NCBI GenBank assembly: GCA_945869475.1
Contig: CAMBOV010000009.1
Coordinates: 1 to 64,000, forward strand
Length of the DNA stretch: 64,000 bases
Direction: 5' to 3'
Origin: Singulisphaera sp. GP187
Lineage (GTDB): Bacteria > Planctomycetota > Phycisphaerae > Phycisphaerales > SM1A02
Position numbers and translations under genes: made by a program. The notes below the pieces were generated by a model. It saw only the letters and a list, made by a program, of their open reading frames with translations. It was not told the origin of the DNA and did no database searches. Shown in pieces: positions 1-64,000 of the stretch; the first letter of the stretch is position 1, and each line of letters begins with the position of its first letter.

Positions 1-156
1 CGAAAGAGCTACGAGTCCTGGCGAACTGCGCAGGCTGCCCGCGATCTCTCGTCACCCACGACCTCATCGACTGAGGCGATCTCAATGAAGGATTTCAGAC
101 CCACCAGCGACGGGATGCGTCAGGTGGTGGTGGCGCCGGCACCAACACAACCCTGA
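1..156 (+). CDS. C-terminal end of an unidentified protein (partial)
   Basis: Frame 1 is open from the window edge to a TGA at 154-156, giving the last 51 residues of a protein that begins outside the window. The tail reads plausibly as coding (it ends with a KDFRPTSDG segment and VVVAPAPTQP). It converges on rsmG with 26 nt between the two stops, and a 7-bp inverted repeat contains both stop codons. No family is recognised, and the fragment could be a chance open frame. Confidence 0.42.
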   Translation, partial: RKSYESWRTAQAARDLSSPTTSSTEAISMKDFRPTSDGMRQVVVAPAPTQP

Positions 157-185
157 GCGCGCCTTGCGAGTTCGAATGGCGCTCA
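154..185. terminator. Bidirectional hairpin between convergent genes
   Basis: TGAGCGC at 154-160 is the exact inverted complement of GCGCTCA at 179-185. Each arm contains the stop codon of one of the two facing genes. There is no T-tract. Similar T-less inverted repeats sit in the other convergent gaps of this window (5442-5535, 39755-39793, 60004-60051). Confidence 0.35.
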
Positions 186-881
186 CAGCGGCGATCGCTC
201 AGGTTCACCAGCAGCACGTGGATAGCGCTTGGGCGTCTTGCCACTCTTCTCGACAACGACGAGTGTTCCCGTGGGTGTGCGCGTTTGGTCGATGACGATG
301 CCGCGCAACTCGCCAAGCGCGTGCGCCGACGCCGCAACCTCTCCTGCCGCTTGTTCGCCTTTGATCGCGACGAAGAGTCCTCCAGTGCGCACCATCGGCA
401 GACAGAGCTCGAGCAAGATCGGCAAGCGCGCCACGGCACGGCTCACCACAACGTCGATGCATTCGCGAAGGTCTTTCGCTCCGAGTGCTTCGGCGCGAAC
501 CTGTCGTACTCGCACGTTGGTGCATCCAAGCGCTGCCGCACACTCTTCGAGAAAGCGAGCCTTTTTGCCGACCGATTCGACCAGGGTGAACTCGACCTCG
601 GGCAGCACGACTGCGAGCACGAGTCCAGGCATTCCCCCGCCGCTTCCAACATCAACAACCGTTGCTGCTTCTTTCTGTTGCAAGATCGGCAGCAACGTGA
701 GCGAATCGAAGATGTGCCGCATCCACGCACTCTGTCGGTCGCGCACGCCCGTGAGATTCATTTTCTCGTTCGCCGCGTAGAGCAAGGTCAGATACTGATC
801 GAGTTTCTCGAGCTCACCGCCGTCAAGCTCGATGCCGTATGCGCTCATCGCCTCACTGAATTCTGCGGGTTGGTCTGTCAT
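183..881 (-). CDS. rsmG: 16S rRNA (guanine527-N7)-methyltransferase RsmG
   Basis: RsmG (GidB) methylates N7 of G527 in 16S rRNA using S-adenosylmethionine. The 232-residue product has the family motif KMNLTGVRD at about residues 40-48, HIFDSL at 56-61 and the glycine-rich SAM loop VDVGSGGGMPG at about 76-86. It is last in the PBP2-rodA-rsmG run. An ATG at 887 would overlap the rodA stop as ATGA, but AGAGG at 892-888 is correctly spaced (6 nt) only for the ATG at 881, so 881 is chosen; the two starts differ by two residues. Downstream parAB, a common neighbour in other bacteria, is not seen. Confidence 0.93.
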   Translation of the reverse strand: MTDQPAEFSEAMSAYGIELDGGELEKLDQYLTLLYAANEKMNLTGVRDRQSAWMRHIFDSLTLLPILQQKEAATVVDVGSGGGMPGLVLAVVLPEVEFTLVESVGKKARFLEECAAALGCTNVRVRQVRAEALGAKDLRECIDVVVSRAVARLPILLELCLPMVRTGGLFVAIKGEQAAGEVAASAHALGELRGIVIDQTRTPTGTLVVVEKSGKTPKRYPRAAGEPERSPL

Positions 882-883
882 CG

Positions 884-2086
884 TCATCCTCTGCGTGCGC
901 TTCCGCCCATCACTCCACTCACACGCGCGTCGCGCGCTGCGATCGAGAAGAGTAGACCCATTGCGATCCATGAGGCGACGATGCTCGAACCACCGAACGA
1001 GACGAATGGAAGGGTGAGTCCGGTGATGGGCAAGATGCCCATCGTCATGCCGATGTTGACGAACGATTGAAAGCCCAGCATCGCGCCGATGCCAGAGCCC
1101 GCGAGTTTGCCAAATGGATTCTTCGTCAGCACCGCAATTGCGAGCGCCCCCGCTGCGACGGCGAGTTCGAGCACGATCACGGCCAACCCGCCGACGAATC
1201 CCCAGCGACAGGCGACGACCGCGAAGATCATGTCGTTGTGCTCCTCTGGAAGGCGATTGAATCGCACGAGACTGCCCGCAGTTTCCTTGCCATTGCCGAA
1301 AAACTCACCTGAGCCGACAAGTGTGCGCGCGCGGGCGCCTTGGAATCCAATGCCACGGTCGTAACGCGTGTCCCCAGTCAACTGCGCGATGAGCGAGTCG
1401 ATGCGGTCCCGTTGATGGGGCTTGAGAATTGGATACGACGCTGGCGCCAAGAGCGCCGCGCTCAGCACCACGATTCCAAGATGCATTCGCCGCGCGCCCT
1501 GCGCGAGCAGCATCGCGAGCAACGTCGGAAAGAAGAGCAGCGCAGTGCCAAGATCGGGCTGCATCAAGATGAGCAGCACAGGCACGGCCGTGAGCACGAT
1601 GGGCAAGAGCAGTCCGGTGCGACTTTTCAGATCTGCGGCTCGGCGAAGCCACCAACTTCCCGCGAGAATCCACGCGACTTTCGCGAACTCCGCGGGTTGG
1701 ATATCGATGGGGCCAAGATCGATCCAACACCGACTTCCTTTGCGTGCGCGCACGATCGCCTCAGGAACTCCAGGCGCGATGAGCATCACAAGTGACGCGA
1801 GCGTCACGATAAAGACAACGGGACTCCACCTCTCGATCAGCGCAGGCAGTGGCACGACCATCAACGCCGCGGCGATCACCCCCACCGCTGCATATGCCGC
1901 TTGTCGCAGCGCGAAATTCGGTTCGGTCGTTGCGATCGCTGAGATTCCAAGTAGTGTCAAGAGAGCCGCAGCGATGACCGGAATCCACCCGAGGTTCCAC
2001 CACGTGATGCCCAGCAACTGCGAGATCACTGGACGGTTTGGCGCCGATTGCACAGCTCGCGCCGGTGCGCGCATGAATCCGCTCAC
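884..2086 (-). CDS. rodA: RodA/FtsW/SpoVE-family peptidoglycan glycosyltransferase
   Basis: This is a polytopic membrane protein of the SEDS family, which polymerises lipid II into glycan strands together with a class B PBP. The 400-residue product shows many hydrophobic segments and the family motifs RWIDLGP-like (CWIDLGPIDIQPAEFAK), LPEEHNDMIFAV and the C-terminal GLTLPFVSFGGSS. The start is GTG at 2086, overlapping the upstream PBP2 stop as GTGA, with a GAGGG upstream; an ATG four codons in is an alternative. The pairing with PBP2 makes RodA (elongation) more likely than FtsW. SEDS and class B PBP genes adjacent in this order match mrdA-mrdB (rodA) in other bacteria. Confidence 0.93.
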   Translation of the reverse strand: MSGFMRAPARAVQSAPNRPVISQLLGITWWNLGWIPVIAAALLTLLGISAIATTEPNFALRQAAYAAVGVIAAALMVVPLPALIERWSPVVFIVTLASLVMLIAPGVPEAIVRARKGSRCWIDLGPIDIQPAEFAKVAWILAGSWWLRRAADLKSRTGLLLPIVLTAVPVLLILMQPDLGTALLFFPTLLAMLLAQGARRMHLGIVVLSAALLAPASYPILKPHQRDRIDSLIAQLTGDTRYDRGIGFQGARARTLVGSGEFFGNGKETAGSLVRFNRLPEEHNDMIFAVVACRWGFVGGLAVIVLELAVAAGALAIAVLTKNPFGKLAGSGIGAMLGFQSFVNIGMTMGILPITGLTLPFVSFGGSSIVASWIAMGLLFSIAARDARVSGVMGGSARRG

Positions 2087-4290
2087 TTCAGATAGCCCTC
2101 AGTGACAAGCGCGCGGATCACAGCACCCATCACGGGTCCCGCCGTGTGCCCGCCGCCGCCGCCATGTTCAACGAGCACAGTGATTGCATAGCGCGGAGTC
2201 CTTTCGCCCGCGCGTGCGACAAGCGCTGCACACCAGGCATGATCTGCATCCGTGATCGGGAGCTCGGCGACACCATCTTGATCGCGGTCAATTTTCAGTG
2301 GAGGCGCCTGAGCTGTTCCAGTCTTCGCCCAAATGGCAACTCCTGGCGCGTCGATCGCTGGATCATACGACCCATCGCTGTTCTGCTTCATGTGATTCCC
2401 CGTGCCGTAGCTCTTGCTGACAACGTCATGAAGTCCATCGAGCACACGCGCGACTGCAGTCGGGGCGAATGGATACTCGGTCGTGGTGCTTTCCCCTCCA
2501 AGAAGAAACGACGCGGGACGCACCGACCCTCCGCGCGCAATCATCGCGTAGGCGCTTGCGAGTTCGAGTGGAGTGACAGTGATTGGTCCCTGACCGATGC
2601 CCAAAGAGACCGCCGAAAACTGATCATGGCGGGCGTCGACGAGTGCCGCCGCTTCCTCTGACGGGATCGTGCCGCCCATCGTTCCAAGACCAAACTTGCG
2701 GTACCAGGCGCAGAGTCGCGCAGCGCCGAGGCGATTGGCGAGCGTGTAGAAGTAGATGTTGCACGAGTGAGCGATCGCCTGTTCGATTCCGAGTGGTCCA
2801 CCAGTCATCTTCGTATGCGTCGACACCTTGTTGTGGTCGCGGTAGATCCAGCAGCGCGCGATATCGATTCGATCCTTGAAGAAGTGGCCGTTGCACTCGA
2901 TGCGCTCATCCTCGGCCGCCACTCCCTCAGCGAGTGCCGCGAGGTAGACAAGAGGTTTCACCAGCGAACCTGGCGGATAGGCCGCCTCGAGCGCGCGGTT
3001 GATACTTGCGCTCTCGCTGCCGATGGGTGCGCGTCCCGTGTGTTTGCGCGAAGTGGGCAGCGGAGTCGAGGCAGCTGCGAGCACCTCTCCCGTTGCAACA
3101 TCCACGATCACCGCCGCTGCGGGAAGTGGTTCGTTCTCGTCAAGTGACTTGCTGTGTGACTGCCACCGTTGCACGCAGGTCAATCCACTGCGCGGATCGA
3201 GCGCCGCTTGCACGCGCACTTGCAACTGCGCATCGATCGAGAGGGTCACATCGTTTCCCGGCACGGGTTCAATGCGCTCTTCGGTTGCTGAATCGAGTCG
3301 CCGCGTCGACTGACCGCGCGATCCGCGCAGACGATCTTCGAATCGCCGTTCAAATCCGCGTGCGCCGACGGTGTCACGACCGGCGCGATAGCCGCCGAGA
3401 TCGATTTCTGTTCGTTCATCCTCGCCGATGCGCTCAAATGGACGGCGCTCGAGATCACCCGTCCACGTCTCGTCGCGGGTTGATCCCACGAGTTGATCGA
3501 GCGGTGCCTCAAGGGTGAGAACAAGCGGAACTGCACTGCGAAGTGCACGAGGAAGATTGGCGCACGCGAACTCAACTTCGACGTCATCCCATGGTTGCTG
3601 CCGACGAGACGCATCGATGACTGCGACCGCTGCCGGAAAGAGATCAGAGAGTTTGCGCAATTCGGCCGCGACGTCGTTCGATAGATCTTGAAAGACCATG
3701 TGCATCTCGCGCATCTCGCTGATCTCTTGGGGCTCCACTAGGGGGTCTTGCCCCGCTGCCAGCCGCTTCTCTTTCTGACGGCGAAAGACGGCGGCCGACT
3801 GCGCATCGACCCGCGTCGCAATCGCATCGAGTCGTGTGCGCAGTTCGTCGAGCGAGACTCCCGCGCGCTCGGCGAGAATCGAAATGAGGTCGCGCTGCTT
3901 CGCGACCCACGGTGGCAACTCATTGGCAATGAGCACGTCGCGCTGCTTCTGCGAAAGTTGGCGCCACGTCTTGCTCGCCCCTTTCTTGGCACTCATCGTC
4001 GCGTGGTCTCTCGCCCACGTGCCCTTGGCGAGTGGATAGCTCACCGCCGCGTCGTAACTCGCGACGTCTTGAGCGAGAACCCGTCCCTTTCGATCGAGAA
4101 GTTTGCCCCGCCAGGTCGCCAAGAACGATTCGACGTCGAGCCGTTCCTCAGCCGCGCGCGCGAGCGATTCCCCCTGCACCACCGTCAGAATGAAGAGGCG
4201 CACGAAGAGCACGCACGAGGCTGCCACGATGAGCACAAACAAAATCTTGAAACGACTGCGTAGGTCTCTCTGCGCGCTCTTGCGAGCCAT
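2083..4290 (-). CDS. mrdA: Penicillin-binding protein 2, class B transpeptidase
   Basis: This is the transpeptidase partner of RodA for cell-wall elongation. The 735-residue protein has one N-terminal membrane anchor (about residues 13-36), a PBP dimerisation region, and a C-terminal penicillin-binding domain. The active-site motifs are visible: SLVK with Ser442 and Lys445, the SCN motif (SCNIYFY) and KTG at 656-658. The start is the ATG at 4290, preceded by GGAGG with 5-nt spacing; the open frame extends further upstream, but only across the divergent ychF coding region. It overlaps rodA by four bases. Residues about 80-250 carry charged stretches between the anchor and the dimerisation module. 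Confidence 0.93.
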
Positions 4291-4340
4291 GTAGTCCTCC
4301 TTGACTGGCGAAAGTGTAACCATCGAATCGGCGAGTTCGT

Positions 4341-4346
4341 TACTAT
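4341..4346 (+). promoter_or_regulatory. Candidate -10 element of ychF
   Basis: TACTAT lies 10 nt before the ychF ATG, with no Shine-Dalgarno site in between, which would give a leaderless or nearly leaderless transcript. No good -35 is visible at the expected spacing. This is an inference from the pattern seen before several other first genes in the window. Confidence 0.3.
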
Positions 4347-4356
4347 CTCTCCCCTT

Positions 4357-5445
4357 ATGGAATGCGGCATTGTTGGACTCCCAAACGTCGGAAAAAGCAC
4401 GCTCTTTAACGCCCTCACGGCGGCTGGGGCAGCGGCTGCGAACTATCCCTTTTGCACGATTGAGCCCAACGTCGGCATCGTGCCCGTGCCCGACGATCGA
4501 CTCGCGCACATCAACGAGTTCATCAAGGCGCAGAAGCTCATCCCTGCGGCGCTGCGACTCGTCGACATCGCCGGACTCGTCAAGGGTGCGAGCGAAGGTG
4601 CTGGACTCGGCAATAAGTTTCTCTCGCACATTCGCGAGGTCGATGCACTCTTGCACGTGGTTCGGTGCTTCGAAGACTCCGACGTGATGCACGTCGACGG
4701 TACGGTCGATCCGCTGCGCGACATCGGCACGATCGAGACTGAGCTCATGCTCGCCGACTTGCAGATCGTCGAGACGTTGCTCGACAAGACGCGTCGCACC
4801 ACCAAACTCGGCGACAAAGAAGCGGCGGCGCGACTCGCCGTGCTCGAGCGCTGCTCGGTGGCGCTCAACGAATCACGACCGGTGCGCTCGATCGCTCCCA
4901 CCCCAGAAGAGGCGGTGATTCTGCAACAACTCGGGATGATCTCTGCCAAGCGCATCCTCTTTGTGGCGAATGTCGATGAGTCCGACCCGCTAGGCAAGGG
5001 ACCCCTCGTGCAAGTCGTTCGCGACTACTGCGCCAAGAATGGCGGAGTGGTCACCGTCGTCTGCGCGAAGATCGAGAGCGAACTCGCTGAGATGACCAAA
5101 GAAGATCAGACTGAAATGCTTGCATCACTTGGGATGACCGAACCTGCGCTCGCCTGCGTTGCGCGCGCCACCTACGAGCTGCTTGGACTGCAGTCGTACT
5201 TCACTGCGGGCGAAAAAGAGATTCGCGCGTGGACGATTCACAAGGGATTCACCGCACCACAAGCTGCGGGCGTCATCCACACCGATTTCGAGAAGGGATT
5301 CATCCGCGCCGAGGTCTACGCGGTCAAAGATCTCTTTGACCTCAAGAGTGAGAAGGCGATCCGCGAAGCTGGTCGCATTCGTAGTGAAGGCAAGGCGTAC
5401 ATCATGAAGGATGGCGACGTCGTGCACTTTCTGTTCAACGTGTGA
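4357..5445 (+). CDS. ychF: Ribosome-associated GTPase/ATPase YchF
   Basis: YchF/OLA1 is a universally conserved ribosome-binding P-loop nucleotidase. The 362 residues match the family length. The G1 loop GLPNVGKST is at residues 7-15, the Switch I region [12 protein letters not shown] follows, and G3 is [16 protein letters not shown]. The G4 position reads NVDE instead of NKxD, the change that gives YchF proteins ATP preference. A TGS domain forms the C-terminal third. It is divergent from PBP2 and separated from it by 66 bp. There is no Shine-Dalgarno site before the ATG. Confidence 0.96.
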
Positions 5446-5535
5446 CGCGTCAGAGGCGACGTCGCGCGTCACGCAATCGTCCACCCCTCTTCTCCGGTGT
5501 AAATGTGCTCTCTTGCGAGCACACTCTCACCGGAG
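5442..5535. terminator. Two hairpins between convergent ychF and aat
   Basis: The first hairpin has an 8-bp stem, GTGACGCG at 5442-5449 with CGCGTCAC at 5465-5472, overlapping the ychF stop. The second has an outer stem CTCCGGTG 5492-5499 / CACCGGAG 5528-5535 and an inner stem GTGCTC 5505-5510 / GAGCAC 5517-5522. Neither is followed by a T-run, so a bidirectional, non-classical termination or 3'-end stabilising role is inferred. Confidence 0.5.
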
Positions 5536-5543
5536 CGAGCCGC

Positions 5544-6161
5544 TCACCCCAACGCCTGCGCCCCCTTCGCCTCAACCGCCGCCGCGAGTCGCTGCATGTA
5601 CTCATTCGCTGAAATCTCAACGGCGCCCAGCGAGAGCATGTGCGGGTTGGCGTACTGACAATCCAAGAGTTGAAACCCTCGCGCGCGCAGGCGATTCACA
5701 AGCGTGATGAGGCACACCTTGCTCGCATCGCGCCCGCCCTCGAGCGGACGACTAAACATGCTCTCTCCAAAGAACGCGCCGCCAATGGCAACGCCGTAGA
5801 GGCCTCCAACGAGCGCATCGCCGAGCCACGCTTCAACACTGTGCGCGTGACCCCGCTCGTGCAGCAGCGTGTAGAGCTTCGCGAGGTCGCTTGAAATCCA
5901 CGTGCGATTTTCATCGGTGCGATCCTGCGCGCACGCCGCGATCACCCGGGCAAATGCCGTGTTGAACTCGATCTTGAACTTGCCGCTTCGATAGACCCGA
6001 TTGAGAGACTTCGAGACCTTGAGCGCACCGATCTCAAGAGGCACGATGCACCGCGGATCGCTCGAAAAGAACTCAATCTCGCCAGATTCGGGGTCAGCCA
6101 TCGGAAAGGCGCCATCCCGGTAGGCATTGAGCACGATTTCGACGGGATCCTGCGAACTCAT
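5544..6161 (-). CDS. aat: Leucyl/phenylalanyl-tRNA--protein transferase
   Basis: Aat transfers Leu or Phe from aminoacyl-tRNA to N-terminal Arg/Lys residues, marking proteins for ClpS-ClpAP degradation (N-degron pathway). The 205-residue protein contains the family signatures GAFPMAD, FFSSDPRC, ESMFSR and LLDCQYANPHMLSLGA. The ATG at 6161 is preceded by GAGGGG at good spacing; the open frame extends further upstream, but that part has no similarity to Aat. It stands alone and converges with ychF across two hairpins. Confidence 0.95.
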   Translation of the reverse strand: MSSQDPVEIVLNAYRDGAFPMADPESGEIEFFSSDPRCIVPLEIGALKVSKSLNRVYRSGKFKIEFNTAFARVIAACAQDRTDENRTWISSDLAKLYTLLHERGHAHSVEAWLGDALVGGLYGVAIGGAFFGESMFSRPLEGGRDASKVCLITLVNRLRARGFQLLDCQYANPHMLSLGAVEISANEYMQRLAAAVEAKGAQALG

Positions 6162-6548
6162 GCGAAAACCCCTCGTAGAAATCTCGGTGCGGCAGCGGTC
6201 GCCCTGAGAGTGGCACTCGTGCCCTTGCGAAATGCGACTTTCTGGGTAACTTCTCCGCTCCTCAATGAAGGGCCGTCGGTGACGGATGCATCCAAGAATC
6301 TCTTGGATACAGCGGCGCCGCAAGGGGTGTCTTGGCGCGGCCAAGGGACACTCCAGCCTCGAGGAAGCCGCGGCAAGGGTCCCAGCGATGGACGCCCGAC
6401 CCCGCGTCGAGCGTTTCCGTCGTCGGATGAATCCGGCGCGGTGCCTACCGAGGACGCACGGTGGCTCCGACTCGCAGTGCGCCCCATCTCACGACACGAG
6501 ATGCACGATCTGAACTCAGCATGTATCTCATGTCTCGCGCGAGTCAAC
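6162..6548. other. 387-nt gap with several strong hairpins; possible structured RNA
   Basis: No convincing gene is seen between aat and tRNA-Gln. On the plus strand, consecutive stem-loops can be drawn: CCGTC 6273-6277 / GACGG 6281-6285, ATCCAAGA 6290-6297 / TCTTGGAT 6301-6308, GTGTCTTGG ... CCAAGGGACAC at about 6328-6351, and shorter ones beyond. Core motifs of RNase P RNA, tmRNA and SRP RNA were looked for and not found. An unknown noncoding RNA or a long tRNA leader is possible, but high GC content alone produces hairpins. Confidence 0.3.
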
Positions 6549-6619
6549 TGGCCCATGGTGTAACGGTAGCACAGGAGATTTTGGTTCTCTTAGTCCTTGT
6601 TCAAATCAAGGTGGGCTAA
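6549..6619 (+). tRNA. tRNA-Gln (anticodon TTG)
   Basis: The sequence folds as a cloverleaf. The acceptor arm is TGGCCCA with TGGGCTA (one G-U pair and the weak U1-A72 pair typical of tRNA-Gln), followed by a D-arm around GTAACGGTAGC. The anticodon stem is GGAGA/TCTCT around the loop TTTTGGT, giving anticodon TTG. The T-arm is CCTTG-TTCAAAT-CAAGG. The 3' CCA is not encoded. It lies 18 nt upstream of the GlmU-like gene and could be co-transcribed with it. Confidence 0.95.
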
Positions 6620-6637
6620 TTCGACTCACTCGCACCT

Positions 6638-7483
6638 ATGAAGACAACGCCACCAACTTCGCAGTCGATCACCGCGGTCATTCTTGCCGCCGGCAAGGGC
6701 ACGCGCATGAACAGCGACCTGCCAAAGGTGATGCACGCCGCGCTGGGCAAACCACTCGTTGAATGGGTCGTCGATGCGGCGATCGATGCGGGCGCGACGC
6801 GCATCGTGCTAGTTGTTGGACACCAAGCAGAAACCGTGCGCGCGCACTTCGCCAACTACACACGCGCTGGTCGCGCAGCGCACATCGAGTTCGTCACGCA
6901 GAATCCGCAACTCGGAACAGGTCACGCAGTCGATCAAGCGCGTCCGCTGCTCAAAGATGATGCGAGTGATCGCCCAGTGCTCGTCTTGTGCGGAGATGGT
7001 CCGCTCATCACGCCCGCAACCATCGCCGCGATTCTCGCAACGCACACTGCGGCCGACGCTGCCGCCACGCTCGCGACGAGTGTGATCCCAGACGCCGAGG
7101 GCTACGGGCGCATTTCGCGCGATGAATCAGGCACATTTCAAGCGATCGTCGAGCAGAAGGATTGCACCCCCGCGCAGCGCGAGATTCGCGAGATCAACCC
7201 CTCCTACTACTGCTTTGCAACGGGCGCGCTGCTCGAGACACTCGGGCAAGTCGACAATCGAAACGCAAACGGCGAGTACTACATCACCGACGTCTTTGGC
7301 ATTCTCACCCGCGCGGGTCGCACCGTGCAAGTCGTGGATGCTGTTCCGCCTCAAGAAGTTCTTTCTGTCAACACACCGGCGCAACTCGCCGAGGTCTCAG
7401 CAATTCTGCACACTCGGACATCTTGCCGAACAACGACCCATACGCGGGCGTGTTCGACTCAACCCACGGAGGCACGACCATGA
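6638..7483 (+). CDS. glmU: GlmU-type N-acetylglucosamine-1-P uridylyltransferase, lacking the acetyltransferase domain
   Basis: The 281-residue protein corresponds to the N-terminal half of GlmU, which makes UDP-GlcNAc from UTP and GlcNAc-1-P. The visible motifs are the LAAGKGTRM signature (16-24) with PK at 29-30, QLGTGHAV, GDGPLI, YGRI, the IVEQKDCTPAQ segment, NGEYYITDVF and the late SVNTPAQL Asn. The left-handed beta-helix acetyltransferase half of bifunctional GlmU is absent: after about residue 255 there is only a 26-residue Thr/Arg-rich tail, then prs begins with an ATGA overlap. The acetyl step must therefore be done by another protein. A related sugar-phosphate specificity is possible. 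Confidence 0.85.
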   Translation: MKTTPPTSQSITAVILAAGKGTRMNSDLPKVMHAALGKPLVEWVVDAAIDAGATRIVLVVGHQAETVRAHFANYTRAGRAAHIEFVTQNPQLGTGHAVDQARPLLKDDASDRPVLVLCGDGPLITPATIAAILATHTAADAAATLATSVIPDAEGYGRISRDESGTFQAIVEQKDCTPAQREIREINPSYYCFATGALLETLGQVDNRNANGEYYITDVFGILTRAGRTVQVVDAVPPQEVLSVNTPAQLAEVSAILHTRTSCRTTTHTRACSTQPTEARP

Positions 7484-8463
7484 GCGCGAGCGACCGGGAA
7501 CAACTCAAGATTTTTGCCGGATCGACTGGTCGCGTCCTTGCGCAGTCGATGTGTGAACACCTCGAACTTCCTCTTGGCAAGGCGCAGACCACGGTCTTTC
7601 CAGATGGAGAGCTGATCGTCAAGCTTGACGAAGATGTTCGCGGACGCGACTGCTACATCGTGCAATCGACGAGCGATCCGGTGAACAACACGATCATGGA
7701 ACTCTTGGTCTTCATCGACTGTTTGCGGCGCGCGAGTGCTCGGCGCATTACGGCGGTGATCCCCTACTTCGGCTACGCGCGACAAGATCGTAAAGACGAG
7801 GGACGCGTGCCGATCACGGCGAAGCTCGTCGCGAACTTGATCACCACCGCAGGTGCGCAGCGCGTGCTCTGCATGGACCTTCACGCCCCACAAATTCAAG
7901 GGTTTTTCGACATTCCAGTCGACCACTTGAGTGCGGCTCCGGTCATCAGCGAACACTTTCGTCGTATTCGCGGCGACCTGGGCGAACTCACGATTGTCTC
8001 GCCCGACGTTGGCAATGTGAAAGTCGCCAACATGTACGCCAACTTGCTTGGCGCTGACTTGGCCATCATCGACAAGCGTCGTCACTCTGGATCGAAGGTC
8101 TCCGTGAAGAACCTCATCGGCTCAGTTGAGGGAACGACGGTGCTGATGTTCGACGACATGATTTCAACCGCAGGCACCGTCTGCGAAGCGGCGCGTGTCG
8201 TCATGGAACAAGGCGCGAAGGCCGTGCACGTCGCGTGCACACACGGACTCTTTGTTGGGATGGCCTGCGAGCGGTTGCTCGACGGTCCCATCACGAGCGT
8301 CGTCGCAACAGACACGATTCCGTCGGGACTCCGACACAAATCCATTGAATCAAAGCTGACAACGTTGTCAGTGGCTCCGCTCTTGGGCGAAGCTGTGCAT
8401 CGCATTCACCACGATCAGTCGATTTCGGCGCTTTTCACACATGGCGCCGCGATCAAGCGTTAG
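7480..8463 (+). CDS. prs: Ribose-phosphate pyrophosphokinase
   Basis: Prs makes PRPP from ribose-5-phosphate and ATP for nucleotide, His and Trp synthesis. The 327-residue product begins at the ATG at 7480, overlapping the glmU stop, with GGAGG at 7468-7472 (7-nt spacing). Key motifs are the DLHAPQIQGFFDIP metal-binding segment, YARQDRK, and the PRPP-binding loop VMFDDMISTAGT. The pairing of glmU-type and prs genes is common in bacteria (gcaD-prs). Confidence 0.96.
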   Translation: MSASDREQLKIFAGSTGRVLAQSMCEHLELPLGKAQTTVFPDGELIVKLDEDVRGRDCYIVQSTSDPVNNTIMELLVFIDCLRRASARRITAVIPYFGYARQDRKDEGRVPITAKLVANLITTAGAQRVLCMDLHAPQIQGFFDIPVDHLSAAPVISEHFRRIRGDLGELTIVSPDVGNVKVANMYANLLGADLAIIDKRRHSGSKVSVKNLIGSVEGTTVLMFDDMISTAGTVCEAARVVMEQGAKAVHVACTHGLFVGMACERLLDGPITSVVATDTIPSGLRHKSIESKLTTLSVAPLLGEAVHRIHHDQSISALFTHGAAIKR

Positions 8464-8490
8464 TTCTCGTGTGCATAGAGGAGATTTCTT

Positions 8491-9165
8491 ATGAGTCATG
8501 AAGTACCTGTTCTTGAAGCCCAGCCCCGTGAGCGACTGGGATCGCGTTACACCAAACGATTGCGCGCCACGGGACAAATGCCCGCTGTGATTTATGGTCA
8601 CGGTGGCGCCGTCGTCTCGGTGGCCGTCGATGAGAAGCTGATTCTCTCAGCACTGCGCCGCGGGTTGCACGTCTTCGAAGTGAAGACCGCTGGAAAAAGC
8701 GAAACCTGCCTCGTCAAAGAGTTGCAGTTCGGCTGGCTCGGCGACAACGTCATCCACGTCGACTTCTCGCGCGTGAATCTCGATGAAGTGGTGACCGTCT
8801 CGGTCGCACTCAACTTCATCGGTACGCCAGAATCTGCCAAGCGTCCTGGATCGGTCTTGACCCACGACATCTCAGAGTTGCAAGTGCGCTGCAAAGTGCG
8901 CGACATTCCTGAGTCGATCCGCATCGACCTCACGCACATGCCAGGTGACATTCTCACCGTCGCTGAATTGAAGCTTGCCCCCGGTGTCACAGCCGTCAGC
9001 AATCCGCACGCTGCGCTCGCGCGCGTCGTTGTGGTGGTCGAAGAAGCTGCGGGCGAAGCCGTTGCTGGTGCCGTCGTCGCTGCACCCGAAGTGCTCACTG
9101 CCAAGAAGGAAGAAGGCGCGGTTGCACCTGCAGGCGACGCCAAGAAGGCAGAGAAGAAGAAGTAA
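8491..9165 (+). CDS. rplY: 50S ribosomal protein L25 (CTC/TL5 long form)
   Basis: The protein binds 5S rRNA. At 224 residues it is the long CTC/TL5 form: an N-terminal L25 domain (residues about 5-95, starting with ERLGSRYTKRLRATGQMPAV) followed by the TL5 beta domain (about 100-185) and a Lys/Ala-rich tail of about 35 residues ending in KKAEKKK. The start follows GAGGAG with 7-nt spacing. It lies between prs and pth, a frequently conserved order (prs-rplY-pth). Confidence 0.95.
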   Translation: MSHEVPVLEAQPRERLGSRYTKRLRATGQMPAVIYGHGGAVVSVAVDEKLILSALRRGLHVFEVKTAGKSETCLVKELQFGWLGDNVIHVDFSRVNLDEVVTVSVALNFIGTPESAKRPGSVLTHDISELQVRCKVRDIPESIRIDLTHMPGDILTVAELKLAPGVTAVSNPHAALARVVVVVEEAAGEAVAGAVVAAPEVLTAKKEEGAVAPAGDAKKAEKKK

Positions 9166-9200
9166 GCGCACGCAAAGTGATTCTTTCAAAGGAGATTCAT

Positions 9201-9824
9201 GTGAAGTTGATCGTTGGTCTCGGCAATCCAGGTCTCGAATATGCGCGCACCCGACACAACGTCGGGTTCGAAGCAATCGACCGTTTGGCCCGTCGGCACG
9301 TGCAATCCGCTGGAAGTTCTCCAGCGGGATGCGCGCGCGCGCGGTTCAACGGACTGACACTGGAAGCTGAGATCGGCGAGCAACGTGTCTTACTGCTCAA
9401 GCCCACAACATTCATGAATCGATCTGGACGGTCGGTGGCAGAAGCCATCGGCTTTTTCAAGATCGACGTGGCGAGCGATCTGCTCGTCATCGCGGATGAC
9501 ATCGACCTGCCCTGCGGGTCGCTGCGTGTGCGAGGTGAAGGCGGCGCAGGTGGACACAATGGCCTCAGTGACATTTTGTCAGCGCTGGGAACTCCCCAGT
9601 GGAGCCGTTGTCGCATCGGAATCGACAAGCCTGGGATTGTTCCCCAAGCTGACTATGTGCTGGGACGGTTCACCGCCGAACAAGCGCAATCCGTCGAAGA
9701 AGGAATCGATCAAGCGTGCAAGGCCGTGTACGTGTGGTGTCGCGAAGGACTCGCGGCAGCCATGAACCAATTCAACAAGAAGGTGGTCGCCACGACTGGC
9801 GAATCACCACGCAATTTAAACTGA
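9201..9824 (+). CDS. pth: Peptidyl-tRNA hydrolase
   Basis: Pth recycles tRNAs by cleaving peptidyl-tRNA. The 207-residue protein shows the active-site segments GLGNPGLEYARTRHNVGF (catalytic His), FMNRSG (Asn) and VIADDIDLP (Asp), and GGAGGHNGL. The start is GTG at 9201, preceded by GGAGA at correct spacing; an overlapping out-of-frame ATG at 9199 is rejected. It contains a short insertion (QSAGSSPAGCARAR) after the first strand-helix pair. Confidence 0.95.
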   Translation: MKLIVGLGNPGLEYARTRHNVGFEAIDRLARRHVQSAGSSPAGCARARFNGLTLEAEIGEQRVLLLKPTTFMNRSGRSVAEAIGFFKIDVASDLLVIADDIDLPCGSLRVRGEGGAGGHNGLSDILSALGTPQWSRCRIGIDKPGIVPQADYVLGRFTAEQAQSVEEGIDQACKAVYVWCREGLAAAMNQFNKKVVATTGESPRNLN

Positions 9825-9854
9825 CTGTTCAACCGTTTCTACAAGGAGTTTCAA

Positions 9855-10292
9855 ATGTCAACCGTGACCGCATCAACAACCGTTCGCCAATATGAAGGCA
9901 TGTTTCTCTTCCCGCAATCCGTCACCTCTGATCTCGCTGCGGCGTCCGATCACGTGCGCGACGCAATCACCCGCCACGGCGGAGAGATTGTCAGCCTCGT
10001 GAAGTGGGACGAGCGACGACTCGCCTTCGACATCGGCGGCAACAAGCGCGGGGTCTATTTCTTGGCGTACTTCAACGCACCGACCTCGGCCATCGCCTCG
10101 ATCGAGCGCGATTGCAATCTCTCCGAGCGCATGTTGCGCGCACTTCTCGTGCGTGCCGACCATCTCTCGCTCGAGCAAATGCAAGACGCCGAAGGTCAGG
10201 CGCGCCTCGTGATGGAAGCCAAGCTTCGCCGCCAGACTGCAGAGAATGCAGAGGGTGAAGGCGAGATGGCACCTCCGCACCACGCGGAGTAA
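9855..10292 (+). CDS. rpsF: 30S ribosomal protein S6
   Basis: S6 binds 16S rRNA together with S18. The 145-residue product has the S6 core (YEGMFLF, VKWDERRLAFDIGGNKRGVYFLAYF, and an ERDCNLSERMLRALLVR segment) and an acidic, low-complexity C-terminal tail. A perfect AAGGAG Shine-Dalgarno precedes the ATG. In most bacteria rpsF is followed by ssb-rpsR-rplI; here a terminator follows, ssb lies beyond it, and rpsR and rplI are not in the window. Confidence 0.94.
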   Translation: MSTVTASTTVRQYEGMFLFPQSVTSDLAAASDHVRDAITRHGGEIVSLVKWDERRLAFDIGGNKRGVYFLAYFNAPTSAIASIERDCNLSERMLRALLVRADHLSLEQMQDAEGQARLVMEAKLRRQTAENAEGEGEMAPPHHAE

Positions 10293-10316
10293 GTTTCAAT
10301 CGCCACTGGATCCCAC

Positions 10317-10356
10317 AACCCCGCCCCACCCTTCACGGGTTGGCGCGGGGTTTTTC
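10317..10356 (+). terminator. Rho-independent terminator after rpsF
   Basis: A GC-rich stem formed by AACCCCGCCCCACCC (10317-10331) and its near complement (10337-10352) encloses the loop TTCAC and runs into six T residues. It ends the glmU-prs-rplY-pth-rpsF unit and is one of only two classical terminators seen in this window. Confidence 0.85.
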
Positions 10357-10443
10357 ATTGGATCGCTAGGCTCCAAGAAATAGTTCTCTCTTTGGATCGA
10401 TCGCACAGCGACCCGCTAGGATCGGACGCAGGAGACCACAACT

Positions 10444-10968
10444 ATGGCCAGTTACAACAAAGTATTCCTGATGGGCAACCTCACGCGCGACATCGAGCTC
10501 AAGCACATCGCTGGCAACCAAGCGGTTGCCGAGATCGGGCTGGCAGTCAATCGACGCTACCGCACCAAAGAAGGTGAGGATCGTGAAGAGACGACATTCG
10601 TCGACTGCGAGGCGTGGGGACGCACAGCCGAAGTGATGAAGCAATATCTCACGAAGGGTCGCCCAGTATTCATCGAAGGTCGCCTCAAGCTTGATCAATG
10701 GACCGACAAGGACGGACAGAAGCGCTCGAAGATGCGCGTCGTCGTCGAGAACTTTCAGTTCATCGGCGGTCCAGGTGGCGGCGAAGGCGCGCCGACTCGC
10801 GGTCCAGGTGGATCGCAACACGAGTCCGCTGGATACTCGTCTGGATCATCGTCTGGATCATCGGGTGGATCCTCATCTGGATCATCGGGTGGCCAGTCAC
10901 ACGACGGCGGCGGATCACAGGGCACTGACTCGCACGTTCCAACCAGCGACGAAGACATTCCGTTCTGA
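10444..10968 (+). CDS. ssb: Single-stranded DNA-binding protein
   Basis: SSB coats single-stranded DNA in replication and repair. The 174-residue protein has an N-terminal OB fold (residues 1-105, starting MASYNKVFLMGNLTRD), a Gly/Ser-rich linker and the acidic tip DEDIPF at 169-174 that recruits partner proteins. The linker is encoded by degenerate 12-bp tandem repeats (about 10828-10892) producing SGSS and SGGS units. An AGGAG site lies 9 nt before the ATG. It is separated from rpsF by a terminator, so it probably has its own promoter. Confidence 0.96.
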   Translation: MASYNKVFLMGNLTRDIELKHIAGNQAVAEIGLAVNRRYRTKEGEDREETTFVDCEAWGRTAEVMKQYLTKGRPVFIEGRLKLDQWTDKDGQKRSKMRVVVENFQFIGGPGGGEGAPTRGPGGSQHESAGYSSGSSSGSSGGSSSGSSGGQSHDGGGSQGTDSHVPTSDEDIPF

Positions 10969-10985
10969 GTGACCGAAACTCTGCG

Positions 10986-11031
10986 TCGACGGTGGGATCG
11001 CGCCCTCGTGCGGGCACTTTCTCACCGTCGA
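10986..11031 (+). terminator. Stem-loop after ssb
   Basis: TCGACGGTG (10986-10994) pairs with CACCGTCGA (11023-11031), with an inner GCCC/GGGC pair. No T-run follows, so it may be a weak terminator or an mRNA end-protecting hairpin for ssb. Confidence 0.45.
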
Positions 11032-11069
11032 GGCGGTGTTCGTGTGCGCGCGATTGCTAGCCTTCGCAC

Positions 11070-12272
11070 ATGAACACCAAGCCCCTGCATCTCGAGAGCC
11101 GCTGCATTCACGGCGGACAGCGCCCCGATCCGACGACCGGCGCAGTGATGCCGCCGATCTACACCTCGTCGACCTTCATCCAAGAGTCGCCTGGCGTGCA
11201 CAAGGGCTTTGAGTATTCGCGCAGTCACAATGTCACGCGCTTCGCATTCGAACGATGCATCGCGAATCTTGAGTCGTCGGGGCTCACCGAAGAGAACGAT
11301 CGCACGCAAGGCGGATTCGGCTTCGCGAGCGGACTCGCAGCGACGGCAACCTGCCTCGAACTTCTCGATGCGGGATCGACGATCCTCTGCATGGACGATC
11401 TCTATGGTGGAACCAATCGCCTGCTGCAACGGGTGCGCGCCCGCACACAAGGATTGAAAGTTGTCTTCGTTGACATGAGCGATGCGGCCGCACTTGCGCG
11501 CGTCGCCAACGAGTGCAATCCGCGAATGATTTGGGCAGAAACGCCGACGAATCCAACACTGAAGGTTGTTGACATCGACGCGGTCGCGCGCGTCGGTCGC
11601 GCCGTGGGCGCAATCACCGTCGTTGACAACACGTTTGCGTCGCCGATCTTGCAGCGTCCGCTTGAGCGCGACATCGACATCGTGATGCACTCGACCACGA
11701 AATACCTCGGCGGTCACAGCGACGTCGTTGGTGGATGCCTCGTGACTTCGCGCATCGAACTCGCCGAGAAATTGCGCTTCATGCAGAACGCCATTGGAAG
11801 CGTGATGGGTCCGTTCGATGCCTATCTCACTCTTCGCGGGGCGAAGACTCTCGGAATCCGCATGCGACGACACTGCGAATCGGCGATGCGCATCGCGAAG
11901 TGGCTCGAAGCACAACCGAGCGTCGAGCGTGTCGTCTATCCAGGACTCGCCTCCCATCCGCAACACGCGCTCGCGACGCGACAGATGCACCTCAATGGTG
12001 CGCCCGCCTACGGAGGAATGATCACGATCTTCTTGCGCGGCGGTCTCAAAGAGAGTCGGCGCTTTCTCGAGAACGTGCACATCTTCGCGCTTGCTGAGAG
12101 TCTCGGCGGCGTCGAGAGTCTCATCGAACATCCTGCCATCATGACGCACGCGAGCGTTCCCGAAGCGCAACGCGCTTCGCTGGGCATAAGCGACTCACTC
12201 GTGCGACTCTCGGTTGGAATTGAGGATGCCGACGATCTCATCGCCGACCTTGCGCACGCGCTGGCTCAGTGA
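11070..12272 (+). CDS. Cys/Met-metabolism PLP-dependent enzyme (cystathionine gamma-synthase/-lyase type)
   Basis: The 400-residue product belongs to the trans-sulfuration PLP family (MetB, MetC, MegL, CGL). The pyridoxal-phosphate lysine is Lys211 in STTKYLGGHSDVVGG. Other family segments are YSRSHNVTR (tyrosine/arginine at the phosphate site), GFGFASGLAAT, WAETPTNPTL and SLGGVESLIEHPA. Sequence alone does not decide between synthase and lyase. There is no Shine-Dalgarno site; TGCTAG ends 9 nt before the ATG, fitting a leaderless transcript. It is monocistronic and converges on the 912-residue protein gene across a 16-bp repeat array. Confidence 0.9.
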   Translation: MNTKPLHLESRCIHGGQRPDPTTGAVMPPIYTSSTFIQESPGVHKGFEYSRSHNVTRFAFERCIANLESSGLTEENDRTQGGFGFASGLAATATCLELLDAGSTILCMDDLYGGTNRLLQRVRARTQGLKVVFVDMSDAAALARVANECNPRMIWAETPTNPTLKVVDIDAVARVGRAVGAITVVDNTFASPILQRPLERDIDIVMHSTTKYLGGHSDVVGGCLVTSRIELAEKLRFMQNAIGSVMGPFDAYLTLRGAKTLGIRMRRHCESAMRIAKWLEAQPSVERVVYPGLASHPQHALATRQMHLNGAPAYGGMITIFLRGGLKESRRFLENVHIFALAESLGGVESLIEHPAIMTHASVPEAQRASLGISDSLVRLSVGIEDADDLIADLAHALAQ

Positions 12273-12306
12273 CTTTGGCGCGTCAGATGTGCCCGTAAGG
12301 TGAGGA

Positions 12307-12418
12307 GTGACGCGAGAGCAAAGTGACGTGAGAGCAAAGTGACGTGAGAGCAAGGTGACGCGAGAGCAAGGTGACGCGAGAGCAAGGTCACGTGAGAGCA
12401 CGGTCACGTGAGAGCTCA
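12307..12418. repeat. Seven tandem 16-bp repeats
   Basis: The unit is GTGACGCGAGAGCAAA, with variants at the C/T of position 7 and at the last two bases, repeated about seven times in exact 16-bp register. The two units at the right end change to GTCACGTGAGAGC, containing the palindrome CACGTG. The array fills the space between two convergent genes, and its last bases include the stop codon of the 912-residue protein (12416-12418). It probably expanded by replication slippage. Confidence 0.9.
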
Positions 12419-15154
12419 CCGCCCCTTCTCATCGACCCAACGATCGCCCTTCCAACGATCGCGCCCCGCCTCGAGACCAAAGATCTCGCGGGGCGATCCA
12501 ATTGGAGCATCAACCACGGGTTCGTCACCTCCCAGCGCGAGCGCGACGGCCCAGCGCTCGCTTCGAGGGTGAAGCAACGCCTGCTCGACCCGCAAGAGTG
12601 CGTCGACGGTCGCAGCAGAAAGTGGAGTGCCATCCCCTCGCAGATGAATGGCCGCGAGCTTGTCGAATTCTTCGCTCGTGCCCGGAACCCCGGCCATCAC
12701 GCTCTCGAAGAGCGCGCGCACCTGCGGCGACTTCAGCCGATCGGTCGCGCGCCGTCCAAATCCGCGCCGATATTGCACGATCGCTTCGATGACGGCGCCG
12801 CGCACCGCCGAACCGACTGCGTTCGCAGGTGGTGGCGCGTCGTCGGGCACGACGTGATCGCTGAACCGCGCTGCGACAGCACGCCACCGCGCGTCGGCGC
12901 CTTCCTCGTGGGTGACCGGATCGCCGGCAGCACTCTGCGGTTCGAGTGAGGCAAGTGCCAGCGCGGCGGATGCACCGAATTGACCTGAGTCAATTCCTCC
13001 AGCGAGCGCGAAGAGTTGGCGCGCGAGCACCAGCGATCCTGCCGAGTCACTTGCATCGGCGACCTCTTCGCCGAGCAGAAAGTACGCCTGCGCGTCAGTG
13101 GGCGAGAGTGCTTCGAGTCGCGCCGACCACTGCGAAACGGTCGCGGGTTCTGCGGGAGCGTTCCACTGCACGACGTGCGGATTCATCGTCGTCTGCACCT
13201 TCGCCCGACGCACTGACGGCACCGCGAGGCGAAGCGCATCGAGCGCAAGCGATCCCCGCGCGTTTGCGATCGCCTGACCGAGCGCCGACACCGCGCGCGA
13301 TCGCTCGAACGATGCCTGCTGCACGATCTCATCAAGAACGGATTCTTCTGCAGGACGCCGCACCCGCAGTGCGGCCGCCTCTTCATGCAGCAGCGCGGTT
13401 CCATCGAGCACGAATTCCTGCACAGCGCTCGCGTGCGCGCGTGCACCCCGGCGAGTCGGTGCTGCAACGGCCTTCACGATGACGCGAAGCACCTCACTCG
13501 GATCACTCGCAGTCGTTGTCACTCCGAACTGTGCTGCGCAGGTGCGCAGCGTCGCGGCGAGGTCGCCAGTGGCGCGGTCGATTTGCGATTGGCGCGATCC
13601 CCCGCAGTGCAAGATGCGATCGATGATTGCCGCGCGTGCAACCGCGGCCCCTTCAACGCCGTCGGGATCAACGCCACTGAAGGCGCGAATCATGCCAGAG
13701 AGCGCCGGATCATTTGCAATCTCAGTGAACCGCTCTTCAATGGCCTCGAGCACATCGCGCGAGTTGCCACCCCGATCGACGAGAATCCCCTGCGCGATTG
13801 TGCGCGTCGTGCGATTGGGTCCCTTGAGAGCTTCGTGCACCAACGTGCGCGCGTCGCGGGGTCCTGGCGATTCGGCGCGCGCGCGAAAGGTGCGCAGTCG
13901 CGATGCACGGCCCTCGGTGACACCCTGCGACTTCTGCAATCCCTTCTCGAGCTCTCCATCACTCTGCGGTGAAGGTGTGAACTCGATCGATGGATGCGAA
14001 GCGACGGTGACCGACGAATCGCTCGGAAGTGTGTCCAGAAGCAGCGACGCACTCTCATCACTGCCGCTGAGCAATTTCCGCGCCGCAAGATCGAGCGCCC
14101 ACAACCGCTCGAGCACGATGATCTCGCGCAGCGACGACGCAAGTGGATCCTTTTGCTGTGCCGCATCACTCTCGCGCTGCGCCACGGGCTGAATATCCAT
14201 CGCGGCCTGCGTCATCCGCTGCCAGCGATCGCGCAACTTTCGGTTTGCTTCACTCGCGTCGCTGATTTTCACAACGGGCGCCTTGGTGAGAGGTGTCGCA
14301 TTCTCCGCACGCTTCGCAGGGGGCGCGACGACTGCTGACCCGGAGGCAAACTCCTTTTTCGTGCGATCGACAAATGGCTCCCCATCGGACCGAGTGCCGT
14401 TTGACTCGACAACGCGGGGCGCCACTTGGGGTTCGATCACCTGCGCGGGTGCCTTCACCGCCCCTTGCAAGTAGAAAATCTCTGCGATCAAGAGCAGCAC
14501 GGAAAGCACGACGAAGAGCGCGAGCAACCACGGCACTCGGCGCACACCCTCTCCGGTGATATCAAACTCGAGATCGAAACTACCGGGTTCATGTGCGCGA
14601 AGCGAGTGAGCCGTTGACGTCGTCGCGAGATGTGCGTGCGTCCCCGCTGCCTCTGCCTGTGACTGCTCGGCCGCGCGCGCATAGAACATCCGAGCACGAC
14701 GGGGATCGCGCCGCATGAAGACCGCCGCCGCAATCGAGTTGAACGCGATCGACCCAGCGCGTCCGTCAGATGCGCCGCGGCTGTCGCTCGCCGCAGTCGC
14801 CGCGTGTGCTGCAGTCGCCGCGTGTGCCGCAGTCGCCGCGTGTGCTGCAGTCGCCGCGTGTGCCGCAGTCGCCGCGTGTGCCGCAGTCGCCGCGTGTGCC
14901 GCACGCAGGTCGAGCGAGTCAGCGATAAGTCGCTGCGCCGCGTCGCGAATCTCGAGACGCGCTGCTTCGCGAACGTCGTTCGAGAGCACGCTGTTTCGCG
15001 CGACAACCGCGAGTCGCGCCCGTGCCGCAGCGATGATCGCCTCGCGCGTTGAACCTCGTGCGACGCCAATGAAGGTGGCGTCATCCGCTTCAGTTGAGAG
15101 ACCAAGCAACGCGCGTGCACTCGTCGGCGAAGATGGATTGCTCGCGTCGCTCAC
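12416..15154 (-). CDS. Large single-span membrane protein of unknown family
   Basis: The 912-residue protein has no recognised domain. Residues about 1-85 are a helical, charged segment (RALLGLSTEADD...) followed by six 6-residue AAHAAT-type repeats. A single hydrophobic span lies near residues 206-228 (VPWLLALFVVLSVLLLIAEI). The remaining ~680 residues are alpha-rich with no cysteine cluster and probably lie outside the cytoplasm. It starts at GTG (15154), overlapping the preceding gene's stop as GTGA, so it is translationally coupled as the last gene of the VWA/ExbBD operon. An assembly or scaffold role is inferred from context only. Confidence 0.75.
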   Translation of the reverse strand: MSDASNPSSPTSARALLGLSTEADDATFIGVARGSTREAIIAAARARLAVVARNSVLSNDVREAARLEIRDAAQRLIADSLDLRAAHAATAAHAATAAHAATAAHAATAAHAATAAHAATAASDSRGASDGRAGSIAFNSIAAAVFMRRDPRRARMFYARAAEQSQAEAAGTHAHLATTSTAHSLRAHEPGSFDLEFDITGEGVRRVPWLLALFVVLSVLLLIAEIFYLQGAVKAPAQVIEPQVAPRVVESNGTRSDGEPFVDRTKKEFASGSAVVAPPAKRAENATPLTKAPVVKISDASEANRKLRDRWQRMTQAAMDIQPVAQRESDAAQQKDPLASSLREIIVLERLWALDLAARKLLSGSDESASLLLDTLPSDSSVTVASHPSIEFTPSPQSDGELEKGLQKSQGVTEGRASRLRTFRARAESPGPRDARTLVHEALKGPNRTTRTIAQGILVDRGGNSRDVLEAIEERFTEIANDPALSGMIRAFSGVDPDGVEGAAVARAAIIDRILHCGGSRQSQIDRATGDLAATLRTCAAQFGVTTTASDPSEVLRVIVKAVAAPTRRGARAHASAVQEFVLDGTALLHEEAAALRVRRPAEESVLDEIVQQASFERSRAVSALGQAIANARGSLALDALRLAVPSVRRAKVQTTMNPHVVQWNAPAEPATVSQWSARLEALSPTDAQAYFLLGEEVADASDSAGSLVLARQLFALAGGIDSGQFGASAALALASLEPQSAAGDPVTHEEGADARWRAVAARFSDHVVPDDAPPPANAVGSAVRGAVIEAIVQYRRGFGRRATDRLKSPQVRALFESVMAGVPGTSEEFDKLAAIHLRGDGTPLSAATVDALLRVEQALLHPRSERWAVALALGGDEPVVDAPIGSPREIFGLEAGRDRWKGDRWVDEKGR
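14799..14906. repeat. Six 18-bp in-frame repeats inside the 912-residue protein gene
   Basis: The unit GCCGCGTGTGCTGCAGTC (plus strand) recurs at 14799, 14817, 14835, 14853, 14871 and 14889, alternating CTG/CCG inside. On the minus strand it encodes (AAHAAT)6, an alanine-rich helical or spacer segment upstream of the membrane span. Copy number is likely to vary between strains. Confidence 0.9.
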
Positions 15155-17880
15155 GAGGCGGGCTTTCCCTGAGGGTTTTTTGCGTCTTTTCTCGGCACTT
15201 TGTCAGTCGGTGGCGTCACCACACCGAGCGTCGCCGCGAGCGAGCGCAATCGCTCTCCACCGAGACCGGGTCCCCAATTTGGAATCAGCACGACGTGTTG
15301 CGCAAGCACGCGCTTCGCCTGCTCAGGATCGCGTCGCGCAAGCACCTCGCAGAGGTCAGCCTTTCGTTCAAACCACGCATCTGATCGGGTCGGTAATCCA
15401 CCAACGAGTCGCGAGAGCGCATCGAACGCAGTATCGAAATCACTGCATGCCATCGCCGCGTCAGCCCTCAGTGCGAACGCCTGCGCATCGTCTGGACGAT
15501 GATCCAAAACTTCGCGCGAGATTGCGAGCGCCTGTGTCGCCCGCTCTTGCGCCTGCTGTTCGCGTGCAGCGGCCGTCGCCTCATCACCTCGTGCGCGCAA
15601 CGCTTGCGCAACACTCAAAAGATCTCGACCGAGGTCGAGGTTCGCACTGTCAGCTCGCTTTGAATCACCACTGCGCCGCGCCACGTCGAGCAGTGTGCGA
15701 CGCGACTCGACAAGTGCCAACATCGCCTGCACAAGACGCTCTGGCGGCACCGACGAGCGCGCGAGCATCCGCTCCATCCCTCGAATAAAGAGCGCTTCGG
15801 CGACGGGTCGCCACGTCGCGTCGCTGGTTTCGCGCACAGTTCCAATGGCTTCAACTGCCAGAAGCGGATCGTCAATGGCAATAGCGAGAGCCAACCGGCG
15901 TACTGCGAACTCAGAGCGATACTCGAGCGGTTCGCTGCCAACGGGATAGCGCGAAGCGACAACCTTCAAGAGCGCAGCAGCGCTCGCAGCGTCCGCGACC
16001 GACGGATCGAGCGCCGCTTCGAGTTGCTGACGCAGCACGATGTCGATCGAGTCGCGCGGCCACTGCGCAGGTGACCGTCCCACGACCGTCGAAAGCCGCT
16101 GCGCCTCGCTCGCGCGATCTGATCCGTGTGCCGCGCGAAATCGTCGGTACAACAAAAGCGCAGCGGCCTCGCGCGCACTCTCGGGTGCTCCTTGCGCGAT
16201 CGCCCGACGCAGTAGTCGATCGACGAGCACATCATCGTTGTGCGCATGTGGATCGCTCGCGAGTGACGAGGCGGCATCCGATGCATGATCGCCATCGGGA
16301 TAGAGACGCAGATACTCCCGCGCGAGTTCGAGCGCCCGTCCGCGCGCGCCGCCCTGCTCGTCAGCGCACTCGCCTTGCATCGCGCTCTGCGTCGCCATCC
16401 AGAAGAGTCGCTCGGCGCGCGTGCCACTCCACTGCGCTGACGCACGAACGAACGATTCGGACGCATCACAGTGTTGCCCCGCTCCCATCCGAGCCCATGC
16501 GAGCAACTCTTCGAGCGCCGAGGTGGTCTTCGCATTCGCTGGAGCGCGCGCGATCGCTTGAACGAGTTCGTTGGCGGCTCGCTCCAGCAGCGCCTTCTTT
16601 CGCGATACATCGGATGTCGCTCGTCCGACCTCATACGCGTCGACGCCGCGCGCAAGCGAGGCCGAAAACGTCTCTCCTTGCGTGAGCGACGGAATTCGCG
16701 CGGCAATCGAGCGCACAGCGGCGAGATCGCCTGCGGCTGCGGCGAAGGCGATTGCACTCTGCGCGAGCATGAGCGACTGTGCGCCACCCTTCGATTGTGA
16801 GCACGCGCGACCGGCGGCACCCACGACTTGCGAGCTCGTCAACGCCGCGGATTCTGTTTCAATCAATCTTGCCGCCGCGTCATACTCATTCCCGTCGACG
16901 AGGGCCTTCAGTTTCCACGGCGCGATATTGGCGAGTCCACTCCACACCGCAGGTCCCTCAAGTAACTCAAACCAAGGCTGCGCGTTGACATTTCCGGCGA
17001 CGAGCGTCTTGGTAAGTGCCATCCCAAGAATGGACTGCGCGTAGTACTCCTCACCTCGCAGGTCAACCGACGTCTCGCTCGCCTCGGGAAATGGCTTGCC
17101 TGTTTCGAGCAGCGCTGCCCACTCCTGCGTGAGTTTCTCGCCTTCGCGCTGCCACGCCGTCGAACGAGCGGCCGAGTCACTTGCCGTCGACCGACTTAGC
17201 CAAAGCGTCCAATAGTGACACCATGCGCGCAAGAATTGCGCATGCAGTTTCTGCTGCGTAGCCGCGTCGACCTCGAGCATGGACGCGATCCGATCCTTTT
17301 CCTCGGCGCCTCCCGCCCGACGTTGGCTCACTTCGATGCGCGCTGCAAGTGCGACCTCGAGTTGTGCGAGAGGATCGATCGTGCGAGCGAGTGCTGCGAT
17401 GACACGCGCTTCAATTGCAGGATCGCCCTCACCGCGTCCGAGGCGGTCGATGTCCTTGAGTGCGATGCGATACTCCGCGCGAGCGAGGGCGAGTCGAAGC
17501 ACCGCGTCGTACGCCGAGCGATCTGCAGAGAGAAACTTCTGGATGCGCCCGCGCAAATCGAGCATGCGATCTTCATCGGTCGCTTGATCGAGCAGACGCA
17601 CGTAGGCATCCGCAAGACGCGAGGCGATCATCGGAGCGGTCGTTGGAGCTTTCGCGAGGTGTTCGGCCAGCACGATGGCCAGCAAGTCGGCGAGTCCCTG
17701 CTGCGAAAGCCACTCAGTCAATGCTTGCAACTCGTCAGACTCGGTTGTCTCGTCGGCTCTAGTCGCGTGCGCGGTCGGCAACGCGTGCACGGTCGGCAAC
17801 GCGTGCGCCTGCGCGAACGATGTGAAGACGAGTGCGAGTGCTAACGCAGACGTCGAGCTTTCAGCGCGACGCAGAGACAT
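15151..17880 (-). CDS. Secreted 909-residue alpha-solenoid (TPR-like) protein
   Basis: A signal peptide (MSLRRAESSTSALALALVF, then TSFAQA with a likely cleavage after AQA) precedes a repetitive HALPTV segment and a long, almost entirely helical protein. Many A-x-x-A/L helical-hairpin units resemble tetratricopeptide repeats, as in the final 200 residues (ALRARGDEATAAAREQQ, QAFALRADAAMACSDFDTAF). The ATG at 17880 has GGAGG 6 nt upstream and lies 20 nt inside the preceding exbD. Position between ExbD and the 912-residue protein suggests a periplasmic partner of the ExbB/ExbD motor. The exact repeat class needs a profile search. Confidence 0.75.
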   Translation of the reverse strand: MSLRRAESSTSALALALVFTSFAQAHALPTVHALPTAHATRADETTESDELQALTEWLSQQGLADLLAIVLAEHLAKAPTTAPMIASRLADAYVRLLDQATDEDRMLDLRGRIQKFLSADRSAYDAVLRLALARAEYRIALKDIDRLGRGEGDPAIEARVIAALARTIDPLAQLEVALAARIEVSQRRAGGAEEKDRIASMLEVDAATQQKLHAQFLRAWCHYWTLWLSRSTASDSAARSTAWQREGEKLTQEWAALLETGKPFPEASETSVDLRGEEYYAQSILGMALTKTLVAGNVNAQPWFELLEGPAVWSGLANIAPWKLKALVDGNEYDAAARLIETESAALTSSQVVGAAGRACSQSKGGAQSLMLAQSAIAFAAAAGDLAAVRSIAARIPSLTQGETFSASLARGVDAYEVGRATSDVSRKKALLERAANELVQAIARAPANAKTTSALEELLAWARMGAGQHCDASESFVRASAQWSGTRAERLFWMATQSAMQGECADEQGGARGRALELAREYLRLYPDGDHASDAASSLASDPHAHNDDVLVDRLLRRAIAQGAPESAREAAALLLYRRFRAAHGSDRASEAQRLSTVVGRSPAQWPRDSIDIVLRQQLEAALDPSVADAASAAALLKVVASRYPVGSEPLEYRSEFAVRRLALAIAIDDPLLAVEAIGTVRETSDATWRPVAEALFIRGMERMLARSSVPPERLVQAMLALVESRRTLLDVARRSGDSKRADSANLDLGRDLLSVAQALRARGDEATAAAREQQAQERATQALAISREVLDHRPDDAQAFALRADAAMACSDFDTAFDALSRLVGGLPTRSDAWFERKADLCEVLARRDPEQAKRVLAQHVVLIPNWGPGLGGERLRSLAATLGVVTPPTDKVPRKDAKNPQGKPAS

Positions 17881-18280
17881 AGGAAACCTCCGTGAAACCA
17901 GCATCCTGAGCAGCCTGCATGGCCGCAGCGACCGCAGCGACATCCGATCGATCGTGCACGCGCACGACGACGCCGAGTTCGTGAGGCAGTTGTCGCAAGA
18001 CGGCAGCAAGATCGTCGCGCGTGCGCGTCTCGCGGGCGCCGATACGAAAGAAAGCGCCGCCTGCATCGGCGTCGACATCCACGATTTGTGGACTCATCGC
18101 CTCGGCGCCGATCCCCACCCGCGCCTCGGCGGCGTGCGCAACCAATTGCGATTCTTGTTCGCCGACCGCGGTTGTGAAGATGAAGTACGAGAGCAAGAGA
18201 AAGGTCGCATCGATCATGCTGGTCATCCCCAGATTGATCGTGCCATGCGCGGCGCGGCGTGAACGCACTCCGATTTTCAT
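17861..18280 (-). CDS. exbD: ExbD/TolR-family protein (second copy)
   Basis: The 139-residue protein has one N-terminal membrane span beginning MTSMIDATFLLLSYFIF, with the proton-carrying Asp at residue 24, and a C-terminal periplasmic domain of the ExbD/TolR fold. It starts at 18280 in an ATGA overlap with the first exbD. Compared with copy 1, the P after T is replaced by S (MTSMID instead of MTPMID). Two ExbDs next to one ExbB suggests a heteromeric ExbD dimer in the ExbB pentamer, an inference. Confidence 0.88.
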   Translation of the reverse strand: MKIGVRSRRAAHGTINLGMTSMIDATFLLLSYFIFTTAVGEQESQLVAHAAEARVGIGAEAMSPQIVDVDADAGGAFFRIGARETRTRDDLAAVLRQLPHELGVVVRVHDRSDVAAVAAAMQAAQDAGFTEVSYVSASR

Positions 18281-18696
18281 TTCGTTCCCTGACTGGCGCG
18301 AATGGTGGCGAGACGAACCGTTCGAAATCCTCCAGTGCGCAGGGCATCCATCACGGCGTTGAGATGAGCCGCTGATGCTCCGCGGTCGGCACGAATCACA
18401 GGGATCGCAGTGGGATCTTGCGCAAGCGCGTTCTTCGCGAGCAGTGCAATCTCACTCGTGAGAACCGTCTTCTCAAGGATCACAATCGAACCATCATCGA
18501 TGACGTTCACGACGAGGCCGCTCGACTCGAGCAGTTCATCGGCGTTCCCATCCTCTCGCGGCAAGGTGACCGGCGCCGACGACATCTGCGAGAGCTGCGC
18601 GGTTGTGAGAAAGAAAATGAGAAGCAAGAACACGACATCGATCATCGGCGTCATGTCGAGTTCGATTGCGCCTGACGTCGGACGGCGAATCCTCAT
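18277..18696 (-). CDS. exbD: ExbD/TolR-family protein (first copy)
   Basis: This is a 139-residue biopolymer-transport protein. The transmembrane motif DMTPMIDVVFLLLIFFL contains the essential proton-relay Asp at residue 20, followed by a periplasmic domain ending in a TolR-like fold (IPVIRADRGASAAHLNAVMDALRTGG). The ATG at 18696 overlaps the exbB stop as ATGA. It works with the MotA/TolQ/ExbB channel encoded just upstream to convert proton flow into mechanical work on a partner protein. Confidence 0.92.
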   Translation of the reverse strand: MRIRRPTSGAIELDMTPMIDVVFLLLIFFLTTAQLSQMSSAPVTLPREDGNADELLESSGLVVNVIDDGSIVILEKTVLTSEIALLAKNALAQDPTAIPVIRADRGASAAHLNAVMDALRTGGFRTVRLATIRASQGTK

Positions 18697-19361
18697 CGCT
18701 GCTGCGTGCCCCCACCCAGCGCCGAGGTTCCAACGCGCTCGAGCGCCATCGCGAGCGATTCGAGCGCACGTCCCGAATCGGCGGCTGCTCGGTCGATGCG
18801 ACGTCGCAACCACGCATGGGCCATCACGCACGGAATCGCCACGACGAGTCCTTGAAAGGTCGTGATGAGTGCGATACTGATATTGAACGCAAGCGTCTCG
18901 TAGTAGGCATTGCTCTTGGTCGCGGCGCTCGCCACCGTCTCGAATGCGCCGATCATTCCTTGCACCGTGCCGAGAAGTCCAAGCAGCGGAGCAACACTTG
19001 CAATGACGGCAATGGGATCGATCGCACGAAAGAGACGCGTCGTCTCCTCTTCACCTGCATCTTCCATTGCGGCGCGCGCTTCAAGCCCACCAAGTGGACC
19101 GCGAAGCGAACGATCGAGTCCAGCTGCTGCGATGCGACCGAGAAAGGTGTCGCCCTCTTCGCTGCGGCAGTCGGTGAGAGCCTCAGCGAACTCTCCTGCG
19201 TCTGCCCGCTCACGCAAGTCCTTGACCTGCTCATCGGGAATGAGCCGCGCGCGCTGCGTTCGTAAGGCCGCGGCGACCGCATAGGCAAATGCGACGATGC
19301 TGAGCGCGAGAATGATGTATCCGATGATTCCGCCACCTTCGATGTACTTGAAAAACGTCAC
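18693..19361 (-). CDS. exbB: MotA/TolQ/ExbB proton-channel family protein
   Basis: The 222-residue protein has a first membrane span at about residues 12-34 and two conserved C-terminal spans. The second span region (VAPLLGLLGTVQGMIGAF) is the family signature, and the third (NISIALITTFQGLVVAIP) carries the conserved Thr of the proton path. It starts with GTG at 19361, overlapping the upstream gene as GTGA. It is the fixed channel of the energy-transducing complex with the two ExbD proteins downstream. No TonB or TolA gene is seen; the VWA protein two genes upstream takes that position. Confidence 0.92.
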   Translation of the reverse strand: MTFFKYIEGGGIIGYIILALSIVAFAYAVAAALRTQRARLIPDEQVKDLRERADAGEFAEALTDCRSEEGDTFLGRIAAAGLDRSLRGPLGGLEARAAMEDAGEEETTRLFRAIDPIAVIASVAPLLGLLGTVQGMIGAFETVASAATKSNAYYETLAFNISIALITTFQGLVVAIPCVMAHAWLRRRIDRAAADSGRALESLAMALERVGTSALGGGTQQR

Positions 19362-20599
19362 GGGCTTGCTCCAGGATTTGACTGAACGTCGATGCGATCT
19401 GTGTCGTCAGTGGCCGTGTGCAGCCGTCGCAGCACTGCCGCCGATTCGTCGTCATGAATGCGCACGAGTGCGATCGATGATTGCAGCAACGCTGCAGCGG
19501 CCAACCGCGGCGCTTCTGCGCTGTACGCCGCTGGAATCAGCAACATCTTGCCCACCCCGATGCGTACTTTGTCGGGATCCTCCTCCATTGCAAGGCTGCG
19601 TCCCTCGGCGTAGATGGCCCACATGCGCACCGCGCCATTCTCGACGCGCGCGATCGACTGCAATGTGTCGCGTCCGCGCTTTCGAGCGGGGGCATCGGCA
19701 GCAACCGCGTCGGCCCATCCGGTCAGAAGTTTCGCTGCAAGTTTCGCTGCCGAACGTGCTTCGAGAGTCGCAGGCTCGAGCGTCGTGTGGGCAGTTCGCT
19801 CTGGCTCGCTGGTGCTCGCGGGCGCTTGTGTGCTCGCGGGCGCTGTCGTCGTCACGCGCGCGGGAGCTTTCTCTGGGGTTCCTGCATCTGCCGCAGCGAT
19901 CCGTGATGCGAGCGTCAAGAGCTCTGCGAGAGCGAGATCACTCTGCACACGCGCGCGATCGGCCGCAACGATCAGCGACTCGCGCGCCTGTTGCGCTGAA
20001 GCTCCATCGAGCCAGACTGGCGCAACTCCGAGCAAGAGTCCAGTGCGCGCGTCGACTGTGTGTGGCTGGGCGATCCACTCTGCTGGCAGTTGGTACCGCG
20101 ATCGAAACACGGATGCGGTGAGATTCGACGCGAGCGACTCTGCCCACGCCTCTTCGTCGACCAGTGCCGTCTGTGCGATCCCCTCTTCGATGATCATGCG
20201 CTCGAGAACCGCCGCGGCATCGACTGCGCGCGAGGCTTGGGTAAAGAGCGTACGCGCGGCCGGAAGATCACCCCGCGCAAGGCGCACTCGTGCCCTCCAG
20301 AGTTCTGCGCCTCGTGCAAGTCGTTGCTCGCGCTGTGCACTCGAGGAGTCACTCGTCAGCGTGCGAATCTGATCCCACCGTAGAAAATGGGTGAGCGCGC
20401 CATCCGCTGACTTCACTTCAATCTCAACACCATCTGCCCCCTCTCGCAGCAACTCGCCAGTCCTCGTTGCTCCGCCATCGCGCAGCACGACGAGTGCATC
20501 TGCACTCAGCGCAGTGCCACTCGCTCCGAGCACGACGACGCAGAGTGTTGCACTGACGCAGACTGTTCGCAGCGAGATCAGGCAGCGGCGCGTGATCAC
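19358..20599 (-). CDS. Exported protein of unknown function in the ExbBD operon
   Basis: The 413-residue protein starts with a signal peptide (VCVSATLCVVVLGASGTALSA). Residues about 33-85 form a small beta-rich module (LVVLRDGGATRTGELLREG, FLRWDQI), a pattern often seen in planctomycete secreted proteins. The rest is helical, with a Thr/Pro/Ala-rich linker near residues 248-275. It has ATGA and GTGA overlaps with both neighbours, so it is stoichiometrically tied to the VWA and ExbB proteins. No enzymatic motif is visible; a periplasmic accessory subunit is inferred. Confidence 0.75.
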   Translation of the reverse strand: MITRRCLISLRTVCVSATLCVVVLGASGTALSADALVVLRDGGATRTGELLREGADGVEIEVKSADGALTHFLRWDQIRTLTSDSSSAQREQRLARGAELWRARVRLARGDLPAARTLFTQASRAVDAAAVLERMIIEEGIAQTALVDEEAWAESLASNLTASVFRSRYQLPAEWIAQPHTVDARTGLLLGVAPVWLDGASAQQARESLIVAADRARVQSDLALAELLTLASRIAAADAGTPEKAPARVTTTAPASTQAPASTSEPERTAHTTLEPATLEARSAAKLAAKLLTGWADAVAADAPARKRGRDTLQSIARVENGAVRMWAIYAEGRSLAMEEDPDKVRIGVGKMLLIPAAYSAEAPRLAAAALLQSSIALVRIHDDESAAVLRRLHTATDDTDRIDVQSNPGASP

Positions 20600-21561
20600 G
20601 GCGTCGCTCCGCGGGTGATCGAAAATGTGCCGCCCGTCTCAGCTGCGATGCGACGAAGTGGCGCGCTCGCAGCCGCCTGCCCATACGCGATGCAGTGAAT
20701 CACTGTGTTTGGACCCCGCCGATTCAGCCGCAAGATTTCATCGGCGGCATCGGGAGGAATTTCTCCGTCGCTCATAAAGAAAACTGCGTCGGGTCGATCG
20801 CGACGTGAGAAAAGAAAGGCGAAGGCGGGCACTGGATTAGTGCCTCCTCCTGGAGCGATGTTCGCGAGCCACGTGCGCAACTTCGCGAGATCAGATGGAT
20901 GGCACTTCACGAATCCGCTTTCTGGATCGACCGTCGTAAATCCATCGTCGAAGAGTGCAATGCAGACCGAGGCAAAATCTGGAAGCGCCGCGACGCTGTT
21001 GCGCAGTTCTTCGAGCGCGACATGGATGCGTCCCCCACTTCCCATCGATCCAGACTTGTCGACCACGTATCCGATTCGTTTGCCCCGCCCCGCAACACCG
21101 AAGAATGTTGTTCCCGACCCGGCGCCGCTGCCGAAGCCTCCCTCGCCGCCGCCGCCGCCAGCAACTGAGAAGACTCCGGCTTCTCCAGCGGCAACTGCAC
21201 TCGCGTCTGAACCATCGTTGCCACGCGCCTCAGGAAGTCCGATGTTCTGCGAGTCGTCCGCACTTCCGCTGCGCTCGCCACTTGCGATTGCCGGAGTGGT
21301 CGCGTCGCCCGAAGATGAGTCCTCGTCCGTGGGTTCGAATTCCGTTGGATCGTTCAGCGCGATCGTGACCGATGAGCCGCCGATTCCATCGCCTTCGCCC
21401 AGACCGATGCCCGAGTCGATCCGCGAGAGGATCACAAGCAAGAGTGCATGCAACGGCAGTGAAATGGCGAGTCCGATCCAGATCCATGAGATCGCGTTGC
21501 CTCGGCGCCTTGTCGTCCGCGAAGCATGAGGTCGATCACGTGACTCTGCCAATGCCATCAT
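20596..21561 (-). CDS. VWA-domain protein with a TonB/TolA-like membrane anchor
   Basis: The 321-residue protein has a basic cytoplasmic N-terminus and one membrane span at about residues 25-46. That span contains Ser34-x3-His38 (SLPLH), the spacing of the Ser and His that couple TonB and TolA to ExbBD or TolQR. A Gly/Ser/Asp-rich linker (about 50-160) leads to a von Willebrand factor A domain with the MIDAS motif DKSGSM (Asp168, Ser170, Ser172) and FMSDGE. It opens a seven-gene operon with exbB-exbD-exbD, so it may be the energised partner of that motor. The ATG at 21561 has no Shine-Dalgarno; TACAAT lies 9 nt upstream. Confidence 0.85.
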   Translation of the reverse strand: MMALAESRDRPHASRTTRRRGNAISWIWIGLAISLPLHALLLVILSRIDSGIGLGEGDGIGGSSVTIALNDPTEFEPTDEDSSSGDATTPAIASGERSGSADDSQNIGLPEARGNDGSDASAVAAGEAGVFSVAGGGGGEGGFGSGAGSGTTFFGVAGRGKRIGYVVDKSGSMGSGGRIHVALEELRNSVAALPDFASVCIALFDDGFTTVDPESGFVKCHPSDLAKLRTWLANIAPGGGTNPVPAFAFLFSRRDRPDAVFFMSDGEIPPDAADEILRLNRRGPNTVIHCIAYGQAAASAPLRRIAAETGGTFSITRGATP

Positions 21562-21570
21562 CTGATGAAG

Positions 21571-21578
21571 ATTGTAGT
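21571..21578. promoter_or_regulatory. Overlapping divergent -10 elements of the VWA operon and pyrH
   Basis: On the minus strand TACAAT (21576-21571) lies 9 nt before the VWA ATG. On the plus strand TGTAGT (21573-21578) lies 10 nt before the pyrH ATG at 21589. The two starts are 28 bp apart, so the -10 sites overlap and both transcripts would be leaderless. Good -35 elements are not obvious. Confidence 0.4.
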
Positions 21579-21588
21579 CTTCCTCTCA

Positions 21589-22326
21589 ATGCCAACGTCA
21601 GCCAACACAACGCGCGGTCGATATCGGCGGGTGCTCTTGAAGTTGAGCGGCGAGAGCTTTGCCTCCGAAGGGACTCTTGGCATTCAACCTGAAGAACTCG
21701 CGAGCATCTCTACTGAAATTGCGGCGGCGGTCGGTGAAGGCCTCGAGATGGCAGTCGTGGTTGGAGGGGGCAACATCGTGCGCGGCGCGCGCCTTGCCGC
21801 GGCGGGCAAATTCGACCAATCGACGGCGGATTACATGGGGATGCTCGGCACCGTCATCAACGGACTCGCCCTGAAACAAGGACTCCACTCGGTTGGAATC
21901 GAGAGTCGCGTGATGAGCGCGATCCACGTTCCAAGCGTTGCCGAGTCGTTCATCCGCGCGCGCGCGATGCGCCACTTCGAGAAGGGCCGCGTCATCATTC
22001 TCGTGGCCGGAACCGGAAACCCCTACTTCACAACTGACACCTGCGCCGCCCTTCGCGCGATCGAACTCGGCGCCGAGGTGCTCTTGAAGGCGACCAAAGT
22101 GGATGGCATCTACACCGCCGATCCCAAGCGCGATCCAACTGCAACCCGCTACGAAACCCTGCGTTTCGCCCAGGCGCTTGATCAGAAACTCGGCGTCATG
22201 GACCTCACCGCGATGACGATGTGTATGGAACACGCCCTTCCGGTCGTTGTCTTTGACTACAAGGTGCCCGGCAATATTCGACGAGTCGTCGATGGCCAAC
22301 GGATCGGAACGCTCGTCACGGCATAG
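21589..22326 (+). CDS. pyrH: UMP kinase
   Basis: PyrH phosphorylates UMP to UDP. The 245-residue product contains the amino-acid-kinase motifs LLKLSGESF, VVVGGGNIVRG, GTVINGLALKQ and the ATP site VLLKATKVDGIYTADP. An in-frame ATG at 21565 would add eight residues outside the conserved family start; 21589 is preferred because the -10-like TGTAGT lies 10 nt before it. It is followed by frr after 30 nt, the conserved pyrH-frr order. tsf and rpsB, usual upstream partners, are replaced by the divergent VWA operon. Confidence 0.95.
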   Translation: MPTSANTTRGRYRRVLLKLSGESFASEGTLGIQPEELASISTEIAAAVGEGLEMAVVVGGGNIVRGARLAAAGKFDQSTADYMGMLGTVINGLALKQGLHSVGIESRVMSAIHVPSVAESFIRARAMRHFEKGRVIILVAGTGNPYFTTDTCAALRAIELGAEVLLKATKVDGIYTADPKRDPTATRYETLRFAQALDQKLGVMDLTAMTMCMEHALPVVVFDYKVPGNIRRVVDGQRIGTLVTA

Positions 22327-22356
22327 CACCGCACGACGCCCCTAGAAGGAGTTCAC

Positions 22357-22923
22357 ATGGATATTGACACGATCTTGCTCGAGGCAGAGGAACGGATGGC
22401 GAAGAGCCTCGACTATCTCTCACGCGAGTTTCGAGGAGTCCGAACAGGCCGCGCGAGCACGGCGCTGCTCGAGTACATCAAGGTCGAGTACTACGGCAGC
22501 CACGTCGACTTGCGCGAGATTGCCGGCATTAGCGTGGCCGAGCCGACGCAACTGCTCGTGAAGCCTTTCGACCCAGGGGCGAAGACCGAAATCATGAAAG
22601 CGATCGAACGAAGTGGACTCGGTCTCAATCCGCAATCGGAAGGGGCGCAGATTCGCGTCGCCATTCCAGCGCCCTCGTCCGACCGACGCAAACAACTCGT
22701 CGTTCAAGTGCGAAAGATGGCTGAAGAGTCACGCGTCACGATCCGCAATGAACGCCGCGATGCCAACAAGGCGCTCGACGTGCTCGAGGCTGATCCAAAG
22801 TCAAAGATCTCTGAAGATCAAGTCGAAAAGGCCAAGGAGTACATCGACGAGATCACCAAGACGACCTCGACCAAGATCGATGACATGACGACAAAGAAGG
22901 TCGCCGACATTGAAGAGATTTGA
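22357..22923 (+). CDS. frr: Ribosome recycling factor
   Basis: RRF splits post-termination ribosomes with EF-G. The 188-residue protein has the family blocks REFRGVRTGRAS, VEYYGSHVDLREIAGISV, IPAPSSDRRKQLVVQVRKMAEESRV (split here around SSDRRK) and the C-terminal helix ending in KVADIEEI. The ATG follows an AAGGAG site at 6-7 nt. It is co-transcribed with pyrH, and the downstream secreted protein gene begins 4 nt after its stop. Confidence 0.96.
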   Translation: MDIDTILLEAEERMAKSLDYLSREFRGVRTGRASTALLEYIKVEYYGSHVDLREIAGISVAEPTQLLVKPFDPGAKTEIMKAIERSGLGLNPQSEGAQIRVAIPAPSSDRRKQLVVQVRKMAEESRVTIRNERRDANKALDVLEADPKSKISEDQVEKAKEYIDEITKTTSTKIDDMTTKKVADIEEI

Positions 22924-22927
22924 TCTG

Positions 22928-25300
22928 ATGTCCGCGCGGCTGACGCGACTCGCGGGTGTCGGAGTGGCGTGCGCCCTGACCACGCTCGCACTGGCGCAAG
23001 CTCCGCAAGTTCGGCAAGCTCCGCAAGTTCGGCAAGCTCCGCAAGCGACGCCGCCAACTCCCATCAGCGACGAGCTCCCTCAAGAGGTTGTTGCGAGTGA
23101 CAACACGCGCATCACGAAATCGTGCCGGCTCATCGTGGCGCCCCGCGCGCTCATCGACACCGACAACAACGGAGTCATTCAGATCGAGGGCGACAACATC
23201 ACCGTCGACCTTTCAGGGCAGACTTTGATGGGGGATGAACCAACGACCGCACAGGATCAACTTCGCGGCATCGGCATCGTGTTGCGCGGAAACGGCATCA
23301 CCGTTCGCAACGGCACGATCACTGGATTTCGAGTGGGAATCTCAGGAATCAACTGCAATCAAGCGACGATCGAGCGGGTCGAATTGATCCGCAACTATGC
23401 GCAGCGATTGCTCTCGACGCCCGAGCAGGAGGATGAACGAGATTGGCTCGCACCGCATCAGAACGATCGTGATGAGTGGCTCACCCTCTACGGAGCAGCC
23501 GTGGCCATTCGCGAGGCGCGCGGCGTCACACTGCGCGAGATCGGCGTGCGTCAGGGACAGAACGGCATCGTGCTTTCGCGCGTGACCGACTCACAGGTCT
23601 ACAACTGCGATGCATCTTTTCTTTCGGGATGGGGTCTCGCGCTCTGGCGCAGCAGTCGCAACACGATCTGTCGCAACTCATTCGATTTCTGCGTGCGTGG
23701 ATACTCGCACGAAATCTACAACCGGGGCCAAGACTCTGCGGGCATTCTCTGCTTCGAACAATCCTGCGACAACATCATCGCGCTGAACTCGGCAACCCAC
23801 TGCGGCGATGGATTCTTCGGATTCGCCGGCCGTGAGGCGCTCGGCGAAGTGGGTCACCTCGGCGAAGAGCAGGGACCCCAGTGGCACCGACGCACTGGAT
23901 CGAACGACAATCTCATCGCGATGAACGATTTTTCGGACGCCGCCGCGCACGGAATCGAGACGACCTTTTCGTTTGGCACTCAGATCATTCGCAATCGACT
24001 CGACCGCGATGCGATCTGCGGCGTGTGGGGCGGATACTCACAGAACCTGCAGATTCGAGGCAATATCTTTCGCGCCAACGGTGCTCCGTCGCAGCGCGAG
24101 GGTGGAGCGATCAACATCGAACATGGCAGCGGCGCGGTGATCGCAGATAACCAGTTCGCTGCCAATTCAGTCGGGGTCAGCCTCTGGTGGGATGACGACC
24201 TTGCGCTGGAGAAACTCCCGTGGACGACCTCAAACGGATCAGCTTCGAAGAACAACGCAATTATCCGCAACGTGTTCGACCGCGACACGGTTGCCGTGCG
24301 ACTTCGCAAGAGCGATGAGACGACGATCGCCTTCAACACGATGGGTGATGTGCCCAATGCGCTCGATGCAGACGCGACGAGCGCGAAAACAGTGCGCAGT
24401 GAGTCGACCCTTGCGCCTGCCGATTTCACTGCGATGGCGACGCTCGAACAAGCGCTCCCGGGCGGAGGCAGCGCGGTGCGAATCGAGAATGCACTTCCGA
24501 TCTCGCTGCGCGAGCAACTCACTGGACGCGGCGCGATCTTCATGGGCGAGTTCGGCCCCTACGACTACATCGCTCCGATGGCGATCGCGGTGCCAGGGAC
24601 GACCGAGCTTCACCGGTGGAAACTGCTTGGATCGCAGCCGATTCAGTTCGTTCAGGCGACGAAGGGCACGAGCGATGTGCGCACACGCATCGAACCTGAC
24701 GAGAACGTCGCCGTCGTCGAGAACGAAACTTCAGGCGCGCTGAGCAACTACGAACTCTCGATCTTCTGGGGACGCGCTCCAAATCAAGTTCAGACGGTGC
24801 GCGGAACAATTCTCAACGCAGCCTGGCGGATCACCGTCTTCGCACTGCCACCTTCGACTGACGCGAAGTCCCCGCCCTCGCGCGAGGTGTTCGACCTCGC
24901 GGCGACAACGGGCCACGTCGTCTACGTCGAGTCGTTGACCTTTCCATTCGGCGCGGGTGGTCCAGATGCAGTGAAACTGATTCCAACGACGCCCGACGCA
25001 CCGAAAGACAACTTTGGACTACGCGCGACCTCGACCTTTGCAGCCGCGGCAGGTGAGTGGATCCTTCAAACGAAATCGGACGATGGCGTGCGCGTCTGGA
25101 TCGACGGCGTGTTGCTCATCGATCGCTGGACGCACCACGCAACCACCATCGATCGTGCCGCCCTCTCGATTCCAATTGCGAAGGAAGTCACTGTGAAAGT
25201 CGAGTATTTCGAACTCGTTGGCGATGCGCGGCTCGAGTTGAAGATCGAAGCTGATCCATCGAAGCCCACGCCAGCCGCACCCGCCGCGAGTACTCCGTGA
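22928..25300 (+). CDS. Secreted right-handed beta-helix protein with C-terminal PA14-like domain
   Basis: The 790-residue protein starts with a signal peptide (LAGVGVACALTTLALAQA) and a proline/glutamine repeat. Residues about 50-480 show parallel beta-helix repeats of the NosD/carbohydrate-binding type (GNGITVRNGTITGFRVG, NLQIRGNIFRANG, GAVIADNQFAANSVG). Near residues 690-770 a segment (GEWILQTKSDDGVRVWIDG, DRWTHH, KVEYFE) matches the PA14 pattern. Both modules usually bind or process carbohydrate. ATG at 22928 is preferred to a TTG at 22910 that overlaps frr. The product is likely extracellular; the substrate is unknown. Confidence 0.82.
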   Translation: MSARLTRLAGVGVACALTTLALAQAPQVRQAPQVRQAPQATPPTPISDELPQEVVASDNTRITKSCRLIVAPRALIDTDNNGVIQIEGDNITVDLSGQTLMGDEPTTAQDQLRGIGIVLRGNGITVRNGTITGFRVGISGINCNQATIERVELIRNYAQRLLSTPEQEDERDWLAPHQNDRDEWLTLYGAAVAIREARGVTLREIGVRQGQNGIVLSRVTDSQVYNCDASFLSGWGLALWRSSRNTICRNSFDFCVRGYSHEIYNRGQDSAGILCFEQSCDNIIALNSATHCGDGFFGFAGREALGEVGHLGEEQGPQWHRRTGSNDNLIAMNDFSDAAAHGIETTFSFGTQIIRNRLDRDAICGVWGGYSQNLQIRGNIFRANGAPSQREGGAINIEHGSGAVIADNQFAANSVGVSLWWDDDLALEKLPWTTSNGSASKNNAIIRNVFDRDTVAVRLRKSDETTIAFNTMGDVPNALDADATSAKTVRSESTLAPADFTAMATLEQALPGGGSAVRIENALPISLREQLTGRGAIFMGEFGPYDYIAPMAIAVPGTTELHRWKLLGSQPIQFVQATKGTSDVRTRIEPDENVAVVENETSGALSNYELSIFWGRAPNQVQTVRGTILNAAWRITVFALPPSTDAKSPPSREVFDLAATTGHVVYVESLTFPFGAGGPDAVKLIPTTPDAPKDNFGLRATSTFAAAAGEWILQTKSDDGVRVWIDGVLLIDRWTHHATTIDRAALSIPIAKEVTVKVEYFELVGDARLELKIEADPSKPTPAAPAASTP
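22996..23046. repeat. 18-bp tandem repeat encoding APQVRQ units
   Basis: The unit GCAAGCTCCGCAAGTTCG is present 2.8 times just after the signal peptide of the beta-helix protein. It encodes APQVRQ-APQVRQ-APQ and probably only spaces the signal peptide from the folded domain. Confidence 0.85.
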
Positions 25301-25379
25301 CGCATGCCTCGACTCGCGCCTTGACTCGCCACCTGCGCCCGCAGAAGATGCCCATGCCCGGCCCGCCCAGGCACCACAC

Positions 25380-25889
25380 GTGAACTGCCCCCACTGCAAA
25401 AGTCCAGACGCAAAGGTGATCGACAGTCGCCCCATCGACAACGGGCAGGGAATCCGTCGTCGCCGCGAGTGCATCGCCTGCAGCAAGCGATTCACGAGTT
25501 ACGAACGGGCTGAACGCGCGACTCGAATTAAAGTCGTCAAGAAAGATGGATCGCGCGTCCCCTTCGATGTGCTCAACGTCCTGCGGGGAATTCAAGCAGC
25601 ATGCGGAAAGCGTCCCGTCTCTGAAGAGGTCAAGAAGCACGTCGCTGATGAGATCGACGAAGGAATTCACCGTGATTTCGAAAGTGAAGTGCGCAGCGCT
25701 GAGATCGGTCGAAGAGTTGCTGTCTCGCTGCGCAATATCGATCAAGTCGCCTATGTTCGCTTCGCGAGCGTCTACCACGACTTTCAAAGCGTGACTGAGT
25801 TTCAGGCTGAAATCGTCCATCTCACAGAGAAGCCGCCTGCGCCAGCCGATCAGCCAACGCTCTTCGACGACAAGTCGACTTCCGCCTAA
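25380..25889 (+). CDS. nrdR: Transcriptional repressor NrdR
   Basis: NrdR senses dATP/ATP and represses ribonucleotide reductase genes. The 169-residue product carries the zinc ribbon CPHC...CIAC (residues 3-6 and 31-34 region), the RRRRECxxCxKRF segment and an ATP-cone (VVKKDGSRVPFDVLNVLRGI). The start is GTG at 25380 without a clear Shine-Dalgarno. The C-terminal ~20 residues (APADQPTLFDDKSTSA) are an extension of the usual ~150-residue form. No NrdR-box-like repeat was identified in the window. Confidence 0.95.
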   Translation: MNCPHCKSPDAKVIDSRPIDNGQGIRRRRECIACSKRFTSYERAERATRIKVVKKDGSRVPFDVLNVLRGIQAACGKRPVSEEVKKHVADEIDEGIHRDFESEVRSAEIGRRVAVSLRNIDQVAYVRFASVYHDFQSVTEFQAEIVHLTEKPPAPADQPTLFDDKSTSA

Positions 25890-25898
25890 CTTCCACAC

Positions 25899-27968
<2,070 letters not shown>

Positions 27969-28318
27969 TCTGCCTCATTCTTTCGAGAATTCTTCGCCAA
28001 GGTCCGAATTGCGTGGTAGGTTGCCATGGTCTGGACACGGCGTCCAGTTTGTACCGCGCATTTTGCCAACCCACCACGGCCAACCCCCACTGAGAGTCCA
28101 TCGATTCATGCTCGCCTCGCCTGCCTCACCGCTCACAACTCCTCTCACTCTCTCCTTCGCATGATTGTTGGGTTCTTCCCATCGTCTTGCCTCGGACTTG
28201 CGCGCTCTTCCGAATCACATAGGCACTGTTCGATCGTGTGTGCACTTCTTCACTCGAGGCCGTTGCGGCATGGCTCGGGTCACTTCACCATTCTTGTTCG
28301 CCCGCTGAGGAATTCACT
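27969..28318 (+). other. 350-nt leader between thrS and infC
   Basis: No credible gene is seen. A hairpin CTGGAC-ACGGC-GTCCAG followed by TTTGT lies at about 28032-28050 and could be a weak terminator of thrS. The stretch ends with GAGGAA at 28307-28312, the probable ribosome-binding site of infC. The length suggests a regulatory 5' region, a common feature of IF3 operons, but no known riboswitch was recognised. Confidence 0.4.
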
Positions 28319-29041
28319 CTGAGCCAGTTCAACCGTCGTCCTCCCTTTCGCGATTCACGTGACTCAGGTCCTCGTATCAATGATCGCATTCGCATCACCC
28401 CCCTGCGCCTGATTGATCAGGACGGCACAATGATCGGGGTGGTTGAACTCGAAGAGGCCAAGCGTCGCGCGGCAGACGCGGGACTCGACCTTGTTGAAAT
28501 CGCTGCAGATTCGAAGCCTCCGGTCGTGCGCATCATGGACTTTGGAAAGTTCAAGTACGAACAGGCGAAGAAAGACAAGCAGCAGAAAACCAAGTCGAAG
28601 GCTGGCGAAATGAAAGAGGTTCGCCTCGGTCGCTCGATGAAGATCGATCCGCATGACGTCGAGATTCGCGTGAATCAAGCGCGCCAATTCCTCATGGAGG
28701 GATACCGCGTCGTGTTCGTGCAGAATTTTCGTGGACGCGAGTTGGCCTACAAGAGCAAGGGCGATCAGCGAATGGCGGAAATTGCAGAAGTGCTCGCAGA
28801 CATCGGTCGCGTCGAACTCGCGCCACGAATGAACGGCAAACGCATGTCGATGATTCTTGTGCCCGATCGTGCCAAGATCGACTCGATCAAGAAGAAAACG
28901 GGCGGCGGTCAGAAGAGCGCAAAGCCTGCTGAACCCAAGAGTGCAGATGCGAAGGCTGCGCCAGCGGCGCCAGCGGCGCCAGTTGCAGAGAGCGCCCCAG
29001 CGCCTGAAGCAGCAGTCGAACCCTCGGTCGCACAGACATAA
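28319..29041 (+). CDS. infC: Translation initiation factor IF-3, probable CTG start
   Basis: IF-3 checks the start codon and prevents premature 50S joining. The conserved protein begins with RINDRIRITPLRLID and continues through RIMDFGKFKYEQAKKDK, VRLGRSMKIDPHDV and QFLMEGYRV; an Ala/Pro/Lys-rich tail of about 45 residues follows. No ATG, and no start codon with a suitable ribosome-binding site except CTG at 28319, lies between the leader and the core. GAGGAA with 6-nt spacing precedes that CTG, giving 240 residues. The in-frame GTG at 28238 has no Shine-Dalgarno and would add 27 unconserved residues. Rare start codons (ATT in E. coli) are an autoregulatory hallmark of infC. Confidence 0.88.
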   Translation: MSQFNRRPPFRDSRDSGPRINDRIRITPLRLIDQDGTMIGVVELEEAKRRAADAGLDLVEIAADSKPPVVRIMDFGKFKYEQAKKDKQQKTKSKAGEMKEVRLGRSMKIDPHDVEIRVNQARQFLMEGYRVVFVQNFRGRELAYKSKGDQRMAEIAEVLADIGRVELAPRMNGKRMSMILVPDRAKIDSIKKKTGGGQKSAKPAEPKSADAKAAPAAPAAPVAESAPAPEAAVEPSVAQT

Positions 29042-29058
29042 ATCTTTCGGCTGCGGGC

Positions 29059-29087
29059 TTGACTTTTTATTCAGTCGACTGCATAAT
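29059..29087 (+). promoter_or_regulatory. argR promoter with a 20-bp palindromic operator
   Basis: A -35 TTGACT (29059-29064) and -10 CATAAT (29082-29087) are separated by 17 bp. Between and overlapping them lies TTATTCAGTCGACTGCATAA (29067-29086), a palindrome with a single mismatched pair. Its ATTCA/TGCAT halves resemble half-sites of ARG boxes (TGAAT...ATTCA). The predicted transcript would start within a few bases of the argR ATG (29096), so it would be leaderless. Autorepression of the whole arginine operon is inferred. Confidence 0.75.
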
Positions 29088-29095
29088 CATGCGCC

Positions 29096-29623
29096 ATGAT
29101 CGCCAAGGCGCAGCGCCACAGACACATCATCAAGTTGGTCGAATCTGGAAAGATCGCGAATCAACTCGACCTCGCGCAGCAACTCGCACGCGTTGGTGTC
29201 GACACAACACAGACCACCCTCTCTCGCGATCTGAGTGAGCTCGGTGTGGTGAAGTCCTCTGGCGGCTACTGCTTGCTCACGAGTGCACATGCGCCGGCAC
29301 ATGCGCTGGCACATGCGCTGGCACATGGCGTAGCGCTCGCGACGACTGTGCGGCGACTCTTGCTCGAGGTTTCAACAGGTGGTACGCAGGTCATCGTTCA
29401 CACTCCCCCAGGGCAAGCGAGCGCACTGGCAGTCGAGATCGACCGCGCCTCGCTCGCGGGAGTGCTCGGAACAATCGCGGGTGATGACTGCATCTTCGTG
29501 GCGTGCGCGAGCGTGACTGACGCCCGCCTCACCGCACGCAAACTGCAGAGTCTCTCGCAGCAGGCTCTTGCGCAGCAGCCTCGCGCCGATCGTCCGCTCG
29601 CAACGGCGAGCCGACGCCGCTAA
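29096..29623 (+). CDS. argR: Arginine repressor ArgR
   Basis: The 175-residue protein has the N-terminal winged helix (KLVESGKIANQLDLAQQL, TTQTTLSRDLSELGVVK) and the C-terminal arginine-binding, hexamer-forming domain (TGGTQVIVHTPPGQASALAVEIDR split at PPG, GTIAGDDCIFV). The GTIAGDD motif supplies the Asp residues that bind arginine. An Ala/His-rich insert (about residues 65-77), encoded by a 12-bp tandem repeat, lengthens the linker between domains. The gene is first in the arg operon and its promoter contains a palindrome. There is no Shine-Dalgarno site. Confidence 0.93.
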   Translation: MIAKAQRHRHIIKLVESGKIANQLDLAQQLARVGVDTTQTTLSRDLSELGVVKSSGGYCLLTSAHAPAHALAHALAHGVALATTVRRLLLEVSTGGTQVIVHTPPGQASALAVEIDRASLAGVLGTIAGDDCIFVACASVTDARLTARKLQSLSQQALAQQPRADRPLATASRRR

Positions 29624-29648
29624 TCGGGCCCACCCGAAACGCCATTCA

Positions 29649-30797
29649 ATGACCCATGCGACTTTCCATTTTGATTCCACGATTGCGCCGCGCCGCCGGT
29701 GCGTCGTCGTTGGCGCCGCTGGATATTCAGGCGCAGAAGTTGTGGGCATCCTGCTGAAGCATTCAGGAGTCGAAGTTGTTGGACTCTTCGGTTCAGCCTC
29801 TCGGGCCGACCACCCGCCGCGATTCGATCAACTCTTCCCGCGATTTCGTGGATGGACCAACTTGCACGTGCACGCCGCGACCGTCGAGGCGATCCTGGCA
29901 CTCACCCCCGACGCGGTCTTTCTTGCGACTCCCCACGAGGCGAGCCACGATCTCGCTCCAGCACTCTGCGCAGCCGGCATCACCGTGCTCGATCTTTCGG
30001 CGGCCTTTCGTCTGCGCGACCCCGCGGCGTATCCGAAGCACTACGCCTTCACGCACGCTCACACCGACTTACTCACTCGTGCGGTCTATGGGATCGCCGA
30101 ACTCAATCGCGACGCGATCGCGCAGGCGCAGTTGATCGCCGTGCCAGGGTGCTATCCAACAAGTGTGGTGCTCGCACTTCGACCGCTCATCGAAGCGGCT
30201 CTCGCAGACTCAACGCCGATCATCGTCGATTCCACAAGCGGCGTCAGCGGCGCGGGGCGTTCGCTCGCACTGAAGAGTTTGTTCTGTGAAGTGAGTCAGC
30301 AACCCTACGGCGTGTTTTCCCACCGTCACCAACCTGAAATGGCGCAGGAGAGTGGCGGCGACATCATCTTCACGCCACATCTTGGTCCCTTTGAGAGGGG
30401 AATTCTCTCGACCATGCACGTGACTCTTCGCGCAGGAGTCACCGAGGCCGATGTGCGTGCAGTTCTCACTGCGCGTTACGCGCATGAGCCATTTGTCACA
30501 CTGCTTCCCGCTGGCGAGTGGCCATCGGTGGCGGCAGTCGAAGGAAGCAATCGATGCGACATTGCGCTCGCGGTCGATCCGGCGCGCCGCCACCTCATCA
30601 TCTGCAGCGCGCTCGACAATCTTTTGAAGGGTGCGGCTGGTCAGGCCGTGCAGTGCTTCAACATTCGCTTCGGCTTTTCTGAGACGCTCGGATTCGCTGC
30701 GCCAGCGGTCATCGCACACGCCGCCCCACTCGCTTCACTCGCCCACGCCACCCCTCTCGCCCCTCTCGCCCCTCTCGCATGCGAGGCGCTGTCGTGA
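29649..30797 (+). CDS. argC: N-acetyl-gamma-glutamyl-phosphate reductase
   Basis: ArgC reduces N-acetylglutamyl phosphate to the semialdehyde, using NADPH. The 382-residue product begins with a Rossmann segment (VVVGAAGYSGAEVVGILL) and carries the active-site VPGCYPTS with Cys168, plus HRHQPEM. About 30 C-terminal residues (AAPLASLAHATPLAPLAPLACEALS split at LAHA) form a repetitive tail beyond the family end, encoded by 9-bp CCCCTCTCG repeats. The start ATG (29649) lies 25 nt after argR. Confidence 0.94.
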   Translation: MTHATFHFDSTIAPRRRCVVVGAAGYSGAEVVGILLKHSGVEVVGLFGSASRADHPPRFDQLFPRFRGWTNLHVHAATVEAILALTPDAVFLATPHEASHDLAPALCAAGITVLDLSAAFRLRDPAAYPKHYAFTHAHTDLLTRAVYGIAELNRDAIAQAQLIAVPGCYPTSVVLALRPLIEAALADSTPIIVDSTSGVSGAGRSLALKSLFCEVSQQPYGVFSHRHQPEMAQESGGDIIFTPHLGPFERGILSTMHVTLRAGVTEADVRAVLTARYAHEPFVTLLPAGEWPSVAAVEGSNRCDIALAVDPARRHLIICSALDNLLKGAAGQAVQCFNIRFGFSETLGFAAPAVIAHAAPLASLAHATPLAPLAPLACEALS

Positions 30798-31630
30798 CGC
30801 CATCCACACTCTTCATCATCAAACTTGGCGGCGCACTGCTCGATGACCCACGCGCACTCGCTGCGACACTCGATGGCGTCGCTGCGATGCACCGCGCGAA
30901 CCCAGGCTGTGTGCTCATCGTGCACGGCGGCGGCAGCGCAGTCGATCGCCACCTCAACCGCCTCGGCGTCATCAGCGAGAAGCGTGATGGCATCCGCGTA
31001 ACTCCACCAGCGCAGATGACAGAAATCGCGGCCGTACTCAGTGGATCGGTGAACTCAACTCTTGTCGCACTGCTTCTCGCACGAGGCTGCAGCGCAGTTG
31101 GACTCTCGCTCGCCGATGGTTTCTCGACCGACGCGCGGGTTTCAACGCGATTCGACTTCGATCCTGGATGCGTCGGTGAGGTCACAGGTGGTGATCCACG
31201 GCTGATGCAGACTCTTTTACACGCGAGTTTTCTGCCCGTCGTCTCGAGCATCGCAGCCTCAAACGAGGGCGCCCTTCTGAATGTCAACGGCGACGACGCT
31301 GCAACAGAACTCGCGAAGATTCTCTGCGCAACTGGGCTTGTCTTTCTCACCGATGTTGACGGAGTGCTCGATGGCAGCGGCCAACTCATCGCATCGCTCA
31401 CAGGCGCAGAGATTGACGAGTTGATCGAACGTGGCGTGATCACTGGCGGAATGATTCCAAAGGTGCGCGGCGCGCTGGCGACGGCGCGATCGATGGGTGG
31501 GCAAGTCATCATCACATCGTGGCGCGATCCAACGATTCTCTCGAGACTCGCAACGGGACACGCCATCGGCACAGCGGTCTCTGCAACAACCACAACCCAC
31601 GCTTCACACACGGTGAGCCTCACCCGATGA
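30794..31630 (+). CDS. argB: Acetylglutamate kinase
   Basis: ArgB phosphorylates N-acetylglutamate. The kinase motifs are visible: KLGGALLDD, VHGGGSAVD, the substrate-binding NVNGDDAATELAKIL and FLTDVDGVLDG, and TGGMIPKVRGAL. The GTG at 30794 is chosen because it overlaps the argC stop as GTGA and has GAGG 8 nt upstream; the ATG at 30779 would extend into argC with no ribosome-binding site. The 278-residue product lacks the N-terminal helix typical of arginine-inhibited hexameric forms, so feedback sensitivity is uncertain. Confidence 0.94.
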   Translation: MTPSTLFIIKLGGALLDDPRALAATLDGVAAMHRANPGCVLIVHGGGSAVDRHLNRLGVISEKRDGIRVTPPAQMTEIAAVLSGSVNSTLVALLLARGCSAVGLSLADGFSTDARVSTRFDFDPGCVGEVTGGDPRLMQTLLHASFLPVVSSIAASNEGALLNVNGDDAATELAKILCATGLVFLTDVDGVLDGSGQLIASLTGAEIDELIERGVITGGMIPKVRGALATARSMGGQVIITSWRDPTILSRLATGHAIGTAVSATTTTHASHTVSLTR

Positions 31631-32613
31631 CGACAAACCCCCCACTCCTCATGACGCGCGATCTCTTGCAGATCACCGACTTGTCGGCGACTGAAATCGC
31701 CGAGCTCTTCGCCCTTTCGACTCGGCTCAAGGCGAACTATCCCGCCTACGCGTCAACTCTTGCCCAACGTTCGCTCGCGATGCTCTTCGAGAAACCATCG
31801 CTTCGCACGCGCGTCTCGTTTGAACTCGGCTTCCAGAAACTTGGAGGTGGAGTCACGTTTCTCGACCATCAAAGCTCACCCATTGGTACACGTGAGCCTG
31901 TCGAGGATTACGCTCGTAATCTCTCGCGCTGGGTCGATGTGGTGGCGATTCGCTGTCAGTCGCATGAACTTCTCACACGCTTCGCCGCGGCGAGTTCGGT
32001 GCCCGTGATCAACGCGCTCAGCGATCTGCACCACCCCTGCCAAGCACTCGCCGACCTTTTCACGCTCGTCGAGACGGGAATTCCCATCGATCAATTGCAT
32101 CTCGCGTGGATCGGCGATGGCAACAACGTCTGCCATTCGCTCATCGAAACGATTGCCACCCTCGGCGGACGGATGACCGTCATCACTCCAACTGCGTGTC
32201 GACCATCCGCCGAGATCTTGCGCACTGCCGACGCACGCGCCTGTCGAAGTGGGGCGCGCATCGTCTGCACCGATGACCTCGCAGCCGTCGCTGGAGCCGA
32301 CGCGCTCTACACCGACGTCTGGGTTTCGATGGGTGAAGAGTCGCTCGCCACCGAGAAGACTGCAATGCTCACTCCCTTTCGCGTCGACAGTGCACTCATG
32401 AAGCGTGCAGGATCGCAAGCTCGCTTCATGCACTGTCTGCCCGCCCACCGCGGCGACGAGGTCTCGGCAGATGTCATTGACTCGCCTGCTTCGATCGTTT
32501 TCGATCAAGCCGAAAACCGAATGCACGTTCAAAACGCACTCATGCTCGCACTCTTACGCCCCGACATTGCTCGGCGCTCACACGCACCAGCCCACGCAAC
32601 CACCAACCCGTAG
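31627..32613 (+). CDS. argF: Ornithine carbamoyltransferase
   Basis: ArgF makes citrulline from ornithine and carbamoyl phosphate. The 328-residue protein has the carbamoyl-phosphate loop FEKPSLRTR (Ser58-Thr61), the [10 protein letters not shown] motif and the active-site HCLPAHRG with Cys270. The Ser-Leu-Arg-Thr loop (instead of Ser-Thr-Arg-Thr) matches a common OTCase variant, and N-acetylornithine specificity is less likely. The ATG overlaps the argB stop as ATGA. argD (aminotransferase), expected between argB and argF, is absent here. Confidence 0.93.
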
Positions 32614-32654
32614 TTCGTTCAATCACATTCACTCTCATCGCCTCGAAGGAACTC

Positions 32655-33959
32655 ATGATGACCAACCTGACACACCAGCCCAGCGCATTCACACCTCGCC
32701 GCGTTTCACTCGCCTACTCCGGAGGGCTCGACACCTCCTGCATCATTCCATGGCTCGTCGAGACGTACGGTTGCGAAGTCATCGCCGTCGTCGCTGACGT
32801 TGGACAGGGCGCGCGCGAGCTCGAAGGCATCGAGGCCAAGGCCATCCGCTCAGGCGCGACCAAGTGCGTGATCAAAGATCTTCGCAAAGCATTTCTCGAA
32901 GAATTTGCCTATCCAATGGCAATCGCCGGATCGGTCTACGAAGGTCGCTACCTGCTGGGAACGTCGATCGCCCGTCCAATCATTGCGCGAGCGCAAGTCG
33001 AGGTTGCCCTCGAAGAGGGTTGCGATGCGCTCAGCCACGGCTGCACCGGCAAAGGCAACGATCAAGTGCGGTTCGAGTTCACCTTCGCTGCGCTCGCGCC
33101 ACATCTCCCGGTGATTGCGCCCTGGCGATTGTGGAATCTCAAGAGCCGTGAGCAGATGCTCGACTATCTCAAGGTTCGAGACATCCCCTGCGCAGCGAGC
33201 GCCGAAAAGATTTATTCGCGCGATGCCAACATGTGGCACATCTCGCACGAGGGTGGAGAACTCGAAGATCCGTGGAAGGCGCCACCCGAAGATGTGTGGA
33301 TGCTCACCTGCGATCCTCGCAGGGCACCCGATGCCGGCGCCGAAGTCATGCTCTCTTTTCGCGCTGGATTTCCCACGGCAATCGACGGCGTTCCGATGGA
33401 TTCCGTCACGATTCTCGAGACGCTCAATCGCATCGGTGGAGCGCACGGCGTCGGTCGCGTCGATCTCGTCGAGAACCGACTCGTCGGAATGAAAAGCCGC
33501 GGCGCGTACGAGACTCCAGGAGGAACGATCCTTATCGAAGCGCTCAACGGACTCGAACAACTCTGCTACGACCGCGACACACTGCAGTGGCGTCAACAAG
33601 TCGCCCTGCAATTCGCCCGCATTGTGTACGAGGGCACCTGGTTCACTCCACTGCGCGAAACGCTCTGGGAAGGGTTCAAGAAAGCAGCCTCTGTTCTGGA
33701 TGGCGACGTGCGGGTTCGACTCTTCAAAGGAACCGCCACCGTTGCAGGACGGCGCAGCCCCAATTCGCTTTACAGCCAGGAATTTGCGACCTTCGGCGTC
33801 GACGAGGTCTATGACCAGACGCACGCAGAGGGATTCATCCGCCTCTTCTCATTGCCAACCCGCATTCGCGCACTTCGAGATGCGAGTGCGACAGCGACGC
33901 AGCGATCCCGCGCAGACACCCGCGCACCCAACGACGTCGTTGAGCAGGTCGCTCGATGA
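32655..33959 (+). CDS. argG: Argininosuccinate synthase
   Basis: ArgG joins citrulline and aspartate at ATP cost. The 434-residue product has the PP-loop [14 protein letters not shown], the STGKGND-like segment [27 protein letters not shown] and the [11 protein letters not shown] motif. It starts at ATG 32655 after GAAGGAAC. About 25 extra residues at the C-terminus are rich in Arg/Ser/Thr. The 41-nt gap to argF contains no palindrome like that at argR. Confidence 0.95.
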
Positions 33960-35923
33960 GCGTGACGTGGGCAGGGCGATTTGCGACCGTGGCCGCGCCA
34001 CTCTTTCGAGAGTTCAACGACTCGCTTCCATTCGATCGCGCCTTGCTTGCGCAGGACATCGAAGGCAGCGTCGCGTGGGCTCGAGCACTCGGCCGCGCCG
34101 ATGTGCTCACCACTGAAGAGACCGCACTGCTCGTTGATGCGCTGGGCGAGGTACTGCGCGCTGCGCACGAGAATCCGTCGCTGCTGACAACCGCCTCGGA
34201 TGAAGATGTGCACTCGTGGGTCGAGCGTGAACTCGTCGCCCGCATCGGCGCATTGGGTAAGAAATTGCACACTGGGCGCAGTCGCAATGACCAAGTTGCG
34301 ACCGACCTTCGCCTCTGGACACGTGCGCAGATTTCGGCGCGCCAGCACGAGATTGACGAGGCGATTCGAAGTCTCGTTTCACTCGCCGACCGCGAGTGCT
34401 CGACGGTTTTTCCTGGATACACCCATCTGCAGCGGGCTCAACCGATTCTCTTTGGTCATTGGTGCATGGCCTACGTGCAGATGCTCAGCCGCGACCGCGA
34501 ACGTTTCGGCGACGCCGCCGTTCGTGCGAATCTCTGCCCACTGGGCTCAGGCGCGCTCGCAGGCACCGCCTACGCAATCGATCGAGTGCAACTCGCGCAT
34601 GATCTTGGATTCGCCGCACCGACTGCGAACTCTCTCGATGCTGTCAGCGACCGCGACTTCGTCGTTGAATCGCTGGCCGCAAGCGCACTGGCGTCTGTGC
34701 ATCTCTCACGACTCGCTGAAGATCTCATTTTCTACGCCACGGGCGAAGCAGGGTTGATCGAACTCTCTGAGTCGGTCACCAGCGGCTCAAGCCTTATGCC
34801 GCAGAAGAAAAATCCTGATGCGCTCGAACTGATTCGAGGCAAGACTGGACGGCAAATCGCCAACCTCGTCAACATTCTCACCGTGCTCAAGGGCCTCCCC
34901 CTCGCATACAACAAAGATTTGCAAGAGGACAAAGAACCACTCTTCGACGCGATGAAGCATCTCTCGCTGAGTCTTCGCATGATTCCACCGGTGCTCGACG
35001 GACTCATCGTCAACCGCGAGCGCGCTCGAATCGCCGCAGCTGGGGGATACTCCAACGCCACTGAACTCGCCGACTACCTCGTCGCGCAGGGCATCCCGTT
35101 TCGCGAGGCCCACCACTCTGCCGGACGCCTCGTTCGCGCAGCAATTCTCGAGCAAAAGCCGCTCGAAGAACTCTCCGTGAGCGAGATGCAGAACGTCGAG
35201 CCACGGATCGGTGCCGACGTCTACGTTGCACTCACCGTCGACAGCGCCGTTGCGAAACGCAATGTGCTCGGCGGAACCTCTCCTCGTCAAGTTGCAGCGT
35301 CGGTCGCTGCCGCTCGCGAGCAACTCGCCGCGAGTGCGAATGAAAGCGACGAGAGTTTCGCACCCGCCGATGATGCGGCACTCGCATTCACGATTCGCGA
35401 AGCGCACATCAACGACCTCGACGCGATTTGCGCAATCGTGGAGCACTGGGCGCGACAAGGAGAGCATCTCCCCCGCTCACGCGATGAGATTCTTGAATCG
35501 CTCTCAGAGTTCGCAGTCGCTGTGCGCGGCGACCGGGTCGTTGGATGCGGATCACTCTGGATCTACACCCCACAAGTCGCCGAGATTCGTTCGCTCGGTG
35601 TCGCGCCGGGACAAAAGGGCGGCGGGCTTGGTACGTCACTCACGAAGTACTTCGTCGATTGGGCGGGCGACCTTGGAATTCCGAAGGTCTTCGTGCTCAC
35701 GCGCGCACCAGACTTCTTCGGCCGGTGCGGATTCAAGACCGTCAGTGTGAGCACCCTTCCAGAAAAGGTCTTGAAGGACTGCGCCACCTGCCCGCGAAAC
35801 ACGGCGTGCGACGAAGTTGCGATGACCATTGACACGAGAGCAGTCACGCTTGGCGGATCGCCGACGCTTGGCGGATCGCCGACGCTTGGCGGATCGCTCA
35901 CGCTTGGGACCGCTGCGAAATGA
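33956..35923 (+). CDS. argH: Argininosuccinate lyase fused to N-acetylglutamate synthase-type GNAT domain
   Basis: Residues about 1-460 form an argininosuccinate lyase, with [25 protein letters not shown] and the family signature [13 protein letters not shown] (around residues 276-290). From about residue 476 a GNAT acetyltransferase follows ([15 protein letters not shown]), with the acetyl-CoA loop [11 protein letters not shown] and a terminal Cys cluster [10 protein letters not shown] typical of short ArgA-like N-acetylglutamate synthases. So one protein probably does the first and last steps of arginine synthesis. The last 25 residues are TLGGSP repeats. It overlaps argG and argJ by ATGA. 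Confidence 0.92.
35846..35909. repeat. 18-bp repeats at the 3' end of argH
   Basis: The unit ACGCTTGGCGGATCGCCG is present 3.5 times and encodes TLGGSP repeats in the last 25 codons of the ArgH-GNAT protein, just before the ATGA overlap with argJ. It leaves the reading frame intact because 18 is a multiple of three. Confidence 0.9.
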
Positions 35924-37116
35924 CGCAGTGCGCACCACCCGTCTGGCCAGTGGGCTTTCTCGCAGGCAGCGTCTGCGCGGGAATCAAAAAACAAGGCGTT
36001 CCAGATCTCGCGTTGATTCTCGGCGAATCGCCGCTCACCGCCGCTGCGGTCTTCACGAAGAATCTTGTCTGCGCGGCACCGATTCAACTTTCGAAATCGC
36101 ATCTCGCGTACTCGCACACAAAAATCTCAGCCCTGCTGATCAATTCAGGATGCGCCAACGCCGCGACCGGTGCCGAAGGTCTGACGCGAGCGCGACGCGC
36201 AACCACTGCGCTCGCTGCGCTCTTGCATGTCGACGCAACGACCGTTCTCACCAATTCAACCGGAGTCATCGGCGTGCAGTTGCCCGTCGATCGCATCGAG
36301 GCCGCATTGCCATCCCTTGTTGCCTCGGTGCAAGCTGGTTCCTGCGAATCCTTCGCGCGCGCGATCATGACGACGGACACCCGTCCAAAGTGGTCGACTC
36401 GAACTATTCACTGGACTGTCGGCGCGACAGCGCACACCTGTCGTGTGACCGGCGTCGCAAAGGGTGCAGGGATGATTCATCCCAACATGGCCACGATGAT
36501 CGCCGTGCTTGCAACCGATGCGACGTGCACTCCACACGATCTCGACGCGCTTCTGCGCCACGCGGTCGACCGATCCTTTCACCGAATTTCTGTGGATGGC
36601 GACACGAGCACCAATGACAGCGTCTTTGCGCTCGCTTCCTGCACATCTGGCACTCCCCCCGCTGCAGAACTCGCTGAGGCATTCGACGCGGTCGCGCAAG
36701 ATCTCGCCCTTCTGGTCGTGCGCGACGGTGAAGGATTCGAGCGCGGCATCGAAGTGCGCGTCATCGGTGCCAAGACAAGCGACGATGCATTGCAAGTCGC
36801 GCGCACGATCGCGATGAGCCTCTTGGTACGCACCGCCGTCACGGGCGGCGATCCAAACTGGGGACGGATTCTCGCCGCAGCAGGTCGTGCGGGAGTCGCG
36901 TTCAACCCGGAGACGGTGCGACTCTCGACTGGAGGCATCGAACTCTTCGCCCACGGCGCTCCGACAGCGAGTGATCTCGCAGCAGTGCGCCTCGCATTCA
37001 CAGCTGAGTTGGTGAGGATTGAACTTGATCTCTCGATGGGAAGCGCATCCGATCACTTCTGGTCGTGCGGACTCACAAAGCGCTACGTCGAGATCAACGC
37101 CGACTACACCACATAG
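35920..37116 (+). CDS. argJ: Glutamate N-acetyltransferase / ornithine acetyltransferase
   Basis: ArgJ transfers the acetyl group from N-acetylornithine to glutamate, making the acetylated cycle. The 398-residue proenzyme carries the autocleavage motif KGAGMIHPNMATM, with Thr192 becoming the nucleophile of the beta chain, and TGGDPNWGRILAA near the C-terminus. The overlap with argH is ATGA. Whether it is mono- or bifunctional cannot be read from the sequence; the GNAT domain on ArgH would be needed in the monofunctional case to replenish acetylglutamate. It is the last gene of the operon and overlaps the convergent gene by 13 bp. Confidence 0.94.
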   Translation: MTQCAPPVWPVGFLAGSVCAGIKKQGVPDLALILGESPLTAAAVFTKNLVCAAPIQLSKSHLAYSHTKISALLINSGCANAATGAEGLTRARRATTALAALLHVDATTVLTNSTGVIGVQLPVDRIEAALPSLVASVQAGSCESFARAIMTTDTRPKWSTRTIHWTVGATAHTCRVTGVAKGAGMIHPNMATMIAVLATDATCTPHDLDALLRHAVDRSFHRISVDGDTSTNDSVFALASCTSGTPPAAELAEAFDAVAQDLALLVVRDGEGFERGIEVRVIGAKTSDDALQVARTIAMSLLVRTAVTGGDPNWGRILAAAGRAGVAFNPETVRLSTGGIELFAHGAPTASDLAAVRLAFTAELVRIELDLSMGSASDHFWSCGLTKRYVEINADYTT

Positions 37117-37598
37117 TGGGAGTTTTCGTCGGGCAGTTCAGCGAGGTGAACCGCGGCGCGGTCAAACACCGTACGCCACTCGCCGGTGAGACCAAAGCCG
37201 ATCACACGCAGCATCCGGCGAATCTCGGTTCGAGGCATGCGCGAGATCAGCACCCGCTCACAGGCGAGCGCACCTGCGATCGCAGCGGCATATTCGAGAA
37301 ACGCATCGAGCGCGACCGGGTTCTGGGATCGCATATCCGTTGAATCAAAGTCAGCCTTCGCACTCTCTTTCCACGCCGTCCACTGCTCGAGAGTCGTGAA
37401 CATCCCGCCGCGACGAGAGAGCACCTCGGCACTCCACGCCGCACCATCTTTCGCAGCACAGCGCGCCGCCACGAGATCGACGGGTTGCGCGCGCGACCCC
37501 AAGATCGTCGAGAAGAGCTGCATTGCGATCGGCGAGGTCACCATCCCCCGCTCGCTCCCACTCGTGTCTCCACCCACCCCAAAGAGTTCATCGTCCAT
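37104..37598 (-). CDS. Unknown 164-residue protein encoded with an ECF-like sigma factor
   Basis: No domain is recognised. The protein starts MDDELFG, is acidic at its N-terminus and contains a small Ala-rich helix (LEYAAAIAGALACERVLISR) that may be amphipathic and not membrane-spanning. It overlaps the sigma-factor gene by 11 nt, so the two are co-translated; a regulator or partner of the sigma factor is an inference. Its 3' end overlaps argJ by 13 nt on the opposite strand. Confidence 0.7.
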   Translation of the reverse strand: MDDELFGVGGDTSGSERGMVTSPIAMQLFSTILGSRAQPVDLVAARCAAKDGAAWSAEVLSRRGGMFTTLEQWTAWKESAKADFDSTDMRSQNPVALDAFLEYAAAIAGALACERVLISRMPRTEIRRMLRVIGFGLTGEWRTVFDRAAVHLAELPDENSHYVV

Positions 37599-38298
37599 TG
37601 AGTGCCTCCATCATCGTGCGTACTTCGGCGTCGAGCTCAGAACCGAGCGCTCCGTCCTTGCGCAGAATTCCAGCGAGCGCTCCTCGCAGCGACTCAGCGA
37701 CTGAGAACGCTCGCTGCGCAGCCTGTGCGCTGCTCAGGTGCAAACGCTCGCCAAGCGTCGCGTAGGGAACGCCGTCGATGTGATGCGCCCAGAAGATCTC
37801 CCACTCTTGCGACCGACCGCGTCGCTCGAGGTCGGTTTTCGTCTCAGTCATCGCTTGATCGAGCGCCGAGATTGCCCAGGCTCGCTCAAAAAGTTGTTCC
37901 GCCTCCATCGATTCGGAGGAGGGTTCGAGCGCACTGCCAGATTCTGTCTTCTTTGCGCGCATTCTCTCGCGGTGGCGCTCATGCACGTAGAGATTCAGTC
38001 CATTGCGAAGCCAGAGTCGCAGTCGAATTCCGCTCGCAAGCCAGGACCGCAGATAACTCATGTCGATGAGTCGACTCGCGAAGAAATCATGCACGAGTTC
38101 GTCCGCATCGGTTCGCACGCTCGAGTCCAGTCCGATCGCGCGGCAGTAGATTGTGAGAGGTCGCAAATAGCTCGTCATAACGTGACCACTCACGAGAAGT
38201 CGACCCGCCTCCCCCTCATCGAGTCGCTGCGAAATCCACAGAGTCTGCGTCTTTGGAAAGGACTTCGTTGGAGTTGGTTGGTCCGGAGTGACTGGCAT
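37588..38298 (-). CDS. ECF-type RNA polymerase sigma factor (divergent)
   Basis: The 236-residue protein fits a group of ECF-like sigma factors common in planctomycetes. DADELVHDFFASRLIDMSYLR resembles region 2 (DPEDLxQEFF...), and a C-terminal helix-turn-helix segment (WEIFWAHHIDGVPYATLGERL, then SSAQAAQRAFSVAESLRGAL) resembles region 4. An acidic linker separates them. The N-terminal 25 residues are unconserved. No anti-sigma gene with a membrane span is adjacent; the overlapping downstream gene is unknown. No Shine-Dalgarno precedes the ATG; TGAAAT sits about 9 nt upstream. Confidence 0.72.
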   Translation of the reverse strand: MPVTPDQPTPTKSFPKTQTLWISQRLDEGEAGRLLVSGHVMTSYLRPLTIYCRAIGLDSSVRTDADELVHDFFASRLIDMSYLRSWLASGIRLRLWLRNGLNLYVHERHRERMRAKKTESGSALEPSSESMEAEQLFERAWAISALDQAMTETKTDLERRGRSQEWEIFWAHHIDGVPYATLGERLHLSSAQAAQRAFSVAESLRGALAGILRKDGALGSELDAEVRTMMEALNGR

Positions 38299-38446
38299 GA
38301 GTGAGCGATTTCAGCGGTTTGTGCGGCTCGAACCCCCGCTGGAAAGAAAGTTACAAGATTTCGGTCAATGAACAAGCCACAAATGTCTATCTCTTCTGTC
38401 TGAGCCCTTCCAGGGATCACGCAACGCCGCGCAAGGAGTGCGAGGT

Positions 38447-38623
38447 TAGTTTCGCTTTCGAGGGGCACACTTCTGGGGAAGTTTTCGGGGGCACACTTCT
38501 GGGGAACTTTTCGGGGGCACACTTCTGGGGAACTTTTCGGGGGCACACTTCTGGGGAAGTTTTCGGGGACACACTTCTGGGGAAGTTTTCGGGGACACAC
38601 TTCTGGGGAACTTTTCGGGGGCA
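38447..38623. repeat. 26-bp tandem repeat array upstream of pheS
   Basis: The core CACACTTCTGGGG recurs exactly every 26 bp at 38466, 38492, 38518, 38544, 38570 and 38596, with degraded partial units at both ends. Within units GAAGTTTTC and GAACTTTTC alternate; GAAGT can pair with the ACTTC of the following unit, so RNA hairpins are possible. Since 26 is not a multiple of three, three units make a 78-nt superperiod that stays open in several frames on both strands; the plus-strand translations are rich in Phe, Gly and Thr. No protein is supported. Confidence 0.92.
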
Positions 38624-38638
38624 TTTCGGTTCTGGGTC

Positions 38639-38693
38639 ACTGGGGTGTCTGTTGCCTTTCACGCCCGTGGAAAGCACCGACACCCCAGTTTTT
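38639..38693 (+). terminator. Strong terminator hairpin 39 nt before pheS (candidate attenuator)
   Basis: ACTGGGGTGTC (38639-38649) pairs perfectly with GACACCCCAGT (38679-38689). An imperfect inner stem (TGCCTTTCACG with CGTGGAAAGCA) extends it, and five T residues follow (38689-38693). The T-run is on the plus strand, so it stops transcripts crossing the 26-bp repeats toward pheS. No plus-strand gene ends upstream, which is why an attenuator of a pheS leader transcript is considered. Confidence 0.8.
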
Positions 38694-38731
38694 CACGCCG
38701 CAACACACGACTCTCTACACTTCCCTCCCCA

Positions 38732-39733
38732 ATGGCGTCCCTCTCAGAAGAAATCGAATCGGTGCGTCTTTCTGCCGATTCAGCCCTCGAATCGGTCACA
38801 ACCGCCTCTGCACTCGAAGCCTGGCGAATCACACACCTCGGCGCATCTGGATCGCTCAAGTCGATCATGGCTCGCCTGAAGGACGCTCCGCGCGAGGAAA
38901 AGCCTCTGCTGGGCAAACTCCTCAACGAACTGAAGCAGCACCTCGAATGCGAGTTTGAGACGCGCAAACTTCTCACCGCCGCGACCCTTGCAGAGCCATC
39001 GATCGATCTGACCGAACCTGGTGAACGACTCGGACAGGGTCGCCGCCACATCCTCTCTCGCACAATCGATGAGATCGTCGACGTCTTCGGGCGAATGGGA
39101 TTCTCAGTCGCCGACGGCCCAGAGATCGAGGACGAGTGGCACAATTTCACGGCGCTGAACATTCCAGAAGGCCATCCAGCGCGCGACGCAACTGATAATT
39201 TCTACATGGGTGATGAAGCTGGGGTGAAGCGGCTCTTGCGCACCCAGACCTCGACGGTGCAGATTCGCGCGATGGAGTCCCAGCCACTCCCCCTCAAGGT
39301 CGTCGCCGTTGGCCGCGTGTACCGACCCGACACACACGACGCGACCCACTTCTCAATGTTTCACCAGATCGAAGGGCTCTGCATCGATCGCACGCTCTCG
39401 ATGGTTGACCTCAAGACGGCGCTGCTGCAATTCGCCCGCTCCTACTTCGGACCCGAAGCCGAGGTCCGCATGCGTCCAAGTTTCTTTCCGTTCACCGAGC
39501 CATCCGCCGAAGTCGACATGAAGATGCACATCCGTGGACAGTGGCAATGGGTTGAGATCGGCGGCTGCGGGATGGTCGACCCCAATGTCTTGACCGCCGT
39601 TGGCATCGACCCTGAACAGTGGCGCGGCTACGCATTTGGACTCGGCATCGAACGCATCGCGATGCGACGCTATGGCATCAGCGACATTCGCTTGCTCTTT
39701 GAAAACGACGCGCGATTTCTTCGCCAGTTCTAA
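38732..39733 (+). CDS. pheS: Phenylalanine--tRNA ligase alpha subunit
   Basis: The 333-residue protein has the N-terminal coiled-coil arm (residues 1-90) and a class II catalytic core: GQGRRHILSRTIDEIVDVF, MGFSVADGPEIEDEWHNF (motif 1 region), RVYRPDTHDATHFSMFHQIEG and the C-terminal GLGIERIAMRRYGI motif 3. The ATG at 38732 has no Shine-Dalgarno; TACACT ends 10 nt upstream, so a leaderless transcript starting after the terminator is possible. pheT, usually directly downstream, is absent; the next gene is the convergent rplQ. Confidence 0.95.
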   Translation: MASLSEEIESVRLSADSALESVTTASALEAWRITHLGASGSLKSIMARLKDAPREEKPLLGKLLNELKQHLECEFETRKLLTAATLAEPSIDLTEPGERLGQGRRHILSRTIDEIVDVFGRMGFSVADGPEIEDEWHNFTALNIPEGHPARDATDNFYMGDEAGVKRLLRTQTSTVQIRAMESQPLPLKVVAVGRVYRPDTHDATHFSMFHQIEGLCIDRTLSMVDLKTALLQFARSYFGPEAEVRMRPSFFPFTEPSAEVDMKMHIRGQWQWVEIGGCGMVDPNVLTAVGIDPEQWRGYAFGLGIERIAMRRYGISDIRLLFENDARFLRQF

Positions 39734-39754
39734 CTGGCTCAAAGAAACCACGCG

Positions 39755-39793
39755 TCGTTGTGCGTTCACAAGATTTTCGAAACACCACAACGA
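39755..39793. terminator. Inverted repeat between pheS and rplQ
   Basis: TCGTTGTG (39755-39762) and CACAACGA (39786-39793) form an 8-bp stem in the 79-bp gap between convergent pheS and rplQ. The loop is 23 nt and no T-run follows on either strand. A bidirectional end signal is inferred. Confidence 0.4.
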
Positions 39794-39812
39794 ATCGCGA
39801 TGCGACCGAATC

Positions 39813-40430
39813 TCAGCTCGCTGCGGTTTCGCCACCGGCAGTCGGTGCATCTTTGCCCATTTCCTTGCGAATCTGTGCGGCAAATGCGGTGCGGCGATCG
39901 GCGGTTGTGCGTCGTCCCGAGGTTCCCCCCGAGACTTGCGATCCACCTTCGCGACCGACGAGCTGCAAGACGACCAAGTTGGTCGCATCACCGATGCGTC
40001 GACGATCCAACTTCACGATGCGGGTGTATCCACCTGGTCGATCGGTAAAGAGTGGAGCAACGCGCGTCATCAGATGGTGCACCAGCCGTGGGGACTTGCG
40101 CAACTCTCCGAAGCGATTGAATTCAATCTCGCTCGCGGCAGGAAGTGTCCAGTAGGCACTTTGCTTGCGCTCTTCCTTGACGTTTGGATCGGCAACCCAC
40201 GCGAACACCGACCGATCGGTCAGACGACTGTGCAACAGTCGGCGCGACGCGAGCGTGCGATGGCGTGCAATCGTGATCAGACGCTCCACATAGGGCTTGA
40301 CAGCCTTCGCCTTCACAAGCGTGGTGACGATTTCACCATGCTCGAAGAGTCCAGCAGCAAGATTGCGAAGCAACGAACGGCGATGATCGCTTTCGAGGCA
40401 GAGTTGTTTACCAGCTACACGATGTCTCAT
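39813..40430 (-). CDS. rplQ: 50S ribosomal protein L17
   Basis: L17 (205 residues) begins with MRHRVAGKQLCLESDHRRSL and contains the conserved LLRNLAAGLFEHGEIVTT and GGYTRIVKLDRRRIGDAT segments. The C-terminal ~50 residues (after VVLQLV) are a Ser/Thr/Arg-rich tail longer than usual. It is the last gene of the ribosomal protein operon, directly after rpoA as in most bacteria. Confidence 0.95.
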   Translation of the reverse strand: MRHRVAGKQLCLESDHRRSLLRNLAAGLFEHGEIVTTLVKAKAVKPYVERLITIARHRTLASRRLLHSRLTDRSVFAWVADPNVKEERKQSAYWTLPAASEIEFNRFGELRKSPRLVHHLMTRVAPLFTDRPGGYTRIVKLDRRRIGDATNLVVLQLVGREGGSQVSGGTSGRRTTADRRTAFAAQIRKEMGKDAPTAGGETAAS

Positions 40431-40486
40431 GATTCAATACTCCTTTGGTCCTTTGACCGAGTCACTCCGCAGATCGAGCAGTTCGC

Positions 40487-41500
40487 TCAACCCTTGGACG
40501 AAACATTTCCTGAAAAACCTTCTGGCATTTGCATGCCGAGTGACAAACCGATCTCTTGCAAGCGTGCGTTGATCTCATGCAACGACGTCTTGCCGAAAGA
40601 ACGAAGTTCCATCAATTCACCTTCGGTCTTCGTGATCAGCTCACCCACGGTGAGAATCCCAGCCGTTTGCAAGCAATTCGTTGCGCGGACGCCGAGGTTG
40701 AGATCGACGAGCGTCATCGCGAGTTTGCGATCCATGTTTGAATCGACTTCCTGCTCCGAGGTAAGCCCCTGCTCAACGACGTCCTGGCCCGCTGAATCGA
40801 ACTGCACGAATGGATTGACGTGCTTGCGCAAGATCTTTCCGGCTTCCACCAGCGCCATCTCTGGCGTGACGGTCCCGTTGGTCCACACATCGAGCACCAA
40901 GCGGTCGTAGTTCGTGCGCTGTCCAACACGTGTGTCTTCGACGCGATATCGAACGCGTTGCACCGGCGTGAAGATCGCATCAACGGGGATGTCTCCGATG
41001 ACCTGATCTTCTTCGGTGTTGTACTGCTCGCTCGCAGGCTGATATCCACGACCGCGCTTCACAGTGAGGTCTGCTTCAAAGCGAACCTTTTCGTTCACTC
41101 GGCAGATCACGTGGTCTGGATTCAGAATGCGCACGGATGCATCGCTCTCGATGGATGATCCAGTCACATCGCATGGACCTTCCACGCGGATGCGAACGAT
41201 CTTTGGCTCGTCGCCGTCCATCTCAACGATGAGTCCCTTGATGTTGAGCACGATGTCAGAGACATCCTGCACGACGCCATGGATCGATGTGAATTCGTGC
41301 GTCACTCCTGCGATTTGCAGTTTGGTGATCGCGGCGCCCTCAATGCTCGAGAGCAGAATGCGGCGCAGACTGTTACCGATGGTGGTGCCAAAACCGCGCT
41401 CAAATGGCTCAGCTGAGAAACGACCAAACGTCGTCGACAGACTGCTCTTATCGGCGATCACACGACCCGGTAGTTCAAGACCTCTCCAGCGAATATGCAT
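40487..41500 (-). CDS. rpoA: DNA-directed RNA polymerase alpha subunit
   Basis: The 337-residue protein has the assembly domain with GTTIGNSLRRILLSSIEG and KRGRGYQPA, a linker near 235-255, and the C-terminal domain (LGVRATNCLQTAGILTVGEL, RSFGKTSLHEI) that binds UP elements and activators. GTAGGAG precedes the ATG. The 132-nt space upstream of it, where rpsD is found in many bacteria, contains no gene but several GC-rich hairpins, and could carry a regulatory site. Confidence 0.97.
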   Translation of the reverse strand: MHIRWRGLELPGRVIADKSSLSTTFGRFSAEPFERGFGTTIGNSLRRILLSSIEGAAITKLQIAGVTHEFTSIHGVVQDVSDIVLNIKGLIVEMDGDEPKIVRIRVEGPCDVTGSSIESDASVRILNPDHVICRVNEKVRFEADLTVKRGRGYQPASEQYNTEEDQVIGDIPVDAIFTPVQRVRYRVEDTRVGQRTNYDRLVLDVWTNGTVTPEMALVEAGKILRKHVNPFVQFDSAGQDVVEQGLTSEQEVDSNMDRKLAMTLVDLNLGVRATNCLQTAGILTVGELITKTEGELMELRSFGKTSLHEINARLQEIGLSLGMQMPEGFSGNVSSKG

Positions 41501-41632
41501 GATTCAAAACTCCTACTCCAGCAGTTGTCCAGTCCGAACCGAACGAGCCAGATCCCTATCGGATGCCGCAAAGCCCTGCTGGGCGGTCTGCGGCCCCTGC
41601 TGTGGGACCAGGCGAAACGATGAATATTGATA

Positions 41633-42007
41633 CTAGACGCGACGCTTCTTTGGCGATCGACATCCGTTGAATGGAAGCGGGGTTTGATCTTCGATCGACA
41701 AGACCTTCAGACCATTGGCTTGCAGAGCCGTCACGGCCGATTCACGACCTGGACCTGCTCCACGAACCCGAACCTCGACCTCACGCATACCGACGCGGCG
41801 GGCTTTGCCTGCCGCACGCTCGCTCGCGCGACTCGCGGCGAATGGCGTGCTCTTGCGCGCACCCTTGAAGCCAACACTTCCCGCGGAGTCCCAACAAATG
41901 GTCTCGCCGTTGGTGTCGGTGATGGTGACGATCGTGTTATTGAATGTGGCGCTCACATTCACGATGCCCTTGATGACGTTCTTGCGAATCTTTGGTTTCT
42001 TCGACAT
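41633..42007 (-). CDS. rpsK: 30S ribosomal protein S11
   Basis: The 124-residue product has the S11 core ([48 protein letters not shown]) and the basic tail SPKKRRV. It lies 27 nt after rpsM. The next gene is rpoA; rpsD does not lie between them. Confidence 0.96.
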
Positions 42008-42034
42008 AGTGTTTTTCTCGTAGCGATTCGCGGA

Positions 42035-42412
42035 TTAACCGTTCACGCCCTTCTTACCGGCCACAGTCTTCTTCTTGCCCTTGCGCGTACGAGCGTTGGT
42101 ACGGGTGCGCTGACCTCGGCATGGCAGTGAGCGACGATGGCGCTCTCCGCGATATGCGTGAATGTCCTTCAAGCGCTGAATGTCTTGGGTCACTTGACGG
42201 CGCAATGCACCTTCGACGATGTAGCTGTCGTCAATCTCCTTCGAGATCGCCGCGAGCTCTTGATCGCCAAGCGTGTGGGTGCGACGATCAGGATCGATCC
42301 CAGTCTTGACCAAGATCGCGGCTGCGCCCTTGGGTCCAATACCGTGGATGTACTGAAGTGAATAGAGGATCTTCTTTTTGTCAGGAATGTCGATACCGGC
42401 AATACGTGGCAT
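42035..42412 (-). CDS. rpsM: 30S ribosomal protein S13
   Basis: The 125-residue protein begins MPRIAGIDIPDKKKILYSLQ, contains the GIGPKGAAAIL helix-two-turns-helix segment and the RGERHRRSLPCRGQRTRTNA C-terminal motif. GGAG lies 6-7 nt before the ATG. It follows rpmJ directly, the usual order. Confidence 0.97.
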   Translation of the reverse strand: MPRIAGIDIPDKKKILYSLQYIHGIGPKGAAAILVKTGIDPDRRTHTLGDQELAAISKEIDDSYIVEGALRRQVTQDIQRLKDIHAYRGERHRRSLPCRGQRTRTNARTRKGKKKTVAGKKGVNG

Positions 42413-42431
42413 AGTTGGCTCCGATGGTGGC

Positions 42432-42548
42432 TCAGCCCTGTCGCTGCTTCAGCCGTGGGTTTTTCTTGTTGATGACAAAGCGCTTGCCCTTGCGGACAAC
42501 AATCTGACAATCGAGTGTGCGGCGCTTAATACTGCTTCGAACTTTCAT
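42432..42548 (-). CDS. rpmJ: 50S ribosomal protein L36, zinc-free form
   Basis: A 38-codon gene between infA and rpsM: it starts [10 protein letters not shown] and ends NPRLKQRQG, matching L36 over its full length. Zinc-type L36 has three Cys and a His; here only one Cys (residue 14) remains, so this is the C-minus type. Its place in the infA-rpmJ-rpsM order is standard. Confidence 0.93.
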
Positions 42549-42596
42549 GAGTGACTCCGTGAACTTGAAACAAACAATGGATGAATGACTCGAGAC

Positions 42597-42812
42597 TTAC
42601 CGGCGAAATGTGATGCGACCCTTGGTCATGTCGTATGGACTCATTTCGATCGTGACTTGATCGCCTGGAAGGATTCGGATGAAGAATTTTCGCATCTTGC
42701 CGCTGACGTAGGCCAGGATCTCCTGACCATTCTGAAGCTTGACCCGGAACATTGCATCGGGCAGCGCTTCTGTGACTTCGGCTTCGAGTGTGATCTTTTC
42801 TTCTTTGGCCAT
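42597..42812 (-). CDS. infA: Translation initiation factor IF-1
   Basis: The 71-residue OB-fold protein contains [40 protein letters not shown] and the closing [11 protein letters not shown]. An AAGGAG site precedes the ATG. It follows map and precedes rpmJ, as in many spc-alpha operons. Confidence 0.97.
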
Positions 42813-42832
42813 GAACTCCTTCGGACTCTTTT

Positions 42833-43822
42833 TTACGCTGTGGCATGAACAGACGGCGCCGAGACCGAGGTACGCACCTCGTCAAGCATCTCGCACCCTG
42901 TTCGTGTCACGACAATGGTTCGTTCGACCGAGCAGCCAGCTGCACCAGACTCTGTTCGCATCGTCCATCCATCGTCGCACTTGACGAATCGGACAAGCGT
43001 GGCAAAGCCATCGGCATCGACGGAACGAATTCCATCTGGACGCTGCACGACGGTTGGCTCAACGCAGAGCACCATGTCGGGCAGAATCGTGAAATCACCG
43101 CGTGATTCGAACTCGCGATCGAGTGCGCATGGCGCGACTGGCGCTTCATGCAAGGCGCGACCAACTCCGTGGCCGGCATATCCCGTGACGACGCCGAGGC
43201 TTCGAGCTGCCGCAACGCTTTGCATTGCTCGAGCAACGTGCGACCAACGAACGCCGGGCGCGATCATCGCGATGGCAACTTCGAGCATCTCGTGGCATCC
43301 ACTCACCATCGCGTGTTGTTCGTATGCACTCGTTCCGACGATGACGCAGTCGGCGATGTCAGCACACCATCCGCGCAATCGAACCGCAACATCGACCGTG
43401 ACGACATCACCATCGCGCAGCGGCACATCGGTTGGAACTGCGTGAATCAATCGGTCATTGACCGCGATACAACACGCTGCTGGAAAAATGCGTGCATCGA
43501 CATCGAGTTCGTCAAAGGATGGGCTCTGGATCACGCTTTCAGCGCGCTCAGCTGCGATGACGCCTGCGACAATCGCGGCGAGCGATGATGGCAGTGCGCC
43601 AACCACTGCGCAGCGCAGTGCCGCATCGACCGCTGCCCGTGCAATCAATGCACTTTCACGAATGGCAGCAATCTCTTCTGGCATGCGAAGTTCGACTTGA
43701 CGACCGCCGCCCACTCGTGGACGGCGTGGTGAACCATCGAGACGCACCGTCGCGACAACTCCGCCTCGCCGAGCATCGGCGCTGGTCAGGATCTCGTTTG
43801 GAGTCGTTCGGAAGGTCACCAT
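42833..43822 (-). CDS. map: Methionine aminopeptidase (type I)
   Basis: Map removes the initiator Met. The 329-residue protein contains the type I metal-site pattern: [11 protein letters not shown] (His), [19 protein letters not shown] (two Asp), [15 protein letters not shown] (His), LCVEPTV (Glu) and VERTIVVT (Glu). The ATG at 43822 has GAGG 8 nt upstream and follows secY by 4 nt. The N-terminal ~50 residues ([13 protein letters not shown]) are longer than the usual enzyme, perhaps a ribosome- or zinc-binding extension without the usual SRC Cys motif. adk, often between secY and map, is absent. Confidence 0.94.
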
Positions 43823-43826
43823 CGGA

Positions 43827-45239
43827 TTAGCCTCGAGCCGATCGAATGCGTGGACCCGATTCACTGGTTCCTGTCGAGAGGAATCCAGAGTAATTACGCA
43901 TCAAGAGATTCGCCTCGATGCGCTGCACAATGTCGAGTGCGACACTGACCACGATGAGCAATCCGGTGCCGCCCAGAAACTGTGCGACGAAGAATGGGAT
44001 CCCAAGCTGTTGACTGACGATCGTCGGAATGATCGCGATCAGTGCGAGCGCGCCGGCGCCGACGTAGGTGATGCGCGAGATCACCGTCTCGAGATACTCA
44101 GCCGTTCGTGGGCCAGGGCGCAGTCCTGGAATGAACGATCCGTGCTCGCGCAATTGCTTGGACATATCGGTCGGCGAAAGCTGCACGGTGGTCCAGAAGT
44201 ATGAGAAGAAGTAGATCAGAACGATCTCAATGAGCACGTACGGATACGCGCCAATCTGCAAATTCTGGGCGATGAAGCTGGTGATGCTCGACCAGGTCGA
44301 CGAAGCGTCCACTGCGGCCGCGCGCGATGCAATCCACGCGCATCCTGAGGCCGGGAACATCATGAGCGTGCTCGCGAAGATGATCGGCATCACACCGGCG
44401 TGGTTGATGCGCAAAGGCAGGTAGTGCTTCTGACCACCATAGACCTTGCGGCCGCGGGTGTGCTTCGCCTGTTGAATCGGAATGCGACGCTGCGCAACGG
44501 TGATGATGATCGCACCACCGACAACGAAGAGGAATCCTGTGAGCAGCACGATCAGCCCAACGATGCCGATCTTTGAATCGCCACCTTGAACGCTTGCGTC
44601 GAAATTCTCGCCGATCCAGGTCACAGCGCTCGGCATTCGCGAGAGAATTCCGGCGGTCAGAATGATCGAAACGCCGTTGCCAATGCCGTACTTGTCGACC
44701 TGCTCACCGAGCCACATCAAGAAGAGACTTCCGGCGGTCAATCCTGAGATCCCGGCGATATAGAAGATGACGAGTCCGCCACCGACTTGAAATTCTGGCT
44801 GCACAAGATTCTGTGTGCGCAGGAAACCGAGCCACATCAGACCCTGAAGCAAGCAGAGACCAACGGTTGCATACCGGGTCCACTCCATGATCTTGGTCTG
44901 GCCTGACATCCCCTCTTTCTTGAGCTCTTGCAGCGCTGGAACAACGGCTTGCAAGAGTTGAAAGATGATGCTCGCCGTGATGTACGGCATGATGCCAAGT
45001 CCGAAGATCGTCGATTGCTGCAGCGATCCGCCCGAGAAGATCGAGGCGTACTCGAGCAGGCGGCCGAATCCGGTCTGATCGGTTGACGCACGCTCAGCAG
45101 CGCGCGCGAGTTCAGACTGATCGACGCCAAGCAGTGGGATCCAAAAACCGATTCGATAAATGACCAAGACCCCCAAGGTGAAAAACACCTTGTTGCGCAG
45201 GTCACGGATTCGGAAGATGTTTGCGAACGCTTGCAGCAT
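43827..45239 (-). CDS. secY: Preprotein translocase subunit SecY
   Basis: SecY is the channel of the Sec translocon. The 470-residue protein has ten predicted spans. The signature GLGIMPYITASIIFQLLQA follows a short plug region, and AAAAF-like terminal blocks (SPTDMSKQLREHGSFIPGLR) are visible. It lies 17 nt after rplO, the standard spc order. Nothing unusual in length. Confidence 0.97.
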   Translation of the reverse strand: MLQAFANIFRIRDLRNKVFFTLGVLVIYRIGFWIPLLGVDQSELARAAERASTDQTGFGRLLEYASIFSGGSLQQSTIFGLGIMPYITASIIFQLLQAVVPALQELKKEGMSGQTKIMEWTRYATVGLCLLQGLMWLGFLRTQNLVQPEFQVGGGLVIFYIAGISGLTAGSLFLMWLGEQVDKYGIGNGVSIILTAGILSRMPSAVTWIGENFDASVQGGDSKIGIVGLIVLLTGFLFVVGGAIIITVAQRRIPIQQAKHTRGRKVYGGQKHYLPLRINHAGVMPIIFASTLMMFPASGCAWIASRAAAVDASSTWSSITSFIAQNLQIGAYPYVLIEIVLIYFFSYFWTTVQLSPTDMSKQLREHGSFIPGLRPGPRTAEYLETVISRITYVGAGALALIAIIPTIVSQQLGIPFFVAQFLGGTGLLIVVSVALDIVQRIEANLLMRNYSGFLSTGTSESGPRIRSARG

Positions 45240-45256
45240 TGGGTGGAGTGTTCGAC

Positions 45257-45865
45257 TCAGCTCTTGTCAGCAGCAGGAGCATCGGAGGCTCCCTTGGCTT
45301 CGGACTTTGCGTCGGACTTGCCTTCTTTGGCCTTCGGCGCGCGCTTCGCAGCGTTTGCCTTTTTCGTGGCCTCAGCTTCAGCCTCTGCCTGCTCTGCTGC
45401 GGCAACCTTTGCAGCATGCGGAGTCAGGATGACGCTTCCGCCAGCTGCTTCGATCTTCGCCTTGGCTTGCGTCGAGAACTTGTCGGCCGTCACGCTCAAC
45501 TTGACTGTGATGTCGCCGGTGCCAAGCACCTTCAACGGCATCTTGTCATCGCGAACGAGACCGACCCGAACCAATGCGTCCACATCGACGTGCGTTCCCG
45601 CGGTGAAGTGCTTCGCGAGGTCGGAGACATTGACGATGTGGTAGTCGACGCGAAAGTCGGCATTCGAGAATCCGCGCTTTGGAAAGCGTCGCAGGAGTGG
45701 CGTCGAGCCTCCCTGGTAACCGGGGCGGCTCGTCCAACCAGCGCGACTCTTTGCACCGTTGTGACCGCGACCGCTTGTGCCGCCCTTGCCGCTGCCTTCG
45801 CCGCGACCGACGCGCATGCGCAGCTTGTGCTTTCCAACCTTGGCGGTGACATCATGGATCATCAT
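45257..45865 (-). CDS. rplO: 50S ribosomal protein L15
   Basis: The 202-residue protein has the core RMRVGRGEGSGKGGTSGRGH (loop that binds 23S rRNA), PLLRRFPKRGF and LVRVGLV segments. After about residue 145 there is a Lys/Ala-rich tail (KKANAAKRAPKAKEGKSDAK) absent in E. coli L15. Only 30 nt separate it from rpsE, so rpmD (L30), which usually lies there, is missing. Confidence 0.96.
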   Translation of the reverse strand: MMIHDVTAKVGKHKLRMRVGRGEGSGKGGTSGRGHNGAKSRAGWTSRPGYQGGSTPLLRRFPKRGFSNADFRVDYHIVNVSDLAKHFTAGTHVDVDALVRVGLVRDDKMPLKVLGTGDITVKLSVTADKFSTQAKAKIEAAGGSVILTPHAAKVAAAEQAEAEAEATKKANAAKRAPKAKEGKSDAKSEAKGASDAPAADKS

Positions 45866-45895
45866 GGCTAATTACTCCTATCAAGAAAACTGAAA

Positions 45896-46708
45896 TCAAG
45901 ACTGAACTGGCGGACTCGAACCTTCGGCTGGACTTGCTGGCGCATCAGCGACAGGTGATGCTGGCGCACTTGGTGCGGGGGATGCGGATGCTGGGGCTTG
46001 CGCTGGAACGAATGGACGTCCTCCATCGTCTGAGCGTGGTCGGCCACCGCCGCCACCGCCACCGAATCCACGTCCGCCGCCGCCACCACCTGGACGACCG
46101 CCACCACCGCCGCGACGACGTTCGTCGCCGACTGTGTTGACTGGCGCTGCTGCGCGTTCACCAGATCGTTGGGATGGCATCGCCGCGATACCGCGCGCAA
46201 TCGAATCTTCGACCGTTGTGGTTCCGAGTGTGACGCCACGAAGTTGCTCGACGCGCTCACGCGTGCGAAGCGAATCGAGCGCAGCAAATGTTGCCTTCAC
46301 AAGATTCTTCGCATTGGTTGAGCCATAGGCCTTGGTCAGGCAATCCTGTACGCCGAGCATGTCGAGCACGGCTCGAACAGATGCACCAGCGATGACACCC
46401 GTTCCTGGACTCGCAGGCACCAAGCGCACCTTCGATGCGCCGAAGCGACCTTCGACCGAATGCGGCAGCGTGCGACCCTGCAGCGGATAGGCGCGCAACT
46501 TGCGCTTGCCTTCACGCGTGGCCTTCTCAACGCTCGTTGGAACTTGATTGCTCTTGGCATATCCAACTGCAACTTTTCCGTGTCGATCACCAACGACGAC
46601 GAGTGCGCCGAAGCTGAAGCGACGACCACCGGCCACTGTTGAGGAGGTGCGAAACACCTTCACTGTTGTTGCATCGACGCCGCTGTCATCACCAAAGTTA
46701 TCGTTCAT
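45896..46708 (-). CDS. rpsE: 30S ribosomal protein S5 with a long disordered tail
   Basis: The first ~170 residues are a standard S5 ([59 protein letters not shown]). A ~95-residue C-terminal extension follows, made of Gly-Arg runs ([19 protein letters not shown]) and then Ala/Pro/Ser repeats. The usual length is about 165-170. The extension is encoded in frame with no sign of a frameshift. Arg/Gly runs of this kind usually bind RNA. It occupies the position next to the missing rpmD. Confidence 0.96.
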
Positions 46709-46754
46709 ATTTGTAACCTCAAGCGTTCACTCGCGAATGCGAGCGTGTTCTAGT

Positions 46755-47117
46755 TCAGAATGAAAGTCCTGCTGCGCGCGCTGCATCAGCGAGCGCCTTG
46801 ATCCGTCCGTGATAGCGATATCCGCCGCGATCGAAAACGACCTGACCGACCCCCGCCTTGATTGCCCGCTCAGCAACTGCGCGACCGACGACAACGGCCG
46901 CATCGGCGTTGCCGCCAACCTTGACCGCGAGATCGGCATCGAGCGATGAGGCCGCAGCCAACGTACGACCAGCGAGGTCATCGATGACCTGCACATAGAT
47001 ATGACGGGGTGAACGGAAGACTGCCAAACGTGGACGCATTGGCGTTCCACGGAGAGTCTTCTTGATTCCCTTTCGGCGGCGGGAGCGACGTGTTCTTTTT
47101 TGTGTGCAAATGTCCAT
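46755..47117 (-). CDS. rplR: 50S ribosomal protein L18
   Basis: The 120-residue 5S-rRNA binding protein contains [43 protein letters not shown] (split at GVG) and the end [17 protein letters not shown]. It lies between rplF and rpsE as in standard spc operons. Confidence 0.96.
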
Positions 47118-47138
47118 AGGAATTTCCTTTCGCGCGCC

Positions 47139-47702
47139 TTAGGCGCCGAATGCCTTGCCCTTCTTGCGCGCAATGACTTCAGTGGAGTACTTGATGCCCT
47201 TGCCGTTGTATGGCTCAGGTTTTCGTTGGCTGCGAATGAGGCTCGCGAACGCGCCAACCTTTTGCGCATCGACACCAGCCAATGTGATGATCGTGTTGTT
47301 GTCAACCGTGCATGCGACACCCTCTGGCACGATCAGTTCAATCGGATTGCAAAACCCAACGCTCAAGATCAACTTCTTGCCCTGCAGTTTGGATGTCCAT
47401 CCCACGCCGACGACTTCGAGCTTGATCGAGTATCCCTCGAGCACGCCCTTGACCATCTTGTTCAAGACGGCACGGGTCGTACCCCAGTACGCGCGGCGAT
47501 TACCTTCATCGATTCGACCCATGTCATCGATTGTGCAGGCGATCGACTGCTTCGCAGCATCGAAGACCACGACGACTTCGGGTCGATAGCAGAACGAGTT
47601 CTTGCCCTTGGGTCCTTGCAGCTCAACAGTCCGCGTCGCGGTGTTGACCGCAACTTTGACTGTTGCTGGCACTGGGATGAGTTGTTTTCCAATTCGGCTC
47701 AT
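47139..47702 (-). CDS. rplF: 50S ribosomal protein L6
   Basis: The 187-residue protein starts MSRIGKQLIPVPATVKV and has the C-terminal rRNA-binding block PEPYNGKGIKYSTEVIARKKGKAF. AAGAAG precedes the ATG. Some residues in the first half (CYRPEVVVVFDAAKQS) differ from typical L6, but length and order are normal. Confidence 0.96.
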   Translation of the reverse strand: MSRIGKQLIPVPATVKVAVNTATRTVELQGPKGKNSFCYRPEVVVVFDAAKQSIACTIDDMGRIDEGNRRAYWGTTRAVLNKMVKGVLEGYSIKLEVVGVGWTSKLQGKKLILSVGFCNPIELIVPEGVACTVDNNTIITLAGVDAQKVGAFASLIRSQRKPEPYNGKGIKYSTEVIARKKGKAFGA

Positions 47703-47720
47703 GTGATTCTTCTTTCTAGA

Positions 47721-48119
47721 TCAAGAGACGGCGCAGACGACTTCGCCGCCGACACGCATTTCGCGAGCCTTGCGGTCGCTCATGACGCCCTGACTCGTTG
47801 AGACCACCGTGATCCCAAGTCCTTCAAGCAGCCGAGGCATCGCTTCGGCACCGCAATAGACGCGGCATCCCGAATGCGAGACACGATCGATGCGATTGAT
47901 CAGTGTTTCGCCGCGGGGTCCATACTTCAACTGCACGCGCAGGAGTCCTTGGCGACCATCTGGAATCACTTCGAATCCCAGAATGAATCCTTCATCGCGC
48001 AACACCTCGAGCACACCGCGATTGAGGCGGTTGTTCAAGCAGGTCACGCTCTTGCGGCGAATCGACACCGCATTTCGGATGCGGGTCAACATATCGGCTG
48101 TGAGATCTTGCAATGACAT
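47721..48119 (-). CDS. rpsH: 30S ribosomal protein S8
   Basis: The 132-residue product includes LTADMLTRIRNAVSIRRKSV, RGETLINRIDRVSHSGCRVY and the closing STSQGVMSDRKAREMRVGGEV. GAGGAA precedes the start. In E. coli S8 represses the spc operon by binding mRNA near L5; such a structure is not obvious here. Confidence 0.96.
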   Translation of the reverse strand: MSLQDLTADMLTRIRNAVSIRRKSVTCLNNRLNRGVLEVLRDEGFILGFEVIPDGRQGLLRVQLKYGPRGETLINRIDRVSHSGCRVYCGAEAMPRLLEGLGITVVSTSQGVMSDRKAREMRVGGEVVCAVS

Positions 48120-48142
48120 GATTTAGTTCCTCGAGAATTGAA

Positions 48143-48328
48143 TTACCACGATGCCTTACGCATGCCTGGGATCATTCCCAGCAATGCCAACTCGCGCAAC
48201 ATGTGTCGGCTGATCCGAAACTTCCGGTAGTACGCCCGCGGATGTCCCGTGATCTCGCAACGATTACGTTTGCGCGTCGAGAACTTCGGCGTGGTCTTCA
48301 TTTTTGCGAATGCGCGTTTGCTTGCCAT
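48143..48328 (-). CDS. rpsN: 30S ribosomal protein S14, zinc-free short form
   Basis: The protein is 61 residues, the short type. The usual CxxC...CxxC zinc ligands are replaced: the segment reads [20 protein letters not shown], leaving one Cys. The C-terminus [11 protein letters not shown] is typical. Short S14 without zinc ligands is unusual, and parallels the zinc-free L36 at 42432-42548. Confidence 0.95.
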
Positions 48329-48357
48329 AGTGGTTCCTGTGGTTCCTGTGGGTTCCG

Positions 48358-48993
48358 TTAGACAGCGACTGCTGCGACTGCGGGTACTGCGGACTTCTTT
48401 GACTCTTCGGGCTTGACGAACGGCATGCCCAGTTCGGAGAGAACCAACCGGCTCTTCTTCGCATCACTGCCAGAAAAGACAATGTTGATGTTCATTCCGT
48501 GCGTGTGATTCACAGCGGCCATGTTGATTTCTGGCCAGACGGCCTGTTCGGTCAATCCGACGCTGAAATTGCCCTGACGATCGAACGTCTTGTCGGACAC
48601 GCCGCGAAAATCCTTGATACGCGGCATGGCGAGATTGATGAGACGATCGAGAAAGTTCCACATGCGCTCGCGTCGAAGTGTGACCATGAACGCGCTGGGA
48701 GCACCTTCACGAACCTTGAAGTTCGAGACGGCCTTCTTGGCGAGAATCATGATGGGCTTCTGACCCGAGATCGTCGAGAGCGTTGAGATCACCGCGTCGC
48801 GATACTCAGGCTTGAGCTTCTGATTCTCAAGGTGGCGACCGACGCCGACGTTGATCACGACCTTCTCGATGTGCGGAAGTTGGTGAACGTTCTTCAATCC
48901 GAATTCGGAGAGAACGCGTGCGCCAACTTCATCGCGAAACATCTTGCGAAGGCGCGGTTCAGGAAGCGAGGTTGGAATGACTTTCTTAGACAT
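48358..48993 (-). CDS. rplE: 50S ribosomal protein L5
   Basis: The 211-residue protein binds 5S rRNA and contains [51 protein letters not shown]-like ([16 protein letters not shown]) and [16 protein letters not shown] Pro/Glu/Lys/Val-rich tail of ~25 residues extends beyond the normal ~180. AAGGAG precedes the ATG. Confidence 0.96.
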
Positions 48994-49002
48994 GGAGACT
49001 CC

Positions 49003-49344
49003 TTAGGCCTTGCTCTTAGTTGGGCCACGCAACACGTGCAATTCACTGCCATCGCGCACAGCGACACGCACCTTTGAACCGTCAGCCTTGCTCACGAAAC
49101 GAACGCGTGTTGGCTTGCCGTTGACAACCGGGCTGACATTTGAAATATGAATCGAGAGTTCTTTCTCAATGACCGAACCTTTGGGTTGTGCTTGCGTCGC
49201 CTTCATATTGCGCTTGCGAACATTCACACCCTTGACGATCACGCGATTGGACTTCAGATTGACTGAAAGAAGTTCGCCCGATTTACCACGGTTGTTCCCC
49301 GAAGTCACGACGACGACATCACCTTTTTTGACATGGAGCGGCAT
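49003..49344 (-). CDS. rplX: 50S ribosomal protein L24
   Basis: The 113-residue product starts with the KOW motif (KKGDVVVVTSGNNRGKSGELL), followed by VNVRKRNMKATQAQPKGSV and KPTRVRFV. It lies directly between rplN and rplE with 4-9 nt spacing, as in standard operons. Confidence 0.96.
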   Translation of the reverse strand: MPLHVKKGDVVVVTSGNNRGKSGELLSVNLKSNRVIVKGVNVRKRNMKATQAQPKGSVIEKELSIHISNVSPVVNGKPTRVRFVSKADGSKVRVAVRDGSELHVLRGPTKSKA

Positions 49345-49348
49345 GGGA

Positions 49349-49735
49349 TTAGACGACCTCTGGTGCTAGGGAAACGATCTTCATGTAATTTTTCTCCCGC
49401 AGTTCACGCGCGACTGCACCGAAGATGCGCGTGCCCTTGGGATTGCCATCCTCATCAATCAGAACGCAAGCGTTCGAATCGAATCGGACGTACGAACCAT
49501 CATCGCGACGAACTGGGTACTTGACACGCACAATGACTGCGAGCGCCTTGTCACCAGATTTCACATCGCCGTTCGGAATCGCGGCCTTGATGGCGACGCG
49601 AACCCGATCACCAACGGACATCGAGAGACGGGTGAAGCGGCCGCGTGCGGTACTCGCACCGAGCACACCAATCACCATTGCCAATCGAGCGCCGCTGTTG
49701 TCGGCAACTTCCATTCTGCTTTCTTTTTGAATCAT
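49349..49735 (-). CDS. rplN: 50S ribosomal protein L14
   Basis: The 128-residue product has [19 protein letters not shown] near the N-terminus, a VSLAPEVV C-terminus and [22 protein letters not shown]. It begins MIQKESR, the usual L14 start (MIQ-type). Standard length and position. Confidence 0.96.
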
Positions 49736-49780
49736 GTTCTGTGTTCTCCGTTCATTTCGAGTGGATTGCGACGCCGAAGG

Positions 49781-50101
49781 TCAGTCCTTCGCCTTCACCG
49801 CTTCGCCGTAAACAACTTCTGCCTTGATTGGTGCACGTTCAACGATTCGCACGAGCGCCCAGCGCTTGGTTCGAGAAACGGGACGGCACTCAGCGATCTC
49901 AACCCGATCGCCGAGCTTTGAATCATTGGTCTCATCGTGCACTTGGAGAATCGTTCGTCGACGAACGTACTTTCCGTAACGAGGATGGCGTGCGGAATAG
50001 GAGATGACCACACGGCGGGTGCGATCCTGTCCATCGCGATCGACCATACCGACGAGTCGTGGGCTCTTCTCTGGGATGACAACTGGGGACTTGCGACTCA
50101 T
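49781..50101 (-). CDS. rpsQ: 30S ribosomal protein S17
   Basis: The 106-residue protein has the S17 OB fold (RHPRYGKYVRRRTILQVHDE, KLGDRVEIAECRPVSRTKRW). Residues 1-25 (MSRKSPVVIPEKSPRLVGMV) are slightly longer than usual. The start overlaps the rpmC stop as ATGA. Confidence 0.95.
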   Translation of the reverse strand: MSRKSPVVIPEKSPRLVGMVDRDGQDRTRRVVISYSARHPRYGKYVRRRTILQVHDETNDSKLGDRVEIAECRPVSRTKRWALVRIVERAPIKAEVVYGEAVKAKD

Positions 50102-50379
50102 GACTTCACCTTCTTTGCAGCGGTCTTCTTGACGGCTGGTTTGCTCACGGGCTTGACTGCTGCAACGGCCTTGCGAGCCACGGGATTCTTTGCGACGCGG
50201 CGACTTGAAGCCTCCGTCAAAAGACGGGCCAGATCGGTTCGCAACTTTCCGAACTGTGACGAGTCTTTGACCTTCTCGGTGACAACTTGCGAGCGCAAAT
50301 TGAAGATCGCGCGTCGGATGCGGCCACTCTCGAGACCCAACTCTTCGTCGTTCAGTTTCTTGATTTCTTTCATGTCCAT
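50098..50379 (-). CDS. rpmC: 50S ribosomal protein L29
   Basis: The 93-residue protein begins MDMKEIKKLNDEELGLE and has the two-helix L29 core ending LARLLTEASSRR, then a ~30-residue Lys/Ala tail (VKPVSKPAVKKTAAKKVKS). The ATG at 50379 is chosen because AAGGAA lies 7 nt upstream; the open frame continues upstream only through unrelated sequence. Confidence 0.93.
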   Translation of the reverse strand: MDMKEIKKLNDEELGLESGRIRRAIFNLRSQVVTEKVKDSSQFGKLRTDLARLLTEASSRRVAKNPVARKAVAAVKPVSKPAVKKTAAKKVKS

Positions 50380-50426
50380 GATTCGGTTCCTTGTCTTCGT
50401 ATTCAGTCTTCGTATGCGGTCGTCAG

Positions 50427-50846
50427 TTAGACGGCGAGTCGTCGGGAGACCATGCGGCATCGCACGGGCATTTTGTACGCAACACGCGCGAGCGCTTGCT
50501 TGGCGAGATCTTCTGACACACCTTCGACTTCGAAGAGCACTGTGCCAGGCTTCACGCGCGCGGCCCAATATTCAACTTCAGCCTTTCCAGTACCCATTCG
50601 CGTTTCGAGCGGCTTCTTCGAGATCGGTTTTTCGGGAAAGACACGGATGTACAGCTTGCCCTGCCGACGAAGAAAGTGCTGCGCCGCGATGCGACCTGCA
50701 TCGATTTGTCGCCCGCTCAACCAGACGGTTTCGAGAGACTGCAATCCGTAGTCTCCGTAGGCGACGTAGTTGCCGCGCGTTGCGCAGCCTTTCATCTTGC
50801 CGCGCTGTTGCTTGCGGTATTTGACGCGTGAGGGAAGTAGTTTCAT
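50427..50846 (-). CDS. rplP: 50S ribosomal protein L16
   Basis: The 139-residue protein begins MKLLPSRVKYRKQQRGKMKG and contains RQIDAGRIAAQHFLRRQGKL, KPISKKPLETRMGTGKAEVE and GVSEDLAKQALARVAYKMPV. Length and position between rpsC and rpmC are standard. Confidence 0.96.
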   Translation of the reverse strand: MKLLPSRVKYRKQQRGKMKGCATRGNYVAYGDYGLQSLETVWLSGRQIDAGRIAAQHFLRRQGKLYIRVFPEKPISKKPLETRMGTGKAEVEYWAARVKPGTVLFEVEGVSEDLAKQALARVAYKMPVRCRMVSRRLAV

Positions 50847-50878
50847 GTCTTATCTCGTATGAATTCGATTGGGATAAA

Positions 50879-51586
50879 TCAGCGACGACCACGTGCACGA
50901 GCTTGTCCGCCCGCTGCGGTGGATTGATATTCCGGCTGCGCCTCTGCCGCTGCATACATGCCGCGGTAGACCCAGACCTTGACGCCTAGTGCGCCGTAGG
51001 TGGTGAATGAGTGCGCCAACGCGTAATCGACGTGCGCCTGAAGAGTCGAACGCGGAATCGATCCGAGTCGCATATCGAGCGTGCGGCTCATTTCGGCTCC
51101 ACCGAGTCGTCCCGCCAAGAGAATGCGAATTCCCTTTGCGCCGTTCTGCATCGCGCTCTCGCAACGCATCTTGATGAGCCGACGAAAATTCGCGCGCTTC
51201 TTGAGTTGCTCTGCCATCGTTTCGGCGATGAGGCGTGCATCAATTTCAGGATTGCGAACTTCGACCACGTTCACCGCAACCTTGCGGTTCGTGAGCGCCT
51301 GCAGTTCATTGATCAACTGCTCCTTGCCGGATCCCTTGAGCCCGAGCACCTGGCCCGGACGCGCGGTCTTGATGATCACGGTCAACTCTTCGCGCGTGCG
51401 CTCGATGAGCACGTCACTCACAGCCGCGAAGGGCGGCGTGCGATTGAGTCGCTTGTCGATGAACTTGCGGATCTTGTAGTCCTCGACCAACAATTCACCG
51501 AAGAGTGCCTTTGGAGCAAACCAGCGGCTCTTGTGTGCCTCGGTGATGCCGACTCGGAAACCAAATGGATGTGTTTTTTGACCCAT
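50879..51586 (-). CDS. rpsC: 30S ribosomal protein S3
   Basis: The 235-residue product starts MGQKTHPFGFRVGITEAHKS, contains the KH-type domain (GQVLGLKGSGKEQLINELQ) and the SIPRSTLQAHVDYA segment, and ends with an Arg/Gly-rich tail (GGQARARGRR). The ATG at 51586 follows a GAGG; the open frame extends ten codons upstream without similarity. Confidence 0.95.
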   Translation of the reverse strand: MGQKTHPFGFRVGITEAHKSRWFAPKALFGELLVEDYKIRKFIDKRLNRTPPFAAVSDVLIERTREELTVIIKTARPGQVLGLKGSGKEQLINELQALTNRKVAVNVVEVRNPEIDARLIAETMAEQLKKRANFRRLIKMRCESAMQNGAKGIRILLAGRLGGAEMSRTLDMRLGSIPRSTLQAHVDYALAHSFTTYGALGVKVWVYRGMYAAAEAQPEYQSTAAGGQARARGRR

Positions 51587-51596
51587 ATTGAAAACC

Positions 51597-51932
51597 TCAG
51601 GATTTGCGCTCAGCAACCGTCACGTGAATGTGACTCGTTCGCTTCTTGATTGGATGTGAGCGCCCACGGTCTTTCGGCTGAAAGCGCTTGATGATTGGAC
51701 CTTCGTCGACCTTTGTCTCTTTGATGAAGAGTGAACCGATGTCGGCATCCTTCTCTTCAGCATTGGCGATCGCACTCTTGAGAACGACCTTGACAAACAC
51801 GGCGCCACGGCGCGGGCTGAAGTCAAGGCGAGCCATCGCGCTTGCAACGTCGAGTCCACGGATCATGTCAATGACCAGACGAACCTTGCGGGGCGCGATG
51901 CGGCAGTGTTGGTGGGATGCGGTGTATGTCAT
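51597..51932 (-). CDS. rplV: 50S ribosomal protein L22
   Basis: The 111-residue product has RIAPRKVRLVIDMIRGLDVA and the extended loop and tail KRFQPKDRGRSHPIKKRTSHI that line the exit tunnel. The ATG at 51932 has GGAG 6 nt upstream; a TTG at 51944 is the alternative. Confidence 0.95.
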   Translation of the reverse strand: MTYTASHQHCRIAPRKVRLVIDMIRGLDVASAMARLDFSPRRGAVFVKVVLKSAIANAEEKDADIGSLFIKETKVDEGPIIKRFQPKDRGRSHPIKKRTSHIHVTVAERKS

Positions 51933-51973
51933 AGTGGTCTCCAAAGGGTTCGATCAGTGAGGTGCTCGGCAGA

Positions 51974-52270
51974 TCAGTTGCCGGACTTCTCGCCGCCCGC
52001 GATGCCTTCCTTCTTGTTGGTGTGACCGCGAAACGTGCGCGTCATCGAGAACTCGCCGAGCTTGTGACCGACCATGTCTTCGGTCACGAACACATCAATG
52101 AATGCTCGGCCGTTGTGAACTTGAAACGTCGTACCGACGAATTCAGGCACAATCGTGCAGGCGCGACGCCAGGTCTTGATGGGCAGACGACGACCAACGG
52201 TCTGAGAAGCCTCAACCTTGCGGAAGAGTTTCTCGTCAACTGCTGGACCTTTCTTTTGGGAACGTGACAT
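51974..52270 (-). CDS. rpsS: 30S ribosomal protein S19
   Basis: The 98-residue protein has [39 protein letters not shown] and the conserved [20 protein letters not shown]. Standard length and position between rplB and rplV. Confidence 0.97.
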
Positions 52271-52299
52271 CGTGATGATCTCCTGTGAAGTGCTTTCGA

Positions 52300-53154
52300 T
52301 CAGACCTTGAGTTGACCGTATCGACGGCTGAATCGTCGACGAAGAATGCGTTCATCGCTCGCCTTACCGCGCGTTCGGGTGCGACCACCCTTGGATGGCG
52401 TGTTGCTTGCGTTGGATGGAATCTGACCGCCCTTTGAGCGTCCTTCACCACCACCGTGCGGATGCTGATGATGGCTCATAGCCATACCACGTGTGCGTGG
52501 ACGGCGACCGAGCCAACGGGCGCGGCCTGCTTTCCCGAGCTTCACGAGTCCGTGGTCTGCGTTTCCAACTGGACCGATCGTTGCGCGACAATCGAGCGAC
52601 ACCTGGCGAATTTCGCCCGATGGCAAGACGAGCGTTGCGAAGCGACCTTCTTTATTGGTGAGACGTGCTGCCATTCCTGCAGAGCGCACCATTTGCGCGC
52701 CCTTGCCCGGAACGAGTTCAACCGCATGCACTGAGAGTCCAGTTGGAATGTGTCGAAGCGGCATGCAGTTGCCAACTTCTGGATCGATCTGCTTGGCAGA
52801 ACTCAGAACCTTCGTTCCAGCGCGAATACCTTTTGGCGCGAGGATGTAACGAACGCTCTCATCTTCATACTTGAGGAGCGCCAAGTGACAGGAGCGATTT
52901 GGATCGTATTCAATACCCACAACGAGTGCGGGTGCATCATCTTTCGTGCGACGCCAATCGATCAGGCGGTAGCGGCGCTTGTGACCACCACCCTGCTGAA
53001 TCACAGTCAATTTGCCTTGGCAATTGCGACCACCGGTCTTGTGCAATGGACGCAACAAGCTCTTCTCTGGGGTCTTCTTGGTGACTTCAGCGTGCAGATT
53101 GACCGACGCATTGCGGCGGCTGTTCGTGACTGGTTTATAAACGCGAATCGGCAT
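52300..53154 (-). CDS. rplB: 50S ribosomal protein L2
   Basis: The 284-residue protein begins [19 protein letters not shown] and contains [32 protein letters not shown] and the peptidyl-transferase segment [20 protein letters not shown], where the usual [12 protein letters not shown] reads [12 protein letters not shown]. The ATG at 53154 follows GGAG at 7 nt. Confidence 0.96.
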
Positions 53155-53173
53155 TGTGGTTCTCCAGTGTGAA

Positions 53174-53452
53174 TCAGAAGAGTTCGATCTTGTCTTGCGG
53201 ATGCACGCGGACGACCGCGCGCTTTTCCCACTTGCCTGCGATGAGACCGAACTTCGACGCGCGATCGGCATACTTTCGGTTCAGAACGCTGACGCCCAGA
53301 ACACGAACCTTATAGAGCTCGACCACGGCAGCCTTCACATCAGTCTTGGTCGCGCGAGCGTCGATCTCGAACGTGTAACGATTTGCATCGCTCGCACCGC
53401 CGTTCGCTTTTTCTGTGATCAGTGGACGGCGGATGACTTCGGTTGCAATCAT
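53174..53452 (-). CDS. rplW: 50S ribosomal protein L23
   Basis: The 92-residue protein (MIATEVIRRPLITEKANGGA, YTFEIDARATKTDVKAAV, VRVLGVSVLNRK) lines the exit tunnel and docks trigger factor and SRP. The start overlaps the rplD stop as ATGA. Confidence 0.95.
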   Translation of the reverse strand: MIATEVIRRPLITEKANGGASDANRYTFEIDARATKTDVKAAVVELYKVRVLGVSVLNRKYADRASKFGLIAGKWEKRAVVRVHPQDKIELF

Positions 53453-54108
53453 GATGTGGCCTCATCTTCTGAGTGTGCGAAGCAGGATTCGTCAAGGAAC
53501 GTGTTCAGCGTTGCACGATCGATCACCATGTAGCGGTGATTCAGCACTGCGAAGACATTCAGTTGGTCAACACGGATCGTCGACGAGTATGGCAAGTTGC
53601 CCGCACTCTGACGTGCGCCATCGTTCTTGGCATCCAAGACGATGAGGCAGGTTCGATCGATCCCGACAACCCGCAAAATGTTCGCGAAGGTCTCGGTCTT
53701 TGGCGTTGGAAAGTTCAAGTGTTCGAAGCACTTCACTTCGCCGTCCACCAACTTGGCCAAGAGTGCGTTTCGATTTGCGAGGCGACGCATCTTCTTTGGA
53801 AGCGATGAACGCATGTCTTCACGCGTGCGCGTCTTGGCGAAGCACACACCACCACCCTTGCGGATGGGTGAACGCGCCGCGCCAGCACGGGCGTTTCCTG
53901 TGCCCTTTTGCTTGTAAATCTTGCGGGTTGAACCGTGCACAGATCCGCGGCTCTTCGTGCGAGCCGAGCCCTGGCGCTGGTTCAAGTGGACCGCGACATA
54001 CGCCTGCTTCAAGAGCGGGAAGCGAACTTCACCGCCGAGCATGGCTGGATCGATCTGGATGGTGTCGACCGTCTTACCGTCATGAGAATAGATTGGGAGA
54101 TCAATCAT
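53449..54108 (-). CDS. rplD: 50S ribosomal protein L4
   Basis: The 219-residue protein has the tunnel loop with QGSARTKSRGSVHGSTRKIY and KQKGTGNARAGAARSPIRKG, and the RRLANRNALLAKL segment. The ATG at 54108 is preceded by AAGGAA. Upstream is the only long gap (173 nt) in the operon, which ends in a hairpin right before the ribosome-binding site; L4 is a classical autoregulator of S10 operons, so a leader role is plausible. Confidence 0.95.
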   Translation of the reverse strand: MIDLPIYSHDGKTVDTIQIDPAMLGGEVRFPLLKQAYVAVHLNQRQGSARTKSRGSVHGSTRKIYKQKGTGNARAGAARSPIRKGGGVCFAKTRTREDMRSSLPKKMRRLANRNALLAKLVDGEVKCFEHLNFPTPKTETFANILRVVGIDRTCLIVLDAKNDGARQSAGNLPYSSTIRVDQLNVFAVLNHRYMVIDRATLNTFLDESCFAHSEDEATS

Positions 54109-54281
54109 TTCAAAGTTTCCTTCGGCGGGAATCCGCCGTTTTCGCCTTGCTCTCCCGGCGCCAATCACAACAGGCGGGGGGAAGAGTTCGACTTGGATGT
54201 GGAGCGAGATGTCCTTGTCGCATGGTTCCCTGGGTTCTTCACCCACTCAGGCCTTTGCAACTCAGCGCAACGTCAGTGACG
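54109..54281 (-). promoter_or_regulatory. 173-nt intercistronic leader of rplD
   Basis: This is the longest gene-free stretch inside the ribosomal protein operon. On the minus strand it ends with CGGCGG-ATTC-CCGCCG, a perfect 6-bp hairpin (about 54124-54139), immediately followed by the AAGGAA ribosome-binding site of rplD. The open frame that runs through it has no similarity to L4. An L4-responsive or other autoregulatory element is inferred. Confidence 0.45.
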
Positions 54282-54968
54282 TCATGCCTTGGCCTGGAGC
54301 CGTGCCTTTGGTTTGTAGAGCCGTGTTGCAGCTCGAACGACGAGGTAACCAGAGTTCGCGCCGGGGACGTTCCCCTTCACGATGAGTAAATTCTTTTCGG
54401 CGTCAATGCTGATGACGTCGAGGCTTCGCATCGTGCAACGTTCGTTGCCGAGACGGCCAGGCATCTTCTTGCCCTTCTTAATCTTTGCACCGTGGCCACG
54501 ATCGGTTCCGTGGCTTCCGATGGAACCGGGCGAGCGATGCTTGCGCTCAACACCGTGGGAGGCGCAGAGTCCCTTGAAGCGGTAGGCCTTCATGACTCCA
54601 GCGAAACCCTTTCCTTTGCTCGTGCCGATCACGTCGACGAACTTCACCTTTTCGAAGGTCGATGCATCGATGGTTTGACCGAGTGTGAATGCTTGTGCTT
54701 CTTCATCGCTGTCGAGACGAATCTCGCGATGCATGCGCTTGGCCGTCACTCCAGCCTTTGCGTCATGACCAATGACGGGCATCGAACTGCGGCGTGGCTT
54801 GACATCTTCGTAGGCAATTTGCACTGCGCAGTAGCCATCAGATGCCATGGTCTTGACTTGGGTGACGCTGCACGGACCAGCGGAGATGACTGTGACTGGA
54901 ATGTTGCGACCGTCGTCGAGAAACCAACGAGTCATTCCAATTTTTCGACCAATGATGGCGTTTTTCAT
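54282..54968 (-). CDS. rplC: 50S ribosomal protein L3
   Basis: The 228-residue protein has the L3 start KNAIIGRKIGMTRWFLDDGR, the FVDVIGTSKGKGFAGVMKAY block and the SPGSIGSHGTDRGH loop near the peptidyl-transferase centre. Standard length; 18 nt after rpsJ. Confidence 0.96.
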   Translation of the reverse strand: MKNAIIGRKIGMTRWFLDDGRNIPVTVISAGPCSVTQVKTMASDGYCAVQIAYEDVKPRRSSMPVIGHDAKAGVTAKRMHREIRLDSDEEAQAFTLGQTIDASTFEKVKFVDVIGTSKGKGFAGVMKAYRFKGLCASHGVERKHRSPGSIGSHGTDRGHGAKIKKGKKMPGRLGNERCTMRSLDVISIDAEKNLLIVKGNVPGANSGYLVVRAATRLYKPKARLQAKA

Positions 54969-54986
54969 TTCAATGTTCCGTTTCGG

Positions 54987-55292
54987 CTAGGCCTTGATCT
55001 TCACGAACACACCAGCCGGGACGACGAGGCGGTTGAGCGCATCGACGGTCTTCGAGTTTGGATCGCTGATGTCGATGATGCGCTTGTGTGTGCGAATCTC
55101 GAACTGTTCACGACTCTTCTTGTCAATGAACGGCGACCGATTGACCGTGTAAATCTCGCGTCGCGTCGGAAGCGGAACGGGTCCAGCTACACGTGCGCCG
55201 CTGATCTTGGTTTGCTCAACGATTTCACGGGCGCTCGCATCGAGCACCTGATGGTCGTACGCTTCGAGTCTTATGCGAATAGTTCCGTTCAT
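54987..55292 (-). CDS. rpsJ: 30S ribosomal protein S10
   Basis: The 101-residue protein ([58 protein letters not shown]) is first in the operon. The ATG at 55292 is the only start consistent with the family; the frame continues upstream but would overlap the divergent gene. The promoter TTGACA/TAGTAT lies just upstream and the 26-nt leader can form a hairpin. The str operon genes (rpsL, rpsG, fusA, tuf) usually preceding rpsJ are absent here. Confidence 0.97.
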
Positions 55293-55296
55293 AGTG

Positions 55297-55352
55297 TTCG
55301 CCCGTGATCTGGGGCGAATCGGCGATACTAGCGACTCAATGAAAACTGTCAA
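55297..55352 (-). promoter_or_regulatory. S10 operon promoter and 5' hairpin
   Basis: On the minus strand a perfect -35 TTGACA (55352-55347) is followed after 16 bp by TAGTAT (55330-55325). Transcription would begin near 55318, exactly where TTCGCCC-N8-GGGCGAA (55318-55297, 7-bp stem) starts, so the mRNA would begin with a hairpin that ends 4 nt before the rpsJ ATG. The -35 lies inside the first codons of the divergent gene at 55339. Confidence 0.75.
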
Positions 55353-56991
55353 CTCGATGGAAAGATTGAGGACATTTTGCGTCCGACTCGGGTCGATTGC
55401 GACGGTGATCGCGGCGACGATCGTTGGTGGTTCAGCGGTCGCGGCTCCGACAGCTGTGCGAGATGCCGCACAATCGGCCGGAGCGTCCAATAATAACGGC
55501 GCTTCCAAGCAGATTTCGACGCCTCCACGGAAGACGATCCCATCGACGGCTGCTCCGAAGCCCAACGTACCTGTGGCGACGAAACCCGCGACACCCGTCG
55601 CGAAGCCTGCGGCGGTGGTCGCGAAGCCTGCGGCGGTGGTCGCGAAGCCTGTCGTCGCCACGGCGCCGGCTCGATCGTCGACGTCGAGAGATCTCGACAC
55701 AGATGTCCTGATTCTCGAATCGCTTGGAGTTCGATTTCAGCCGCCACTTGGCGCAATTTTGACGAAGCCCGTGACGGGCGCGATGCCGATTTACACGATC
55801 GATGATTCAGGCACGACGCCCCGCTACCACATGCAAGTTCAGTCGCTCGTTTCGTCGCTCACCGATCCCTCACCTGAAGCTCAAGTCAGTGATTACCTCG
55901 ATTCGATGCGCAAAAAAGGGCAGAAATTCACAATTCTCGCGAACCAGCCGTGGCTCCATCCAAAGGTGCCTGGGCATCTGCTCTTCACATCGACTGACTT
56001 GGGTGAGGGCGTCATCGCCATTCAAGGATGGCTCGTGCTTCAAACGGGACCGTTCGATTTCGTTGTGATCAGTGTGCTCGCAGCGGGGCCAGATTTTGCA
56101 CTATTGCGCCCGATTCTTGAAGCGAGCTTTGCGACGATTCAGCTTGACGATCTCGAGCAGATTGCGGTCGAACGGTTTGAACGACTGCGCCGTGGATATG
56201 AGTTGATTCTGACAATGACCCCTGAAAAACTGAAGGGATTATGCGAGTCGGAGCCTCGGATGTACCGCGTCTGGCAAGCCGACGAGAAGGGACGCGAGCA
56301 AGAAATAGGGTACTACCGAGTGGTGGTGCACGCCGGAACGCTGAGCGATGCATCGAGCGAAAAACCCTTCAAAACGAGCGAAAATCCGACGGGACTCTTG
56401 GTGATCGTGCAGGGGCGAACGATCGTCGACGCGTCTTCGGGCAGATTCGCCGATACCGAAGCGCGATTCTGGACCTCGTGGGATCGCACAAGCGAAGCAT
56501 GGACGAGTCGGGTCACCGAGCGCGGCGGAAAACTCGCTGAGCGTTCCGTCGCACAAACGGGATTGCGTTCTCCTCGAGGGCTCGGTAATCCACGGCAGAA
56601 TCTCCTCGTGATCAACGCCAATGCGCAGTCGCGAACGCGAGATGAAAAACAATGGACTGTGCCAACGGGCATCTACCTCTCGCAAGCCGAGACGCTCGTA
56701 CTTGGTGAACTGCTGCCGCATGAGGGAAAGGCGAGCATTGAATTCGCGTACTACGCATTTGACGGACGTTCGATGCAGATGCCCCAGCGCGTCGAGACCT
56801 GGACACCTTCATCCGATGCGCAGTGGATGCTCGTGACGCAACCTGGCATCGATGAGGCCGCCGACATCACGATGCATGACGCTCGAGGCAAGCGCATCCG
56901 TCGAACGGAGCCAGATGGGGTGATCACCGAACTCTGCCTTCCGCGACAATTGCAGCAGATTTGGGCTGAAAAACGACTACCTACGCAATGA
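55339..56991 (+). CDS. Secreted or anchored protein of unknown function
   Basis: The 550-residue protein has a hydrophobic signal segment ([20 protein letters not shown], then AA), a Pro/Lys/Ala-rich linker partly encoded by 21-bp repeats (55600-55650, AKPAAVV units), and two mixed alpha/beta regions of unknown family. Nothing enzymatic is seen. It starts at the ATG at 55339, with GATACT about 9 nt upstream and no Shine-Dalgarno. It overlaps a lipoprotein gene by ATGA, so the two form a unit. Confidence 0.8.
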
Positions 56992-57818
56992 TTGAGCGAG
57001 CCGCGAGGTGGGTCTCACAGGTCGCGGTCGTGAGCGTCTCGCAGGTCGCTGTGGCAGGGTGCCTCGCCGTGGGTTGCGGCGCGATCCCGAAAACTCCACC
57101 CGCTTCTCGAGTGATTTTCGCGATCAGCGCAGCGCAGCGTGAAGTGATCGAGCTCGATCGAAGTGACTGCACGCAACCTGCCGATTCGCGATGGGAGTGG
57201 CAACTCGTCGATAACGCAGGTCGCGCGACAGCGGCAGCCCCAATGACTTCAACCGTCGTGGCGACGAACGCAGCGGATGCCACGGGCGCGACAAACACAG
57301 GCAACGTCACCGGCGCGACCCTGAGCGCGAGGGACATCGGTGGTGACACTGAGTACCTCTCACTGACGCCTAGCGGACTGGTCGCACTCTTCGCGGTCGA
57401 CTCGCCGAGCGATCGAGTGCGAACTTTTTTTACTCCCCCGCTCACGCTTGACGTGCCGAGGACGCCAACGCCCGTCGTGACGACATCTTCAAGTGCGATG
57501 CGCGTTGAATGGATCGACGGCCGAGGAGAACGTGACTCCGGCCGCGGCGAACGCTCGGTGCGAGCGACCGAAGTTGCATCGATCATGACGTCACAAGGCA
57601 GTTTCGAGACGCTTGTGATCGAAAGCGAATTTCAGGCATTTTTGCGCTTTGCGAAAGTGCGGCGCACGATGACAACGTGGATCGCTCCACGCATTGGTTG
57701 CATCGCACAGAGGTGGGATGAGCGCGTCATCGTGCTGGGAATCGAGATCTCGCGCGACTGCGGAACCGCGGTGCGTGTTTCGCCCTTTCATGTCCACGGG
57801 GCGCCACTCGTCCCCTAG
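56988..57818 (+). CDS. Probable lipoprotein of unknown function
   Basis: The 276-residue protein begins with a hydrophobic segment ending in LAVGCG, a possible lipobox with lipidated Cys30. An Ala/Thr/Asn-rich linker follows, and the second half contains beta-rich segments (GSFETLVIESEFQAFLRFAK, TTWIAPRIGCIAQRWDERVI) of the kind seen in putative exported proteins of planctomycetes. The start overlaps the preceding stop as ATGA. Function unknown. Confidence 0.75.
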   Translation: MIERAARWVSQVAVVSVSQVAVAGCLAVGCGAIPKTPPASRVIFAISAAQREVIELDRSDCTQPADSRWEWQLVDNAGRATAAAPMTSTVVATNAADATGATNTGNVTGATLSARDIGGDTEYLSLTPSGLVALFAVDSPSDRVRTFFTPPLTLDVPRTPTPVVTTSSSAMRVEWIDGRGERDSGRGERSVRATEVASIMTSQGSFETLVIESEFQAFLRFAKVRRTMTTWIAPRIGCIAQRWDERVIVLGIEISRDCGTAVRVSPFHVHGAPLVP

Positions 57819-57833
57819 AGTGTGCAGACGATC

Positions 57834-58610
57834 ATGCGACCAGCGCCCTCCATCTTGGTTGCAATCCCAGCACACAATGAAGAGCGCTACATCGACCGGG
57901 TGCTTCCGCGGGTCTTGCAATTCAATCTTCCAGTACTCGTGATCGACGATGGATCGACCGACTCGACTGCAGTGCGCGCTGCGACGTGGCCTGTTGAACT
58001 CGTGCGAAACTCGAGCAATCTTGGTTACGGACGGGTCATGAAAGACATTCTCGCGTGGACGACGATGCGCACGTTTGATTGGGTGATCACGATGGACTGC
58101 GATGAGCAGCACGAACCAGAGTTTCTTCCTGAGTTTGTGCGCGCGATCGTGAGTGACGACGCCGATGTCATCTCTGGAAGCCGCTACCTCTGCAGCCACC
58201 AGAACGACCAACCCGCGCCTCCTGATCGCACTGAGATCAATCGCACGTTGACCGCTGAAGTCAACGGGCAATTGGCTGGGGCGTTCTCGTCCCCACTCAC
58301 CGACTCGTTCTGCGGATTCAAGGCGTATCGCGCAGCGGCGTGCCACGCGCTTCGACTCGACGTCAACGGCTACGACTTTCCGATGCAATTCTGGGTGCAA
58401 GCCGCAGCGAATCGGCTGCGGGTTCGAGAAATCGCCGTACCGCGCCTCTACCTCGATGCGAGCCGTTCTTTCGGCAACGGACTCGATGATCCAGCGCGCA
58501 GACTGCAGGTCTATCGCGAAACCATGCACCGCGAACTGGGTCGCTGCCGTGGTCGATTGACGTACTTGCAGCACGCGGCGTGCGCGTGCGCAGTCTGTGC
58601 CAGCGCGTGA
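57834..58610 (+). CDS. Family 2 glycosyltransferase (dolichol-phosphate mannosyltransferase-like)
   Basis: The 258-residue protein matches the GT-A fold of family 2: VAIPAHNEERYIDRVL, LVIDDGSTDSTA, the NSSNLGYGRVMKDIL helix and the metal-binding MDCDEQHEPEFL. The acceptor region includes DSFCGFKAYR, typical of DPM1-like enzymes. No C-terminal membrane segment is visible. A GTG start at 57822 is possible; the ATG at 57834 is preferred. Its acceptor (lipid phosphate or protein) is unknown. Confidence 0.9.
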   Translation: MRPAPSILVAIPAHNEERYIDRVLPRVLQFNLPVLVIDDGSTDSTAVRAATWPVELVRNSSNLGYGRVMKDILAWTTMRTFDWVITMDCDEQHEPEFLPEFVRAIVSDDADVISGSRYLCSHQNDQPAPPDRTEINRTLTAEVNGQLAGAFSSPLTDSFCGFKAYRAAACHALRLDVNGYDFPMQFWVQAAANRLRVREIAVPRLYLDASRSFGNGLDDPARRLQVYRETMHRELGRCRGRLTYLQHAACACAVCASA

Positions 58611-58617
58611 TCGTGCG

Positions 58618-60024
58618 ATGAATCAACCCTTGACAAGCGCGCTTGGCGGTGACTCGAATGCGCTCTTGCTCGAACTGCCGCCGGAAACCGACCCGGCGCA
58701 GCATCTCTCGTCCGCGACGTTGGCTCTGCGTCAACAACTGCGCGAATCGCTCGGACTTCCAGCGCATTTCTTGAGTGGCGCTGGGCACCAACCTGTGCTC
58801 TGGCACGCTGGCATCTTGGCGAAGTTCATCACAGCGTCGAGGCTTGCATCGGCGCGTCGGGCAGCGTCGACCCAGGGCGCCTCGAATTGGGTGCATTTTC
58901 TCAGCGATCAGGATGCGAGCGATCCATTTCGGATGGATGTGCCGCTGCGCGACGCGACTGGTTCGATTAGGCGCGCATCGATTCGGCTCGTCGTTGAAGG
59001 GGCGCTTCTCGCACGCGACGGTGTCGCAGCAGCGCGACCTGCGCAGGGTGCACGTCTCGTCGACTTCAGAGACTTCGCGTCCGAACGAGCCGTCGACGCA
59101 TGCACGCGCGTACTCGCCGCGCTCGGTCGCAGCGGTGGTGCTGCGCACGCCGGCATCCAACTCGCGCAGGTGATGCACGAGTGCGCATCGCGGTGGTTGC
59201 CCGCTCCGTGTGCGACGCTCAGCAGCCACGCGCTTATCACATGCGCGGGCGCGATACTCGAGCGCATTGTGCGCGAGCCCGTCGAGAGTGCGCAGGCGTT
59301 CAATGCAGCGTTGCGCGCGGATCCACGCGCTGCGAAACCACTGCATATCTGGGGCGAATCGAGTGAAGTTCCGCTGTGGGGAGTGCGCAGCGATGGACGC
59401 CGTGAACGCATCGGAGCGCTCGAAGCGCGTCGGCGAATCGACCAAGGTCGTCTCGTGTTGCCCCGCGCATTCCTTGCCTCGGGGTTGATGCGTGTGATTT
59501 GCAACACCTTCGTGCATGGCACGGGCGGCGCGAGATACGAACGCGTGGGCGAAGCGTGGTGGCGCGAATTTCTCGGGATCGAACTGCCGCCGTTCGCAAC
59601 GGCCTCTGCGACGTTAGTGCCAGAACTCGCCGCGCTTGGGCTCGCGAGAGAGACTCCGGTCGAAACATCCCTCGCGTATCGCCGCGCGTGGTGGGATCCA
59701 ACCCAGCTCGATCGCCCTCGCGAGCCACACCGCATACTCGAACCCGTGCGAGCCGCTCTCCTCGAACGCATTGCCGAGGCTCCACGAAAGAGCGCACTGC
59801 GGCGCGACGCGTATCGCGCGCTGAGCGAACACATCGCCGCCCTTCGCTCGACGCGCCGCGATGAACTTGAACTCTTGAGAGCGAGTGAATCGCACCAGCA
59901 GGTCGCGCGCACGCAGAGTGCACTCGCGCACGACCGCACCTGGCCGTTTGTGCTTGTGCCCGAGAGTGCGATCGACGCGTTGGCTGCGGCGATTGCAGAC
60001 AGACTCAGTGCGCGGGGGCACTGA
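58618..60024 (+). CDS. Unknown 468-residue protein, possibly BshC-like
   Basis: No domain is certain. GAGHQPVLWHAGILAKFITASRLA recalls the TGQQ-type segment of BshC (putative cysteine-adding enzyme of bacillithiol synthesis), and VICNTFVHGTGGARYERVGE recalls its GGPGE region, but this is a weak, by-eye resemblance. The rest is helical and rich in Arg and Ala. The ATG at 58618 comes 8 nt after the glycosyltransferase stop. The gene ends in a hairpin repeat that carries its stop codon. Confidence 0.75.
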   Translation: MNQPLTSALGGDSNALLLELPPETDPAQHLSSATLALRQQLRESLGLPAHFLSGAGHQPVLWHAGILAKFITASRLASARRAASTQGASNWVHFLSDQDASDPFRMDVPLRDATGSIRRASIRLVVEGALLARDGVAAARPAQGARLVDFRDFASERAVDACTRVLAALGRSGGAAHAGIQLAQVMHECASRWLPAPCATLSSHALITCAGAILERIVREPVESAQAFNAALRADPRAAKPLHIWGESSEVPLWGVRSDGRRERIGALEARRRIDQGRLVLPRAFLASGLMRVICNTFVHGTGGARYERVGEAWWREFLGIELPPFATASATLVPELAALGLARETPVETSLAYRRAWWDPTQLDRPREPHRILEPVRAALLERIAEAPRKSALRRDAYRALSEHIAALRSTRRDELELLRASESHQQVARTQSALAHDRTWPFVLVPESAIDALAAAIADRLSARGH

Positions 60025-60051
60025 CTGGCGACTCAGTGCGCGGGGGCACTG
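60004..60051. repeat. Tandem 28-bp repeat carrying two hairpins and both convergent stop codons
   Basis: The unit GACTCAGTGCGCGGGGGCAC plus eight more bases occurs twice, 28 bp apart. Each unit contains CAGTGC ... GCACTG (60006-60011/60018-60023 and 60034-60039/60046-60051). The first hairpin includes the stop of the plus-strand gene (60022-60024), and the second includes the stop of the minus-strand gene (60035-60033). A tandem duplication of a shared end signal is inferred. There is no T-tract. Confidence 0.8.
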
Positions 60052-61046
60052 ACTGGATGAAGTGGATCGGGGCGGTACATCCGCGTGTCGAGACTCCACA
60101 CGCGCTCGGTGAAGTCGGCGTTGCCGGAGTGCAACCGATCGCGCGCGACCGCATGAATCGCAACGGTGGTCTTCGCCTCGAGGTTGTCGAGCATCGCAAC
60201 GAAGATCGCTTCGGGGGTTGATGGGAGTTTCGCCGCGCCATGTTCGAGCGATCCGTGGTGGGAGAGCAAGATGTGCTGCAAGACGGTGACGGTTTCGTTC
60301 GAGAGGCGTACGCCACTGCTTCGTGCCGCGAGCGCCGCTTTCAGTTGCAACCAGATCGCGCCGCGCACGATGTGCCCGATGAGTTGGCCATCCATCGTGT
60401 AACTGAAACCCTTTTCCCACTCGAGTTCGACCGTCTTTGCGAGGTCGTGCAAGAAGAGTCCTTGCAAGACGATGTCGCGATTGAGTTGCGGGTAGAGCGG
60501 CAACATGCGATCCGCCAGATGAAGCAGTTGATGTGTGTGCTCGAGCAAGCCGCCGATCCATGCATGGTGCACGTTGGTTGCGGCAGGAGCGTGCCGGAAG
60601 GCGGCCATCATGGCTTCATCGGTGAGATAGGCGTCGGCAAGGGCACGCATTCCAGCATCGGCCATCGAGTGCAGAATGGCCGTGACTTCGGCGAACATCT
60701 GATCGATGTCCTTGTGCGTCGCTGGAAGCAGCGCGACCAAATCACTTACTGAGACCTCGACCGCCTGGATGTGATCGAGGACGATTTGCAACTGTCCGTT
60801 GTACACCTCGACGCGCCCATCAACGTGCGCGTAGCCCGTCGCGGTCACTTCGGGAAGCATCGCTTCGTCGAAGGTCCACTTGCGCACGGCGGCCTCGCCG
60901 CTCGCATCACGAATCAGCGACTTGAAGTAGGGCTTGCCTCCGCGAGTCATCGCGGTCTGCGGATTCACGAGGCTATAGACACCGCTGAGAAACACTCCAG
61001 CCTTGAGGTCGCGAATATTGATGTGTGGTTGTTGCGTCGTGGTCAT
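60033..61046 (-). CDS. YhaM-like 3'-5' exoribonuclease (OB fold plus HD domain)
   Basis: The 337-residue protein has an N-terminal OB-fold domain (INIRDLKAGVFLSGVYSL, GRVEVYNGQLQIVLDHIQAV) and a C-terminal HD hydrolase: HHAWIGGLLEHTHQLLHLAD, FLHDLAKTVELEW with the HD pair, and LSHHGSLEHGAAK. This architecture is that of YhaM (3'-5' exoribonuclease and ssDNA exonuclease of Firmicutes). AGGA precedes the ATG at 61046. It lies 29 nt downstream of nnrD in a lysS-led run. Confidence 0.87.
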   Translation of the reverse strand: MTTTQQPHINIRDLKAGVFLSGVYSLVNPQTAMTRGGKPYFKSLIRDASGEAAVRKWTFDEAMLPEVTATGYAHVDGRVEVYNGQLQIVLDHIQAVEVSVSDLVALLPATHKDIDQMFAEVTAILHSMADAGMRALADAYLTDEAMMAAFRHAPAATNVHHAWIGGLLEHTHQLLHLADRMLPLYPQLNRDIVLQGLFLHDLAKTVELEWEKGFSYTMDGQLIGHIVRGAIWLQLKAALAARSSGVRLSNETVTVLQHILLSHHGSLEHGAAKLPSTPEAIFVAMLDNLEAKTTVAIHAVARDRLHSGNADFTERVWSLDTRMYRPDPLHPVSAPAH

Positions 61047-61075
61047 CAAGGTCCTCGTGGTGTGAACAGTCGAGT

Positions 61076-62023
61076 CTAGCCAACACGCAGCGCGGTGAGC
61101 ACCGCGGGAATCTCCTCGCAGAGCTCGCAAGCGAGCAGTCCTGCATCTCCAACGCGCGAACTCCACGCTCGTGCGGCGAGACCGTGAATCGCGACTCCGA
61201 GTCGCGCGCAGTCGAAGAGCGACATCGCGCACGGTGGACGGTGAAACTGTGCGACAACACTTGCGATCACCCCTGCGAGGGCGTCGCCGCTGCCACCGGT
61301 GGCGAGCGCTGGCGTGCCAGCGTGCGCCGACCAGTGATGCACGCCATCGCTCACAATCGTGCGTGCACCCTTGAGTACGACGACGCATCCAACACGCTGC
61401 GCGAGTACGTCGGCAGCCGCCCGTCGCCGCGACTCATCACCCCCGAGCAGCGGATCGAGTGCGAGCGCACGCGCCAGCCGTTCGTACTCACCGGGGTGTG
61501 GCGTGAGAATCACTTCACCGCCGCGAATATCTCGTGGAAAATCGCTCGTCCGCGCGAGTGCATTCAGAGCGTCTGCATCGATGATGAGCGGGCAGGTCGC
61601 ATGGCTGAGCAGTCGCACGACAATCTGGTCGATCGCGTCGCCGCCACCGAGCGCGGGACCGACGACGACCGCGTCACACTGCTCAAGGATTGGATCGAGC
61701 ACCTCTGCGCAGCCGCTCGGCGCAAGTGAACCGTGCGAGTCAACCGGAAGTGCGTGGGCGGTTGCGCTCTCGAGCGCAGCGAGTGCGCCGATCACGAGCG
61801 GCTCGGGCAGTGCGAGTTGCGCCAATCCGCACCCCGTTCGCAGTGCCGCGCGCGCTGCGATGACGGGGCCACCGAGCATCACACGTGGAAGCACGACACA
61901 ACCACCAATCACCACGACCGTTCCGAAGGTGCCCTTGTGGCCGAGTTGATCGCGCGCTGGAAGTTCAGGACAGGGTTGCGTCCCATGTCCGCAGACCCCT
62001 TCGATGCGTGCGTCAATCAACAT
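61076..62023 (-). CDS. nnrD: ADP-dependent NAD(P)H-hydrate dehydratase
   Basis: NnrD restores damaged NADHX/NADPHX. The 315-residue product has the YjeF C-terminal fold: HKGTFGTVVVIGG, LPLIIDADALNAL-like (CPLIIDADALNALA), LTPHPGEYERLA, VVLKGARTIVSDGV and the signature ATGGSGDALAGVIAS. The epimerase (NnrE) domain usually fused in front is not present. The ATG at 62023 has GAGG upstream and overlaps the preceding gene by 11 nt. Confidence 0.93.
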   Translation of the reverse strand: MLIDARIEGVCGHGTQPCPELPARDQLGHKGTFGTVVVIGGCVVLPRVMLGGPVIAARAALRTGCGLAQLALPEPLVIGALAALESATAHALPVDSHGSLAPSGCAEVLDPILEQCDAVVVGPALGGGDAIDQIVVRLLSHATCPLIIDADALNALARTSDFPRDIRGGEVILTPHPGEYERLARALALDPLLGGDESRRRAAADVLAQRVGCVVVLKGARTIVSDGVHHWSAHAGTPALATGGSGDALAGVIASVVAQFHRPPCAMSLFDCARLGVAIHGLAARAWSSRVGDAGLLACELCEEIPAVLTALRVG

Positions 62024-63497
62024 CGACGACCTCGATCGAGAGGTTGCCGATCGTCGCGAGCAGTCCTGAAAAGTCGCTGTCGAGTTGGGCGTCGTCCTGC
62101 GCACTCGTCGCGATCATGAGGTGCCCAGGATGAAATGCGCGCGAATCGAGCGTCGCATCGAGGTCGATCCAGCGACCATCGATCTGCGCTTGCGTCCACA
62201 TGTGCCACGCAAACACTGCTTTTTTCCCAGCGAATTCAGAGGCGTAGACGAGTCCGCTCGCCACCCGTGATGGAATGTTCTGCGCACGCAAGAGTGCCGC
62301 GAGCAGGATCGCATGCTCTGAACAATCGCCCGCGCGCGACTGCACGACCGCACTTGCTCCCGCGAATGCAGTCGCGAGGTCTTTGTGAATGATGAAACGC
62401 ATCACGAGCGCGCGCGTTGCTTCTGCCCGCTCTGCGGCAGGCGAACTCTTAGTGAGCCCGGCACTCGCCAGCGCGCGGAGGGCGAGAGAGCGCACCGCTG
62501 GGTCTGCGCCGTCGATGAGAATCGTCGAAGCGAGGTAGCGCGGATCGGCCACCTCCTGCGCAGTGGCGAGCGAACTGCGACCTACCTCAATGTCGACGAA
62601 GAGTCCGCCGGCGGGATTGGGTTTGACGAGTTGCGATCCACCGCTTGCAAGTGAAAGCACGGCGTCATCGGCTGCCTTGACCGCGAGGCTCGCGCGACGA
62701 CCGCTCAGCAACTTGGGTTCTGCGCGAGCCAACGAAACGATGCTGCGACTGATCACGTCGACACCGCCGCTTGCCGCCGCGCGCTTCGCCTCATGCTCGG
62801 AACTTCGCCGCGCAACCATATCGCCGATTGCCAGAGGCGTGCGCGAAGAAATCACCCGTCCTGCGCTGTCGATTTCATCGATCGTCGCCATTGGCACAGC
62901 GCTGTTCTGCGTCTTCCAAGTCGTCGGGGCGCCATCCACTGAAGCCTGGCTGATTCGCGTCGAGATGATTTCGACGCGAGTCAATCCCGTTGCTGGATCG
63001 ACCGTCGCGTACGTGATGCGTTCGCTGCCGCGCGCGCGCGCGAGCGCAGTTGTTCGCTCGACTTGCGCTGGAGTGAGCCACTCACCCGCAGGTTTCGGCA
63101 TCTCGCGCGCGTTGGTTCTGCCTCCTGCACGCTCTTCAACCGTTATGTGCGTGGCGCCGAATCGATAGGTTGTCTGCGACAGCTCTGCGCCTGACGACTG
63201 CTCGACCGCGCACGAGATCGGCGTGCCTTCGGGACTCTCGTCGAATTGCCAGCGCACTGAGATCTGCGCTTGCGCCCCGGCACGACCGACCGTGAGTCGC
63301 ATTTCGTTCGAAGTCTCGATGCGCGGTCCGGCAACGACCACTCGTTCGTGCAGCCATCCACAGGGCACATCGCCGATCGAGACAATGAACCACTCGTCGC
63401 GCGACAGCGCGGCTGCGGGCGTTGGCAGTTGCGAGAATCCAGCGAACGTGATGAACAGCGTCAGCGCGATTGAAATCGCGACCTCAGCTCGCCACAT
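62013..63497 (-). CDS. Exported transglutaminase-like cysteine protease-fold protein
   Basis: The 494-residue protein has a signal peptide (VAISIALTLFITFAGFSQL) and a C-terminal transglutaminase-like domain with a complete candidate triad: Cys392 in AGDCSEHA, His432 in FAWHMWTQA and Asp447 in LDATLD. The first ~300 residues are beta-rich with no assignable domain, a pattern seen in large secreted proteins of this phylum. It overlaps lysS by 14 nt and nnrD by 11 nt, so all are co-transcribed. Catalysis (protein crosslinking or peptidase) cannot be decided from sequence. Confidence 0.88.
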   Translation of the reverse strand: MWRAEVAISIALTLFITFAGFSQLPTPAAALSRDEWFIVSIGDVPCGWLHERVVVAGPRIETSNEMRLTVGRAGAQAQISVRWQFDESPEGTPISCAVEQSSGAELSQTTYRFGATHITVEERAGGRTNAREMPKPAGEWLTPAQVERTTALARARGSERITYATVDPATGLTRVEIISTRISQASVDGAPTTWKTQNSAVPMATIDEIDSAGRVISSRTPLAIGDMVARRSSEHEAKRAAASGGVDVISRSIVSLARAEPKLLSGRRASLAVKAADDAVLSLASGGSQLVKPNPAGGLFVDIEVGRSSLATAQEVADPRYLASTILIDGADPAVRSLALRALASAGLTKSSPAAERAEATRALVMRFIIHKDLATAFAGASAVVQSRAGDCSEHAILLAALLRAQNIPSRVASGLVYASEFAGKKAVFAWHMWTQAQIDGRWIDLDATLDSRAFHPGHLMIATSAQDDAQLDSDFSGLLATIGNLSIEVVDVD

Positions 63498-64000
63498 CGG
63501 CTGATCCTTCGGGGCGCATCAGCGGGAACAAGATCACATCGCGAATCGACGGACTATCTGTCAAGAGCATCACAAGGCGGTCGATTCCAAGTCCCATTCC
63601 ACCCGCGGGCGGCATGCCCGTGCGAAGCGCCTTGATGAAGTCTTCGTCGAGCGAACGAAACGTCGACATCTCTTCATCCGCTCCCTTCAACTGATCGGTG
63701 AACTTTGCCAATTGAATATCTGGATCGTTGAGCTCGGTGTAGGCGGGACCGATTTCCATCCCGCCGATGAAGAGATCCCACCGCTCGGCGATGTCAGGAT
63801 TCGAGCGACTCGGCCGAGTGAGCGGGCTCGTGGCACTGGGATAATCGAGCACAAAGGTCGGCCGAAGTGGATCGATCAACGCCTCGGCACACCGTTCAAA
63901 GAGTTCATTCACCAGCAACCAGTGATCGTTCGTCGCAGCGTGCGCGATGTGATGCGCCACGGCAGCCGCCCGCACTTTCTCGCGGTCGTGCATCGAGCAA
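63484..64000 (-). CDS. lysS: Lysine--tRNA ligase, class II, C-terminal part (partial)
   Basis: The visible 172 residues are the end of a class II lysyl-tRNA synthetase: FVLDYPSATSPLTRPSRSNP, ERWDLFIGGMEIGPAYTELN and the C-terminal motif 3 block GGMGLGIDRLVMLLTDSPSI. The gene continues past the right edge. It overlaps the transglutaminase-like gene by 14 nt. Confidence 0.95.
   Translation of the reverse strand, partial: CSMHDREKVRAAAVAHHIAHAATNDHWLLVNELFERCAEALIDPLRPTFVLDYPSATSPLTRPSRSNPDIAERWDLFIGGMEIGPAYTELNDPDIQLAKFTDQLKGADEEMSTFRSLDEDFIKALRTGMPPAGGMGLGIDRLVMLLTDSPSIRDVILFPLMRPEGSADVAS

Follow-up and report, generated by a model that had tools for sequence, protein, structure and literature searches.

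Operons that encode an ExbB/ExbD-type motor raise the question of what the motor drives, here at a locus whose lead protein carries a VWA domain. We examined such an operon in a window of 64,000 nucleotides, the whole stretch of DNA that was analysed, from contig CAMBOV010000009.1 of Singulisphaera sp. GP187, a member of the order Phycisphaerales.

Gene order and motor subunits

The operon consists of seven ORFs, all on the minus strand between 12416 and 21561, in the order VWA, EXP, ExbB, ExbD, ExbD, TPR-like and SPAN. Order and overlaps (five of 4 nt and one of 20 nt) are as given in a first-pass annotation of this DNA. The genes are listed below in that order.

20596..21561, minus strand: putative VWA transducer, 321 aa, with a basic N-terminus, one span with S34-x3-H38, a linker of ~100 residues and a C-terminal VWA domain with complete MIDAS; overlaps EXP by 4 nt (20596-20599)
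19358..20599, minus strand: EXP, 413 aa, with a signal peptide and without a Pfam family, found in the sampled families f1-f4 of the order; overlaps ExbB by 4 nt (19358-19361)
18693..19361, minus strand: ExbB/TolQ-type motor subunit, 222 aa, with the T148 and T181 equivalents and Ile at the E176 equivalent; overlaps ExbD1 by 4 nt (18693-18696)
18277..18696, minus strand: ExbD1, 139 aa, with the D25 equivalent; overlaps ExbD2 by 4 nt (18277-18280)
17861..18280, minus strand: ExbD2, 139 aa, diverged, with the D25 equivalent; overlaps the TPR-like gene by 20 nt (17861-17880)
15151..17880, minus strand: TPR-like helical exported protein, 909 aa; overlaps SPAN by 4 nt (15151-15154)
12416..15154, minus strand: SPAN, 912 aa, with a cytoplasmic N-terminus of ~200 residues, one internal span and a large periplasmic region

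No match to a sigma-70-like promoter was found in 20500-22400. As the annotation had also noted, none of the flanking genes that could be given an identity encodes TonB, TolA, TolB or Pal.

Regions of 58 relatives were hand-picked from 92 matching genomes to span genera and families, and 7 were added later; a further 20 secondary regions are a subset of the additional matches from the genome search. Three alignments were built from 28 of the fetched loci. The ExbB of the window matched MotA_ExbB (E=3.4e-26) and its two ExbDs matched Pfam ExbD (E=6.6e-24 and 2.7e-11). The ExbB pore threonines T148 and T181 were kept in 56/56 sequences and E176 in only 1/56, and the key aspartate D25 was kept in 62/62 and 49/49 sequences of the two ExbDs, where the label ExbD1 or ExbD2 follows whichever model scores better. 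In the ExbB tree, from which the supplied E. coli TolQ was missing because it was not carried over, all 53 cassette ExbBs formed one clade (support 0.987), and the VWA-linked ExbB of L154, from outside the order, fell on the Ton side, the deep nodes being weak.

Elsewhere, the genome carries a canonical Ton locus, with TonB_C on contig C14 accompanied by its own ExbB and ExbD, and the two OmpA lipoproteins of the genome (C1:309806 and C1:397202) both lie at a distance from the operon. Thus, no TonB or Pal that pairs with the ExbBD of the operon was found elsewhere in the genome. Membership of the operon in the Ton system was rejected because the Pfam search of the VWA protein did not find TonB_C, and membership in the Tol system because TolB_N was missing: a profile search found it in 0/101 genomes. 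In a sample of the phylum TolB_N was matched in 9/294, 8 of them above the cut-off, with a best score of 26 bits.

The TonB-like anchor and linker of the VWA protein would also suit an energised uptake or surface-polymer handling analogous to Ton, in which the VWA arm would open an outer-membrane channel. The genome has only one Plug-domain match, so that other outer-membrane gates may exist. This genome already has its dedicated Ton locus, though TonB_C was matched in only 41/101 genomes, and the flanking genes that were identified in the window and followed across the relatives are housekeeping-like. Both points weigh against such a function, which we regard as quite improbable.

Anchor, linker and VWA domain

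The VWA protein matched Pfam VWA_3 (E=6.6e-9, 36.4 bits against a cut-off of 27). According to a 19-residue Kyte-Doolittle scan, Ser34-x3-His38 lies inside its sole hydrophobic span, which confirms the placement proposed initially. Both residues were invariant in the 28 aligned homologues, as were the MIDAS residues D168, S170, S172, T241 and D265. With the hydrophobic segments of the non-VWA ORFs at these loci as the baseline, S-x3-H was found in 6/618 segments, and in 3/244 among single-span non-VWA ORFs; comparison of 28/28 with 6/618 led us to reject a chance occurrence of the motif.

Williams-Jones et al. (2025; PMC12204202), as far as the accessible part of that paper goes, propose, with AF3 models, a class of vWA force transducers that have an SHLS anchor and are encoded next to TolQ, two TolR and TPR genes, and report them in Planctomycetes among others. 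Across 66 VWA ORFs, a set that includes paralogues and counts one contig twice, the anchor Ser was present in 62/66 and the His in 63/66 (alignment column counts, plus the Ser of L085). The Leu and the last Ser of SHLS were poorly kept (36/66 and 5/66), and at these positions the protein of the window has Leu45 and, instead of Ser, Asp49. We do not treat this weakness as excluding membership in the SHLS type, because, in the consulted part of the paper, the motif is ascribed to 'many' members and the emphasis is on the His (PMC12204202).

Charge bias around the span placed the VWA domain in the periplasm in 17 of the 20 rows with at least 10 residues ahead of the span, and in 20/28 of all rows; a cytoplasmic location is therefore unlikely. 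Residues 65-78 of the linker are conserved in the VWA alignment with a hydrophobic-Glu-hydrophobic pattern. The AlphaFold2 model, a poor one from a three-row alignment (mean pLDDT 49), contained no linker strand and left residues 51-151 without structure at pLDDT <50.

The distribution of the motif bears on whether the VWA protein is itself moved by the motor. Among the 20 secondary loci, S-x3-H was present in all 5 that have ExbB and ExbD and absent in 14 of the 15 others; of these 14 motif-less loci, 8 have a span, and the remaining 6 lack one or show only a signal-like span. One VWA gene inside the order (L122) carries the motif without a motor. Outside the order, in 20 regions chosen such that most matches extended into the span, a choice that favours motif-bearing proteins, S-x3-H was found in 10/10 VWA loci with ExbB and ExbD nearby and in 8/10 with no motor nearby, the other 2 having no detectable span. 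Because the motif occurs in these motor-less genes and in L122, the motif alone is no proof of coupling to this motor. Exceptions were also found within the main set (63 sources). Three loci (L052, L066 and L072) retain a VWA protein with the motif and have no ExbB or ExbD within the operon; VWA, EXP, TPR and SPAN remain together in L066 and L072, and L052 keeps VWA, TPR and SPAN together, with an EXP match between VWA and TPR. L083 is the only motor-bearing locus of this set whose VWA protein lacks the motif, Ala replacing the anchor Ser in both VWA copies.

In MoxR/Bat-type systems, VWA proteins act as scaffold or assembly factors. The VWA protein here might likewise be a scaffold or assembly factor tethered beside a motor that drives another protein of the operon, for example SPAN, with S-x3-H kept for helix packing. 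The partner sets that persist in the three motor-less loci and the retention of the motif in motor-less VWA genes outside the order would fit such a role, and SPAN, too, combines a single span with a large region in the periplasm. However, the anchor Ser and His are as invariant as the MIDAS residues, the 8 span-bearing paralogue loci without ExbD inside the order have no motif, and comparison of the SPAN spans by eye revealed no common motif. We therefore consider the scaffold role improbable.

Genomic place and partner proteins

The operon is conserved in four of the six sampled families, and EXP was found in 76/101 genomes and in 0/21 of the remaining two families. The full seven-gene order is present in 44 of 52 cassette loci, and pyrH lies divergently beside the operon in 52/52, where L031 and L033 are one contig. 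Recent horizontal transfer inside the four families was rejected on the constancy of the pyrH flank. The carriers are a group of small planctomycete genomes.

The AglRQS gliding motor has two diverged ExbD-type subunits per motor, a composition that the present operon resembles. The operon might therefore power surface motility or adhesion, a function that the part of the text available suggests by analogy with a vWA protein of gliding bacteria (PMC12204202). A constant place beside pyrH would speak more for a housekeeping than for an accessory role, and we think this function very improbable.

Sequence searches with EXP gave no Pfam family, apart from weak and scattered matches (the best, bPH_6, E 1.7e-4, in 4/28 members), and no PDB match. 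Its AlphaFold2 model, also poor (three-row alignment, mean pLDDT 53), predicts with low confidence a small beta domain followed by paired helices. The 909-aa helical protein has one sub-threshold Pfam TPR match (E=0.022) and none at E 0.01, and any single TPR model matched at most 4/28 members of its family; the family profile matched consensus TPR structures with E 2.2e-26. SPAN has no Pfam family, and neither SPAN nor its separate C-terminal gene gave a match better than E 0.012. It matches two separate genes in 28 of the 44 full loci, and its N-terminal domain is missing in 3/3 motor-less loci, compared with 2/44 others.

Proposed mechanism and comparison with known systems

We consider it likely that the seven genes specify a trans-envelope machine powered by protons, with a VWA arm that acts on a partner in the periplasm or the outer membrane. 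ExbB and the ExbD1/ExbD2 pair would form an inner-membrane motor of the 5:2 type, and the VWA protein would dock on its side via the S-x3-H anchor helix. Its linker, which includes the stretch resembling a motor box, would extend into the periplasm, so that proton flow could pull or re-set the C-terminal VWA domain, while the complete MIDAS site would hold the partner via a metal ion. We regard EXP, the TPR-like protein and the SPAN region that lies in the periplasm as likely partners or adaptors; a contact with the motor may be made by the domain of SPAN in the cytoplasm. That a complex forms, how many subunits it has, how force is passed on and what the MIDAS site binds are inferred.

Since most genomes of four families have the operon at a fixed locus, our best guess for its cellular job is envelope maintenance. 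A more specific and tentative proposal, rather unlikely as it stands, is that in these four families of Phycisphaerales, none of which showed a recognisable TolB among the sampled genomes, the vWA motor together with EXP, TPR and SPAN does the work of Tol-Pal. It would then be an inherited, proton-driven device that ties or pulls on the outer membrane as cells grow and divide; a VWA grip dependent on metal would replace the grip of TolA on TolB-Pal, and SPAN would relay a cytoplasmic signal.

In TonB and TolA, the force-bearing arm ends in a homologous C-terminal domain. Here a motor of this kind is linked to a VWA/MIDAS domain, at one chromosomal place in four families without recognisable TolB. 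The operon thus offers a delimited set of genes with which to test how the outer membrane of planctomycetes is energised and held, and it also bears on what else 5:2 motors can drive.

The operon shares with TonB-ExbBD the anchor-helix Ser and His, the linker, the ExbB pore threonines and the ExbD aspartate, and differs from it in the two ExbDs, the lack of a TonB_C domain and the rarity of ExbB E176. With TolQRA-TolB-Pal it has in common the motor type, a TPR-like companion and a transducer made of anchor, linker and C-terminal domain; unlike there, the C-terminal domain is a VWA domain, no OmpA gene lies at the operon, and TolB_N is missing from the genomes searched. The available part of the paper cited above also describes a class of vWA proteins that have a pore helix of their own, without ExbD or SHLS (PMC12204202). 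That class and the present operon have in common a TolQ-like protein that would move a VWA domain, but assignment to a class in which VWA replaces ExbD was rejected, since two ExbDs are present here and the VWA helix carries S-x3-H.

The initial suggestion that the motor drives a periplasmic MIDAS-type VWA domain is partly supported, in its favour being the anchor, the MIDAS residues, the charge bias and the intact motor residues; as an idea it is not new, the VWA proton-motor core being already published (PMC12204202). The VWA domain may, as was further suggested, grip or remodel a ligand, and its target may or may not be an outer-membrane protein. Relative to the accessible text of that paper, the present analysis adds EXP and SPAN as partners, the conservation in four families, the fixed place at pyrH and the result for TolB_N in 101 genomes. 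The SHLS-type systems described there share with this operon the S-x3-H inner-membrane helix, the linker, the C-terminal VWA domain, and one TolQ-like, two TolR-like and a TPR gene. In contrast to those systems, where the VWA gene lies downstream, here it comes first, and the operon, adjoined by pyrH, includes EXP and SPAN, which that part of the paper does not mention (PMC12204202).

The operon and its flanks

The window is a 64-kb part of contig C9 of its source genome (2.55 Mb, 32 contigs). ORF coordinates bore out all seven genes described by the first-pass annotation, with their lengths and overlaps. The starts of ExbD1 (18696) and of the 909-aa protein (17880) are both internal to longer ORFs. 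One relative, a Baikal Phycisphaerales MAG, encodes a VWA protein 76% identical to that of the window, and on this ground the order is taken here as Phycisphaerales.

Features of the operon and its surroundings
12416-21561, minus strand: operon of VWA, a 413-aa exported protein (EXP), ExbB, ExbD1, ExbD2, the 909-aa TPR-like protein and a 912-aa single-span protein (SPAN)
14790-14903, within the SPAN gene: 18-bp tandem repeat, 6.3 copies, encoding repeated Ala-Ala-Thr-Ala-Ala-His in the N-terminal part of SPAN
12307-12415, gap immediately past the operon: 16-bp tandem repeat, 6.8 copies
Upstream boundary, divergent: pyrH (AA_kinase family)
Upstream, with pyrH: frr-like gene (sequence recognition)
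22910-25300, adjoining frr: 796-aa protein with beta-helix, NosD and PA14 domains
Downstream boundary, convergent: Cys/Met PLP enzyme gene
Downstream: ssb-, rpsF-, pth- and rplY-like genes (sequence recognition)
38456-38623: 26-bp tandem repeat, 6.4 copies, 95% matches

The genes named pyrH, frr, ssb, rpsF, pth, rplY and nrdR are what we take them to be from recognition of their sequences. Among the 63 sources of the main set, the window included, 18 have a homologue of the 796-aa protein in the same flank.

Composition and distribution of the cassette

The complete seven-family order was found at 44 of the 52 cassette loci in the main set. As for the other eight, contig ends cut L032, L049, L054 and L061, the motor genes are absent in three, and L059 has no recognisable EXP or SPAN; in L052, the EXP match, unlabelled at first, lies between VWA and TPR and shares the open frame of the latter. 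At the 44 full loci, SPAN corresponds to a single gene in 16 cases and is divided between two genes in 28, and the window protein therefore looks like a fusion. One strong internal span was present in SPAN in all 46 cases tested, and the N-terminus is hydrophobic in EXP (47/49) and in the TPR-like protein (49/50).

The position beside pyrH is fixed, since pyrH adjoins the operon divergently at 52/52 cassette loci. It is also present in all seven of L096-L102, and adjacent but reversed in orientation at L134. The frr gene was found at 40/52, some fetched stretches stopping short of its position.

When the source genome and 100 relatives were counted, EXP was present in 76/101: 57/61 in family f1, 12/12 in f2, 1/1 in f3, 6/6 in f4, 0/9 in f5 and 0/12 in f6, the family of five EXP-less genomes having been taken from a separate homologue search. 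This distribution indicates that the cassette occurs in four of the six families and not in the entire order. EXP was absent from all nine fetched f5 and f6 loci (L077-L085), eight of which have VWA with ExbB and ExbDs. A phylum sample gave EXP matches in 15/294 genomes, five of them weak and partial. Two genomes outside the order (family f73) have VWA-EXP-ExbB-ExbD-ExbD-TPR with a SPAN-type gene farther along, and none of the flanking genes of the cassette (pyrH, frr and others) was found at these loci.

The anchor motif and the motor

Alignment of 28 VWA homologues of the order gave M1, S34, H38, F153, F154, G155, G160, D168, S170, S172, M173, G239, T241, D258, D265 and G311 as invariant. 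The proposed Ser/His anchor is thus fixed to the same degree as MIDAS residues D168, S170, S172, T241 and D265. In 66 VWA ORFs, a set that counts one contig twice (L031 = L033), the Ser was kept in 61, with one more masked by start trimming (L085), and the His in 63; the remainder of SHLS was poorly kept (Leu 36/66, final Ser 5/66). Among the exceptions, L054 has Asn for the His at a contig end, no motor being in view, and L081 and L091 have no ExbBD in the fetched stretches. S-x3-H occurred in 6 of 618 hydrophobic segments of non-VWA ORFs at the same loci. Where ten or more residues precede the span (20 rows), positive charge was in excess on its N-terminal side in 17; over all 28 rows, several of which start at the span itself, this held in 20. 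This bias predicts a periplasmic VWA domain; the cytoplasmic location that had been named as fatal to coupling is not predicted.

Within the order, the motif nearly goes with the motor. In the main set it was present at all motor-bearing loci except L083, where both VWA copies have Ala for the Ser although the motor is present. Of 20 secondary VWA loci, ExbB and ExbD adjoin five, all with the motif, and only one of the 15 others (L122) has it; the 14 motif-less proteins comprise eight with a span and six with none or merely a signal-like one. The source genome has two further VWA loci: the one on contig C16 combines ExbB-ExbD-ExbD with a motif-bearing VWA, and the one on C2 (L091) lacks motor and motif. 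The C16 locus (L092:7686-13766), a second VWA-ExbB-ExbD-ExbD locus, also encodes an 838-aa exported helical protein. At L122:7644-11182, the motif-bearing VWA is followed by a 778-aa ORF resembling the exported helical protein, a motor gene being absent; that genome carries the main operon as well (L060).

Beyond the order, motif and motor are only loosely associated: among 20 loci, picked mostly because matches extend into the span, the motif occurred in 10/10 with the motor and also in 8/10 without it, and a pattern scan covering nine of these ten motor-less loci found no ExbB- or ExbD-like ORF. Three cassette loci (L052, L066, L072) have no ExbB or ExbD in the operon, and their VWA retains S-x3-H. 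The reading of VWA as a scaffold or assembly factor only tethered beside the motor is, on balance, quite improbable, if slightly less so than first judged. The same three loci lack the N-terminal cytoplasmic domain of SPAN, which is present in 42 of 44 other SPAN loci. This joint loss, possibly a single event in L066 and L072, which are of the same family, hints that the domain and the motor may work together.

Motor subunits and comparison with known transducers

The equivalents of ExbB T148 and T181 were kept in 56/56 sequences, and that of ExbD D25 in 62/62 and 49/49 of two ExbD sets; these sets also take in the second-type motors that adjoin other VWA genes. In contrast to the Ton-type ExbB of the source genome, which has Glu at the E176 equivalent, only one of the 56 VWA-linked ExbBs does, the others having Ile (15), Leu (14), Thr (9), Lys (6), Val (5), Gln (4) or Met (2). 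In a tree of 81 sequences, 53 cassette ExbBs formed one clade (support 0.987) neighbouring most other VWA-linked motors and separate from the Ton, C1 and E. coli ExbBs. One VWA-linked ExbB, that of L154, fell among the Ton-side sequences. Several deep nodes of the tree have weak support. On contig C1 (L103:8545-10958), a MotA_ExbB gene and the gene for a 547-aa protein with FHA, GAF and SpoIIE domains share a 4-nt overlap, and no ExbD match was found on that contig.

A TonB elsewhere that pairs with the cassette ExbBD was not what we found, because the TonB_C gene of the source genome sits with its own ExbB and ExbD.

Ton locus
Contig C14: canonical Ton locus of DUF3450, ExbB, ExbD, TonB_C (77 bits) and TPR

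A single Plug-domain match lies about 5 kb beyond it. On contig C5, an ExbD adjoins a 401-aa protein with a weak TonB_C score (16.6 bits, below the cut-off). TonB_C was detected in 41/101 genomes. No recognisable TolB domain was found in the 101 genomes with the Pfam TolB_N model, which a diverged TolB may escape; the phylum sample gave 9/294, eight above the cut-off (best 26 bits). The reading drawn from this distribution, that the VWA motor with EXP, TPR and SPAN does the work of Tol-Pal in the four families, is unlikely. Passages of PMC5147048 describe Planctomycetes without FtsZ and binary fission in Phycisphaerales, making an alternative envelope machine at division a worthwhile hypothesis.

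The VWA-led ExbBD operon with a TonB/TolA-type anchor stands as first observed, and we consider it probable that it encodes a proton-powered trans-envelope machine with a VWA arm, an estimate reduced slightly in view of the Ala at L083 and the placement of the L154 ExbB in the tree. Coupling of VWA to the motor, as predicted from sequence, is well supported by conservation but is not new. More specifically, the VWA domain may grip a ligand that does not belong to the outer membrane. In passages of Williams-Jones et al. (Mol Biol Evol 2025; PMC12204202), gliding is suggested as the role of this class, and no mention of EXP, SPAN or the pyrH position was found. The cassette operon is a variant of the kind described in those passages. 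At the position corresponding to S-x3-H of VWA, E. coli TonB has S-V-C-I-H and TolA has S-A-V-L-H.
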